NCBI GenBank assembly: GCA_026027325.1
Contig: JAMSLZ010000012.1
Span: 248,001 to 312,000 of the forward strand
Length of the DNA stretch: 64,000 nt
Source: Actinomucor elegans
Taxonomy: Eukaryota; Mucoromycota; Mucoromycetes; Mucorales; Mucoraceae
Direction of reading: 5' to 3'
In this document: positions 1 through 64,000 of the stretch, piece by piece
Numbering within the stretch: the stretch's first letter is position 1
How the letters are laid out: each line of letters starts with the position of its first letter
Notes under the pieces: generated by a model
What the model was told of the DNA's origin: nothing
Database searches by the model: none
Seen by the model: only the letters and a program-made list of their open reading frames with translations
Made by a program: the position numbers and the translations under genes

Positions 1-2067
1 CTGCTTTCAAGTGGAACAGAGGAGGGAATAAGAAACAAAGAGGGATACAAAAGACTGAACCGATCAAAGATACGAATTTATCCAAATCAGCAGAACCAGC
101 AATCGCAATAACAGCACAGATCAAGACAGTAGCAAAGCGAAACATGTTCTTTTGCCATTTGACGATAAGGTTGTTTTTACCCGAGCGAGAAAAGAGACCT
201 GTTTCGACAATACGAATGGCAGGGAATAATTGGAGAGGAATTGAAAGACAAATAGCCATAGCATAAAGACCCTGGATGGTGTTTACAAGAGGATTCACTG
301 GTAAATTCAATAGAATGACAGTCTGCACTTGATCTCCAAAGGCAAGATAAGACAAGAGACCAATAGAGATAAACAAGAGCGTAATGAATAACATGGTCCA
401 AGACAAGACTTTAGGGAACTTCTTGGGCTCCTTCATGGATTCAGTGATAGGAATGACTATGAAAGGATCAATAAAATGCTCTTTTAAAAAATAATGATAC
501 TTACTAAGACCAACACCTTCGAATGTGAATACAGCTGTACCAATGAACATGGGGAACGATGATCCATTAATGAACCATTCTACTTTACCAATGCCCTCTG
601 TAACCAAAACAAAGAAATCGTAGTAATATAAATACACTAAACCGATCAGAATGAAAGCATCGGCGATCAAGGCGAATACTGAAAGCTTTTGGATTTTTCG
701 GATCATAGCCAAAGGCACAAAAATGGCTATTTGAACCAAGATGAGATAATAAAGTGGTACACTGACTTGACAGTCGAATATAGCTTCCAGCAAGGCTTGT
801 AAACTCTGGGCTACAAAGACCATATAGGCACAGACAAAGCCAATCTAGTTACGTATGATTTAGTACTGTTGATAGATAGCATATGTAGCATAAGGTATAC
901 CTGAGAGGTAGTGATAGCAACAAGAACCAGCATACGCATGGTTTTACCAAACAAAATACCACCAATATCACCAAATGAAGCAGGAACCTTATTACGTGTT
1001 TCTACCAACAACAAAAAGCTGAATAGCGATATCGCTGCGATAAATGATAGAAACACTGTAGAGAATACCAAACCACCATTATGGAATCTAGATTATAGTT
1101 AGTTTCGCACGCTTTAAACTATGTAGATCCACTATATTTACGCTTTAGGTAAGAACATCACGCCTAAAAAAGCTATTATTAGAGAGCGCCTTATACGGTA
1201 TCAGTCTATTTTACCTGTGCCAATAAACGATTTGAGCAGAAGAAACACTGCCTTGGTAGGGGTTGCAGTTCCTTGTACTGAACTTGCTCTTGCTTCGCGT
1301 AGCAAAGCAGTATGTTCATCCGGCTCTTCTATCGAACCTTCAATATCTTCTTCATCGCTACTCATGCCTTCATCATCACTTAAATCTTCACCACCAAAAT
1401 GGCCGTACAAGGCCAAGAAATCGACAAATGTATGCGTAATCCATCCAGGTGGTTTCCTGCCTTTCTTGGCCGCACGATCAAACACAAAATGACGTCTGAA
1501 TCCTCCTGGATCTCTGAGTTTCACTAAAGCTGGATCAGAAGGCTCATTACGGGGCACCATTACGGATTTTGATCGTTTCGTACGAGCTTTACGTTCTTGA
1601 TCCTCCGTCCATTTGTAGATATCATGGGTAATAGCACCTCCGGGCAGCTGATGTACATTTTGGATTGATTCATCGTCCTCTTCTCCACGGTGACTATGAC
1701 GACTTGCTACACTGCGACGAGGTGAAGGTGAACCAAGGTATTGGTTAGAACCAGAAGGAGAGGTCGAGACTAGATGACGTTTCACGGCTTTTGCTATTTC
1801 TTCGTCAGGTAAATCGACAGATACGTTATCACCAAAGGGTGACTGAGGTCGATTCACAGACAGAAAATCGTTGTTGCCATAGTTTAGGTGAGAATGAATG
1901 CTTCTGTTTGAAGGCGAAGTGCCAAAAGGCATAGGAGAAGTGCCGAGTCTGGCTATAGAATCTGCTCGATCAAACGAACCCGCTAATACATTTTCGTTAA
2001 TATAAGAGGAGGAGTTTTCTCCAGTATTCCGATCTCGTTTGGCATTCACTGGCAATGGACTTGACAT
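1..2067 (-). CDS. Vacuolar amino-acid transporter, Avt3/Avt4 type (3' end outside window)
   Basis: Aa_trans (AAAP) family permease; relatives export neutral amino acids from the fungal vacuole. Predicted exons on the minus strand: 2067-1215, 1163-1142, 1087-901, 844-505, 456-<1, all with GT..AG introns of 48-56 nt and consistent phase. About 619 residues are visible. The first 270 are hydrophilic, Ser/Arg-rich and acidic (the usual cytosolic tail of fungal Avt3/4). The core then starts at KAVFLLLKSFIGTG, continues VMFLPKAFHNGG, and later shows SFGDIGGILFGKTMR, FTFEGVGL-IIPITESMKEP and the C-terminal SADLDKFVSLIGSVF segment, all typical of this family. Exon 2 is only 22 nt yet supplies the conserved VMFLPK segment and is flanked by CTAAT and CTAAC branch sites. 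The stop codon lies left of base 1. Family assignment is firm; substrate is inferred. Confidence 0.93.
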
Positions 2068-4510
2068 TTTATAAAGAAGAAGTAGAAAACCAATGAAACT
2101 ATCTTATTTATAATCCCGTCTCTCAAGAACCCTACAAACATCCGAAGCTCATGGTCAAAAAAAAAAAAAGAACGTGGTGACTGTGTTCTTATTTGTGTTT
2201 AGAGAGCCTTAAACGCATGTAGAAACAAACACTACGTATTCGCCCTTATTCCTGATCAATACTACACTTCCATTGGTTTTTGATGAATTACAATCGCCTC
2301 TCGATTAAGTTACACCGAAAAATCCTGAAATGTTACATGATGCACTAGCAAATGGTGCTTACTATCACTGCATACCCCATCTCGCACATTGGCCCATCAA
2401 TCCAGTGGGTCTAGAACACCTTTGCAATTACATCTCATTTTATATTTTGGAACATATAGAGAGATAGTTGATATTACTGATAACTTATTTTGATTGGATA
2501 GCGATAACCGAATACCGAGTTCATGGTACTCTCTACAAAAATCCGCATATTATACAACCGTATCTAGTTCGACAAAACATTACGATAGAGTCTTGAATTT
2601 CTGGGTATTTGTATAGTAATACATATTTTTTTTTTTTAATTAGCAAGTCCTTGGAATAATAAAATATAGCTTTTTTTTCCTATTTGGAGCATTGTTTTCA
2701 GTTTATACAGCTTTAATTAGTTGTATAGCACTCAAAAGGCCATCCGCCGTCTTTTACCAAGATTTCGAAAACTAATAGAACAGTTTAATAGCACGAAATC
2801 ACTTTTAGCATAATAATAAATTGTGAGGTATTAATGGGTTCCGAGAAGAATGCAAATAAAAATATGGCCTTTATAATGGACTAGTGTATATAAATATGCA
2901 TCCAAATGGAAAGGTATTATATATTGATACACACTATAATCAAAGAATAAAACAGAGATTAGTATCAAAATTCATGATAATGCATTATCATTATAAAAGT
3001 GTATAGAATTCGACAATGGGCCAATATAAACCCTCTATATTCGAGAAATATGCGTACAAATATAAAAAAAAAAGGTTTTTCAAATAACCCTACTTTTGCA
3101 TCGTTAGCCAATATAAATGATTACAATAACAGAAAAGGTATACTATTTCTTAAGCTGTAAAAAACAGGGCACAAAGTAGATGCATACTTTAAGTTTAGTA
3201 TGCTTGTACTCTATCCGGTCCTATGCTGGTTACGCTTTGATAAACAAAAATACAGAACACAGAACGTTGATTGATGATCTTTTATTTCGAAATAATCTAA
3301 TTATTATCTTCAATATCAAATACTGGCTTTTCATAGCAATGTATGGCAGTTGAAGTTGTATAAATTGACTTACTCAGATCTGCAGCGTCCCCATAAATAC
3401 CAATACTTGTGACATGTTAAGCTATCTTACTATAGATCAAGGTACATGCTTATACTTTTTGGCATGTTATATGCTTTTATTATAGATTAAATTACACGGC
3501 AATTCAAGATGTGTACAATATGTTTTATATTATGGGACGTGTTATGCGCTTTTGCCATGTATAAAGATAAACGCACTTTTATGAATCAAGTTATACGCTT
3601 ATCTATGGAACATTTTACACACATTTTTTACTACCAAAATGCTTGCCTTACATTGCAAAGCGCTTCATATGCTTTCATTATGCATCAAGGTATTTGTTAT
3701 ACTATTAAGGCATATATTTATTTTTGATAATAGGAAACTCGGTTACTTTCCGATTTCCCATGATTGATTGAACTCGAATTAACCTCAAGTTTCAGTGCAC
3801 AGATGAGTGATTAATATAGCATGAGGATAAAGACTTCTAAAACAAACATCCTCTGCTAAAGACTGGTCAAATTTAAACAAGGTTATTCATATTGGTCATA
3901 ATAATAGATTCCGTAATGACTAGACAACTACGTAACAACATTCTTTTCCCAGTCCGAAATTCACCCGAAACGGCAACGATTCTTCCGCAAATCAGGCTAC
4001 TCGAATTTTCTCCACAATAATGCAAATATACTAAATAGAAATGGTTGGAACCTTACAACCATACCTATTCATCAATCAAAAGAGATATCATCTTGAAATC
4101 TAGGAATAATTTAGAAAGCAGTAGCTTCTTCTCAACAAATAAACTATTAGGCTAGTATCTTATGAGGAGCAAGTGCTATGTAAATTTGATGATATGTCAT
4201 TTTCTCATTGTTGATTAGAATTAAGCTTCTAAACACTATCAAAATGGACAGAAATTTGTGCATCAGCATGGTATTTTATTCATTGCTAGATCTCTTGGTG
4301 GGTAATGGCCAAATATCTCATCCGATTAACTTTTTATCGTCGTGATGAGCTGCTGTATCTTATAAAACTTCAATTTTAGATCAATATCTTCACTAACTTA
4401 TCCATTCCCCTAATGCAAATTATTAAAGGTCTCAATTTGCATTGTGGCAGGAATGCTTTAACGAGGTATCACTTACCAGGAATAGAAATGTTTGTAAACA
4501 AATATATCAT
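2068..4510. other. Intergenic, AT-rich, no gene seen
   Basis: Separates the start of the Avt-type transporter from the 3' end of GST copy A. It has homopolymer A/T runs (2158-2170, 2625-2637, 3062-3073) and scattered short ORFs without family resemblance. Around 3380-3740 the words 'gcttat', 'atcaagt' and 'ttatacgct' recur irregularly, giving a vaguely repetitive look, but no clean repeat unit can be drawn. Confidence 0.5.
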
Positions 4511-5486
4511 TTTAAATCAGGAAAGTTTGATATGTAAACTGCGTAGTCATTCTTTATTACAATACTATTGGGGATATTTATATATTTAATTCTTCAAGTT
4601 TCTATCAGTGGTCAAGTAAGCCTTGATATTAGGTCTGTTTTCAATAGCTTGAACAAAAGCAGTCAAGCGAGGGTAAGTAGAAGCATCAATAGCAGATCCA
4701 TCATCCTCCAACATATGATAAAGGGCAAAGTCAGCGTAAGAAATTTCTTGACCAAGCAAGTAAGGACCTTCAGTATCAGATAAGATATCCTCAAAAGTAT
4801 TCATGAATTCAGGAATAGTGGTTTCCTTGTATGTCTTTAAAGCTTCTTCGGCGTTACTGCCAAACAAAGCTTCTGCCCATTTACCAGCCCAGTCCATGAC
4901 GATATCAGTGTAAGCATCCACCAAGTGGGCCTCTTCTTCATTCCTTCCTCCGTACTTACCAAGTTTGTGAGAGATCAAACGCAGAAGAGGGAGGGTTTTG
5001 CCATAATATTTGCCATCAATGGTGATGTAAGGCATAGTAGGAGCACGGATCTTGTTGGCGAGCAACTTGGCCTTTTCCTCCTTCCATTCAGCAGCACTCA
5101 ATCGGACATATTCAAAATCAACACCGGCATCTTCGAGCAACAAACGGACATATTCACCACGGCCCATAATGGCTGAAGTTTAGATAAGATAACATGTTAG
5201 ATAATTATACGCAATACAATGGCGCAATATGTCTAAACTTACTGCTTCCTTTAACAACGGTGAAATAGTGGAGCTTGAGGTTTTTGAGAGCAGCAGTCAT
5301 TTTGTATACGAGATTATTCGATTGATTTGATGTAATAACAAGTTTAAAAACCATAAAATGAATCCCTTTTATATATTTCTGATGCAGTTTGACAAAGGGA
5401 GTAGTGGAGATTGAAATTTTGTTATGCATAAAGAGAATTAATAAGCAGAGCATACTCTTTCCCCAGATGTTTTATGATTGAATGAT
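4511..5486. repeat. Duplicated segment, GST block copy A
   Basis: This stretch (3' flank, GST coding exons, intron and promoter) is repeated at about 10495-11476 in the same orientation. The 3' flank and the terminal thirds of the gene are almost identical. The middle of exon 2 and the promoter (5301-5480) are clearly more diverged. The shared part ends at AATGAT (5481-5486). Confidence 0.9.
4586..5300 (-). CDS. Glutathione S-transferase (sigma-like), copy A
   Basis: Cytosolic GST of 214 aa, the usual family length, conjugating glutathione to electrophiles or isomerising small substrates. Exons: 5300-5243 and 5172-4586, one 70-nt intron (GTAAGT..TTCAG). The N-terminal thioredoxin half has KLHYF (candidate catalytic Tyr), then GRGEYVRLLLEDAG, and the cis-proline segment APTMPYITIDG. 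The alpha-helical C-terminal half ends in ISYADFALYHMLED and NIKAYL. The place of the usual Gln/Glu-Ser glutathione-binding pair is occupied by Lys-Thr in YYGKT, and about seven residues (VVKGSTI) sit between the Tyr and GRGE compared with classical sigma GSTs. A second copy lies 6 kb downstream and differs at 13 sites, all in the central part. Substrate unknown. Confidence 0.93.
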
Positions 5487-6949
5487 CAAGTACTAAATAG
5501 GTCATCCCATTTGAACTGAATCAACCCAAATGGTTTAACCTTTTAGATTGGCTGCGCATAATAAAATAAAGTATCACCAGTATTATGTTGGTCGTTTTGA
5601 GCCTCGATTATCTACAGAGCTATCAAGTCGCCTTCGTTAAATTGTTTTCATACTACCTTCTTGCTTAACTCGAACACTAATTATACGAGAAATCTTACTG
5701 TTACACATCCTGATAATAACAAATTGGGCGTTAACTTTAATGTTTCAGCAAAAGCGCGTTTTATTGAAAACAATGAAACAGTAGCGTGGTTGAAGAAAAA
5801 GTACGGCTAAAGTACTGCCTACTTCAACTAGGAAGGCCAGACATTAACGCGTAATTCGATCAAAAAGCAAGGTGATATATGAAATTGTACTTAAGGAGAT
5901 TCATCTTATTTATTTAACTGTTGCTGCGGAATATCAAGTATTTGGAAGCTCAAGCAGGCCCCAATGACATCAGTAGTAACTTTATTAAAGTAGGAACCAA
6001 ATTAACAAGCAAGAACTGTTTGGCTGATGCTTCTTCAAAGCATATTTTGATGAAATTGATCCTCTTACTTTCTCAAGCTGGACTGTCGATGATGTTTATT
6101 ACTACAGTTGTCTAATCTAAAGTAATATATATATATATATAAGCCAGAGAAAGTATCCTTCAGTATGATAATTAAATGAGAAGGCCTTCATATGAGCTCT
6201 TTCTGTATTTCGCACCTATGGATTTATTTATATTATTATTTCAAACATGGATACCCATATAACGCTGGTTGATGATCCTGGAGGTAACTTCAAAAGAGAA
6301 TTCAATGTGGATGCGTTTTTTCATTGTCATGACAGTTGATTACTACATAGTAGTTCATAAGAGTACTATTGTCTTAGAGGGATTATCTTTCTATTTGTAT
6401 CTTGTCTCTCAAAGTATATACAAATGGGAACAACGTAACATATAATGACACGATATAATTTATGCAGTAACGTAAGTAACTTCTTTGCGAGATAGTAGAT
6501 ATAAATTCGGCTACTTTATTTATGAGGCTTAAGAAACAGTATACATTGATCTCTCGTGTTTAGTTGAAGCATCCTTAGTGGCGCTCAATTATTGCTTCAG
6601 TCAGTGTCACATCCAATAGCCAATTACCAAAGACAATCACTTTAGAATATAATGTTTCGTGGTAATGTTCAGATCCATTATTATGTTCCAATAAAGGAAG
6701 AAAATTAGCAGCAAACGCCGTAGGCTTACTTCTTACATTTGCGTTGGGAGTCACTAAGCGAGATAAAAGTTGAACATTAGTGCTTGTTCAAAAATTGTTA
6801 TCATCACCGTCGTATTGGGATTTGGATGCAATGTGGTAAATCCAATTGATTGTAATAAATAATATCATAAGATAATGTAAGAAGAATATAAAATTCTAGT
6901 TTGCGGATACCATGAAAGAATCAACTCAAATGGGTCGATCAGGGTAACT
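5487..6949. other. Spacer present only in copy A of the duplicated region
   Basis: Lies between the GST block and the MFS block in copy A and has no counterpart in copy B, where the two blocks join directly at AATGAT. AT-rich, with an (AT)n run at 6126-6141. No supported gene; the 64-codon ORF near 5921-6115 resembles nothing recognisable. Confidence 0.6.
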
Positions 6950-7745
6950 AATGATTATTAATTAGATAAAATGCATTTGTGCATAAGCCCAATTTCTAGA
7001 AGGTACTATTCAGTATTACTAAAGATAGTCATTTATTTACATATAACTTTGATAGACTGGCATTAAAGCAAAAGTAAAGAATATCACCCAAGAAACAAGT
7101 AACCAAAACCCATAAAACCCAACATAAACGTACGTTTTGGATTCTCTCAACCTAGATCCAATCATATTCAGTGCATCCATCTTTTCCTGATTGATCTTTT
7201 TTAATTCTTCTTGAGCTGCATGCAAATACAGCGTTTTTTCGTCTTCCTCTTTGGTCTGTACGAGCTCTAGTCGACGTTCTCTTTCCAATTTGTTGGCCTG
7301 CAACCATCCAGATAATAAACGTCTATCTAAGAGCCAAAAGATACCAACAACTAATGCGGATAAACTAGCCATTGACAAATACAGTATCATGACTCCATCA
7401 TATTCTTTCTGTAGATCAGAAATATCATCATGTGGGTTACCGTCATGATAGGTTAAATCCTGAACATAGCCGACCAACACAGATACAATCGTAGTTCCTA
7501 TATTATTGGCACATTTATGAAGTCCCATACCTGTACCAGCCAGTTCATGCGGCAGTAGCAATGAGGTTGAGCTTAAAACGGACACAGGACCTAATGCCAA
7601 GGCAAATGAAAAGATAATCATGCCTATAGCAGGTGTAACCCATGTATAAGCCAGTAGGATCATGGAAGTAATCAAAATCAAAGTAGCAAAGAAGACTATA
7701 GGATTGGATTAATTAATGTTACACCATATTATATGCTTATACCTA
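6950..7745. repeat. Duplicated segment, MFS 3' block copy A
   Basis: Nearly identical, with roughly one difference per 100 bp, to 11471-12266. Covers the 3' flank, the last exon and the start of the preceding intron of the MFSD1-like transporter. Similarity stops just before exon 5. Confidence 0.9.
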
Positions 7746-9141
7746 CGACTAGTAATACGTCTACCGTATTTATGAACTACGATACCCATTAGTGGGGCCA
7801 TAACGATCGGTACAACTTGAGTCAAACTACTTTGGTACTATGTAATAGTTTAGCTTTCTCTTTGACTGTATCTCTTTTCGTTCTACTTACACCAGCCATT
7901 ACACTTGATGTATTATATCTAAATTCTACATATTCACTATACCAAGATGATTAGTTAACAGACTTATTAATGCATGTATCTATACATGCTTACGTTGCTA
8001 CATCATCAAAACTACTCAATACAGAGGACATGGTTAATTGAATCCAGGGTATCATCCAAAATGTACTCGGTATAAACAGCAAGATAGAATTAGACCATTT
8101 AAAAGAACTTGGAGGCGGCTGACTGGTATGATAAGATAGATCATCAGTAGATACATTATTATGTGTCTTTTCTTCCAATGACTGTTCATTTCGACTGAAG
8201 TCATTTTTGTAGGTGCCTTGATATTGCATAGTCTCTTTACCAGAAAGAGTAGCTAATCCCTTTCTCCACATAACAACCCAATAGATTGCGTTAATAACCG
8301 CACCAGCAGCACAAAAGATAGTTGCCACATGAATAGGATATTCATATGCTCCAGTGGCATTCAATATGGGATACGAAACCATTTTGGCGGCCCATTTCGT
8401 TAAACGCGCAACACAAAGCATAATACCAATGATTATTGCTAATTCCTTGTCTCTGAACCAGCGTGACAAGATGCCTTCTTGCATGGTTACAATCATACCA
8501 CCGCCTAAACCATAAATGATTTGACCAGCCATCATACAGGGATAACTGTTGAGACTAGCGCCTATAGAAACCAATAAACTACCCAAGAATATAACCATGC
8601 TAACAATTGTAGTGCCTCGTATCGAACCGATACTTGAAATATCATCTATAAACACACCCGCACATAACGGTAAAACGGTGTTGACGAGTGTGACGGAAGA
8701 TAGGAGGATACTGAACTGGGTATTATTGATTTGCATTTCCTGGTGGTAAAACGGAATTTGTTTTAAAAGGACGCTCTTCTTGGGTGATACAGTATTGAAT
8801 TAGCTTACATATTTTAAAGTGGTTTTTAATGTTCCAATTGTTGCTTCAAGATAATGGCACCCAACTATTGGATAATAAGTATCTTGTGGATATTTACCAT
8901 GTCATTCCATTTTACCTGGTAGAGAAAGCATACATAACAATACCAAAGCTTTCATTTTCCAAGAAGTCATGTCGTTGATCTCTTTGGAGTGAATAGAACT
9001 CGCTGTCTTTTTGGAACAAGTTGTGTTATCATAATGGATATTTGATTCAGCGGCTGTAGTAGAGAATAGATCACGATGAATTGAACTAGGTATATGCTGT
9101 ATTTCACCTTCTGTTGCTGAATTTGATATAGAAGAAGGCAT
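7037..9141 (-). CDS. Major facilitator transporter, MFSD1-like
   Basis: Predicted 607-aa MFS permease. Exons: 9141-8916, 8864-8809, 8739-7994, 7936-7891, 7837-7747, 7695-7037; every junction is GT..AG and in phase. The hydrophilic N-terminus leads into a first helix (MKALVLLCMLSLPVG). Then come TQFSILLSSVTLVNTVLP, the MFSD1-type GQIIYGLGGGMIV with QEGILSRWFRDKELA, and MAPLMGIVVHKYGRR before the second half. A charged cytosolic loop (residues ~270-330) and a Lys/Glu-rich coiled-coil-like loop before the last helix (LERERRLELVQTKEEDEKT) are visible. Human MFSD1 is a lysosomal dipeptide exporter; by analogy this may be a vacuolar or endosomal carrier, but the fungal substrate is not known. The last exon and 3' flank are copied at 11558-12216. 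Confidence 0.85.
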
Positions 9142-10494
9142 CTAGTTTATATCATTCAATATATTTTCTTGTAACAAAAACGAAAGTGATAAAGATGAAC
9201 CTCGAGGATAAAAGGCTTTTAATTGAAGCATGGCTTTATTGGCCCGTGAACCCGAAAGTGACGCTTTTTTTTTTTGAGTAACCTCTTGAATGATCGAAGG
9301 TACGAACTGTCATTAGTCCGAAACAACTATATTATTTAGAAACTGTTTTGCTTGGCAACTATCTTTCATAAAGGTTCTTCAACCTGATAACCAAGAATTT
9401 GACTGGTTTAGTTATATTAGCCTTGAGCACTGATTGGTACTAACGCGAGTCTTATTTTATGCTCGTCGGTAAAGCCTCGTAACTTGCTCCGGGCAAACAT
9501 CTTTGCATTCTAACTGGTTCTTTATTATAGAGATTTCAATACAAAATGCTTGCAGTACTAATTCACGGTTTTGTTATACATGGTCATATCGGATGGCTCA
9601 AATCATTATAACAGCTGTATATTGATATTCACTGAATGAAACAGTTCATTCTGAACATGGTCAGCTAACCGAATATATCATCTCACTAAGGTCAATCATT
9701 TCTCATAGGTAACGCAAAGGAATTGCCAGACCGATCATATAAAATTCTCGTTTTATTGCCTGTCGGAATTTTACATGTGTATATGCGGAGTCCCCATTTT
9801 ATAATCAGGTGAAATCTGATAAAAAGTCAAAACTTGTAGACATCATTACATTCTACTTTTCAAGCCTTAAATGAATACCATCATACTCAGAAAGCCCTTA
9901 TAAATGACGCTATTTTCAGAAAAAATTTGTTACCTTAGAAAAAAAGTAAATGTATTTCAGACAGAATGTCTCAAAGGTGAAAGGCCTATTTATTTTACGA
10001 TTCCCTTGAGCTTAGAGCCAAAAAAAAAAAAAAAAGGTTTATTTATTCCTTCGATTAAAGCCTTATAAACTGAGCTTTGATATGATAGGAGTGGTGTCTA
10101 TACAGCCAACTTTAAAATTTTAATATGTCGAGCATGGTTTCAGAGCTGTCGTATTGAATAGTTTAGTATTGTGATCTATGCAGGAAGAGTACAGCCACGA
10201 TTCATCAGCATAATTACCAACAAGACCTTAGGCCTTCTGTGGTTGAAGGCTTGTTAGTTACTAGGCTGATACCCGAGCCCATGGATCAGTATATAAACTA
10301 AACTGTTTATATAACCAAATAATAAAAAAGAGATGCCGACGCAACAGCTTTAAAAGTCCACTGTTTGGGCACGTTTATACATCTTTGTAGTAGGAAATTG
10401 CTGGTAATACGCTTCAAAGACTTAAATATATGTTTTTCCAAAGTGATCGCCAAGAATAACGATATGTGTATAACAGATATAGTTTTCATACTAT
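9142..10494. other. Intergenic, no gene seen
   Basis: Promoter side of the MFSD1-like gene and unrelated AT-rich sequence up to the start of GST block B. Contains poly-T (9267-9276) and poly-A (10021-10035) runs. Nothing else recognised. Confidence 0.5.
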
Positions 10495-11476
10495 TTTAAA
10501 GCAGGAAAGTTTGATATGTAAACTGCGTAGTCATTCTTTATTACAATACTATTGGGGATATTTATATATTTAATTCTTCAAGTTTCTATCAGTGGTCAAG
10601 TAAGCCTTGATATTAGGTCTGTTTTCAATAGCTTGAACAAAAGCAGTCAAGCGAGGGTAAGTAGAAGCATCAATAGCAGATCCATCATCCTCCAACATAT
10701 GATAAAGGGCAAAGTCAGCGTAAGAAATTTCTTGACCAAGCAAGTAAGGACCTTCAGTATCAGATAAGATAGCTTCAAAAGTATTCATGGATTCAGGTGC
10801 AGTGGTTTCCTTGTATGTCTTTAAAGCTTCTTCGGCGTTGCTGCCAAACAAAGTTGCTGCCCATTTACCAGCCCAGTCCATGATGATGTCAGCGTAAGTA
10901 TCCAACAAGTGGGCCTCTTCTTCATTGCTTCCTTCGTACTTGCCAAGTTTGTGAGAGATCAAACGCATAAGAGGAACAGTCTTGCCATAATATTTGCCAT
11001 CAATGGTGATGTAAGGCATAGTAGGAGCACGGATCTTGTTGGCGAGCAACTTGGCCTTTTCCTCCTTCCATTCAGCAGCACTCAATCGGACGTATTCAAA
11101 GTCAACACCGGCATCTTCGAGCAACAAACGGACATATTCACCACGGCCCATAGTGGCTAAAGTTTAGATAAGATAACATGTTAGATAATTATACGCAATA
11201 CAATGGCGCAATATGTCTAAACTTACTGCTTCCTTTAACAACGGTGAAATAGTGGAGCTTGAGGTTTTTGAGAGCAGCAGTCATTTTGTATACGAGATTA
11301 TTCGATTGATTTGATGTAATAACAAGTTCAAAGTTCATAAAACGATGTTCCTTTTATATATGTTTGATGCAGGGTTTGACAAAGGGAGTAGTGGAGGTTA
11401 AAATTTTATTTGGCATCAAGAATAATTAATAAGCAAAACATATACTTTCCCCAGATATTTTACGAAATGGAATGAT
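10495..11476. repeat. Duplicated segment, GST block copy B
   Basis: Same-orientation copy of 4511-5486. The 3' flank and the ends of the coding region match copy A almost base for base, while the central coding part and the promoter differ more. At AATGAT (11471-11476) it passes directly into the MFS block, without the 1.46-kb spacer of copy A. Confidence 0.9.
10570..11284 (-). CDS. Glutathione S-transferase (sigma-like), copy B
   Basis: Paralogue of the GST at 4586-5300, 214 aa, same two-exon structure (11284-11227 and 11156-10570) and same intron position. Residues up to YYGKT and from ILSDTEG to the C-terminus are identical to copy A apart from I/T just before MGRGEY. The 13 other amino-acid changes are packed into about 75 central residues covering the end of the thioredoxin domain and the first helices of the C-terminal domain (for example L/V, L/M, G/E, R/S, E/A, F/S, D/A). 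All core motifs remain and the frame is open, so it is probably functional. The changes fall where dimer contacts and the hydrophobic substrate pocket usually lie, suggesting a different substrate preference; this is inference. Confidence 0.92.
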
Positions 11477-12266
11477 TATTAATTAGATAAAATGCATTTG
11501 TGCACAAGCCCAATTTCTAGAAGGTACTATTCAGTATTACTAAAGATAGTCATTTATTTACATATAACGTTGATAGACTGGCATTAAAGCAAAAGTAAAG
11601 AATATCACCCAAGGAACAAGTAACCAAAACCCATAAAACCCAACATAAACGTACGTTTTGGATTCTCTCAACCTAGATCCAATCATATTCAGTGCATCCA
11701 TCTTTTCCTGATTGATCTTTTTTAATTCTTCTTGAGCTGCATGCAAATACAGCGTTTTTTCGTCTTCCTCTTTGGTCTGTACGAGCTCTAGTCGACGTTC
11801 TCTTTCCAATTTGTTGGCCTGCAACCATCCAGATAATAAACGTCTATCTAAGAGCCAAAAGATACCAACAACTAATGCGGATAAACTAGCCATTGACAAA
11901 TACAGTATCATGACTCCATCATATTCTTTCTGTAGATCAGAAATATCATCATGTGGGTTACCGTCATGATAGGTTAAATCCTGAACATAGCCGACCAATA
12001 CAGATACAATCGTAGTTCCTATATTATTGGCACATTTATGAAGTCCCATACCTGTACCAGCCAGTTCATGCGGCAGTAGCAATGAGGTTGAGCTTAAAAC
12101 GGACACAGGACTTAATGCCAAGGCAAATGAAAAGATAATCATGCCTATAGCAGGTGTAGCCCATGTATAAGCCAGTAGGATCATGGAAGTAATCAAAATC
12201 AAAGTAGCAAAGAAGATTATAGGATTGGATTAACTAATGCTATGCCATATTATGCGCTTATACCCA
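11471..12266. repeat. Duplicated segment, MFS 3' block copy B
   Basis: Copy of 6950-7745, about 99% identical by eye over its first 740 bp. It is attached to the promoter side of GST copy B at a shared AATGAT hexamer and ends near 12266, where resemblance to copy A is lost. Confidence 0.9.
11558..12216 (-). pseudogene. Truncated MFSD1-like transporter (last exon only)
   Basis: Corresponds to the final exon (last ~219 residues) of the transporter at 7037-9141. No upstream exons exist here. The splice acceptor that precedes this exon in copy A (TATAG before TCTTC) reads TATAA in this copy, so the AG is lost. The reading frame itself is still open, with four amino-acid changes near its ends (V/A, G/S, S/P, S/R). 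Best read as a recent partial duplication and non-functional, although a transcript using the in-frame Met at 12202 cannot be excluded. Confidence 0.9.
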
Positions 12267-12868
12267 AATCATATTTAATAGTCATCGATCTCGTTCCTGA
12301 TCTTGGTCAAATATCACACCTAGTTAGTATTCTATGTTCAGAATGAATTGCTGTATCTAGCAAAACCTCTATTTAATCATAGTACAATAATATCATTGCA
12401 TTTTTTATAAAATTTACCAGTAAACTCTATTTTAATGTTACAGCATCTTGTTTGTAGATCTTACCGTCGATCTCGACTCCATACCCTAACGATTTAATAC
12501 TCCATGTTCAGAATAAACTAATGCATTATTTGAATCCCAATTAGCTTAAGTACATTGAATGCAAGCATAATGCGTATATATTTTTGTCGAAATTTCTCGA
12601 CCAACCTTGAACCTAAGTTGTGTTTGACAAGTGCTTTGCATAAATCTGCCCTAGGGACTATTTCATCCTTTCTATAAGTGGATCATCAGGAGCAGGACGC
12701 GTATTCAAAGCGCGTTACACGTGTATCCAGATACAGGCACTGCATATATTTAATCTCCCCTTAATAGACCTCATTTAAAATGTAATCTATTCTTTGTGTT
12801 AGGCACTTCCTATCGTGCATCTCCCTTTATTAATACATTCCTTCTCTCCATTCCCTTTCCAAGAAATC
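12267..12868. other. Intergenic, promoter side of the GDSL gene
   Basis: AT-rich and without ORFs. 'gcatatatttaatctcccc' (about 12742-12760) is a possible TATA region about 110-130 bp upstream of the start codon. No other element recognised. Confidence 0.4.
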
Positions 12869-14277
12869 ATGAGACTATTCTCTACTTCTTTCTTGACTCT
12901 ATCTCTTTCAGCCGTTACTATGGCAGCTACAGTGAAGAATCTGGTTGTATTTGGCGATTCAAATTCTGGTAAAAAAAAAATACGGCTTGTTGGGAATCAA
13001 AGTGACATTATACTTATCCATAAGACTATAGATGTCGGTAACGGTCAGCGCTGGTCTGATGGTCCTTTGTGGAGCGAATTTCTAGCAGTGGGCTGGAATG
13101 CTTCACTTTACAGCTTTGCATTTAGTGGATCGGTATGCGACAATAGCATATACAATACAATAGCCGAAGAAGACAGAGTACCAAGTTTAAGAGATCAACT
13201 CGAAGCCTATTACAACCTTAATTTGAATTTAAATCCAGAGGAAACAGTGTATGCCTTTTGGTTTGGCATACAAGACGTGTTTGAAATGGCTAAAAGACAC
13301 GGTAACTGAGAAAAAGTAGATTCAAACTTGATAATGGACTAACTTGTAATGTATAGGCCGCCAGGAGCCTGATTATAAAGAGATTATAGACTGTATTGGA
13401 CAGCAACTGGTAAGTAAAAAATGATCTTGCTAGTAACAGTGGCTGACATTCTTGTAGAGAACTGCCCGAAAGGTGTTTTTGTCTGATAGATTCATAGTGC
13501 TCAATGTACCCCCATTTGAAAACATGCCATATTTTGCAGAAACAGAAGTAGCAGTAAACAGAAGTCAAGCAGCAGTAGAAATCAATCGAGGATTAGAGAA
13601 AAACGTAGCCAACCTTAATAAACATCACCATGCGTTAGAAATGGATTATGTAGATATTCACTCATTAATCAACGATATCGTTGTTGATCCATCTGTATTC
13701 AGTTTCCAAAAACCAACTGTGTCCTATCTTGATGATTGTTTTCAGCAAAAAGAATGTAAAAATACCGAGAAAGACTATATTTGGTGGGACAAGACCCATT
13801 TCACATCAGGTATTTAACGCTGTTTTCGACTCATCTCTTCACTTACTCATATGTTTACTGTTAGCATTTCATCAATCAGTTGCTAAAAGCATCTTGGAAG
13901 CTGAATCATATATGCCAAAAGTATCCCTAACAAAAGAAATCATAAATCAACTGAATGATCGCAAATCCAAATTCCATTCGAAAAAATACAGTGCACCGCC
14001 ATCCAAAGGCATTGTAGATGAGCAAGCAAAGCTTTATGATATCAAAAAATCAATACCTGTTCAACCTCAACAGCCTCCTCTAGAAGATGATAGAGAAGAC
14101 TATAGAGAACCAACCGTTTCCAATAACAGGAACCACGCCTACATTGGCTTATTGGTCTTTGTTTTGATCCTCATTGGTATAGTTGCTTGGATCAAGTTTC
14201 CCAATGCCACTCTGTTCGGCTGGTTCCGTAGTAGTTCACGCGGCAAGTTTTCTCCTGTACGTAACGAGGAAGCCTAA
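12869..14277 (+). CDS. Secreted GDSL-family esterase/lipase with C-terminal membrane anchor
   Basis: Predicted 395 aa. Exons: 12869-12968, 13032-13301, 13357-13409, 13458-13809, 13865-14277. The start is the Met that opens a clear signal peptide (MRLFSTSFLTLSLSAVTMAA); an upstream in-frame Met would bury it. Block I is VVFGDSNSD with the nucleophilic Ser; RWSDGPLWSEFLA, WNASLYSFAFSGS and PEETVYAFWFGIQD follow. The catalytic Asp-His pair sits in WWDKTHFTSAFHQ (block V). These fit fungal CE16/lysophospholipase-like GDSL hydrolases. Unlike simple secreted members, this one continues with a Pro/Lys-rich stalk, a hydrophobic helix (YIGLLVFVLILIGIVAW) and a basic tail, so the catalytic domain is probably displayed outside the membrane. 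It acts on acyl or acetyl esters; the exact substrate is unknown. Confidence 0.9.
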
Positions 14278-15127
14278 TTTTTTTTGATAAAATGTACATA
14301 CATTATCGCATCCGTTGCTTAAAAGAATAAATTTATCTTGGCTATCTACTTGAATTTGCTATACGCTTGAGTTGCTAATACTTCAGCACCCTTCAGTTTT
14401 TCAGTATTACCTTTCAAATAGCTACATATATTTATTATTAAATACTCACTTATTATAGTTCAAAAAGCTGGTCTCGAATCCTTTGTAAAATGGCCCATCA
14501 AACTTAATTTACAATATAAAGAATAGCTGGTTACGATGAAAGCTTCATTAGATGCCTTAATAGAAAGAAAACTACTCCCCCCCCCATTTCTTTGAGTTGC
14601 GCTATTCATAATGAAACGGTGGGCTATTTCACTGCAGTGTTTCTGTTCTAGTGTATCTACCTAGAAAATGGAATAATGATAGCCACCGGAATAGACAATC
14701 AAGTGACCAGGTACAGTGTCTAAGATATCAGTCAGGGATTGTTTGTATTACCTAATTCTAGAGGGTTCCTTTATGATCCTATTGTTACAGTTAATCTCCA
14801 TTATAGCTTTTGTTCGCTTAATAAGGTAATAATTTGACAGTATGAAGTGCATCTGCATATATAATTGCTGGTTTTGACAGTTAACATTCTCTTCTAATTA
14901 AAAAGCTTTACTTCAGTATAAATAGCACTGCAAGAATATCATTAAACTTTATACAAGCATCAACAGGTAAAAAACATGATTTTAATATACGCTTAATTAC
15001 ACTACGTCCCTCAATCTGTCATCTATCGTATACCCTCATTTATTCTGGTAAAGGTTTCTAATGCTATAAATACTATTCTATAGCCCTTCTTTGATCTCAC
15101 TTCATCCAGTTTATACTTTAAGCCATC
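14278..15127. other. Intergenic between GDSL and homeodomain genes
   Basis: AT-rich, with a C-run at 14577-14585. A 'ctataaatactattctatag' stretch (15064-15083) about 55 bp before the homeodomain gene start may serve as a TATA region. Nothing else supported. Confidence 0.4.
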
Positions 15128-16945
15128 ATGTATGATCAACAAGCTCCTTTTTATCCAACGGTATTCGAAAACAAACAGTATCAGCAGCAGATGTTACAGG
15201 TCAAAAGCGTCAAAAACAACTACTCTCCAGCTACCGTATCTTCACTCTCTTCCTCGCCTGAGGCTTATTCTACCGACATAGACTTGCAATTTTCTTGTGA
15301 AAATCTCAGTGCCGCGTTCAGTCAAGCTAGTCTCAACACGCCATACGATCCTAATTGTCTTGAGTCCTTGGACGAGTTTCTGGATGAACTCGATGATATG
15401 CAAGAATATGAAACACCTTCTGCTGAAACTATATTATTCTTTGAAATCCTTCAGGAATTTCCTGATCTCGCCACTTTTATTGGCCATAAAGACTTTGGCA
15501 TTTTTGCTCATCTCTGGTTAGATCTGCAGCAAAATATTAGACTAGCCAAGGAACCTTCTCAACGTCCTGTAGTGCAATCCTGGCTCAAGAACGCAGCTCT
15601 TCAAATTCATTTTTTGCTGGTCACTATTGTAAAAACCAATCATGGAAACAAGGACTTGAAATCTGAACCTCGTTGTATGTTTTCTGCGTTTCGCCGCCTC
15701 AAAGACCGTATTGAAATCATGTACCAAGTCTTTGAGCTGATTGAAAATGGCCGTGTTTGGTTTAATCAAACACCTTTGGAAGCCATCGCTCCTTTGTCGA
15801 ATTCAGCTAAAATGATTGCAAAGGATATAATGTATTTTGAAAAGAATCCAGAAATCCTCCCTTTGGTTGATCCAAGCAACGGTCGCGTTGAGCTGGTTAA
15901 TGCTAAAGAAGTGACCATGGAAGACTTATCCATGCGTGTCCTTCATTCGTACAATATGCCGTTCATCTTTGATTCAGCTTCTGCAAAGAGCCTTATCGTC
16001 CAGCTAAATCAGCAAGAAACAACGAATGGTAGATCTTTAAGTCTGCCAAGTTTACAACAAGACTTGCCGGCGTTTTCAGCCTCTGAATCAATCCCCACTC
16101 AAAATTCTCATTTAGACTTCCATGCTCAACAGAATTTCGTTCGTGGAGAATCAAACCCTACCACACCATTTTCCCATATACAACCTGCTTGGATTCATTC
16201 CTCTGGTGTTTGGTCTATGCCTGTAACACCTTACGCATCTACGCGCACTCAAGAAGAAGCTACGATTGCTAGTACAGTCAATACGCCTTGCAATATCATA
16301 CAGGGTTCATCTTTGTCTTTAAACTCTACTACTACTATTACTCCTCTTAATACGTTCAGTGAAGGGAATACGGATGACGAATTCTCTGTTTGTATCAAAG
16401 ACGATGAAGACTATGTGGTTTCTGATCCAGAAGACGAAGACTGGAAAGAAAGTTCTCCACCCAGAAGAAGATCGAAACGCGCTATTGCTGCTACTGTTGT
16501 TGCTGCTACCGTGACCGATCCTAAAACAAGTTTTGGGCAAGATTTACATAAAGTAAAATCCCAGAAACCTCGCAGAAGGGCGACTGAGAGACAATTTACT
16601 CGTCGAACTGCAACTTCATATGACTCGCATACTACTCATTATCTTAAGTCAGTCTTTTTTGATATTTACAGTAGTCGTGATAAGCTTACTAAAGAACAGC
16701 GTCGCCGAGTGCAGAAGGATACGGGTCTGAAACCAAGAAACATTACTTATTGGTTTAGCAATCACAAACGTCGCTTTCAGGCATCATTGGCTGTATACAA
16801 GAAGGTAGTAAAAGAAAGCCAGGGCATGGTGAAAAGTTATGACGATTTTCTGAACTGGAGGCGCTCTCGAGGATTGCCAGATGAAGTACTTGATAAGGAA
16901 GCTATTGGTCTGGATTTGATACTGACAAAACAGCATCAACAATAA
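15128..16945 (+). CDS. Homeodomain transcription factor
   Basis: Single-exon protein of 605 aa. The N-terminal 90 residues are Gln/Ser-rich. Residues ~100-290 form a predicted helical region without a recognised family (ETILFFEILQEFPDLATF and onwards). A long Ser/Thr-rich linker contains an acidic patch (~410-440) followed by a basic PPRRRSKR nuclear-localisation candidate. The homeodomain lies at ~490-552: helix 3 reads NITYWFSNHKRRF, with the invariant Trp48, Phe49 and Asn51, while Arg53 is Lys. Helices 1 and 2 (YLKSVFFDIYS, KLTKEQRRRVQKDTG) have normal spacing. It should bind DNA in the nucleus. The closest resemblance is to fungal HD1-type factors, but no orthologue can be named from sequence alone. 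Confidence 0.85.
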   Translation: MYDQQAPFYPTVFENKQYQQQMLQVKSVKNNYSPATVSSLSSSPEAYSTDIDLQFSCENLSAAFSQASLNTPYDPNCLESLDEFLDELDDMQEYETPSAETILFFEILQEFPDLATFIGHKDFGIFAHLWLDLQQNIRLAKEPSQRPVVQSWLKNAALQIHFLLVTIVKTNHGNKDLKSEPRCMFSAFRRLKDRIEIMYQVFELIENGRVWFNQTPLEAIAPLSNSAKMIAKDIMYFEKNPEILPLVDPSNGRVELVNAKEVTMEDLSMRVLHSYNMPFIFDSASAKSLIVQLNQQETTNGRSLSLPSLQQDLPAFSASESIPTQNSHLDFHAQQNFVRGESNPTTPFSHIQPAWIHSSGVWSMPVTPYASTRTQEEATIASTVNTPCNIIQGSSLSLNSTTTITPLNTFSEGNTDDEFSVCIKDDEDYVVSDPEDEDWKESSPPRRRSKRAIAATVVAATVTDPKTSFGQDLHKVKSQKPRRRATERQFTRRTATSYDSHTTHYLKSVFFDIYSSRDKLTKEQRRRVQKDTGLKPRNITYWFSNHKRRFQASLAVYKKVVKESQGMVKSYDDFLNWRRSRGLPDEVLDKEAIGLDLILTKQHQQ

Positions 16946-17550
16946 GGCTTAAATACCCAGAGTTTACTGGTTGCCTTTCTGCTCTCTTAATTATCATTTT
17001 TTTCTCTCGTAGTTCAAAACTTAAATATTAAAATAAACTCTTATTTATAATCAACACCACTACTTGACTATTTCCAAAGCTTCTACATGGCGACTAGATT
17101 ATTGTTCCTCCTCTGGAGCTTTAAATGCGTTTATCATTTCTTGAAATTGAACTGCCGATTATTTAAAGTAATGATCTAACAGTCTTTCTGTTAAGTTCTC
17201 GCGAAGGAGCGTCGGTCAAGAGTAGTGGTTAAAGCATTGCACTTTTACTAAAGAGGAGACTTAGACAAGCGAAACCACTGGGAGTTGTTTGCGGGAGGTT
17301 GAAGGTGTAGTAATAACTTGGTGAGCAAAGTATCTTCTGGATGGTACAGAGAGCAAAAGACATATTGGGCTTGTAGTATACCTACACATTCGTGCATATG
17401 AGGCAGTGTAGTAAGGTGTGGCATCACTTTGAGTGAAGAGGTTGTGTGGAGTTGCACTTCATACAGAGATTTTCATGCAGAATAAAATTTTCTGCTACAG
17501 ATGTTATAAAAACACGTAATATTATACAATAGGTTGAAAGGGAGGTTTGT
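16946..17550. other. Intergenic before the inverted-repeat element
   Basis: 3' flank of the homeodomain gene. A more GC-balanced patch at 17205-17460 contains a minus-strand ORF of 69 codons with no recognisable motif. No RNA gene could be folded convincingly. Confidence 0.4.
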
Positions 17551-18553
17551 TTTCTTTAACTGTTTGATGATTTATACAGAAATAGCTTAATGCGTCTTGG
17601 CATTCCTTAGCTTTCTTCTTTGAAAAAGGATATAAATACTCTACTAACTGGTTTTCAAAAGGTTCTTTTTTCAAGAAAAAAGAGCTGATTTACTACTTCT
17701 TACTATCAGCAACACCACTTCTAACGATTTTCTATGAGATCGACCAGATTTAGCAGAACAAGAGGCTTAGTCAAACGAAACAAGATTATCTATTAGATTC
17801 ATTATACCATTTGGAGGAACTTTTTGATGGCATGATGTCCAAGAATGATGATGAATCCTCTCGCGATATGGAATTGGTTATGAAAGAGATTGAATTAGGA
17901 GTGATATAAATACCTCATGGTTTGGACTCTAACTAAATTACAAACCAGAGCAGGTTGTTCAATTTGTTTCTCTGCTTCAAAATAAAAAACTACAAAATTT
18001 GCAAAAGCTGCTTCAGAGGCACGAGTCGAAATCAATAGTACCTATAAATTTCACAAACAATGGAAAGAGGCTGAAAAGACAACACTATCAGGCTATAAAC
18101 TTGCGACTGAGATCAAAAGTAAAGAAAATAACATGAAACTTACAGAAGACCATTCGCAGTTTCTTAACAACTAAGTGTAAAATGAGTTATGTGAAGTGGG
18201 TTATGTGAAGTGGGTTATGTGAAGTGGGTTATGTGAAATGGGTTATGTGCTGGGTTATGTGAAATGGGTTATGTGAAATGGGTTATGTGGGTTATGTGCT
18301 GGGTTATGTGCTGGGTTATGTGAAGTGGCTTATGCGGGTTTTGATTGGTGGATTTTTAGATCAAATTACATCCGTACTTATGCAAATATACATGGTTTGG
18401 GAAGGACCTCCAACAGCAACACTAAAAAAGAACAAATGTAGAAGTGACGCTTCTTCTAAAGGTACCTTAGCAACCATGAAAAAAATTTGTGGGCAGTGCC
18501 AAATCATAAAGGATGCAAAAGATAATATAGATTGATGTTCGACCAATAAGTTG
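17551..18553 (+). repeat. Left 1003-bp arm of the inverted repeat
   Basis: Reverse complement of 20979-21981. Reading toward the centre, it contains an open helical segment at 17754-17909 (starts QNKRLSQTKQDYLLD, ends MELVMKEIELGVI, stop) just after a TTTAG acceptor-like site. A second open segment at about 17995-18174 includes KQWKEAEKTTLSGYKLATEI. A third at 18278-18535 contains KCRSDASSKGTLATMKKICG. They are in different frames, so they are exons of an unrecognised gene or relics of one. The second arm carries the same segments. Confidence 0.9.
18184..18339 (+). repeat. Tandem array of GGGTTATGTG-based units (left arm)
   Basis: About a dozen variable units sharing GGGTTATGTG and differing in the tail (AAGT, AAAT, CT or none), giving 9-, 12- and 14-bp periods. 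GGGTTA is a rotation of the TTAGGG telomere hexamer, but the TGTG part is not telomeric. The same unit order appears in inverse orientation at 21193-21348. Confidence 0.95.
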
Positions 18554-18671
18554 CATTTTATTAGATAAAAAAGTCATTCATTTTATCATCTAATTAAACA
18601 CCAGAATTAGCGCAATACGTTCTTCTTAGGTGTCTATTTGTTGCATTTTTCTTTCTTTAATCGTTAAACTG

Positions 18672-20775
18672 ATGGCAAAGCTCGTTGTAGTTATAAATGC
18701 ATGCTTTGAATGCGACAAGAAATATGTTCAAGCTCAAAAGCTCAGGAATCATCTAAAAAATCAGCATTTCATTACAATTCCAGACAGAAAAAAAACTCGG
18801 CGACACAACAACAATGATTTTACCTACGTCAAGACATCTACCGCGCACGATTCTATCGAAGAACAGTTTGGCTGCCCTGCTTGTCTCGAGCATTATACAA
18901 TAAGGCACGAACTGAAAAATCATTATTATTCTAACCATCCAGAGACATTACCGGCAACACAGCATCAACAACAATGTCAAACCACTAACAGTGATGATTC
19001 CATAGCCTACGACAAGCAAAAGAAAGCCACCACTAGTGATGATTTCGATGATGAGCAACAGCAAAACGTAACCAGCAATGATGGCACACCAACAACAGAG
19101 CAACTAGAACAAAGTGGAAAACAAAACAAGAGGCGCGCTAGTTCTAATGATTCCATTGAAAACGAGCTCTTGAATTCGGCATGCATTTTTTTTCCACCTC
19201 CAGATCCTCAAAATCGTTTTATGGTACAGTCTCTCGATGTGAATATCGCCTTTTTCAATTTCCAAAGATCAATCCTTAACAATAAATGGAAATTAACACT
19301 CGAAGACCACATGCATTCCGCCATGGCAATGCACTCGATTCTCTTTTTATCACCGGACCAGCATAATTATGATGATATATCGCCATTTTTTAATCAAACC
19401 ATGTATGCTGCCATTATCAAAACTATCGAAGACATGTATGGATTCAAAAAGCCTTGTTTCCCCATGAGAACCATCACTAAGATACTGAACATCATCCAAG
19501 ACGTTTCGACAAAAACCATCAGTCGTAATAAAGGCATCATGCAGCTTCTTGATCTTGATCTTCCACTACAGGAAGTTAGGTTGGTCAAGACCATCATCCA
19601 ACTGATGGGTAAATTGCCTTGCAACCCAATTAGTGACAATACCAATGAATCTGAGCTTGGGTCTCGATATATCGATCCATTTTTATGTGGTCTTTTTGAT
19701 GATCCTGATCAAGGTATGTATTTAAGATGGACAAACGAAATCACTATGGAAGCCAGAAAGAACGATGATTTGGCGAACAAAAACCGACCCGACATTTGTA
19801 TCACTAGTCTCTGCGGTAGTCGATTTTCAACCAACCATGGTTTCGGAGAGGTCAAGTCGGCAGCATACGACAGCAACCATTTCTGTTGTGTACGTGGATA
19901 GAAAGAGGATTATAATAGAAGAACAGAAGAATAATATCAAAACTGTGGTAAGTCTTTTTATTTCCAAAATTAATTTCGAATGATCTTTTTCTAATCAGCT
20001 AAGAGCTCGTCCTTTTATACTTTTCAGCTTGCTGCGGTTGACTAATGATATTATGGGTATACGTAAGCTAGTAGCTTGTTGACTGCGCGGCTCATAGTGA
20101 CTTGCTGATATTCCAAGATGATGATGATGGCCGACATACTGCGGTACCATATCGGACTGTAAATAAAGGTAAGCATTTTATCTCGGCATAACACTCGATT
20201 AGGAATTTGTCTTTTACTGCTATTTCTTGTTTTATAATAAAGCGTAATAATTACACAGTTGTTCATATTCTGGATTCGGGTAATAATGAGTTACATCTTC
20301 AAGCTATTCATAAAGGTGGGCATATGGCTACCAAAGCCTATACAACCTCTTCTTTACTGATATAATCATGAGCGTTTACAACAATTTCCTTTTATGCAAA
20401 GATCTTTTACGGGTGGCAACGTTCTGTAAAGATGCATTGGACACCCAAAACATGGAAGCTGTACTTGGAATTCAAGCAATTGGTCGAGCGATTTATTTTT
20501 ACATCTTGCTACTGCCAACGAATGGAGTATACGTGTTTCACGAACTCGGCAAAATCCAAATCCCAAACAGCCTGCAAGATTTGACTAAATTAGTGATGGA
20601 TGCTCCTCTTTTGTTACTTATCATTGATATCTTTGAGAGACTTTGCATTCCGTCAGCTCATGTGCGTAATCTTGACCGACATCGTCCAACCATCAGCACA
20701 TCAAGCTTTAATCAAATTTTTTCTTCATCCCAAAATCGAAAACGTATATGCCCACTTCAACGAAGTAATCATTAG
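18672..20775 (+). pseudogene. C2H2 zinc-finger protein with PD-(D/E)XK nuclease-like domain, split by an insertion
   Basis: The start at 18672 is preferred over the upstream in-frame Met at 18630 because the first zinc finger follows at once. Finger 1: C11, C14, H27, H32. Finger 2: C68, C71, H84, H89, both C-x2-C-x12-H-x4-H. A Gln/Ser/Asp-rich linker follows. The C-terminal domain has the order expected of a PD-(D/E)XK core: E328 in a helix (SELGSRYIDPFL), D374 in RPD, E393-x-K395 in GEVK, then a helix KDLLRVATFCKDALD. The frame is open from 18672 to 19883, is broken by a 500-bp insertion at 19884-20383, and resumes exactly in frame at 20389-20775 when the insert and one ATTTC are discounted (532 aa in total). 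As it stands, translation would stop at 19901 (409 aa) after the putative catalytic residues but before the final helix. The nuclease call rests on motif pattern only. Confidence 0.75.
19884..20383. mobile_element. 500-bp TG..CA insertion, probable solo LTR
   Basis: Begins TGTTGTGTACG and ends CGTTTACAACA, imperfect inverted ends of the TGTTG..CAACA kind usual for LTRs. It is bounded by direct ATTTC repeats at 19879-19883 and 20384-20388, a 5-bp target duplication typical of LTR retrotransposons. It interrupts the zinc-finger gene between residues 404 and 405. No gag/pol sequence is present, so it would be a solo LTR left by recombination. No second copy of it is visible in the window. Confidence 0.85.
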
Positions 20776-20978
20776 CCAATTATGAAATTGATATTTTTTT
20801 TTATTACATTACTATATTCTACCCCTTTCTTGTTATTTGCATCATTATTACAGAATGGCGTCCCTTTTTTTTTCTTTTAGTGAATCTTTATTTTACCATC
20901 AGTGCTTATTCCCAGATTTTCATTCCCAAAGTAATAAAACAATCATAACTCATTTCATAACGCCTACTCCATTTTTTT

Positions 20979-21981
20979 CAACTTATTGGTCGGACATCAA
21001 TCTATATTATCTTTTGCGTCCTTTTTGATTTGGCACGGCTCACAAATTTTTTTCATGGTTGCTAAGGTACCTTTAGAAGAAGCGTCACTTCTACATTTGT
21101 TCTTTTTTAGTGTTGCTGTTGGAGGTCCTTCCCAAACCATGTATATTTGCATAAGTACGGATGTAATTTGATCTAAAAATCCACCAATCAAAACCCGCAT
21201 AAGCCACTTCACATAACCCAGCACATAACCCAGCACATAACCCACATAACCCATTTCACATAACCCATTTCACATAACCCAGCACATAACCCATTTCACA
21301 TAACCCACTTCACATAACCCACTTCACATAACCCACTTCACATAACTCATTTTACACTTAGTTGTTAAGAAACTGCGAATGGTCTTCTGTAAGTTTCATG
21401 TTATTTTCTTTACTTTTGATCTCAGTCGCAAGTTTATAGCCTGATAGTGTTGTCTTTTCAGCCTCTTTCCATTGTTTGTGAAATTTATAGGTACTATTGA
21501 TTTCGACTCGTGCCTCTGAAGCAGCTTTTGCAAATTTTGTAGTTTTTTATTTTGAAGCAGAGAAACAAATTGAACAACCTGCTCTGGTTTGTAATTTAGT
21601 TAGAGTCCAAACCATGAGGTATTTATATCACTCCTAATTCAATCTCTTTCATAACCAATTCCATATCGCGAGAGGATTCATCATCATTCTTGGACATCAT
21701 GCCATCAAAAAGTTCCTCCAAATGGTATAATGAATCTAATAGATAATCTTGTTTCGTTTGACTAAGCCTCTTGTTCTGCTAAATCTGGTCGATCTCATAG
21801 AAAATCGTTAGAAGTGGTGTTGCTGATAGTAAGAAGTAGTAAATCAGCTCTTTTTTCTTGAAAAAAGAACCTTTTGAAAACCAGTTAGTAGAGTATTTAT
21901 ATCCTTTTTCAAAGAAGAAAGCTAAGGAATGCCAAGACGCATTAAGCTATTTCTGTATAAATCATCAAACAGTTAAAGAAA
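20979..21981 (-). repeat. Right 1003-bp arm of the inverted repeat
   Basis: Inverted copy of 17551-18553. Differences noticed by eye are confined to the innermost ~60 bp (for example GAGCCGTG here for GGGCAGTG, AAAAAGGAC for ATAAAGGAT, TCCGACC for TTCGACC). Carries the same coding-like segments and the tandem array at 21193-21348. Confidence 0.9.
21193..21348 (-). repeat. Tandem array of GGGTTATGTG-based units (right arm)
   Basis: Inverse image of the array at 18184-18339, with the same order of long and short units, read here on the plus strand as CACATAACCC repeats. Confidence 0.95.
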
Positions 21982-22991
21982 GCAAAAAATAGTGCTTCGA
22001 TAAAAAATCTGGCCTAGCACTATTAGTATTGTAACACGAAAGACTGAGTTTGTTGGTTGGCTAATTGAAATGAATTGGTTATCTTTTCAAATCACAGTAT
22101 TTACCAGAACACCTTTGAGAGGTGATAACGGCCAGCAAATCAAGGTATGTAAATGGAATCCCGGAAGAAATTATGGAAGCATGATAATCTTTTTTAATGA
22201 ATTAAATGTTAGAATGACATGTTATCAAGAAAAGGCACTAAGCACTCCGAAGGTATAATGTTTATCAGCTTCAACTAATGTCATAATGTCTCTTCAGGTT
22301 ACTGAAGGTATCTTAGTGGAAGGGAGAGACAAAACCAGTCAATCAAGCCATTCATGTATCTGTTTTTAAAGTGATTTTATTGCTTATCATTGAGCGTGTA
22401 AAACAAACACGAAATCTCTCAGTTATAACCCCATGATAAGCGGTCTAAGAGCTGTTACTATATAAACACAAAGAAAGGGCTTCTAATACACATTGAGTGG
22501 CATCTGATCGTCTTGAAACCCTTTGATTTTATCCAAAAGCTTACAAAACGTGCACTGAAATTTGGCATAACTGCAAGTCATGTGTATATCCGATTTCAGG
22601 TGGGGATCTACATGCAATTTGGTTGGCTAATCAGACGAAAACGCTAAGATGCTTAAAAATCCAAACGTTCTTGGTTTTACTTGAATTATTGGAACTTCTT
22701 TCAGCGAGTGGGGTTAGTAAGAAGCGTTATTGTGAGTATTTAGCCCTTAAAAACTATCATGTCCTGCTGGATCATAGATGCCAATAGGGCCAAACTAGCA
22801 GTTTGATAAGGTTTAACATACAGTGATCTTCGGGAAATAGCCCTTATTTTTTTTTATTTTATAAAGTAACCCTTTCGCATGCAGTTATACTTCTTTTCTT
22901 CTTCTTTTTTTTTAACAACGCTTGATATTTATTATATGTAAGTGATTTGGTTGTACAGCCAAATAATTACGCTAATTAGCTAGTAGATAAG
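21982..22991. other. Intergenic between the element and BTA1
   Basis: Immediately outside the right arm there is a short hairpin (AATAGTGC at 21988-21995 pairing with GCACTATT about 20 bases on). A 62-codon ORF at 22070-22258 lacks recognisable motifs. The pyrimidine-rich stretch at 22890-22915 lies in the BTA1 upstream region. Confidence 0.4.
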
Positions 22992-24565
22992 ATGAAATTT
23001 CAACAAGATATCCAATATCTATCACTGTCGCTAAGACTGGCCTTTATCCCAATTGCATTGCTAACACTGTACATTATTCAATTGCAAACACGATTTTTGA
23101 CCGTGTTTTCCAACGAAAACTACCAAAGATGGACCATGATAGGGCTATATTCTAGCGTGGCTATGGCTGTACTCTTCCTGGTTGCCTGGGATCAAATCCA
23201 GATTCCTTTGAAATTCATGTATTCGTGTTTCTTTAAGCGTATCGGCGACCATGGAAATGATCAGCAAAGCAGACTTGAATCTTTCTATCAAGACCAAGCT
23301 AAAAGTAAGTCGACATATCACACTAGACTTTGTGATACTAACTCCCTCTATTTCTCTTTTTGTTAAAAACTTGGTCGCCCCTGCAGTCTATGACAATTCT
23401 CGAGGAGCTTTGTTGCGCGGCCGTAAGACGATGCTCAAGCTATGCGCTGCTCAACTCAAAGAACAAATTGCTACTGGTTTGATGAACAGAAAGCCTATCT
23501 GGGTTGATCTCGGTGGAGGAACTGGTAAGTTCTAATCACTTGGAAACGATGATCCACTAAGGAGGGTTTTTTTTAGGCTGGAATATCGAGACAATGAATG
23601 AATCATTTCCTATCGATCAATTTGAGCAAGTAATTTTGGTAGACTTAACCCCATCTCTTTGCCAAGTTGCACGCGAACGTTTCGATAGTATGGGCTGGAA
23701 GAATGTTGTAGTTCTTTGTCAAGATGCATCTACCTTTGAAGTACCGGGTTTGAAGGGCGCGTTGGAAGGACGCGTCGGTCTAGTTACCGTGTCGTATGCA
23801 TGTAAGTCTTCTGGTTTAGAATACGATTGGTACTGACTTTATATGCAAACAAGTATCCATGATGGACCATTACTACCCCGTTGTTGATCGTATTCAATCG
23901 TTATTGTCTCCTGAAGGTATTGTTGGTGTGGTAGACTTTTACGTCTCGGGCCGCTCTAATGCTCCAGCGGAAAAATGGTCTCCTCAGCAAAACAGACAGT
24001 GCAATTGGTTCACTAGACACTTTTGGCATGCTTGGTTCGAGCTCGACCATATCAATCTAGGTCCTGGCAGACGTGACTATCTTGAATATAAATTTGGTAC
24101 AATCAAATCGTTAAACCGTCGCAATCATTTCATCGTACCTTACTTGATCCAGATGCCTTATTATGTCTGGTTGGGTTGTTCCAGCGCTCGTCAAAGCGAA
24201 CTCTCCAGCTTGGTCGAGATACCGGATGATACGGATAGCGTTACAAGCGGGCATAGTAACAGATCCTCATTCAGTCACATCAATAGTGCTACAAGTCTCA
24301 TGGCAAGTCGTCAATCAAGATCCTCGTTCTCGTATCAGAACAAGCAATGGCGTTTGGACTATAATCCCGCTTTAGCGTGCCACACTCAGTTCAGATCATA
24401 TATCTACGCATTCACCTGGGAAGATCCTCGAGTAGATCTTGAATATTTGAATATTTCCAAGGATGATGTGATGTTTGTTATCACTTCTGCTGGTGATAAC
24501 GCGTTAGAGTATGCTCTGCAAGCCCAGCCAAAGCGTATACATTGTATCGATATGAACCCGTGCCA

Positions 24566-24607
<42 letters not shown>

Positions 24608-25704
24608 CCCAACTGCAGACTTATTTGATCGATTAAACTAACATTTGTTCTTAGAATCACTTGCTGGAATTAAAGTTGGCTGGTATCACAGCTTTGGAAT
24701 ACAATGATTTCTGGAGAATGTTTGGAGAAGGCTGCCATCCTCATTTCTCTACTCTATTACATGACTTCATTTCTCCTCATTTAAGCTCTTATGCTTTCCA
24801 ATACTGGAGCCACAATAATGATCGTTTCAGCCACAAATTTTACAAAACAGGTTATTCTGGATTGGCCCTGTCAATTCTAGAGTGGTGGGTTCGTATGCAA
24901 GGTTTAGGAAAGGATATTGATGCAATGACAAGCGCTACAACCATCGCAGAGCAAAAGTCTATTTGGGATACCAAGATCAGACCTGCCATCTTTTCACCCA
25001 TGATTCAAAAGATCCTCCATAATCCTATGTTTATGTGGAATGCTCTTGGTGGTAAGTATTAGATAGAAGTGGGGTTTAAAGACCAAGTCTAACGGTATTT
25101 CCGCAAATCTAGTTCCAATCAATCAAATGAATATGTTCTTGAAAGAATGCACCACTCAAGAATACATTGAAAACACACTTGATCCTATCCCTTCGCACTC
25201 TCTATTTAGCCAAGATCAATACTTTTACTATCTCTGTTTAAAACAACGTTATACCAAGAATAGTTGCCCTTCTTATCTTACTAGAGATGGATTCGAAACG
25301 TTAAAGGTAAAAGTAATTGGCAATTTCCATCTATCAAATCTAACGTCTGCGTATAATAGACTTCTGGTGCTTTGAATTCATTCCGTTTACATACTGAATC
25401 CATCTTGGACGCGCTCAGATCGATGGCTGATGGATATTTAACACGATTAGTGGTAATGGATCATATGGATTGGTTCGACCCTGAGTCGTGTGAGGAACTT
25501 GATCAAGAGATTAAGGAAATGAAGCGCGCTTTACAAAGTGGAGGTCAGGTCTACTGGCGAAGTGCTGGCACAAAGCCTTGGTATAATTCTCTCTTTATAA
25601 AACATGGCTTTGTTAATATTGAGGCTCTGGGCATTCGTCGCCCTGGTCAGGCCATTGATCGCGTGAATATGTATGCTAGCTTTTACAGAGCTACAAAGCC
25701 CTAG
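22992..25704 (+). CDS. BTA1: Betaine lipid (DGTS) synthase
   Basis: Makes diacylglyceryl-trimethylhomoserine from diacylglycerol and S-adenosylmethionine. Predicted 774 aa in seven exons: 22992-23304, 23387-23524, 23577-23801, 23854-24566, 24655-25051, 25113-25306, 25360-25704. The N-terminus has two hydrophobic segments (IPIALLTLYIIQL; YSSVAMAVLFLVAW). Next is the BtaB-like methyltransferase half with WVDLGGGTGWNIETM (SAM motif I) and ILVDLTPSLCQVARER. The C-terminal half is BtaA-like (DUF3419), with FTWEDPRVDLEYLNI, VITSAGDNALEYAL and HCIDMNPCQNHLLELK, which transfers the aminocarboxypropyl group. BtaB before BtaA is the fungal order, opposite to the algal enzyme. Intron 4 contains an A36 run. 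An endoplasmic reticulum membrane location is expected from the family. Confidence 0.95.
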
Positions 25705-26480
25705 ATACAATATACAATAATATGTAACATAGTATAAGTGTAATAAAAAGAATTATCTTTTATTTTATATATAGCAAACATCATCCAGCCCATTAACATT
25801 GTGCAGAGTAATATGTGAATCGCGCATAAAAGCAGTAATAACTGCCACCAATTGGGTTGGAGCGAACAGCTTGCAAGTTATCTGTTTATACTCTACTGCA
25901 ATACCTTACGATCTGCTTAATCCTTAGCTAACAATAATTAATACCTTTCAATAGGATAACATTACTAACAAAAAAAAACTATTGGTTTTAGGATCTACAT
26001 GTCAAAAATGTCGTGTTTATACAATAAAAGTAGTTGGGATCCAACATTTTGCTTAGTCAGTCACCTTTATGGAAAATAAAAGAGTGCGTCTTTATTATTT
26101 GACATCTCTCGAAGAATTTGAATTTTGTAGAAGGCTTACATTCTTTTCTGGACTTGTGTGATTATACGTCTCTACAAAAGTCTGGTTATAGCCAAATAGC
26201 TTTTATGATAGAATAACTCCTTATTAATTTATTCACTGACCATGGAATAACGAAGGTATTGCATTTGGCTGGCTGACTGACCAGTAATGCAGTTGCAAAA
26301 CGTTTTAATTGACTGAAGAAGATATATCATGATCCGATCCCCACTTTTTTTCGTTTGTTATTTATAATCCTTCTGTATGGCTCTGTCAGCAGAAATGGGT
26401 CTCTAAGTTAAATTGTCGCATTATTATAAAAGGACGGCTTCAGATCGCTTTTCCTTTTCACTATCAAATCAATAATTAGC
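25705..26480. other. Intergenic, no gene seen
   Basis: 3' flank of BTA1, with AATAAAA-like signals just after the stop, and the former promoter of the decayed OYE gene. No other feature supported. Confidence 0.4.
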
Positions 26481-27290
<810 letters not shown>

Positions 27291-30200
27291 TTTCGTTTTT
27301 GACAACTTACCCTCTTCTATTTTGTATCACTCAAATCTTTCTGTACTAAAGCTTCTTTTTCTCATTTATATCGTATATAATGAATTGGTAATATGGAATA
27401 CCCGATAAAAAAACTCTATTTAAACGCTATCATTATAGGTCAGAATTGATATTCATCCATACCGTATTAATGAACGTCCTGATTCCCCAAGACTTCGTAA
27501 GACGAGACATATAGACATATATAAGATTGAATATTACACAATAAAGCAAGCTATTAGTAATACACCATTTGGGCTTGTTCCCTCATTCTGAAAGCAATAA
27601 TATGGTCATCTACTAATATGCAAGGAAACCACAAGGGTCACTATATCAATCTGTTCTTGATATCGCAAGATATTGAGTATAACAATCCAATGTTGATATC
27701 TATAACCTTATTTAGATAATATAACGTTATGTAATCCTTGTCTCCTAGGGTATTTAGTCATCACTTTAAAGCACTAGCATTTTACCCACTCTATACCTAT
27801 GAGACTATCAAGCCTTATACTATCCAAAATTACTTTTATAGTAATAAAAACTAGACCACGTAATGGATATAAAATGAGGGTTGGATCAAGAAAGAGAACA
27901 AAGACTCCTAATTGCACTTGCATATGTCCTTTTAAATCATGCACCGCCTATACCTTGACCAATGTTTATTTGTATAAAAGGGTATGCATATAGCTATCAA
28001 TTGCGTCCAGTAAGGTAATCTGCATCATAACAAAAAGCTGTAAGCTCTTTGGATCAGAGAAATCTGATCAGATTTCTAAGGGCTATGCACATATAATTCA
28101 GTTATTAGAGAAGGAAAGATAATATATATGCAAAAAAGCGTATATTTTCGATTTATTGCTTTCGTTTAAGGTAAAATTAATAGTAATTAGATATGGATTT
28201 TTGAAGATGAAGTGATAATAATAGTACGAATATTATGACTAGAGTCGCCCCATATTATACTCTGGTTGTCTTTTCTTATCTACTAAAAGATTCATTAGTA
28301 TTCTCTTCTTACTTTCGTAAGGGCTTATTTACTTTGAGTCACTATAATAGCTTGGAGCTTGGGAACGTGCCTGGGACAGTAGAGTTCATTATCATGATAA
28401 TGAAAATTGGCTAACGTCAAACGGCATCCATTTTCTTTGCACTATAGGGATATGTAATGGGTTAATTATTATACTGTTTAATTAAAAACGTTATGAGTAC
28501 GCTAACCTTGAAGCATGTCTTGTGATAAATACGATTATTTGCTTCGACTTTCTCAATGACATAGACTTTTCGAGTGCAGCTTGCGCAATCAGTAGAAACG
28601 TTTTCCATTATATGTATATAAAGTGTAGTAGAATAAAAAAAAAGAGAAAGTGATAAATAAACAATAAAAAAGCAAATCGAAAAGAACCAATATATAATGC
28701 TCCAGCACCAAGTGCTATGCCTTGAGATGTATCATCTAAATATAACCACTGATTGAATACTGCTGCTATCTCTGCTGCTGACGGTGCTGCTGCTATTAGT
28801 TTACACTATAATCCGCCCTCCCTTGCTCCTATATATCCCCTTTAACTTTAGCGTGTGTGTGGTACATCTATTATAGTACGATGAGCTCCTGGTATTACAT
28901 GTGCTCGATCAAAGTTTTCCAGTTGTAAATGTTGGTGGAAGGGCTTCTTTTAGAAATATATATGTACGTTGGCCAGCTTGGCTAATCAAATCGAATAATT
29001 CATGCATCATTATAAGGCTTTTGACATGCGCAAGGAAAGTAGTACCAACGATTTTTTTTTTACTGTGGTCAATCTCTATAGCAGGAATTACTATCAAAAT
29101 ACACATGTCTTAAAAACTGAGGGTTTTGACACAACTTTTTAGCTTAACTCCTTGGCTACGTCTAGGGATCTAAAAACAGAGATGGTATTTAGGGGATTAC
29201 CAGAGACAATACAGGTTCTTAATACTGTCTTTGTCAAGATATATGCGTATTCCTTGTTTTCAGAAACTGTTGAGCTGGAAGCCGTCTTTATAAAGGCACC
29301 AGTTAACTCCTACATGATAATACTTTGTTTCTATGTTTCGAAATGATATCCAATACACGGTACCTTTAAGTTAACAGGCTTTTTAATCAGCCTTTTAGTA
29401 TATACCAGTTATTGAGATCAACCGAGTTCTAATAATGGCATCCTAATTTCTTTCGAACAAAAGAACTACGTAAGCCTTAATGCGGTGCTATATATTTAAT
29501 ATACCGTTACAATACTTCTAGTCACTGTTCATTCAACTGATCCTTTTATCTATAGTAATTCTTTACATGCTATTCTTCCTTCAGTTTTAGATACAAGTAA
29601 ATCATATGATAATAAGCACGAAAAAAGTGAGCTATTCCTTTGGCACTTTCTTGACGAGGCCGTGGGCTACATTCGACTTTGTCTATAATATTTAACCAAC
29701 GTTCTCATAGTATCATATTTCGAACAAATAAGTATGTGTAGTATTAATTGCAATAAACTTGATGTATTATTAAGCACGCCTCTAAAACGTCTTTATGACC
29801 ATCAAAAAGCGATTTGAAGATAAACCACTCTGAAACTACCCCGATTTTTATTGGCCATCAACTAGAGTAAACTATCTCAGAGGTTCACTCAAAATTCTAA
29901 CTTCAATTTCTAATCCAATTTTTAATAACCAAAACGTGTCGATGGACGAAAGCTATTTTAATAAAATTGATAAGAATAGGCTGATACATTGACTGATGTA
30001 AAGATCGTGTTATATTTCCGTGAATTGATGGATTTTTTTTTTTTGGTGAATTATCGATTTTCTCGGTTTCATTGAATATGGCTGTAAGCGTGCGAGAGTA
30101 ATGATAAAAAAATATTACAAAAATATGAATACATACTGAGAGATATGAAAAACGTATAATATTAATAGAAAATCCCTTTAAATAATGGCCATCGCGCTCT

Positions 30201-30898
30201 ATCAAAAAAAAAAAAAGCTTTAGCGTTTGCCCTCTTTTCCATTCTTGGCTCATTTTCTTTAGATCTCATCAATCTAAGTCAGATGTCGCATCTGAACAGT
30301 AGCTTTTGCTAGAATGACCTTCTTGAACTACAAAAACTATAGTACAACAGAAATATAATGAAAATGTTATTCAAAAATAAATGACGGCAAATAATGTACA
30401 TTAGTTGCAATTTAGATTTAATGATTTATAGATCTCTCTACTGATCTGGTAGTTTATGCTCAGAACGTAATTACATCCGTCAAAATATTTGTTTATATGT
30501 AACACAATAAACAAATCATGTTTTTTAAATGGGGAATAGTAAAATACATGTATTTTATATATATAATACTTAGTCATATCTAGGTTTCTCAAGGGATTTG
30601 ACCTTTTATCCCATATGCTATCTAAATGGTAGGCACTTAGAATGAGTATTGTGTCAAAGTGAAACTTCAATTAGGCTGCGTTTCAACAAGAATCATGCTT
30701 TTATTGAATCGCGTGGTTTAGAGTCCTGTTTCAAGTTATAGAGCTAAAGGTATATTTAAAAATAACGTGTCATTCTATAGTAGCTAACGATTTATTAACT
30801 AGTGAATAAATAAAATAGAGCATGATGACAGATTAGAGAAATGCAAACATGAATAGGATGATAAAGAGTAGGGGGTGGAGTCGGTCTCGGCAAAAAGA
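27291..30898. other. 3.6-kb AT-rich gene-poor region
   Basis: Both strands were scanned without finding a recognisable coding segment, RNA gene or mobile element. ORFs of 60-116 codons here have the composition of random AT-rich sequence (rich in Ile, Lys, Phe, Tyr, Asn). It includes the 3' flank of the NRAMP gene. Confidence 0.5.
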
Positions 30899-32772
30899 TT
30901 ACAGATTTTCTTCTGCATCCACTTCTGACTCCTTGCTGGCAGGGATCTCCAGGGGAATGTATATCAAATACAATACAAAAGTGAAATACAGGATACAAAA
31001 GACCACTGCATAGACGGGCCAATTCAACTCATCAAGATAATTGATAATGAGATGGATATTAAAGCCAATCACAGTAAACGAAATCATCCAGCAGATGAAA
31101 TTGGTGATCATTGAGTTTTTAAATGCCTTTGTCATGATTTCTTTTGATCCTGTCAGCTTTAGTATAGGTATAATGGCGGTAGGAAGACATAAGCTAGATA
31201 AAAAGTGGTATTAGATAGAGATTTAAATACTATTTGGGTTATTACCTCTGCAGAACATTCAAAAATTCGCCCATGGTATCAAAACGATCTACAGCCATGA
31301 TGGCTACAAGCATACTAGGCACGAGGGCTACAGCACGTGTCAGGGCAACTCGGTGCCATTGCTTTTTAAAGATAGCACCTAAAAACCCTTCAACAACCTA
31401 TATTGATAGCATAAGTAAACCAATAACAGATTGATGTTCGTATCGCTTACATATTGTCCTGCCAAAGTGCCAGTCATAGTAGAGCATTGGCCAGCAGCCA
31501 ACAAACCTAAAGCCCAAAAATATTTGGCGCTTTTGCCTAGTGTGTTTGAAAGCACTTCTGACGCGTCATATAAGCCGGGTAACTCGGTAATCGTCTGACC
31601 AGGTTTGTAAAACACCTGAGCAAATACGACGACAATAGCCAAGTTGATCAAATAAGAGATAAAGAGAGCTAATGTAGATTCAATTGCAAAGTAGTAATTG
31701 GCTTCTTTCTTTTTATTGTCAGTAGGCTTTGTGCCAAGTGAACGAGACATGACAAGAGCACTATGTATAACATATTAATACCAACCATTTGTGTACAATC
31801 ATTTCTATGCATTACCTGTGTAAAAACATATTGTGAGGCATGATGACTGCACCTACCATACCCACAGCTTGTACTTTGGCCTCGGCAGGAATTTGAGGTA
31901 CCATGATCCCTTTTAAGATCAACGCAATACTGGGCTTAGATGCAAACATCTCCAACCAAAAACAAGCAATCATTACCCCAATCAATGTCATAAAGAACAC
32001 TTCGATCTTACGCACTCCATATTGCTGCAGCCACATAAAAAAGAAGGTGTCGGTTGCTGTAATTAGTACACCGATCCAAAGTCGAAGCCCAAATATGATT
32101 TTAATCGCAATAGCAGTACCAATGATTTCCTGAATATCTGAACCGATAATGGCTAATTGGGTGAATAGCCAAATAGCCGTAGATGCTGGTCTACTATAAT
32201 TCTTACGCACAAGTTGAGCCAAATGGTATTGAGTAACTACACCTAATCTTGCAGATAGGATCTGAATTGCCAAGCCTGTTTATACGTATATCAGTACCGA
32301 TCTTATCTTTTTCTATATACAAACCTACCTGCAACGTGAGACCAAAAAAGCAACCATAATAGCTTGTATCCAGCTATAGCACCAGCCTGAAGATCTGACT
32401 CGAGATTTCCGGGATCCAGGTACGCTATAGACCTATAATATCAATTTAATCAATAGCTCCTATAATTGAATTAGTTTATATGCCAATAGTTACATTAACC
32501 AGCCTATAAAATAGATTGTGTTAGCTTATCAAAAAACGATGTGAAGCCATCCTATAGACGTTACCAGGACCAGTATACTTTATCAATTTGCTTAGCGAGA
32601 ACTTGTTGTTTTCTTCTTCTGGCCCTGTATTGACTTGTCCTTTGACGTCTATTTCGACATTCCAGTTATAGTCTGACTTGGCTGTTGTAGTGTTGTAATT
32701 TCTATGTTGAGCTGTGTCCTCTTGTTCACCAAGCAAACTAGCATTTTCTTCAGACAGACTTGAAACACGCAT
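30899..32772 (-). CDS. NRAMP-family divalent metal transporter (Smf type)
   Basis: Proton-coupled importer of Mn2+/Fe2+ and related ions. Predicted 512 aa in seven exons: 32772-32565, 32503-32494, 32432-32329, 32275-31816, 31760-31451, 31397-31246, 31193-30899. TM1 carries the metal-binding motif in [20 protein letters not shown] and TM6 carries [20 protein letters not shown]; both DPGN and MPHN are complete. Later segments include [20 protein letters not shown] and [11 protein letters not shown]. Exon 2 is only 10 nt (GCTGGTTAAT) and encodes the WLM part of the first motif. The chosen Met (MRVSS) gives a normal acidic cytosolic N-terminus. An in-frame Met 38 codons upstream (32886) would add a hydrophobic stretch not usual in the family and is treated as untranslated. 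Confidence 0.93.
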
Positions 32773-33922
32773 GGCCGGAATGAGTCTTGTTTTAAGTCTA
32801 CACTGAGCAAAATAGCAAGTTGGAAAAAGAAAGAGAAAAAGCGAGAGAAATGGCACTAAAAATACATTTTTTGTACTGTTTGCCATTGGCTCTAATTGAT
32901 TGGTCCCAGATTATTTAATAAGGCCCTAAAAGCCAGTATGATTCAGATATGCTACACTAGATATCAAAATCCGGATAATGAAACGCAACATTTTCAGTAA
33001 AAAATAATAATCTGTAAGACTATTTCAGTTGTTTTCAGTTATCAGTTATAAGAATGTTGCAAAGAATGCTCACTGCAAATGAAGGATATAGCATGCAGAT
33101 GTTTATATCATGTAAAGCTGAGAGAGCTGAGTCTTCTAGCTGCATAAACATGGGTGCAAGTAGCGTTTGAGGTTTTGCAACTGATACATTTTTAATCGTA
33201 ATTTACGGCAAAGTGTTTCATTTAAAAATCAATAATCAATTATCCTTTTCTTTACATGACCTTTTAATACTTTAGTGACATATGGTAACCTTTATATATA
33301 TATATATATATATTAGAGTTACTCGTAGTTAATTGATAGTATAAAATAGTTCAAGCTTTCTTTCTGTTATTATATTGCAAATAAACAGTTCAATGTGACA
33401 TTTCTGGCGGAAGTTTAAGCTGGTATTCGTTCTTGAATCATTCTACCCATATGATTGGAACCTGGGTTCCAAATCAGCAAGGGAGAGAGAAGGAGAGGTG
33501 TGTTACAGTGCGAAACTGAGCTTCAATGATATACTGCCCTGTGCTGCCAATGAGGAAAACAGCGAACCGCAGGTATGCAAAATGTAAGCTATTGCTGAAG
33601 GAGATAGTTATTCTATTAGCAGTGTTCAAATTATGCAATAAGTGACTTGGATTTTTTAACAATACATAAAGAACCCTTCAAGTTGCTTCTTTCCTTTCTC
33701 TCTTTCTTTATTATTCTTCTTACATTTATATTAAATCTTTTCATTTAATATCTGCTTTTAATATTTGATTTTCATCTATTTATCTTGTTATCTCGTGTTC
33801 ATTATAATAATATATTAAATACTTTTTTTCATAAAAGAATAGCTGCATTATTTAATAGCTTTTGAGGAAATACAGCCTTTTATTAACAGCCCAACAAGAA
33901 GCTGAAACAATAATACGGGTAT
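32773..33922. other. Divergent intergenic region between NRAMP and CCDC6-like genes
   Basis: Holds both promoters. An (AT)n microsatellite lies at 33294-33313. No additional gene supported. Confidence 0.4.
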
Positions 33923-35640
33923 ATGGAACATCAGAAAGTGGAAGAACGAGAAAAAGAGCAAAGTACAACCACGTGTACAATGCATCGCTCTGATAAATTG
34001 ACATTAATAGTAAAAGAAGTGAATCGCTGTACTTTTTCATGTAATCTAATATGTTTTTTATTCAGAATGGTCAAGTAAAGAAATACATCCGTCAAGATCA
34101 GAACTCTACAACCAATATTATACCACATCCTGTGTCAAACATAAGGTTTGTACACTAGGGTACAGAAGGAATTCCCGATACTAACCCAATAACAAACAGT
34201 GCTAAGGATGAATATATGCAATCCATCTCAGCTATTCAAGATGTTGGTCTACTTAGAGACGAAATAACGAAATTATATGAAAAATATAGGCAGTTAGCTA
34301 CACAGTCCAAAAACTGGAATTTGACTTGGAAATGGAGCAAGGACATGTCAATATTCTTCGTCATGATAACCAATCATTAAAAAAAATGGCTGTAAACATG
34401 GTATGTCTAGTTAATCGCGTGTATTATTTAGATATTGACACTGGCTAGAGACTGCTCTTACAGAACAAGAAGAAGAGTACATATCCAACAAGTTGCTCAA
34501 GCATATTACTGGACTAAAGAAAGAAAAGGGTGAACTTTTGATCCAGGTCGAACAAGAAGAGGAATATCTAACAAACATGCTACAAAAAAAGCTAACGCAG
34601 GTAGGTTACAATAGTATGAACTCTAAAACTTTCATTAATAGTTCTAGCAGCTTCAAAAGGAAAAGATTGATTTAGAGAATGCTTTGGAGCAAGAGCAAGA
34701 ATACATGGTGAATCGTCTTCAAAAACAGTTGGATTCTTTGCGTCAACAACAAAACTCACCGTCTTCCCGAGTATCCGCCATAGAATCTGCTTCTTCTTTA
34801 CCCGCAAGTCCTAGGATTGGAGCATCCCCTTCTCTGGTAGGGTAAGTCTCACATTAATATTGCTGGATCAAGCATGCGCCTGATATGTTTACTTTTAGTA
34901 TTAGGAAAGGAAGCATTTCTTCTATTACGTCTCCTACGCCGCCTCATCATGACAGCAGTAATACAGTCATACCACCACCCGGTCTTGTTGAAGTATTAAA
35001 AGCCGAAGTATTGAGTTTGAAAGCGAGAGCAGCAGAAATGGAACGTGAATGTAATGTATTCCTACAAAATGTGTTATTGAATGAGAAACTTACGTTATTA
35101 TGTATAGATTTTCAAAAACAACAACAGTGCAATAAATATAAGGCTGAATTGATTCAGTTCCGCAAAGAAAATAATCTACCCCTAGACGATATCGATGATG
35201 GGTAAGACCATGCGGTTCTTATGCATATCATGATTAGTATAGAATTAATAACAACTAATTAATAACTAGCCGGTTACCACGCGTATTCCGAAGCGCTTCA
35301 AGCCATAGTGATAGACATCAGGTACCTATTCTTATAAATAACAGCATCACATTCAGTAAATTAACGTGTGTTGATTCAGAAGGGCACAAGGTCCGCCTCT
35401 AATTCTTCTCAGAGATCAGGCACTGGCAATTCTATTCATCTGGATCAATTTGAACATACATATATCAATTCCTCTAATAGTTCCGTATTGCCACAATCGA
35501 TTCCTGGTAGTCAGTCTCCGTCTGTTAGTTCTTCTTCTGCAAGTAGTAGTTTTCAAAGAAATAGTCTTTCGTCAAGAAGGGTATCAGGTAGTTTGTTTGG
35601 ATTAAACTCTACTCCCCCTCAACACCCTCCACAATTATAG
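33923..35640 (+). CDS. CCDC6-like coiled-coil protein (DUF2046), with a 1-nt frameshift
   Basis: Exons: 33923-34009, 34066-34145, 34200-34400, 34451-34600, 34651-34841, 34899-35201, 35270-35321, 35380-35640. The family signature of repeated EQEEEY/EQEQEY heptad blocks is clear: ALTEQEEEYISNKLLKHI, QVEQEEEYLTNMLQKKL, ENALEQEQEYMVNRLQ, followed by a Ser/Pro-rich linker and a second coiled coil (LVEVLKAEVLSLKARAAEME). The C-terminus is Ser-rich and disordered. Within exon 3, RDEITKLYEKYRQLATQ and KLEFDLEMEQGHV are in different frames: one base is missing near 34300-34313, a region with an A5 run. With it the protein would be 441 aa; otherwise the open frame starts at Met 34332 (341 aa). All other exons are intact, so a recent mutation or assembly error is likely. 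Confidence 0.8.
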
Positions 35641-37777
35641 CTTTCTTTGTGATGTATGCTATGTACCTATCCTGACTTTTTAACTTCAAAGCCTTCATAG
35701 TATAGCCTTTTTGATGACGGCAGCTCTAAAATAAATTAAAAAATTATTATTAGTTTTTCATCAACTACTGTAGTGTAATATAATAGTGGGCTTAATTCCT
35801 CGATGATAAATGCTATTTTCATCGGCTGAGGCCGATAAGCATGATCTCATCGATCTTGTATCTCTGCTGCTTTTATCCAGATTTTTGAGTGTCAAAACAA
35901 TATTTAAATACAACAAATTTATAAAAAAAAAAAAAAAATGGTCGCGTAGTTTACCTATATACTGAAGAGTGGAAAAGCCATGCTGTATTTCCTTTAGTGC
36001 TATTAAGAACAAGCAGTTCAATTATGCTCTATTCTCTGTTTTACAATAACATGCCAGATTTAATATCAACAAAAATAGAAAACAATGCCATATATTTTGA
36101 ACTGTATACAAAACGTTGCATTAAAAGCACGCCCCCTAGAAAGCCTTTCATACCATCCAGTAAATAACGCAAAGGGCTATAACTACTTTATTATTTCGCC
36201 CACAACAAAGTTTGAATAAAGTTGTGTTCTTTGTATAACATGCATCTTCAACCCCTTCCCACTTCCTAATGGAATACCTTAATATTCATAATCCCGAGAA
36301 ATATGTTGAAATTAGATCATTTTTAATGATATTAAAATCATTGTATAGACATACTTTATAGTAGAAGGTTATTGTTCGCTTTTAGCGTTTTAATTGCTAA
36401 TAGAGTCAGAGTTAATAGATTTAACAGAGGCCCAACAACCAAATTAACTGCGATATACCTATTCAATTTTAACAAAGCTTAACAAACTTTTTAGGTTCAC
36501 AGCTCATTAGATAGGGACTACATCAAATGTATGTAATGTGTAATTAATGACTGGAGAGTGTGATATATTAATTGTACTGAAGTTTAACAAAGATTCTGAA
36601 GGATGCACCAGCTTATTCCGAATATGACGTAATGATTAAATATAGCATTTGAATGATATCAAGCAAAAAATGCACACATTTATATCAAGGTCCAAGTTAT
36701 ATAGAATAACCATTAACATGTAGTAAACTTGGCATTACAATCAATTGGCGGCTCTATTATGCCCAGTAGCTAATTTTTGAACAGATTCAACCCACCAGTG
36801 GTATCGCAGTTGCACTATTGTACCTGAATCGGTCGAGAGGCCAAGATATTCAAACAAGGAGTAACGTAAAGTAATCTAGTTTTAATTATGATAGTATCTT
36901 TAACTTTTGCTTTAAGACTAAAAACCTCAATTCCAAGGCATATACTCTAGCACAGGTCCAACAGAATAGAGTATATGCTATAGTAGTATATCATATATCT
37001 ATATTTGTTTGATATAAAATGCTTGAGGTATGGTTCCATTTCGAAAGAATACAAAAATGGCATCCATCAATAATAACGTTATGACTTAAAGAAAATATCA
37101 GACGTTCTGTACAACAGCAGGTATGCAATTAAACTGCACGTTACTTAATCTACCTTTTATGTACTTGTTATAGGCATAAGTTGATAAAGGTAGGCCGGAT
37201 TACATCAAGAGAGCTGGTGAACTTAAAAACGAGTTTATATTCTATCATAAACCCCCATCTTTTAATAAAAGGATTAAGCAAAACCTCGTTTCTTTTAATC
37301 TTAATTTAAAAAATCTATTATTCATCTATTATTACAGATGTACGTGCTAGTATGAACTTTTTGCAATCTTTATTTCTTTTATGGGGCGCGAAAGTGATAT
37401 TTACAAGACGCTTTTTCCAAGGCCCTAGTCTTTATATGTATGCGGGTATCTGAGCATATTTTGTTTTTTATATATAAAAAATACATCCAAATTACACCTA
37501 CAATGAGCTGTATCTCAAGAACATAAAATGCATGTCAAATATTGTCTACGCCATCCAGTTCTGTAAAACTTTAGTGATGTAGAATGCGTTTAATATCAAC
37601 CATTTATTTGCCATTGACATTTTTGATTCATGCTGTAATTTTTATTCCAGATAGTGGGTTTATTTTTAACTATCGCAGCTAAAAACTATGTAGAAGCATA
37701 CATATTGAGCAAGCATTGGACATTTAATAATTTATTTAGATCAAGCTTCTATTACAACCAGTAGATATTTAGTATCA
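35641..37777. other. AT-rich gene-poor region
   Basis: No coding segment recognised. Contains an A-run at 35924-35938. A block near 36575-36620 resembles one at 39385-39430, suggesting an old, diverged repeat. Confidence 0.45.
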
Positions 37778-38155
37778 TTAAACATTTTGAAATCTACAAC
37801 ATTCTACGGTTGCCTTATCAAAAAATGCAGCACAGCCTGAGTATGTCCATGTACCAGAAAATTTCCAATCTGCACCAAAACTATTACATGTGGCTTGACC
37901 ATCGACATGTGTGTCGACACAACTTGACCATCGGCATTCTTGGGTTGGAACCTGTTTGATTCCACAACATTCATATTGAGTTCCCATTAAACAGTCTCTA
38001 CCTCTTCCTGTTGCATATCCTCCATAGGGAAAACTGTGATAGCAAGCATAACCTTCGCCGTATGCTATACCATAGCATTTAGATGTCCATCTGCAGGTAG
38101 TTGCACAAACAATATACGCATTAACAGATAAAATTACTAATATTACAAACTTCAT
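37778..38155 (-). CDS. Small secreted cysteine-rich protein with two six-Cys repeats
   Basis: Single-exon 125-aa ORF. The signal peptide (MKFVILVILSVNAYIVCA) is followed by two homologous modules. Module 1 is C-x5-C-x10-C-x16-C-x7-CC and module 2 is C-x4-C-x10-C-x17-C-x10-CC; both start CRW[TS]S and end [YV]ECC. Twelve cysteines in a ~107-residue mature chain suggest six disulfides, three per module. Gly, Tyr and Trp are frequent. The gene is isolated in a gene-poor, AT-rich stretch, a setting in which fungal secreted proteins often lie. I do not recognise the family and assign no function; a cell-surface, carbohydrate-binding or host-interaction role would be speculation. Confidence 0.8.
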   Translation of the reverse strand: MKFVILVILSVNAYIVCATTCRWTSKCYGIAYGEGYACYHSFPYGGYATGRGRDCLMGTQYECCGIKQVPTQECRWSSCVDTHVDGQATCNSFGADWKFSGTWTYSGCAAFFDKATVECCRFQNV

Positions 38156-40838
38156 TTTTAACGATAATATAAAAGAAAAGTATAAGAAAAAACTCTTAAT
38201 GGATATATACCTTTCATTCTTGTTCTTTTATTCATATCTACAATATTCACTGTACATTGTGTTACAAGCCCTGAGACAGTGATCCCTAATGAATAAGTAG
38301 ATATTTAATTATACAGAAAGCAGAAAAGTATCAACCGCATGGTGGGGTCAAAGTACCTTAGAGCTTCATTTCCATTCTGTGCTAGGAAGCGATTGAGCAT
38401 TGCTGTCCCAGGTTACTGGTTGTTTAGATAATATGAAAAGCGCTAATCAGTCTTATTCATATGAACTTTAGACAAATGTTGCGTCTTATCAGCACTCAAT
38501 AAACAAAATAAGGTAAAGTTTCGATGTAACTGGACCGGTTTAATACAGTAACATTTTATACTAGTGAAAATAAGGATCAGACGATCGAGGCAGTGTAGAA
38601 TAACAAGTGAAAGATAAATAAGAAAGTGGTTAAATGCTAATACTTTACTGTAGGTAAAGAATCCAGAGTAAATCTAAAACTTGAAATATTTGGAATTCAA
38701 GACAATTCAGGATAAGTATCCCTGATTCGTAACTGAAACTATTGCCCAAAAAAGAATAGATGAAAAGTAACCGTTTCACGACGGTTAAAGGGTATTCCTT
38801 TCTACCAGTGGTAGATGCATTAGACATATCCTAGCAGAAAATGGTCCTATAAAATTCAGTAGTTCATTTTAAATGCGGAATACAATTCAGATACGACATA
38901 AACCGAGATTATTCGAGAGATATATTGCTTATTAGATTTAGGCTATATGAGTATGCAATGTTTGGATAGTTTAAATATAGGTACTGAATAAGACCATAGT
39001 AAATCTTGTGGCAAACCAACTAGAAATATTGATTTAATAATGTACAAGTTGATAGAATTGTGTTCAAAGCCCTTTTTCTTTAGCTATTGCTTATATAAAT
39101 ACGGTATTGATATGTATTTAGTTGAAACATTGTATATATCCTTTAACTGGACAATACGGATTACTTCTGTATAAATTGTATTTAAACTGTATAATATGAT
39201 TATTATAATATTGTAGAAAGCCTTTCAATTAGTAGACCCTATTACTACTGAGAGATGGGTTTAATATTGAAACTGGAAACGAGGAAATCAATCATGATCA
39301 TTTCTCCAGTTGAGTAAATCCAGTGGATCCATTCACCACAAAACGTATGCAATTTACATTTGGTAAAGAGTGAATATAATATATTACCTCTATTGAAGTC
39401 TAACAAAAGCTATGAAGGGTGTAACAGCTCAATTTTCATATAGAATACTCGTCGGATGTGACGTTTGGTCAGGGTTGGATGCGATTTTATAGGTTTATAT
39501 ATCCAGATCATATGGAATAGATGCAGATAGTAACTAAATAGTAAAATCTAATAAACTCATAGTAACTCAATCAAATAATGGTTCTATTAGTTCTAATGGT
39601 CCATCTTGGACATGTACCGGCCATCAATTTCATTGTTAAATCCGGATCAGTTGAAAAGCTTGGTATGTTCAAAATGAGTTGATTTCTAGAAATCATAAAG
39701 GAGCATCCAAAATGTGATCATTTTTAAACTCCATAGGCAATTATACCATATGTTCTGAGGTTATATATACGCGACATTTTAAGGCATGATTCGTAAATAA
39801 CCTAGATTTGCGACAATCACAAGTAATCGATTTCATTTTTTTTTTGGTATAAAGTTATGAATGCATTTCCGAATGTCCCAAAAATCAAAGAATCACATCA
39901 TCTTTATGCAATTGCATTTTACATAGACTTTATAAATGTATTTGTTATGTATTCATAGTATCGCGTATCTAAAAAAAAAAAAAAAGATTAAAATCTAATT
40001 AATCATTATGTGCAAATCTCTAGAGGATAGCGCCTCAAACTGATAGCTGGTTTGCATCAGAAGACTCTACCAACGTATGATAGACCTTATAAACACTCGA
40101 TATGCAAATAAAGTAAATTCCGATATATTGCTTCGATATGAGAATCCATTATTTACATATTAACAAAAAAATGAGTGCCATTGGGATCCTAGAAAAAGTG
40201 GTATTCTTGACAGCGGCTCTAATGGTACTAATTGCTCTGTTTATGGCAATCCTATAATTCGACGAGCTGAAGGAAATAAGAATTGATATTTACACAACTT
40301 ATGAAAATTAAACTAGACGCAAATACCATTAACACATTTTCAGGTTATTGCCTCTTCTTTGGTATTAAAAGAAAGATTGGAATCCGTACCATATTTTCGT
40401 TTTGAAAGTTGAAGAAATTCCATAGTATTAATATCATATTAGAAACATGATTTATAAAGCAACGTTGTTCACCATAGTTCAAAATGGAGTTTGGCATTTT
40501 TTCGTGCTGTATGAAAGTCGATAGGAACGGAATTAGCTTCTTGGTTAAACATAGAACATTTTATCAGATGCTTCACGAGGAGTCTTGTTATTCTGCGACG
40601 TTTCTAGTCACTAAGAATGATTCATCATTTGTTTTTGGTCCTTATAGCCCCCCCCCCCCCCCTCTAACAATACACACTAGTGCGCTTAATAAGAGAATGT
40701 CAAAGCCGACGGGACGAATATAATAATTTGATATTCGGAACAATCAAAGTATACAATAGTATGTGTTTCACGTCTTTCAATTACGCTGTTAAAAATAAAA
40801 CTTTCACGTTTCTGTCTTTAATAGGTTTAGCATTATTA
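38156..40838. other. 2.7-kb AT-rich gene-poor region
   Basis: No convincing genes. Contains A- and T-runs (39837-39846, 39971-39985) and a C-run (40650-40663). ORFs present lack motifs. The block at 39385-39430 resembles 36575-36620. Confidence 0.45.
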
Positions 40839-42894
40839 CTAGCTATTTACGATTAAATGAGGTCTTTCTTTCATGATTTTAAGTACAGCTTGACCAAAGA
40901 GTCCGTTTGCCCAAGCAAACCAACTTCTTGTGTATCCCTTGTTTTCATCTCCACCTGAGCTATCATGTACATTAACGGATTCATGTATTAATCCTCTTTC
41001 TGCTGCGAACTCTAGAATAATATTTAGCGCTTCATTGATTTCATGATCGTTATTTGATGTAAGTATCTAAGTTTTGGTTAGTTTGTTGATATGCAAGAGT
41101 AAGATGATGATTAACTTACCCGAACGATTTGTGACATTGGCCATGCATATCCCAAACCAATCTATTCATTAAACTTAACAAAATACTTCGTATGCATGCA
41201 GCAATGACTTACATGGGGCCCACCAATACCAGATCCACGAGATCCAAAGAAGAAGTAAGGATTGTCTGTGGACAAGACCAACTTGCGCGTGTTTTGATAA
41301 ATGGTATCGTTTTGATCTAGAAACCCAATCAAACTCAGTGATAATAGTGATGGTACATTTGCATCATCCATAATGAGAGATGATCCATAGCCATCTACTT
41401 CGTCTACAAATGTGTCAGCAGGCTGTTACCAAATCACTGTATGAATAAGACTTACAAGCAAAAACTTTTCCATACGTAGGATGATTTACCAAACCATGCT
41501 TGTAAATCGCATCACGTATACTTTTTGAGATGCGCAATGCCTCGTGCGCCAAGTTTTGGATCTGTGGGTCTTGATTTGCTCGAGATTGGGAGAGTAGTTG
41601 TGATATGTGATTTAATTCTACAGAGAGCATAGCATTGCCTGGTATAAAAAATGGAAATACAGTTGCATCATCAGAAGGTCGAAATAAGCTCTTCACCATG
41701 CCTGTATGCTTCACGGGTTGTCCACGACCTCCTAAGAACTGTGTCTCGGTAGGTCTGTCAGCTGTTTGAAAGAATTTGTACTTTACGTCAAGCACTTTCC
41801 CTATGTGTACGTAGCAACTGATTAATTTTCTCAGTTGCCTAATCTAGGTAATCATCATTACCTGTAGTTGTGTTAAAAGTAGGTTCTTGTTCCTGCTGGA
41901 TAGTGGTTAATATAGACTGTACGGCATTCACCCAAACTGTATTATTCACAAAAGAATCATCTCCGGTTTGAGTCCAATAGTTGTATGATAATCCCATGAA
42001 TGAAGCCAAAGAATCGATCTCCCATTTATTTTCAAACACTGTAAAGATGCATCAGAAAAGATTGCATTGATATAACAAAGGAAGCTTACCTCCATTCTTC
42101 AGTTTGACCTCTCTTCTCCCTAATGATGGTGTCAAAGGAGGATTTCGGATGTGTCTAGCTAATGCTTCCATGCTATTTGGCTCTTTAAACGCATTGGAAT
42201 AAGGATCCATATTAATAAACTGAGCCTGCATATAAATGGCTCCTAGGAACAATTGTTTTAGATTTACATCATGCTTGATATAATCTAAGTAGGGCATGAG
42301 TTGATATGCAGAGTCTCGAAGCCACATTGCGTTGATATCGCCAGTGATTACGTAGGATAGAGGATGGCAATCTTGCTCTGTCAAGGATAAGCAAGCAGTA
42401 CTGGCAATGGTTGTATCCAATGTGTTTGGAAAAGTGTTTGTGAATAATTGAGCCAAATCCAAGTTGGTCATCTATCACAATATCAGTATTTATTGTGCCA
42501 TGTCAAGTGCTTGTTATTACTTTTGATGTGATATTACTGATAACAGATTCTATGATTGAGCTTGTAAACTTTCTACAAGCAAGTGCAGGTCGTTGAAAAG
42601 GCAAATTCAACAGGCCACCACTACCTGGCTGATGAAATACTTTAGAAAATCTATAATAGGAGTATGGTCAATCGCCAAGCCTACACATATGTCTATAGAT
42701 ATTCACTCTGCATAGTCTGGACAGGATGATGACATTTTAAAAGATTCGGATATCGAATAGACTATAGCAACGGATGATGCAAAAGAAAAGAAAAAGAACG
42801 TAAATGCCAGGACAACGCTAATAAGATCCATGTAAGGGGATATATATCTCCGAAGAAAGTAGGGATTTTTCAACAGGAGACGATACGCAATCAT
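40839..42894 (-). CDS. Glycoside hydrolase family 125 exo-alpha-1,6-mannosidase, membrane-anchored
   Basis: Predicted 560 aa in eight exons: 42894-42707, 42650-42521, 42471-42090, 42038-41862, 41800-41456, 41403-41213, 41161-41120, 41066-40839. Residues ~23-48 form a single hydrophobic anchor (MDLISVVLAFTFFFFSFASS), so it is a type II membrane protein of the secretory path. The GH125 (former DUF1237) body shows YVITGDINAMWLRDSAYQ, QAQFINMDPYSNAFKEP, FMGLSYNYWTQTGD, RPSDDATVFPFFIP, FGSRGSGIGGPHIGLGYAWP and SSGGDENKGYTRSWFAWAN. The family hydrolyses alpha-1,6-mannosides without a metal ion, using an inverting mechanism. Likely roles are Golgi trimming of N-glycan or cell-wall mannan; that placement is inferred from the anchor. 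Confidence 0.93.
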
Positions 42895-43044
42895 ATTTAA
42901 GCGAAATGCATTACGCTACGGCAAATTATCTCTTTATCTTATAAATGACTATACTACAAGCATTCAGGTCATCCATCTACATGTCCAGAAAAAAGCAAAT
43001 ATTTTTTATTATTATTGAGAATGATCTAAGCTGACCACATCACT

Positions 43045-44542
43045 TTACACTGTCACTTTCCAGAAAACGACTTTACGTATTATCTTGCGTATCAGCTCCT
43101 GTAATATAGGCATGATGTATCCAATGATACTATACGCAATAGGTGATTTTCTTTTCCAGAGTATATAAAATGCGATCAATAAAATGGCCGAATTGGCTAA
43201 CAAATGTCGGATCAATATCTTGGTAATGCCAAGTGCACTCCATCGACGTAACTCGCGATCTCGGTCTTCTCGAGAGCGTCGAAGTCTGTCGATCTGTTCT
43301 GTTAATGCTGTCACTTCGGTTTGAAGCTTTTCTAATGCTCTATCTGCTTTTTTACTGTCTTTTCTTTTGTTACTGTTACGTTTAAGGCTGCTGGTGGATG
43401 TAGATGTGGATGAGAGTTGTGGGGAGAGTTGATGTGATTTCTTTTTATGTGTACTGAGGGGTGTTGGTAAGGAAGAATAAGGTGATTGTCTCGGTGATGA
43501 AAGAGTCAGGTTGGCTGTGGCTGCTGCTACTTCTCGATCAATGGTATCTGCTTCTGACAAATGGTCTTGCTGTTGTGGCTGTTGTTGTAAAAAGTCCATA
43601 GGATGAACATATGTCTTGTTGTTTTGCTTTTGCTGCTGTAACTGATTCAACACCCATTGCCCCGTCATTGCATTATGGCCAGGTGATGTGATAGGTGTGA
43701 GAGGGTAATCATTTGACGCTGTATTAATTGCATCTGAAAAGCTGTTATGACGGCTATCATAATGCTTATGGTCTAGTAATGGATGACGAGGCGTTAGATG
43801 AAAAGAAGACACAGTAGTTGAAGCTGGAGGAGAGTTCAAGATATCTTCACGCATTAGTTGATCAGCACCGATATTATTCAAGAAATGTTCTTGCAATTCA
43901 AACTCTGTAGTATCGTCATAGGCATCTTGAAACAAATCTAATTGGATAATGGTTAAACCCGGTTGTAATAGTTCATTTATCAATGCTTACCATCATCTTC
44001 TTGATGATGCTCTTCTTCATTGTGAAGGTTTAAATCAGATATATCATCATACTGTAAGCTACTTAAGGCTTTTTTGATATTGGGTACGAGTTCATGGCGA
44101 GGGTACCGGTGCACAAGCTATATACAATGAGAAAAGCTATCAACATTTTGAAAAAAAAAAAGCAAAGGCGGGGAAGGTATAATCTGTATTACGTTACCTC
44201 CGTTAATAGTTGAATTAAGGATTCAACATAGAGCTTTTGTGCTTCAACTGGGCTCATACCTTTCATACGACTCCATGTCTTCCTACAATTATATATAAAC
44301 ATTAGCATCTCAGTATAGATAATATATATGTGTAGTATATACCATTTAGCATAATCCACTATTTGTCTTGAAGAAGGTCTTGGGATATTTACATCACCTT
44401 CTGTGGCTTGTTTATACAGTCCGTAAAATTGAAGTTTGTCTGCGGCAACTGGCTGAAAAGTACTAGTTTGTGGAATAGCACGTACAATAGCCAAAGCACG
44501 AGCGAATCTCATTGGAATTGTGTAAGAAGAATTGCTGGCCAT
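43045..44542 (-). CDS. Acyl-CoA-binding domain protein, tail-anchored (ACBD4/5-like)
   Basis: Predicted 434 aa; exons 44542-44343, 44282-44198, 44117-43991, 43937-43045. The N-terminal ~95 residues are an ACB domain: RFARALAIVRAIPQ, then KLQFYGLYKQATEGD with the YKQAT acyl-CoA motif, RPSSRQIVDYAKWKTWSRMKG and AQKLYVESLIQLLTE. The middle is low-complexity, His/Gln/Ser-rich. A coiled coil (ALEKLQTEVTALTEQIDRLRRS) precedes two C-terminal hydrophobic stretches (ILIRHLLANSAILLIAFYIL and AYSIIGYIMPIL) and a basic tail. The layout is that of ACBD5-type proteins, which bind very-long-chain acyl-CoA at peroxisomes and tether them to the endoplasmic reticulum; the same location is inferred here. It lies 150 bp downstream of the GH125 gene's start, same strand. 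Confidence 0.9.
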
Positions 44543-45079
44543 GCTCTAAAAAGTAAACTAAAAGAATAGGAGAAGGGGGACAAAGAAGAAGAGGGAAAAA
44601 AGGGACGCTTTAGGAGCTTTTTTTTTAATATACTAGGAGGGAATATAAGATATAAAAGATGAGTAAGAAATTATAGCTACTTTGGAACCCAATGAGAAAG
44701 TAAAATGTTTGTTTCAGTCACAAGGTTTGTTTGTTGAAGGTGACACGGCCATCCTACCCCACACTACAGTAAACCTTTGACATTTAGAGCGGAAAATAAT
44801 AAATGGCTATTCAAGATTGGCCATCGGAAAACGAAACAGTAAGCTTTTTTTTGTTGTTGTTGTTGCGTTGCTGCTACTGCACTGATGATCATTGTTTAAA
44901 TGTAACAAACTAAAGTATACCTTACATGGAGGCGCAGTCACCGCTGCGGCTTTACTATTGTGCTGTAGAGACATTTGTCTTCAGCGATTGATCTGTACTG
45001 ATTTAGTGATATATATCAACAGAATACCATATCATGATTCAGCTGTACATTTTATACAATGAAAAGGTATTTTGGTTTA
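44543..45079. other. Intergenic between ACB protein and HAS1
   Basis: Promoter of the ACB gene and 3' flank of HAS1. Includes a T-rich run followed by TTG repeats (44845-44867). No other feature seen. Confidence 0.4.
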
Positions 45080-46790
45080 TTATTTCTTCTTATTAAACTT
45101 CTTATTATTAGGCTTAGTCTTCTTTTGTTGTGGTTTGCTGTCATTAGCAGCAGTTTCATCCTCCTTGTCTTCTGTCTCTTTCTTTGCTTGTTTGATAGTG
45201 CCCAAATTCACCTTGGGTGGCGAAGCAAACCCAAAGGCTTTAGCTACTTTGGCAAGATCCAAGGCATTTACATCAAAGATCTTTTTCAAACTGAACGATG
45301 AATATGCTTGGAGGTAAGAGCGATAACCGTCCTTTGCTGATTGATTCAAATAGTAGTTTTTATCAATCAACTTTTCCAATTGTCCTTGTACGTTGGCAAT
45401 CTTGTTGACTGGGAATTGATATTCATTCAATGGCACCTTGGCGTGTTTCAAGTATCTCAAAAATCCAAGTTCACTTGGTAATAAGAACAACAGGGATTTA
45501 CCTTGTCCACCAGCACGAGCAGTACGACCGACACGATGGATATAATCACGAGGATCATCTGGTGGATCAAATTGAACAATCCAGTCTACTGCGGGAATAT
45601 CCAATCCTCTAGCTGCTACATCTGTACATAACAAGATACCTCTTTCCGCATTACAGTATTCAAAAAAGGTATTCGTACGCTTTTGTTGCTTTTGCTTACC
45701 CTAATCACAAAAAATATAAGTATAAACCCAAAGTTATATACTATACATCATCCACTTACATGAAGAGCCAAGACAGGTACATCGATATAATTCAATAGCT
45801 CTGCATGATACTTGACTGAATTACAACTGGAAAAGAAGACAATGACCTTCTTCTTGATATTCTTTCTCAAGAATGTAAACAACAACAGGAATCGACGATC
45901 AGAATCGCACACAACATAACCTTGTTCTAATCCATCAGCTGTCGAAGTGTCTCGATTTTCATGTACATTGATATATAGTGGGCCCTTTTTAAGCGAGATA
46001 CGTGCTAAATCAGCCACTTTGGTTGTTTGTGTAGCTGAGAATAGCATCGTTTGTCTCTCTGATGGCAAGATCTTTACAATTTGTCTCATTTCGTCTTCAA
46101 AACCAATTTCCAAGATACGATCAGCTTCATCCACAATCAAAGCCTTCAAGTTCTTGTACACAAAACCACGGGTATTCTGTATAATTTATAAGTACAACCA
46201 CTACCTACATTGATGACATCTTGCTTTACCTGTAAATGATCCAACAGTCTACCAGGAGTGGCTACGATCAAATTCACACCTTTGACCAGCTTGTCAGCTT
46301 CTGCTTTACGATTGGCACCACCAATCACAATACCAAACGTCAACTGATGGTACTTGAGCAACTCTTTTGCTACGCCAAAGATTTGTAAAGCCAATTCTCT
46401 TGTAGGAGAAACAATGATAGCACCTGTACCATTTCTAGGCTTAAATTTGAGACGATATAACATTTCTACAGCAGGAATCAAGAAGGCAAGTGTTTTTCCT
46501 GAGCCAGTTTTGGCAGCACCAAGTACATCACGACCAGCCATAAGAGGTGGGATGGTACGAGCTTGTACTTCGGTCATTTTGGTGAATCCCAATTCGTTGA
46601 TGGCATTCTTTGTACGTTCACAACAATCCAAAGAACTGAAATCGTAACTGACATGTGCAGTAGCGTCTTGCTGTTGATCTTGCTGACCAAACTCGATCTC
46701 TTTTTGATCTTCCTTTGACTCGCCTTGTTTTTGCTTCTTTGCTGATACTGAACGATCGGAAGCTAATTGTCTCTTTCTAGGTTCTGTCAT
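45080..46790 (-). CDS. HAS1: DEAD-box ATP-dependent RNA helicase Has1 (DDX18)
   Basis: Nucleolar helicase needed for 40S and 60S ribosome assembly. Predicted 532 aa in three exons: 46790-46230, 46176-45760, 45700-45080. All core motifs are present: the Q-motif region ([15 protein letters not shown]), AAKTGSGKT (I), PTRELA (Ia), TPGRLLDHL (Ib), [12 protein letters not shown] (II), SATQT (III), [14 protein letters not shown] (IV), [10 protein letters not shown] (V) and [10 protein letters not shown] (VI). The C-terminal DUF4217 part ([19 protein letters not shown] followed by PPKVNLG) is diagnostic of Has1, and the Lys-rich tail is typical. The Met at 46790 begins the normal hydrophilic N-terminus; an in-frame Met six codons upstream is also possible. 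Confidence 0.97.
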
Positions 46791-47709
46791 GATTTTCAAA
46801 ATGAACAAGATCGATTAAGTTGGTTTCTTTCGAGAACCTTTTTTTTTTTTTTTTTATGAAAAAAATGTGACTCGCATATATATGGTACAGGCACCACCAC
46901 CAGTATAGTTTCTCCGAAGCTTCAGCAAATCCCATTTTAATAAAGGTTTCATGTGCAACAGCTCATTATGAGTATGAATTACTTGTTAGATGCAACATTA
47001 ATGGGAAACAATTAAGAGTTTTATAAATTGTAGACGCTAGTGTACATGAAACGTATGTATTTTACAGCTAATGCTTAAAATGTATTATACGCTTTGTGCT
47101 TTAGTCAATTAATGGTCTTAGTGGATGCAATGCTTCTTTTTAAACAGGTTCAAATCTTTAAACGTGATATTAAATTGAAATCCTTCAAGAAATAGAAACA
47201 AAGGAAATAGAGTAATTCTATATATATATATATATATAAATCAAAGATATAAAGCTTTGGCCAATTTTTTTTAGTGCATGAAAAGGAAATTGTCTATTAA
47301 ATAAATACTGCTGATTCAGCATATAAGAACGTATGCAAAGGCGGGTTTTTTTTTAATACAATAATCGAGTTACGGCCATATTTCTAAAAGATTCTTCAAA
47401 TAATCTTTTATCGTTGATATCTCAATGGATAAAGTGGGTTATCTAATTCATTTTATTCCATCCAATGCCCCTTTGAACTCTCTACAATGGTCGTAAATGC
47501 ATAGCTTGTGTATGGGTATTTGTTTTGTCATTTAAAATTTTGGTCTATTTTTTTTTTTTTTTTTTTTTTTTTGCGCTCAGAACGCCGCCGCCTTGATTAT
47601 TAAATCATCGAAATCCAATCAAATGCTATAGTCCATATCCAAATGATTCTCGGCAGCAAGTGCATGTTTGTTTGACAAAAAGATAGAGCATCAAGCACAA
47701 AATATTTAT
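46791..47709. other. Intergenic, no gene seen
   Basis: HAS1 promoter and 3' flank of the following minus-strand gene. T-run at 46840-46855, TA microsatellite at 47220-47238, T-run of about 24 at 47549-47572. Confidence 0.45.
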
Positions 47710-48847
47710 TTACAAAGACTGCTCTTTAGGTTTATGGGCTGAAATAAAAGAATTAGGCTTTCGAACTACAGAAGCGCGCGGTGTCGCTTTAGGACGAACA
47801 GGAAATGATTTCTTGGGGTTCTTCAAGTCCAGTAGCAATATACCAGAAGGCGACATGCTTGTAATCTCTTCTTTGACATTCTTTTGTTCTTTCTGTTGCT
47901 GTGTGGAGCGTTGCAATTTGGCTCGTAATGCTTCCATGACTTTATCATGGTCCAATGGCAATTCTTCTTTTACAGCTGCTTCAAGTCTTTCTTCTTCAGT
48001 TTTACTAGTATTGCCATCACTATTTTGTCCGCTCGGCTGCTGAGCTTGAGACCGATTCTTTTTTGAAAGTGCTTTGATGGAGGGTTTTCGGGTAGATCGC
48101 GTGCGAGATAATGTTCTTTTGCAAGAACCTCTTTCGCGTACTTGCAAGTTAGGAACAGCAGGCGGTGGTGGTGGTGGGGACATAATCATTGGCGTCGATT
48201 CATTTGTTTTATCTTTTGTATCGTTTGTGTTGATTTTCTCTACCATACGTGGCGGCGGATTGTTGGGCTCTGGTGAAGAAGGCGCAGATAGATTTAAATC
48301 AGCAAAAGGTACTTCAAATAAGGTATAGGGCGATAAAGGCTGTAGATGAGACGGGGAAGGTGGGGTATTGTTCAAGAAAGACGGTGATAGTAGGTCGTTG
48401 CTATTGACTTGAGAAAGCCAATCATTGGAAGGTAAACCTGGTGATGAATAAGTAACAGTAGTAGCGGTATATTACAAAATCTTTACCTAATGAAGCATCA
48501 TCCAGAATGGCGGATGACCGACGGTTCTGGTCCAGCTGTAAATCAATGAATTTAGAGTGTAATCTTGCTTCTTCCGCTCTTCTTATTTCTTCTGCACCTC
48601 TTCTCTGTTATATAATTGTTAGTCTTTTTTTTTTGTTTTGTTTATATAATAATCAGCTTTTTTCTTTTACTTTATCCTCCTCTGTTTTAGCTGCTAGTAT
48701 ATGTTTCAACAAATCTGTATCATTCTTGTAAACATCCAGTATTTCTCCCACACTGATATCAGAAAGCGATAGTTTCTCGTAAATCGACATTAAATCGTTG
48801 CTATTATCTTGGCTTAAATTACTGTTGCTCGTATTATTATGAAACAT
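47710..48847 (-). CDS. Hypothetical, mostly disordered protein
   Basis: Predicted 340 aa from three exons: 48847-48671, 48604-48487, 48437-47710, with good splice sites and phase. The N-terminus is Asn/Ser-rich, then helical (SIYEKLSLSDISVGEILDVY, RRGAEEIRRAEEARLHSKF). The middle is Pro/Ser-rich with a poly-Pro tract (MSPPPPPPAVPNL) and a basic patch (KRTLSRTRSTRKPSIKALSKK). Near the end lie an acidic-basic helix (KVMEALRAKLQRSTQQQKEQ) and a conserved-looking GILLLDLKNPKKSFPVRP. No family recognised; the layout suggests an adaptor or cytoskeleton-associated protein, which is speculation. Its start codon is 168 bp from that of the divergent MCM-binding protein gene. Confidence 0.75.
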
Positions 48848-49014
48848 CTTAAAGGAAAAAGAAAGTAAAAGAAAAAGAAAGAGCGAAATAAATAGGAGAG
48901 GAAAAAATATAAGTAGTAAATAGGAACACCGACTCTCTCTCTCTTATTTTTGACCCAAAGCCACCTCTGTTGCAGGAGAAATAAAAATTTGACTTTTTTT
49001 TTTCATACACACAA
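48848..49014. promoter_or_regulatory. Short bidirectional promoter region
   Basis: The 167 bp between the start codons of the disordered-protein gene (-) and the MCM-binding protein gene (+) must hold both promoters and 5' UTRs. It contains a CT-rich tract (48931-48946, ctctctctctctta) and a T-run next to the plus-strand start. Individual factor sites cannot be assigned. Confidence 0.55.
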
Positions 49015-51068
49015 ATGTCTAACCAGATCCTCGAACCATTGAACCATATCAACCAACTTTTCGGTAATCATGTAGCAAAATCGGACGATTTTGTTTGATA
49101 TTGACATTGAAACAATAGACCAGTTCATTGCAGATCGTTCCAATGTGCCTGCCGCTTTCGATCCTTCGCCTTATTTCCTCAATCTATTGAAAACCAACAA
49201 GCGTCAGGTAAAAAAGAACCGTCAGCTGTTAAATACGCTTGTATAAACCTGCTTCAAAAATAGATTATTTCTATAAATGATACGCCTGTACAACAAGTGC
49301 CTAAAAATACGCTTGTTAGATTCCGTTGTATGATTCAAGATACTGGTTTAGGTCAAGAAATGTTTATTTCTGCCTATGAAAAGCTTGATAAGAACGGAGA
49401 CACCAAGTTACACTGCTACCGTTATACAGATGACCCAATTGACGCACAGGTAAGCTTGAAAAAGAATTATAATCATTGAAGCTAATATGTCACAGTTTAC
49501 TGAACATAGTGCTATTCAAAACGAGCATCTTTGTGAACGTACACTAGTCTATTGTGTATCTCCTCCTGGTGAAAATATGTGGTCTAAAGAAGCGCATAAT
49601 TCCAATGCAGGTATGTGTGTATTTTATTACAAAATTAAAAAATTAAATATTGTCATAGATTGTCTAGTTGATCAATTACAACGCCTTGAACTCAAAGAAC
49701 CTAATCAAACTACCTTGAAAAAGTTTCCTTTGCCTGATCAAGATCATACTGCAGCTATTATCAAATTTTATAATGATATGGCTGAATCTATCAAAGTTGG
49801 TCAATTGGTTGAAGTGATTGGAATTCGTGGACAGGATATTCAGAAACAGCAAGATGAACATAGTGGATTTGATTCAGTGTTGGATTTGTTCTCGGATGTG
49901 CCTGTCATACACGCAATTGCTTACAGCACACTAGACGCTATTAATAGTAGCCCTATGTCTGAACACGAGGACATCAGCAATCTAACTCATGATATTCGCA
50001 GTCAATTAATTGACTATCTATCTTGTGCTTTGGGTGGCGATAAGCTTGCTGCCGAATTTGTTTTATTACAACTATTATCCAGAGTGTAGGTTTCTATAGA
50101 GTATATTCACTCAAATACTCATTCATTCTATAGCACTGTCAAAACAAGAGGATTGAAAATAGGAAATTTTACATTGAATATTTGTGGAGTCCCTTCTCAC
50201 CAACCTACTGAAGCAGATAAAAACGCGTCACTCTTTACACTCAACAACCCATTATCAAAAGCATTAGCTCAAGTATTGGATGATTTAACTGTCCACTCTG
50301 TTAATCTTCCCTTGACAATCGATGGTCTCAATAGAACTAAATTTATGCCTAAAAGCATCAGCGAAAACTTGGAAGCAGGTGTCTTGCAATTGCTGGATGG
50401 CACTGTGCTTTTAGTGGACGAAACGACTTTGGATGAAGGACAATTAGTGGACCCTGGAGTACGCAACTTCCAAGCTCTTCAAAACTTGATTCAACACCAA
50501 ACATTGACATACGAGTTCCCTTACAGCCAATATGACTTTGATACAGATATCAGTGTCCTTTCATTGTCTTCTTCTAAATCCATGCTTCCTGTAAGTTCCA
50601 CTAAAAGAAAAGGCTGGCCTTTTTTTTTTTTTTTTTTTTTTTTTTACTAATCTTTTCTATAGAATCATTGTTCTGTCCGCCTCGAAGTTGTCTCTTCTTT
50701 GGAAGAATGTCAAACCAATATGGTTCCACCTGTTAAAGAAACATTAGATCGTTATAGAAAGTATCTTCACTCTGCCAAATATTCTTCGTATGATATTCCT
50801 GAACAAGTATCAGAGGTGAGTTGAATTTAACCCTCTCCCTGAATCACTATCTATGCTAACGTTTCTCTAGTATATTCAAACATCTTTTGTCAATGAACGT
50901 AAGGCTGCTACTGACAATAAGACAGAGCTTCCCACTCAAGAAGAGCTTATGTTGCGTATGAACTTGGCTAGACTAGCTGCTGCTTCATTTGGTGAAACTA
51001 ATCTCACTCAACAAAGATATGATTATGTGGTTGAATTAGACAAGAAGCGTAGATCCAGAATGAAATAA
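49015..51068 (+). CDS. MCMBP: Mini-chromosome maintenance complex-binding protein
   Basis: Binds MCM subunits and assists replisome assembly and MCM unloading in the nucleus. Predicted 557 aa; exons 49015-49063, 49119-49207, 49264-49449, 49496-49610, 49659-50085, 50134-50590, 50663-50815, 50871-51068. Family hallmarks run in order: NTLVRFRCMIQDTGLGQEMF, ERTLVYCVSPPGENMW, KVGQLVEVIGIRG, GGDKLAAEFVLLQLLSRV, KIGNFTLNICGVPS, LQLLDGTVLLVDETTLDEGQ, FQALQNLIQHQTLTYEFPY and NLARLAAASFGETNLTQQRY. Exon 1 is a 49-nt piece joined by a short intron to exon 2; this first junction is the least certain. Intron 6 holds a T-run of ~24. The human orthologue is about 640 aa, so this is slightly compact. Confidence 0.93.
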
Positions 51069-51845
51069 TCATATTTATTCTTACATATACTATTATACTA
51101 TTTTCTTTTTGCAGAATCATATGATGTCGTTTAATAACAAGTAGCTCATTAGAATACATGTTTATGTTTTCTTGATTAAAACGCTGGCTTTGATGCTTTC
51201 AAAGAGCCCGATTAGTTCAATTGAGCTCCCACACGCTTCTCATCTACCTAAAGATGACTATACAGAGTTTATAGTTGAATGTTTTCTCTGTTAGAAAAAA
51301 AAAAATCGGCCAGCTGTATATTTCGCATACATTTTATAGCCGGACACAATGAGATTCAGATTGAGGGAGTGTAAAAGACAAGATTTAGCGAATCTGAGCA
51401 GGCTTTCAACAAATATTTGATTAACTGTGTCACTTTAACAAAAGCTATTTCTTACGATGAGTGTATGCATCTCTTGATTTTTTTTTGAATATTATAACAT
51501 GTTGAGATTTATATATATATATAAGTCGAAACCTATTGATGAAATAGAGTTTGAAATTTTGCTATAATAAAAATAAAATAAAAATAGTACACCAACAAAT
51601 CCCTATCACTTCCAGTGGATTCATCTAGTAAATATCAGTAGTGGATAGCAAGGTTATATACAGAATTTTTATAAATTAGATAGGCTCATTATGTCTCCTT
51701 TTCGTCATATATATCTAAACAATGGTACAATAGTTTTATTATGATGATTATGGTGATTAAAGAGTAGTAGTATAAATACAAAACAATTAATAAACGAGAA
51801 ATACAATAAATAGGCAAAAAGAGTAAAGAAGGGTAAATGTAAGGA
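51069..51845. other. Convergent 3' intergenic region
   Basis: Between the ends of MCMBP (+) and the flippase gene (-). AT-rich, with poly-A (51296-51304) and (TA)n (51510-51522) runs and probable polyadenylation signals for both genes. No gene seen. Confidence 0.45.
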
Positions 51846-54800
51846 TTAATTATTCGCGCCGTTTGGCTGCTGAGTTTGTTCTTTACTATATTGATACGAT
51901 AAAGTAGTTGTAGGTTCTGTAGCAATCTCTTCATCAATGTCAAAGGTTTCTCTGTCAGTATCTTTATCGTCGCGACAGTTTCTTCCTTTGTTAATAACCA
52001 ACTCGATTTCGCGAATAATGTCGTTGTCATAAGGATGATATTGATGTAAATAATGCTTGGCAGTGATGTGAGGAATATAACACGCGACACAAGTCAAGAT
52101 GAATACAAGCCAGTAAGAGCCAGTACCAAAGAGTCGAATTTGTCCTGCAAAGATGAACGTGTTGAACTGAGAGTAAACACCTACAAAAGCATAGTAGACC
52201 AAAATAGACAAAGCAACGATCAGAACTTGAATCCAGGTGTAGCTATACAAAGCAAAAACGACAAAGAAATTGGCCACAGGGACAGTAATACTGGATACAA
52301 TGGTACCAATCTCGTAAAGGCCATTAGAGTCCAGACCATTAGGATCCGTCGCGCCGCCAATAAGCAACATGTATGGAAAGAAGAAACAGACAGTAGATTG
52401 GAAAATGGAGTCAACAATAGTTAACCAGAATCGCCAAACCTTGAACTTATCATTACGCAAACCCATACGATAGAGCTGAGGATACTTTAGTGACATCTTT
52501 GCATTCAAATCTTGATCCCAGACACCCAAAAAGATAATGGGAAGAGAGGTGAAGATCAAGTTATACAGAGTAACAAGAGCGTAATCAAACATCATACTAC
52601 CATTGAATCTAAAGAACAATCGTTAACAACTCGCCTCTCAATAAAACAAGAGCATACGAAAAACTTACTGACAAAAGATCTGATACCAGAACAAGACAAA
52701 AGTCCAAACTACGTTCTTGAAGAAGAAACCCATAATCATGTCGGCTGTTCTAAGGTAAGACCAGCGACCATGCACCAGCAGTAATTTTCTCAGATATCTG
52801 AATTGTGCAATAGCATAATCAGACGCCATGACAGCCTGTCTACCTTCAACACCAGAGATACCAATACCAACATTAGCTTCTTGAATCATAGAGACATCAT
52901 TGGCACCGTCACCAATGGCAAGTGTCATGACTTTGAGACCCTTCTTGACCAATCGCACCACTTGGGCCTTTTGCTTGGGACTAACACGACAGCAAATGAC
53001 ACTAGAGCAGCGCATGCCCAGGGCAAGCACCTTATCACGAGTAGCATCTTCCAAGCCATATTTCAAGGTGGTACCATCAATGACCAAAGCATATTTTCTC
53101 TCTTCTGTAATAGTGCTCGGGTCCATTTGTGCTTCCTTGTCGAGCTTCTCGAGCGTATCATCAAGTAACTGAGCCGTATCAATACGATTGTTGGAGCGCA
53201 GAATGAGCAGCTCCATGTCTGTCGTGAGAAGGTTACAGGAAAAGCCAATATTGATGGCAGTCTCGGTCTTGTCACCAGTAAGAACCCACAGTTTGATGCC
53301 AGATTTTGAAAGTTCGGCAATGGTTTCAGGAACACCCTCTTGAAGTCTATCTTCAATCGCAGTGCCACCCATCAAAAGCATGTTTTGTTCAATCTCTTCA
53401 CTCACAGCGTCTAAACGTTCTTCACGATTGTGAATACTTGCAGCTGCTTCTTGGAATCTCTTGTTCCATGGTTTATACTCTTCGGGAGAGATGAAACGAT
53501 AGGAAAGACATAATGTACGAAGACCTATGCAAAACCGTCAATATGACATTTAATAAGTATAGACAATGTGATATACCTTCATTAGCAAACTGTTCCAAAT
53601 CCTTGCTAGTTGAGTCTCTCAAGTCCTCTTGCTCCTTTGCCAACTCTGTCTGATTGCCAAAATTCGTACACAGACGCTCATAAATAACAGAATCAGCGCC
53701 TTTACAAAGCAATACAATACGATCGCTATCCATAGGCTTGATAATGACAGACATGCGCTTTCTGGTCGAATTGAACTCCAGAACATTCAAAAGAATAAAG
53801 GTCTTTTCTTCGCCCTTGACCTTGATGAAAAGTTTATTGGAATCACGTCCCAAGAAAGCAAAGCCCATATCCCTAGCAGTAGCAACCAGTGCAGCCTCAT
53901 CGGGTGATTGAGCTTTGTACTCAATAATGTCATTGTTGTCTTCGTCCGGTCGTTCGGCAATCACAGTATGACAAAGGGCTAACGATTGATAAAAATGAGT
54001 AATGGCTGTAGCTTGCTTTGACGTGTCGTCTTTAAGGTCATCGAATAGTTTAGGATCGACAAAGGTAGGATTGGGTCCTACATGAGGGTTTTTGAATAAC
54101 TCAGCTTGCTTTTCAAACATGGTCGTTCTAAGTTCCTCCATCTCACTGGCGTCAGGTGTTAGCGTCTCTTGTGTTCCGTAACTCAAGTCGTGCATATCAA
54201 CTTCGTCAAAGGTAGATTGTCCAAAGTTGTGCTGGCTTTGTTGTCTTTTGAGCGCACCCATGGTAGCCTCTGTTGTAGCAACGCCATAGGAAACACCGTT
54301 GATCGTACATTTGCGATATTCCATCACATTCTGGGTCAGTGTACCTGTCTTATCCGAAAAGATGTATTCGATTTGACCAAGATCATCCGAGATGTTCCAG
54401 GTCTTGGGGACACATGGTGTATCTGTTTCTTCGTGATATATATCCAGATCTGCAAAGATAAAATAAGCCTAGTTTAATAGTTAGTATGATTATGTCATAA
54501 TACATTACATAGAATGACTTACGGCTAATGTTTTTACAATTTCAACTGAGATGTAAAGTGAAATAGGCACGATGTTTTGATATAAAATGAGTGTAACCCT
54601 ACAATTATAGTATAAATGAGAGCTCAGAACAGAAACGGAGCCAAGAAACTTACCAGAAGGTAAGAAAGCCTGAATAAGAAGCGTTTGAGCCTTCGATTCC
54701 ATAATCAAAATGACGCGAAGATCCACTTCCATGAAACTGAACACTGTCCATGATCGAACTAACTACACAAAGGATGGCCAAGATGACAAAATTGGCAATA

Positions 54801-56420
54801 ACCTATAGAAACCTGTTAGCAACTCTTGGCATAGACAACGCCAATGTTATTTACGTGAGGATTTGTGGCCTTGGCCATTTTACTACGTTTAGAAGGTGTA
54901 CGCCCAGTATTTAACATAATCTTGGTATCATTGCCAGTATAAACCACAATACCAATAGCCCATTTGGTGTTGCGAAGTACACAACCTCTCAACAAGATAT
55001 TGTTATAGGTTACTGCATCTGCTTTTTCGTGAGATACACCAGATCTTACAGTATCTGTTTCATTAGCATCGATCTGCCAACGCAAAACTGCATTGTACTG
55101 ATAAATATTGACATGTGGTGGTTCACTTTCGATGTAGAAACGAGCGCGTTCACAGTCGTGTTCGGTTCGTAAACCTGCTGTACCAGGTAGGCCTTGGCGT
55201 TGCTTCAAGTTGGTCTCACCATCTAAATTCTGCGTCTCCACATAGCAAACATTATCGGTTTCTGAGGTTGACAAAATCACTACATCGGCAGGAATATCTT
55301 GATCGTTCTGCAGCATCACATAATCGCCTACATTTAATTCTTTCCATTTCACATTGGCCCACTTGACTTGGCAGGTAGGCGCAGGTGGATCACCAGGAAA
55401 AGCGTCAGCACATTTGACGGCAGGATTGTTAGTTGGTATGGGTCTTAATGAACCCTCGGTTTCGTCTGCTTCTAATATTTGACTATGAGGTCGTCCACTA
55501 GCTGCTGCAGGTGCAGATGAATCGCGCGTTGATATACGGTAAAGGACAGAATGGGGAATAGAGCCTGGTCTATATGGCTTTTTCTCTTCAACTACATTAG
55601 TAGTTGGTCTATTGAATATACTGGAGACGCCTGAACGAATTGTATCTGATCGCTTACGTACAGTAGTCATAAGCGTCTTTGCTGGTGTTGAAGGCGGGTA
55701 TTCTGGCTGTTCCTCGGTTAGCGGCAGCCGATCTTCTGATGATTTAATATTAGGTGTATCTGTCGCATTCACTGGCTCGCTTAATGATGAGGACGATGAG
55801 TTGAATTTGGCTTGTCGGTAACTATGAGCGTATTTATTATCTGTGCCGGATAATACGGAAAAGAAGCCGATTACGAGGTGAAGATAGTACCAAGTACCTT
55901 TATGAAGTTCGGGTACATTAACGTTTTTCCAATTAGATAATCGTAGTACGAGAGAATTGTTGACTCTATCATCGCTGTTGTTTCTTTTCCAATCTTCGAA
56001 ACCATCTTTGATGGCAGTGATAATAAGAATACAAATAAGCGGTAATGCAGACACGGCAGGTTCTGTCGTTCCGAATAATGGAATACATTGTAAAATGACC
56101 AAAAACAAGAAATACAAGTTTGCTACATTTCGAAACTGTTCAAAGAGATTCTTTGGCACAAATGAAATAGGCGTGTACTTTGCAGTCCGCACTAGGTTGG
56201 AAGCGTACCGGTGATCAATACGTCTGCCTTTATCGTCATATTCTGACTGAGGTAAGGTCATGTTCACATAAATATTGCGTCTCAGCTGCATATACGATGA
56301 AGTGGACTCCATACGTCGCAAATCTTCATTACGGTGATCATTATCATCCTCGTCGTCTTCTTGATCTTTTTGCTGCTTCTTTTTCTTTAAGAAAATGTTT
56401 GATCGAGGAGATATCTTCAT
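51846..56420 (-). CDS. P4-type phospholipid flippase (Dnf1/Dnf2-like)
   Basis: ATP-driven translocase moving phospholipids to the cytosolic leaflet of plasma or endosomal membranes. Predicted 1433 aa; exons 56420-54855, 54802-54654, 54598-54523, 54468-53577, 53524-52669, 52608-51846. Key features: NLVRTAKYTPISFVPKNLFE (N-terminal signature), ETQNLDGETNL (actuator loop), NIVPISLYISVE with the P4-type PISL in TM4, the phosphorylation site FSDKTGTLTQN, AQSPDEAALVATARDMGF, KGADSVIYERL, LWVLTGDKTETAINIGFS and IGDGANDVSMIQEANVGIGI, then ten-helix C-terminal membrane parts. A large Ser/Thr/Pro-rich insertion (residues ~190-340) lies between TM2 and the actuator loop. KVNWKELNVGDYVML-like and LDGETNL context (WKELNVGDYVMLQNDQDIPA) resembles Dnf1/Dnf2 more than Drs2. 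A Cdc50-type partner would be expected. Confidence 0.96.
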
Positions 56421-59157
56421 TTCTAGTAGGCTTTGATGTCTAAAAGATGCTTATGAATATTTGACCGAGAAAAAGGGCTTGTTTTCTTATATAATACCTT
56501 TGAAAGACATTCACTAACAAAAATGTAAAGAAAAGAAGAAAGGTAAAACTGGAAAAAAAGTGACTCAAAATAAGCTACTGTCCTTGAATTTTTTAAGCCA
56601 GTGTACCACGTGGAAGTTCAATTACATTGGCGGGTGTATTATGATCCTACGTTCGGAAAAACACACTGGCCGTAAAACTTGAAAGGTAAATCTCGTTCAT
56701 TTTCATCATTATTGATAAACCACCTAAACATATAACAGTTACCATCGCTCTTCTAAAGCAATTGTGAAAAGATTAAAATACTGAAATGTTGTGAGCAAAT
56801 GCTATTAATAAAAGATGTATTTATAACGTATTTATAAGCATTACGGTTCCAGAAACTCTCTGGATAATGAAATGTCTGAGTGGTAATCTTTATTTCCAAG
56901 TCGGGAACTAGGCGGTCGCGAATCCGCACCTTAGCCAATAACCAAGTACTGGCAATGAGAGCCATTCTACTTGACCAACCAATTGCAACGGATGCGGCAA
57001 ATAGATCGACCATGATTGAGAATCAGATAAACAGCCCAACCATTTATAAGCAATCTAATTTACACTAAAAAAAATTATTACTATTATTTTTTTTTTTTTA
57101 CCTTCTATGAAATCATTATAAGAAAGCTTATATCGATGATATGCCAAGAAATCTTGAACAAGTATTCATTTTTTTATTTATATGAAGGCTATGTAACAGT
57201 TCGTGTATTTATGTGCTACTGTACTTGGAAACAAAAATAAAGTATACTAGTTCGCTACACGTCCAAACATTTCTATTCACTTTTCATCATAAAGCAATCT
57301 ATCTGCCATATGATATACATTTGCATAATCTCAGACAGTACTTGAAAAGCATGCATCATCATCTGGTTTGTTTATCCGTTTGTTGCACAGGCAGTATAGA
57401 CACAAAAAAAGTGCCCTGCTGCGCGTTCTACCGATGGCCTATGTATGTGCATGTTTGTTTTTACAACTTGTTGGCTGTTTCGTATGTAAAGAATCTTTTT
57501 TAATACGCGTCCATATTTTATACACCAATTATAGTCCTAGAATCGGCCTTTCCTTTTTTTTTTCTTTTTTTTTTTTTGTGCAGCCCGTCTGATTAGATTG
57601 CGTCTTGTCGCTTAAATAGGCATTCGCATTTCCTTTTCTGACAGCTAATGTGATTATGATCTAAAACTCTACTTCCCTTGGCCAAATCATAACAATAAGC
57701 AATTCAAACATCCGTTCAAGCAATAGTATAAACTATATTGTCAATGCACTACAACAATTAAAAATAAAGTCAATGGGTTTGGTGTCATTCTTCAAATCAG
57801 AAACAATACTATACTGAGATTGGCCGAGGCTATGTGGGGTTCATGTCATTGAAGAATTATTTATCAAGTGCATTTAGTTGTATTGCGCTCACACAATAGT
57901 TCTAATGGATTCTGTAACTCATTGTAAACATGCAAATACCATTCAAAGAGACATTAAGCCTAGATTGGTTGAGAGATCGATTGATCATTAGACCTAGTTT
58001 ATACGAATCACACGTATTTACAGCCACCCATTTAAATAGAATATATCGACAACATTTTAGTCAAATAATTATTCTAGTTGGTACAGCAGTACATTCTAAA
58101 TATAAACTGGCCATTTGAAAAGACATTAAAATAGAATTGCTCGAGAGATGGAAGGACTTTGGAAACGGATTGACTTCCATATGAAGCCTTTAAACCCCAC
58201 ATTTCCATTTTTTTTGTAGAGCAGGAGCGTGACCCTTTCGATAATGATATGTTAATAAAATAGATAGGGCATTTGAAAGGCTCAACAAATTCGTCTTTTA
58301 TCAACGATAACACAATGAATGAAAGGGCAATGCTTAATGTCAACTAATATATTCGACATATTGCTTTATTCTACATGAACTTGGTTAGAATACTCTTTTT
58401 TTTCTATTCACAGTCATTTGTCATGAAAATGCTACTCAAGTTAGAGTGTAAGTTTTGTGTTTTAGGTTTCCTTCGACCGACAATGACGACGACAACAACA
58501 ACACAATGTATTGAATGGTCGATGACCAATAAACATGAGAACATAATATAGTAGTGGTTGAATGCTTTAGTATCAGCTTTGACGGCGCCAACGGTATGAT
58601 AGATGTATGATTTTCAAGGAATATTTGCTTTTTAAAACTCAAAGTATATACTATCCTTTTTTTTAGCGTTTCTTCAGTACGATGGACTGCGTTTTCAAAC
58701 TTAAGTGGAGAAATTAGGGCTAGGTTTCTAAAGGCTAAGGGTAGATCTGTTAAAAAAAAGAATGGCCCTTACATTTTCACTATAGACAGCTTCATACTAA
58801 ACTGGGTAATGATAAAAGGGGCAGATCTGTACTTTTGTCTTGAATTTCAACATGAGTGGCTCTGATGTTTCCAGGCCTTTTGATCTCCCGAAGTGCAGGT
58901 TTTGATTAAAAGTCACTGAAATCATGCGTTATATCTACAGCCATATAAATTACGTGTTAAAAGCCTCAGTTTTCAGCTTTATTATTATAACATGAATTTC
59001 GAAGAACAGCCTTCTTTTAATCCCGTAAATCACTTTTAACATCAATGCTGTACATTGAACTATTTGATTAAATACGAATCTTTGATATTGATAGGACGTA
59101 GTTTCAAGATTGTTCAAACTGGCATGGAAACACGAAAATACAAAAGGTATTCAACCT
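56421..59157. other. Gene-poor region upstream of the flippase gene
   Basis: Contains the flippase promoter, then mostly AT-rich sequence with T-runs (57088-57099, 57557-57577). A more coding-like patch near 56815-57013 is listed separately. Nothing else recognised. Confidence 0.4.
56753..57013 (-). CDS. Uncertain small ORF
   Basis: An 86-codon ORF whose first ~60 codons (MVDLFAASVAIGWSS, then STWLLAKVRIRDRLVPDLEI) have more balanced base and amino-acid composition than the surrounding DNA. The tail turns into AT-rich residues, as though an intron starts near GTTATAAATAC. No family recognised and no neighbouring exon could be found. It may be a fragment of a lost gene. Confidence 0.22.
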   Translation of the reverse strand: MVDLFAASVAIGWSSRMALIASTWLLAKVRIRDRLVPDLEIKITTQTFHYPESFWNRNAYKYVINTSFINSICSQHFSILIFSQLL

Positions 59158-59442
59158 CTATGTTTGATCTTCTATATATCTTACATATTCATCGGCACTA
59201 ATTCCTATCATGTAGTGAACAGGGATGCATTGTCGCTTTCTTGCGAATTCTTTCGGCTTTTCACAGTTGGTAAATAGTAATGAACAAATATCTAATTCAG
59301 CTAGATTTAACATTTGCAATTGTAGAGGCAATTCACAGAGCTGCTGAAGAACAAGACGTGTTATCCAACTCTTCGACAAAGATCTTAGAAACAGAACACT
59401 TGGAAAGAATCTTACCGCAACTATTATTGGATTTTTAGTCAC
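59158..59442 (-). CDS. Uncertain small ORF
   Basis: 94-codon ORF. The C-terminal part (SLLFTNCEKPKEFARKRQCI, then HYMIGISADEYVRYIEDQT) reads like real protein, while the N-terminal part is AT-rich and may include intronic sequence. I could not assign a family or an upstream exon. It lies just downstream of the 675-aa protein gene on the same strand. Confidence 0.3.
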   Translation of the reverse strand: MTKNPIIVAVRFFPSVLFLRSLSKSWITRLVLQQLCELPLQLQMLNLAELDICSLLFTNCEKPKEFARKRQCIPVHYMIGISADEYVRYIEDQT

Positions 59443-59500
59443 TACTTTATCTGATAAAGACTATGAACATGTTTATTATATATAAATATAAAGAATATAA

Positions 59501-61528
59501 CTATCTACTGCCGATATACGAAGATCGACTACTACCTAAGCCTATATTGGTAGCACCTGTTCCATTACCTACACCGCCTGGTACACTTCTACGACTTGAA
59601 ACACGGCGTAAAGAGCCTCCTCCACTGGGAGCATGATGAAATTTGCTATTGAATGGCGGTGGCGGAACTATCTCACCATACATATTTATCATTTGTCTCG
59701 GAGGAGGTAGAGGTGGGGCCATAGGGCCTGGATTGGGAGGAGGTCCACCCATCATGCCAGGTGGTGGTAGAGGGGGTCCATTGATTGACATTTGATGAAA
59801 GAGCATCTGCATATTTTGTTCATCTTCATCTACATCTCCATAAGGTTGCTGCTGCAGATGAAAAAACATGTGCTCCTCCTGATCCTTTAAATCTTCTACT
59901 GTAGATGGGTAATGCTTGCCATTATTTTTGTTCACGCTAGAGTTACGATGGATAGAAGAGCGTCGAGAACGAGAAGGCTCTGGATACGGAGAAAGATCGT
60001 TCATTAACCAAGATGGAGGAGGAGGAGGCCCTTGATGATGCTGAGGTCCATAGTTCATTGGAGGCGGTGGTTGCATCAGTGGGCGAGGACCAGAGATAAA
60101 TGGTGGTGGAGGTGGAGGTGGGCCTGGATGGGGAGGAAGTGGAGGTCCAAAGGGGTGTCTTTGGTGGCGGTAAAAGTCATTCATAGCCGCATCATCCTCT
60201 ATCATTTGGCTTATATCCCTATCACTAGCATGCATACGATAGCCATTCCGATCCTCTTCCTCATCCTCTTCATCAGAGTAACCAGCATTATAAGGCAAAT
60301 GTTCAAAGAAATGCCTCTTGTACATATGTCGATGCTGCTTATCATCTTCAAACATACTTTGTGGGAAGTATGGTGGTGGTGGCGGTGGTGGTGGTGGTGG
60401 TGGTGGCGGCAACATATAAGGACTATGATGGCTTTCCATCGTATCATAATGTGCGTAAAACGGCCTTCTTTGTGGTGGCAGACGATCATCCAAAGATAAT
60501 CTCCTTGGCGGTCCATAGGAGTTAACTCTTCTTTTCTGTTCATTGTTATTGTTATTGTTGGTTTCAGATTGATGGTGACCATCAGGTGGTTCTAGTTCAT
60601 CTGTTGGAGTTGCACAGGCTTCTTCATCGTTGTTATGGGGCTGTGCTTTATCCATCTGTTGTCGACGTCTACTCGTATTATAATGAAGATGGCGTCTGCT
60701 ACTGGCAGTGCTTGTAGGATAAGGCTTTTTGGTTTCATTTGATATTTCCTCGGGAGAGCTTGCAGATTTCTTAAATTCTTCTAAATATTGCACCCGTGCT
60801 GTAATGTGCCTTAAACGACGCTGCAAATCGTGTCTTTCCGTATGGAACTGACGCGTCATCGCTTCAAGTTCGTTACGAAGCGCTACGTTTTCCTCAACAA
60901 TAGCATGTATTTCCTGAATTGAAATTTGATCCATTCGCAAGGGCATCGGTGGGGGAGGAGGCATATCATCGAGGTAATCTGGATGACTTTTCTGGCGATA
61001 AAGAAGTGGATATTGTCGCTGACGTTGTGAAAATTCGTAGGTTGACAATGGTGGAGGAACATTGGTATTATCTAAATCCATCTGTCTTGTCCGGTAATAT
61101 CCGTCAGGGCGTCTATTAACACCGTTATTATTACTGGCGCGACTGGTCTGTTTACCATCTCCAGCTCGATAGGCTTCTTTTTCATTCAATGGAAAGCGCT
61201 GTATTTCCACGTTTGAAGAAGAAGAGGCAGATGGGTTGGCGGTATTTTTCATTATATCTGAAAAAGAAGCGCCCCTTTTATGTTTTGTTAATGGCTTTGC
61301 CTGCTCCTCTACCCAAGAATTTGAAGGTGCAGATTTAGACAGGCTGTCGTTACTATTTGCATATTCACCTACTTTTTGATTTTGAATTGACGGATTGTTC
61401 AGCTGTTCATAATCGTAGTAGCCTCGTTTATCTTCATTCTTTATTTCTTCGTTTATTCTTTGCTGCTGTTGTTGCTGCTGCTGTTGCTGTTGCGGCTGCT
61501 GATTCGTATTTGCATCATTGGAAGACAT
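59501..61528 (-). CDS. Low-complexity Gln/Pro-rich coiled-coil protein
   Basis: Single-exon 675-aa ORF. N-terminal poly-Gln (residues ~11-23, CAG/CAA repeats), Ser/Asn-rich linker, a PPPPPMPLRM segment and one coiled coil at ~210-260 (IQEIHAIVEENVALRNELEA, then RHDLQRRLRHITARVQYLEE). Then come several Pro tracts up to 11 residues long, an acidic EDEEEDRNGY stretch, His/Met-rich linkers and a Gly/Ser/Arg-rich tail. Short motifs such as PPPP followed by Phe/Leu could bind EVH1, SH3 or profilin-type partners. No catalytic domain and no recognised family; a scaffold or actin-linked role would be a guess. The open frame over 2 kb and the coiled coil make it a real gene. Confidence 0.8.
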   Translation of the reverse strand: MSSNDANTNQQPQQQQQQQQQQQRINEEIKNEDKRGYYDYEQLNNPSIQNQKVGEYANSNDSLSKSAPSNSWVEEQAKPLTKHKRGASFSDIMKNTANPSASSSSNVEIQRFPLNEKEAYRAGDGKQTSRASNNNGVNRRPDGYYRTRQMDLDNTNVPPPLSTYEFSQRQRQYPLLYRQKSHPDYLDDMPPPPPMPLRMDQISIQEIHAIVEENVALRNELEAMTRQFHTERHDLQRRLRHITARVQYLEEFKKSASSPEEISNETKKPYPTSTASSRRHLHYNTSRRRQQMDKAQPHNNDEEACATPTDELEPPDGHHQSETNNNNNNEQKRRVNSYGPPRRLSLDDRLPPQRRPFYAHYDTMESHHSPYMLPPPPPPPPPPPPPYFPQSMFEDDKQHRHMYKRHFFEHLPYNAGYSDEEDEEEDRNGYRMHASDRDISQMIEDDAAMNDFYRHQRHPFGPPLPPHPGPPPPPPPFISGPRPLMQPPPPMNYGPQHHQGPPPPPSWLMNDLSPYPEPSRSRRSSIHRNSSVNKNNGKHYPSTVEDLKDQEEHMFFHLQQQPYGDVDEDEQNMQMLFHQMSINGPPLPPPGMMGGPPPNPGPMAPPLPPPRQMINMYGEIVPPPPFNSKFHHAPSGGGSLRRVSSRRSVPGGVGNGTGATNIGLGSSRSSYIGSR

Positions 61529-62745
61529 GGTTTAATACATAAGGTAGCACGCGAGAATTCTTTTAGTTTAAAACGAAAGAAAGATGAAAAGGAAATGTGT
61601 TTACATTTTATTGCTTTGTACTAACAAAAGATCGGATCATCCGTAATTTTACTGTTATTAAGTGTTCTTGTACCTCAGCAGTTGACTAACTAAGCAAGAA
61701 AAAAACAATGCTTTCACTAAACCTACGAAGAAAACTGGCCATGAATCCACTAATCTCTGGCTGATATCCCCCTCGTAAGCTTAAGTAGATGTAGATAAAG
61801 ACTTTTATCAGCATGATATATACTTTCCGTTAATTTTGCTTTCTTCTTTCCTGTTTACTTTAAGGCCATGGCACAGGAGTTGCCCCCTTATTAACGTACC
61901 ACGTACTACATCACATATGATACAAAGTTCTCTGACAATTGTAAGAAACCGCAGGGTATTCAAGCAGAGAAAGTCCGCATTATTACATTCGATTTACGCT
62001 GGGAATGAACTGTCCAAACTTGATTGGATTACGAGGATTTAAATTAATGTCCGTCAGTATCATATAATATTGTATATTTGCATCAGTAAAATGCGTTAGA
62101 TCAAAGATTTCCGAGAAAAACGATAGATCAACACACACCCCTTACAATAATCTCATTTTTCAAATTGTTAGATGCTACTGACTGTAAGTACTCCAAGCCC
62201 ATTCAAACATAAAGCGGAGAATAATGTGATGCCCTGGGTACTACACCCGACATCACAATCATTCCTAAACCAACAACAGATCGAAATAGCAGAATGACTT
62301 CTGGATAAAACCTAGAAAAGAGTCTGTTGTTTCTAATGAATCAACTTTTGTCATCGTACGTCGAGATAGACAATTATTGGAAAATTCCAAAGAAAAGTAA
62401 TTATACGACTATTTGAATATAATAGTCTATTCACCAGCTAGGCTTAATTATAAAGCAACTGCATAATAATGTAACGTTTTGGTAATGAAGGCTATTGAAC
62501 GCTTTGTACATCAATTGTAAGGCGTAAATAGCCTAGTTACTATTCAGTTTGAAAGAGGATATAGGAACGAAACTTGATGCCCCCCGGCGGAGATGTCCGG
62601 TCCGAAGATGCATTCGCAACCGGAAAATGTCGAATTTTGTTTTCCAGCTCCAAGCCCAAGGGGAAAGCGCGTACAAGCAAAAGACCTCCAGCCAGATAAT
62701 AGTAAACCTCCTCTTTCAGCTCTAATAAGCACCCATTCTATAACA
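61529..62745. other. Intergenic, promoter side of eL24 with a GC-rich patch
   Basis: Mostly AT-rich, but 62575-62735 is clearly more GC-rich than its surroundings. That patch contains a hairpin: CCGGT (62597-62601) with ACCGG (62619-62623), and inside it CGAA (62603-62606) with TTCG (62613-62616), loop GATGCA. It could be part of the ribosomal-protein promoter or 5' UTR, or a small structured RNA; I cannot match it to a known RNA. Confidence 0.45.
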
Positions 62746-63509
62746 ATGAAGTAATGTATCCAATACAACATCAAAATACAACATGGATTATGGATGAATG
62801 AATAAACAACGAACAGATGGATGACTGATGAGTTTTATTTCAAATGGATAGGCTTGAGATTTGCTCCTTCTCTGGTCACAAGATTTACCCTGCTAAGGGT
62901 AAGACCTACGTCCGTGTCGACTCCAGGTAAAAAAAAAATCATTTTAAAGGTCTTGGGGATTAAGCTAACTCTTTGCTTTTTTTTTTCATGTAGAGTAAGC
63001 ATTCCAATCGATTCAATGCCAGATTATGTAAAATAACAAGACGATAAACTAACATTCAATTATTTAGACTTTCCGTTTCATTAACGGTAAGGCCGCCTCT
63101 TACTTCCTTCAACGTTTGAACCCCCGTAAGATCAGATGGACTGTTATCTACCGTCGTTTGAACAAGAAGGGTATGACTGAGGAAATCCAAAAGAAGCGTT
63201 CTCGTCGTACTGTCAAGCACGAACGTGCTGTTGTTGGTGCCTCTTGGGATGCTATCCGTGCTAAGCGTAACCAAAAGCCCGATGCTCGTGCTGCTGCTCG
63301 TCAAGCTGCCATCTCCAAGTCCAAGGATGCCAAGAAGGCTGCTGCTGCCGCTAAGAAGGCCGCTAACCCTGCTGTAAGTATTATGGATCGTTGGATAAAG
63401 TGAAAATCCTGTGTATTTACTCAATTCTTTACATTAGGGTTCTCAACCTAAGGTTAGCAAGCAACAAGCCAAGGGTTTCGCCCCTAAGGCCGCTGCCACC
63501 TCTCGCTAA
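62746..63509 (+). CDS. RPL24: 60S ribosomal protein eL24
   Basis: Cytosolic large-subunit protein, predicted 152 aa. Exons: 62746-62750 (ATGAA only), 62852-62926, 62994 (one base), 63068-63373, 63438-63509. Sequence: start [20 protein letters not shown], the zinc-free eukaryotic form, then [32 protein letters not shown], the basic helix [20 protein letters not shown] and the end [17 protein letters not shown]. Exon 2 ends in AG (phase 2) and exon 4 begins ACT in phase 0, so exactly one more base is needed for the conserved Arg. The base A at 62994, between a complete intron ending CATGTAG and another starting GTAAGC, supplies it. Codon use (CGT, AAG, GCT, GCC) is that of a highly expressed gene. 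Confidence 0.95.
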
Positions 63510-64000
63510 ATTGCTACTTTTACAATCATTTATTCAAATAAATAAAATGTGATAGTTCATTCTATTTCTAATTACGTGTCTATATATTGGTGATTGTGTT
63601 ATATATATATAAAATTAAAAGCTATTGCATAGTTATGTATAACTCAAAGAGGAGAAAGAAGCCTGCTTTGGTTTAATGACTAAAGGATATTATGGTGATT
63701 TATATTAGCCGACTTGGCAGTTACGATTGATATGGATAATAGAGCATATTATTTCCCTCTTGATTTGGGTTGAATATACACAGGAAGCACTCTATGCGTA
63801 ACAATATGGCTTGTATGGAATAGTATCATTCTAGTGTACTATTATCCGTTAGGTAATCCGAATAGGGCTCTGCTTTTACATGTGTAGGTGATAATACTTG
63901 ATTTCGCTTAATGGGAAAAAAGGCAAGGACATATTTGACCAGAGACTTATATACATAATTGAATTATATCCATCAAGAATTTAACGGGATTGCTTTAAAC
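63510..64000. other. 3' flank of eL24, no gene seen
   Basis: Contains a likely polyadenylation region (AAATAAATAAAATG just after the stop) and a (TA)n run at 63600-63610. No coding segment recognised before the window ends. Confidence 0.4.

Follow-up and report, generated by a model that had tools for sequence, protein, structure and literature searches.

The window is a stretch of 64,000 nucleotides from Actinomucor elegans (contig JAMSLZ010000012.1, positions 248,001 to 312,000, forward strand). At positions 62746-63509 of its plus strand we find a gene for the ribosomal protein eL24, with the following parts.

62746..62750, plus strand: exon 1 (ATG AA), with the same arrangement in the paralogs
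62751..62851, plus strand: intron 1 (GTAATG..GATAG)
62852..62926, plus strand: exon 2, ending in phase 2 (..GAC TCC AG)
62927..62993, plus strand: intron 2a, 67 nt (CAG/GTAAAA..CTAAC..CATGTAG/A, CTAAC at 62965-62969)
62994..62994, plus strand: putative single-nucleotide exon A, third base of AGA (Arg27), the sole GT-AG solution in 3/3 paralogs
62995..63067, plus strand: intron 2b, 73 nt (AGA/GTAAGC..CTAAC..ATTTAG/ACT, CTAAC at 63049-63053), at the phase-0 position of the single RLP24 intron
63068..63373, plus strand: exon 4
63374..63437, plus strand: intron 3 (GTAAGT..CATTAG)
63438..63509, plus strand: exon 5 with the stop TAA

Spliced with A62994 included, the gene encodes a protein of 152 residues. 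The best PDB match of this product is a fungal eL24 chain and spans all 152 residues, and in all five PDB alignments displayed the joint is free of gaps.

Elsewhere in the window, four open reading frames on the minus strand (4586-5167, 7037-7663, 10570-11151 and 11558-12184) form two pairs, of 194 and 209 aminoacids. Within the pairs the first 60 residues are nearly identical, and the copies lie about 4.5-6 kb apart. This looks like a tandem duplication of glutathione-transferase-like and transporter-like genes, labels that were given by eye. The homeobox protein encoded at 15128-16945 has 28 relatives in a protein search. The best of these shows 65% identity over its whole length, and Gilbertella, which scores best among the named ones, 47% over 92%; shorter matches reach 56% and 76%, over 36% and 17%.

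In terms of reading frame, the phases of exons 2 and 4 are incompatible unless one base is added. Exon 2 stops two bases into a codon at 62926, and exon 4 starts with the whole codon ACT TTC CGT at 63068. Joined directly, they shift the frame and run into a stop 49 nt past the joint; the preliminary description had placed it within about 50 bases, and its coordinates and letters for these exons and both introns are accurate too. A62994 is bordered by AG and GT and separates two complete GT-AG introns. We conclude from the sequence that one constitutive exon of eL24 very probably consists of a single nucleotide, A62994, which completes an arginine codon split as AG/A. In this case, the mRNA of the window copy would read CCAGAACTTTCC at the joint (with A).

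The possible products were enumerated over every GT-AG path of one or two steps, nested paths among them, between early exon 2 and a point 60 nt inside exon 4; introns had to be at least 40 nt long. The only product that contains VRVDS[RK]TFRFINGK is obtained by removing 62927-62993 and 62995-63067, in either order. At the other two eL24 loci the same enumeration again leaves the one-base exon as the sole solution that restores the motif. The earlier proposal that A62994 restores D-S-R-T-F-R-F is thus borne out as the only canonical one-step or two-step solution in 3/3 paralogs.

The candidate products were also scored against an eL24 profile built from 42 models of other named organisms. The one-base-exon product reaches 238.3 bits, followed by products with a 28-nt exon (225.1), a donor at -11 (220.2), a 34-nt exon (220.1), and donors at -17 (212.0) and -35 (191.8). 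The direct join of exons 2 and 4 scores 42.5 bits. The 34-nt exon, at 62994-63027 of the window copy, is in frame and adds 11 residues; neither of the other two paralogs has such an exon.

The genome searched, 36.5 Mb in 27 contigs, contains three eL24 and two RLP24 genes. All three eL24 genes have the arrangement CAG/GTA..TAG/A/GTANG..TAG/ACTTTCC. Intron 2a measures 67 nt in the window copy (C4), 60 nt in C23 and 62 nt in C12, and intron 2b 73, 75 and 110 nt respectively, for a total of 136-173 nt between exons 2 and 4. Taken singly, introns 2a (60-67 nt) and 2b (73-110 nt) are of usual length, the other introns of the eL24 genes and RLP24 measuring 53-101 nt. The window copy has a donor, a CTAAC and an acceptor in each of the two introns, as originally described; a branch-like CTRAY site is missing in two of the six introns, C23 2a and C12 2b. 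The two donors differ consistently across the three copies: that of 2a combines G at -1 with a base other than G at +5, and that of 2b combines A at -1 with G at +5. Such compensation across the exon-intron border of a donor has been described.

Outside these signals the introns have diverged. Five of the six intron alignments between copies are little above mononucleotide shuffles (z from -2.3 to 2.5), the sixth being C23 2a versus C12 2a (z = 4.5), and coding dS between the copies is 0.30-0.40. We made 20,000 dinucleotide shuffles per locus and looked in them for TAG-A-GTANG at a distance of about 45 nt or more from either end. It appeared in 0.01%, 0.02% and 0.02% of the shuffles of the three loci, and it is present in 3/3 actual loci; the three frequencies must not be multiplied, because the paralogs share ancestry. 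The retention of TAG-A-GTANG in otherwise diverged introns suggests selection on the string.

Relatives were surveyed through their protein models, with the best 120 of 242 eL24 matches all classed by their state at the joint. Among the matches listed, the closest named ones for both eL24 and RLP24 come from Mucor and Choanephora. Taken over eL24, RLP24 and the homeobox protein, the named matches are led by Mucor, Parasitella, Choanephora, Gilbertella and further Mucorales, in keeping with a mucoralean genome. Mucorales models in this set are intact at the joint in 19/61 cases and broken at or upstream of it in 42/61. The broken ones comprise 10 with insertions after DSR, 10 with residues deleted before the joint, 6 with jumps or frame changes after DSR, 4 that go wrong after DS and 12 in which the exon before the joint is missing or out of frame. 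None of the 6 models from Umbelopsis (Umbelopsidales, which belong to the subphylum Mucoromycotina, as do Mucorales) is intact: 2 have deletions before the joint, and in 4 the upstream exon is absent or out of frame. Still within the best 120 of 242, models from other named organisms are intact in 42/42 cases, with 0 broken, and those lacking an organism name in 10/11. Counted by name, one or more intact models exist for 18 of the 41 Mucorales in this set, and one or more broken models for 30.

Taking Mucorales and Umbelopsidales together, the break lies at the joint or upstream of it in 48/67 models among the best 120 of 242, and at the joint itself in 32/67. The remaining 16 of the 48 (12 from Mucorales, 4 from Umbelopsis) are those whose upstream exon is absent or out of frame, and they may have another cause, such as the 5-nt exon 1. 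A Fisher test comparing these 67 models (19 intact, 48 broken) with the 42 of other named organisms (all intact) gives p of about 1e-15; as species and paralogs are related, this value treats the models as more independent than they are.

RLP24 served to control for the quality of annotation, through the best 120 of 5497 matches. At the homologous joint, 48/49 named Mucorales and Umbelopsidales models are intact, and so are 71/71 of the others. Lists by best score favour intact models, and the species sets of the eL24 and RLP24 lists differ. The lone broken RLP24 model scores 254 bits and the list ends at 222, so that similar broken models would mostly appear among these 120.

The way in which the eL24 models break was read by inspection, as back-translation of protein rather than from DNA. 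Nine broken models (P0007, P0008, P0018, P0026, P0027, P0043, P0086, P0099 and P0112), from Mucor, Rhizopus, Absidia, Rhizomucor and Lichtheimia, read R-V-[R/S/C], as would be expected if the 2a acceptor were used, the A included and a GTACGT, GTAAGT or GTATGT donor run through. In P0019 and P0091 a Y follows R, as run-through of the 2a donor would give. P0025 (Y-R-T-F) and P0108 (C-R-T-F) read as an unspliced 2a end (YAG), the A and exon 4 would. P0034, from Rhizopus delemar, starts MLFCIEY, compatible with TTTTGTATAG/A/GTAC, and P0046 and P0055 carry DSRLSV, the directly joined frame. P0001, P0002 and P0071 carry inserts that these readings leave unexplained. As for the comparison of AG-A-GT in other Mucorales that the preliminary description had proposed, the arrangement is kept in 3/3 paralogs of this genome; in the other species we infer it from mis-spliced protein models. 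Some of the intact Mucorales genes may lack the micro-exon. The Syncephalastrum model P0085 reads DSK, not DSR.

The most serious alternative is one long intron of which one end is non-canonical, either GT-TA (62927-63066) or TA-AG (62928-63067); it leaves a G and gives AGG ACT, again Arg-Thr. The intervening sequence has G at both its start and its end, so a one-base slip is formally possible, and the mRNA joint of the window copy would then read CCAGGACTTTCC (with G). Protein evidence does not separate this intron from the one-base exon, because AGG yields an identical protein and profile score. Against it, TAG-A-GTANG in 3/3 paralogs, found in 0.01-0.02% of shuffles each, would be left unexplained, as would the models from other species that read through into R-V-[RSC]. 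Furthermore, a rare intron class would have to be retained in three copies, and the intron would measure 136-173 nt, against 53-101 nt for the other introns of the eL24 genes and RLP24. The GT-TA intron is therefore disfavoured, and we consider a non-canonical end of either kind very unlikely. Less probable again is a real product with a longer in-frame internal exon (e.g. 34 nt, +11 residues) or with an upstream donor that drops residues. Exons of 34 and 28 nt are frame-compatible in the window copy, but no longer internal exon of up to 60 nt is common to all three paralogs. Donors at -11, -17 and -35 are frame-compatible in all three eL24 copies, and upstream donors are often used in the models of relatives (12 among the best 120 of 242 are without VRxDSR or part of it); yet they remove residues that are present in 42/42 models of other named organisms in that set. 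The profile score drops by 18-47 bits with the upstream donors and by 13-18 bits with the two longer exons.

The remaining alternatives seem to us next to negligible. Stwintrons are known from fungi, and the string AG-AG-TAAG permits a [D1,2]-like parse, in which an internal intron 62927-62995 would split the external donor G/TAAGC, TAGAGTA having a second acceptor at TAGAG. This parse is out of frame, and no nested path restores the motif in any of the three paralogs. An assembly or base-calling error, or a pseudogene, merits a thought of similar size, as the eL24 sequence is known from the assembly alone. Three separate loci, however, have the same arrangement with different intron sequences, and an error at the window copy is contradicted because two further paralogs keep TAG-A-GTANG at the same codon within introns that are poorly alignable. 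Against a pseudogene, all three copies encode 152 aminoacids when the A is included, with dN of 0.006-0.009 and dS of 0.30-0.40 between copies.

Returning to the one-base exon, its splicing would most likely be sequential, because in TAG-A-GTAAG the 2a acceptor and the 2b donor overlap and their simultaneous occupation is unlikely. Exon definition is hard to imagine for such an exon; flanking introns of usual length would fit intron definition, by which 2a and 2b could be removed one after the other. The order would be free, because excising either intron leaves the signals of the other unchanged. The preliminary description had offered an exon or a stepwise site as alternatives, and these are not exclusive: removal in sequence is the most likely course, yet a ratchet point of zero length would leave nothing in the mRNA, and here one base is kept. 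A zero-nucleotide recursive ratchet point was considered as a candidate class for the site and rejected on the same AG-A-GT arrangement.

Relatives' eL24 models often break at the same joint while their RLP24 models are intact in 48/49 cases, and for this reason the one-base exon is probably as old as Mucorales. Skipping of A62994 is computed to shift the frame, with a stop 49 nt past the joint and 254 nt before the last exon junction. A bolder proposal is that the exon became fixed in an ancestor common to Mucorales and Umbelopsidales, that eL24 copies have retained it ever since and that it acts as a control point, the efficiency of two-step splicing setting eL24 output because skipping yields a frameshifted mRNA with an early stop. 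We regard this as unlikely, though not to the degree of the alternatives above.

Some indication of how the pair of introns arose comes from the sister gene. At the corresponding codon boundary, each of the two RLP24 genes has a single phase-0 intron (AAG/gt..ag/AC(T/C)), in the position of eL24 intron 2b. The phase-0 position is likely old, because RLP24 has its single intron there, and the phase-2 intron 2a, one base upstream, is likely the addition. An old phase-0 intron at the codon boundary, still alone in RLP24, would thus have become a pair, in the ancestor of Mucorales and possibly of Umbelopsidales too. The pair would have been retained because loss or skipping of the base would shift the frame of a ribosomal protein.

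Three routes to this pair were considered. Intron 2a may have been inserted at CAG/A, one base upstream of the old phase-0 intron; the intron may have been duplicated in tandem together with the first base of exon 4; or one base may have been lost at the end of exon 2 and the loss rescued by a cryptic one-base exon. Base loss and rescue of this kind is what the Fusarium authors propose for CYP621A (PMC12940212). When the genes are compared, RLP24 (L012, L013) reads GACAG(C/T)AAG/GTA and eL24 in C23 and C12 (L009, L010) reads GA(C/T)AGCAG/GTA, one A fewer. The missing A may be a trace of the frameshift that led to the one-base exon.

For exon recognition by the spliceosome, an exon of a single base is the limiting case. 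Ribosomal-protein genes are likely highly expressed, and RNA-seq of Mucorales should exist in public archives; therefore existing data could yield the order of removal, its fidelity and the skipping rate. How a one-base exon arises can be approached by comparing the three paralogs with a sister gene, RLP24, that has a single intron. In terms of annotation, 48/67 eL24 models of Mucorales and Umbelopsidales among the best 120 of 242 have an error or a truncation at the joint or upstream of it, which suggests that the one-base exon is old and has been overlooked.

One-base exons as such are already known, and what is new is this eL24 case. Mitochondrial cases, a placozoan one included, have reportedly been published. 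Our search of open-licence papers turned up no such exon from any member of Mucorales, nor from any gene for a ribosomal protein. The preliminary description had called them very rare, naming a plant APC11 case; to it can be added VPS55, Fusarium CYP621A and the snoRNA hosts of Candida. The nuclear protein-coding cases that the open-licence literature yielded, in the parts cited here, comprise two genes of plants and, from a single fungal genus, a P450 that is rarely expressed.

The closest parallel in plants is Arabidopsis APC11, with a one-base exon backed by RNA and construct evidence (PMC4674806; PMC8831610). As in eL24, the exon is an A between two introns with AG/GT borders, the base is needed for the frame and annotation had missed it. 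APC11 is a plant cell-cycle gene, whereas eL24 is a mucoralean ribosomal-protein gene with three paralogs, known from sequence. The APC11 authors suggest successive removal, by intron definition and recursive splicing, and the sequential removal proposed for eL24 would agree with this (PMC4674806). In the case of VPS55, the one-nucleotide microexon is conserved across land plants, has a GTRAGT donor and is missing in the reference annotations examined. It occurs in one of two paralog clades in flowering plants, and here in all three eL24 paralogs; in some other plants it is alternatively spliced (PMC8831610).

Among fungi, Fusarium CYP621A has a one-nucleotide exon covered by 18 RNA reads. It resembles eL24 in that one base lies inside a conserved codon as AG-N-GT, and the intervening length is similar as well, 139 nt in F. 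graminearum and 136-173 nt in eL24. All but one of its database transcript models are wrong at the joint. The two differ in the base, a G in the middle of a glycine codon in CYP621A and an A in third place of an arginine codon in eL24, and in the host, a rarely expressed P450 of one genus as opposed to a ribosomal-protein gene apparently across an order (PMC12940212). The snoRNA host transcripts of Candida share with eL24 fungal introns separated by one base, and the order of removal has been discussed there from RNA-seq; the host RNA is non-coding, without a reading frame to protect, unlike eL24 (PMC5033589). Ascomycete stwintrons are likewise pairs of introns at a single site that are excised in consecutive steps, but in them the internal intron breaks up a splice signal of the external intron and no exon is left, whereas eL24 keeps one base (PMC5639578). 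Lastly, the eL24 case is unusual in how old it appears to be, in the gene that hosts it and in being present in all eL24 copies of this genome.
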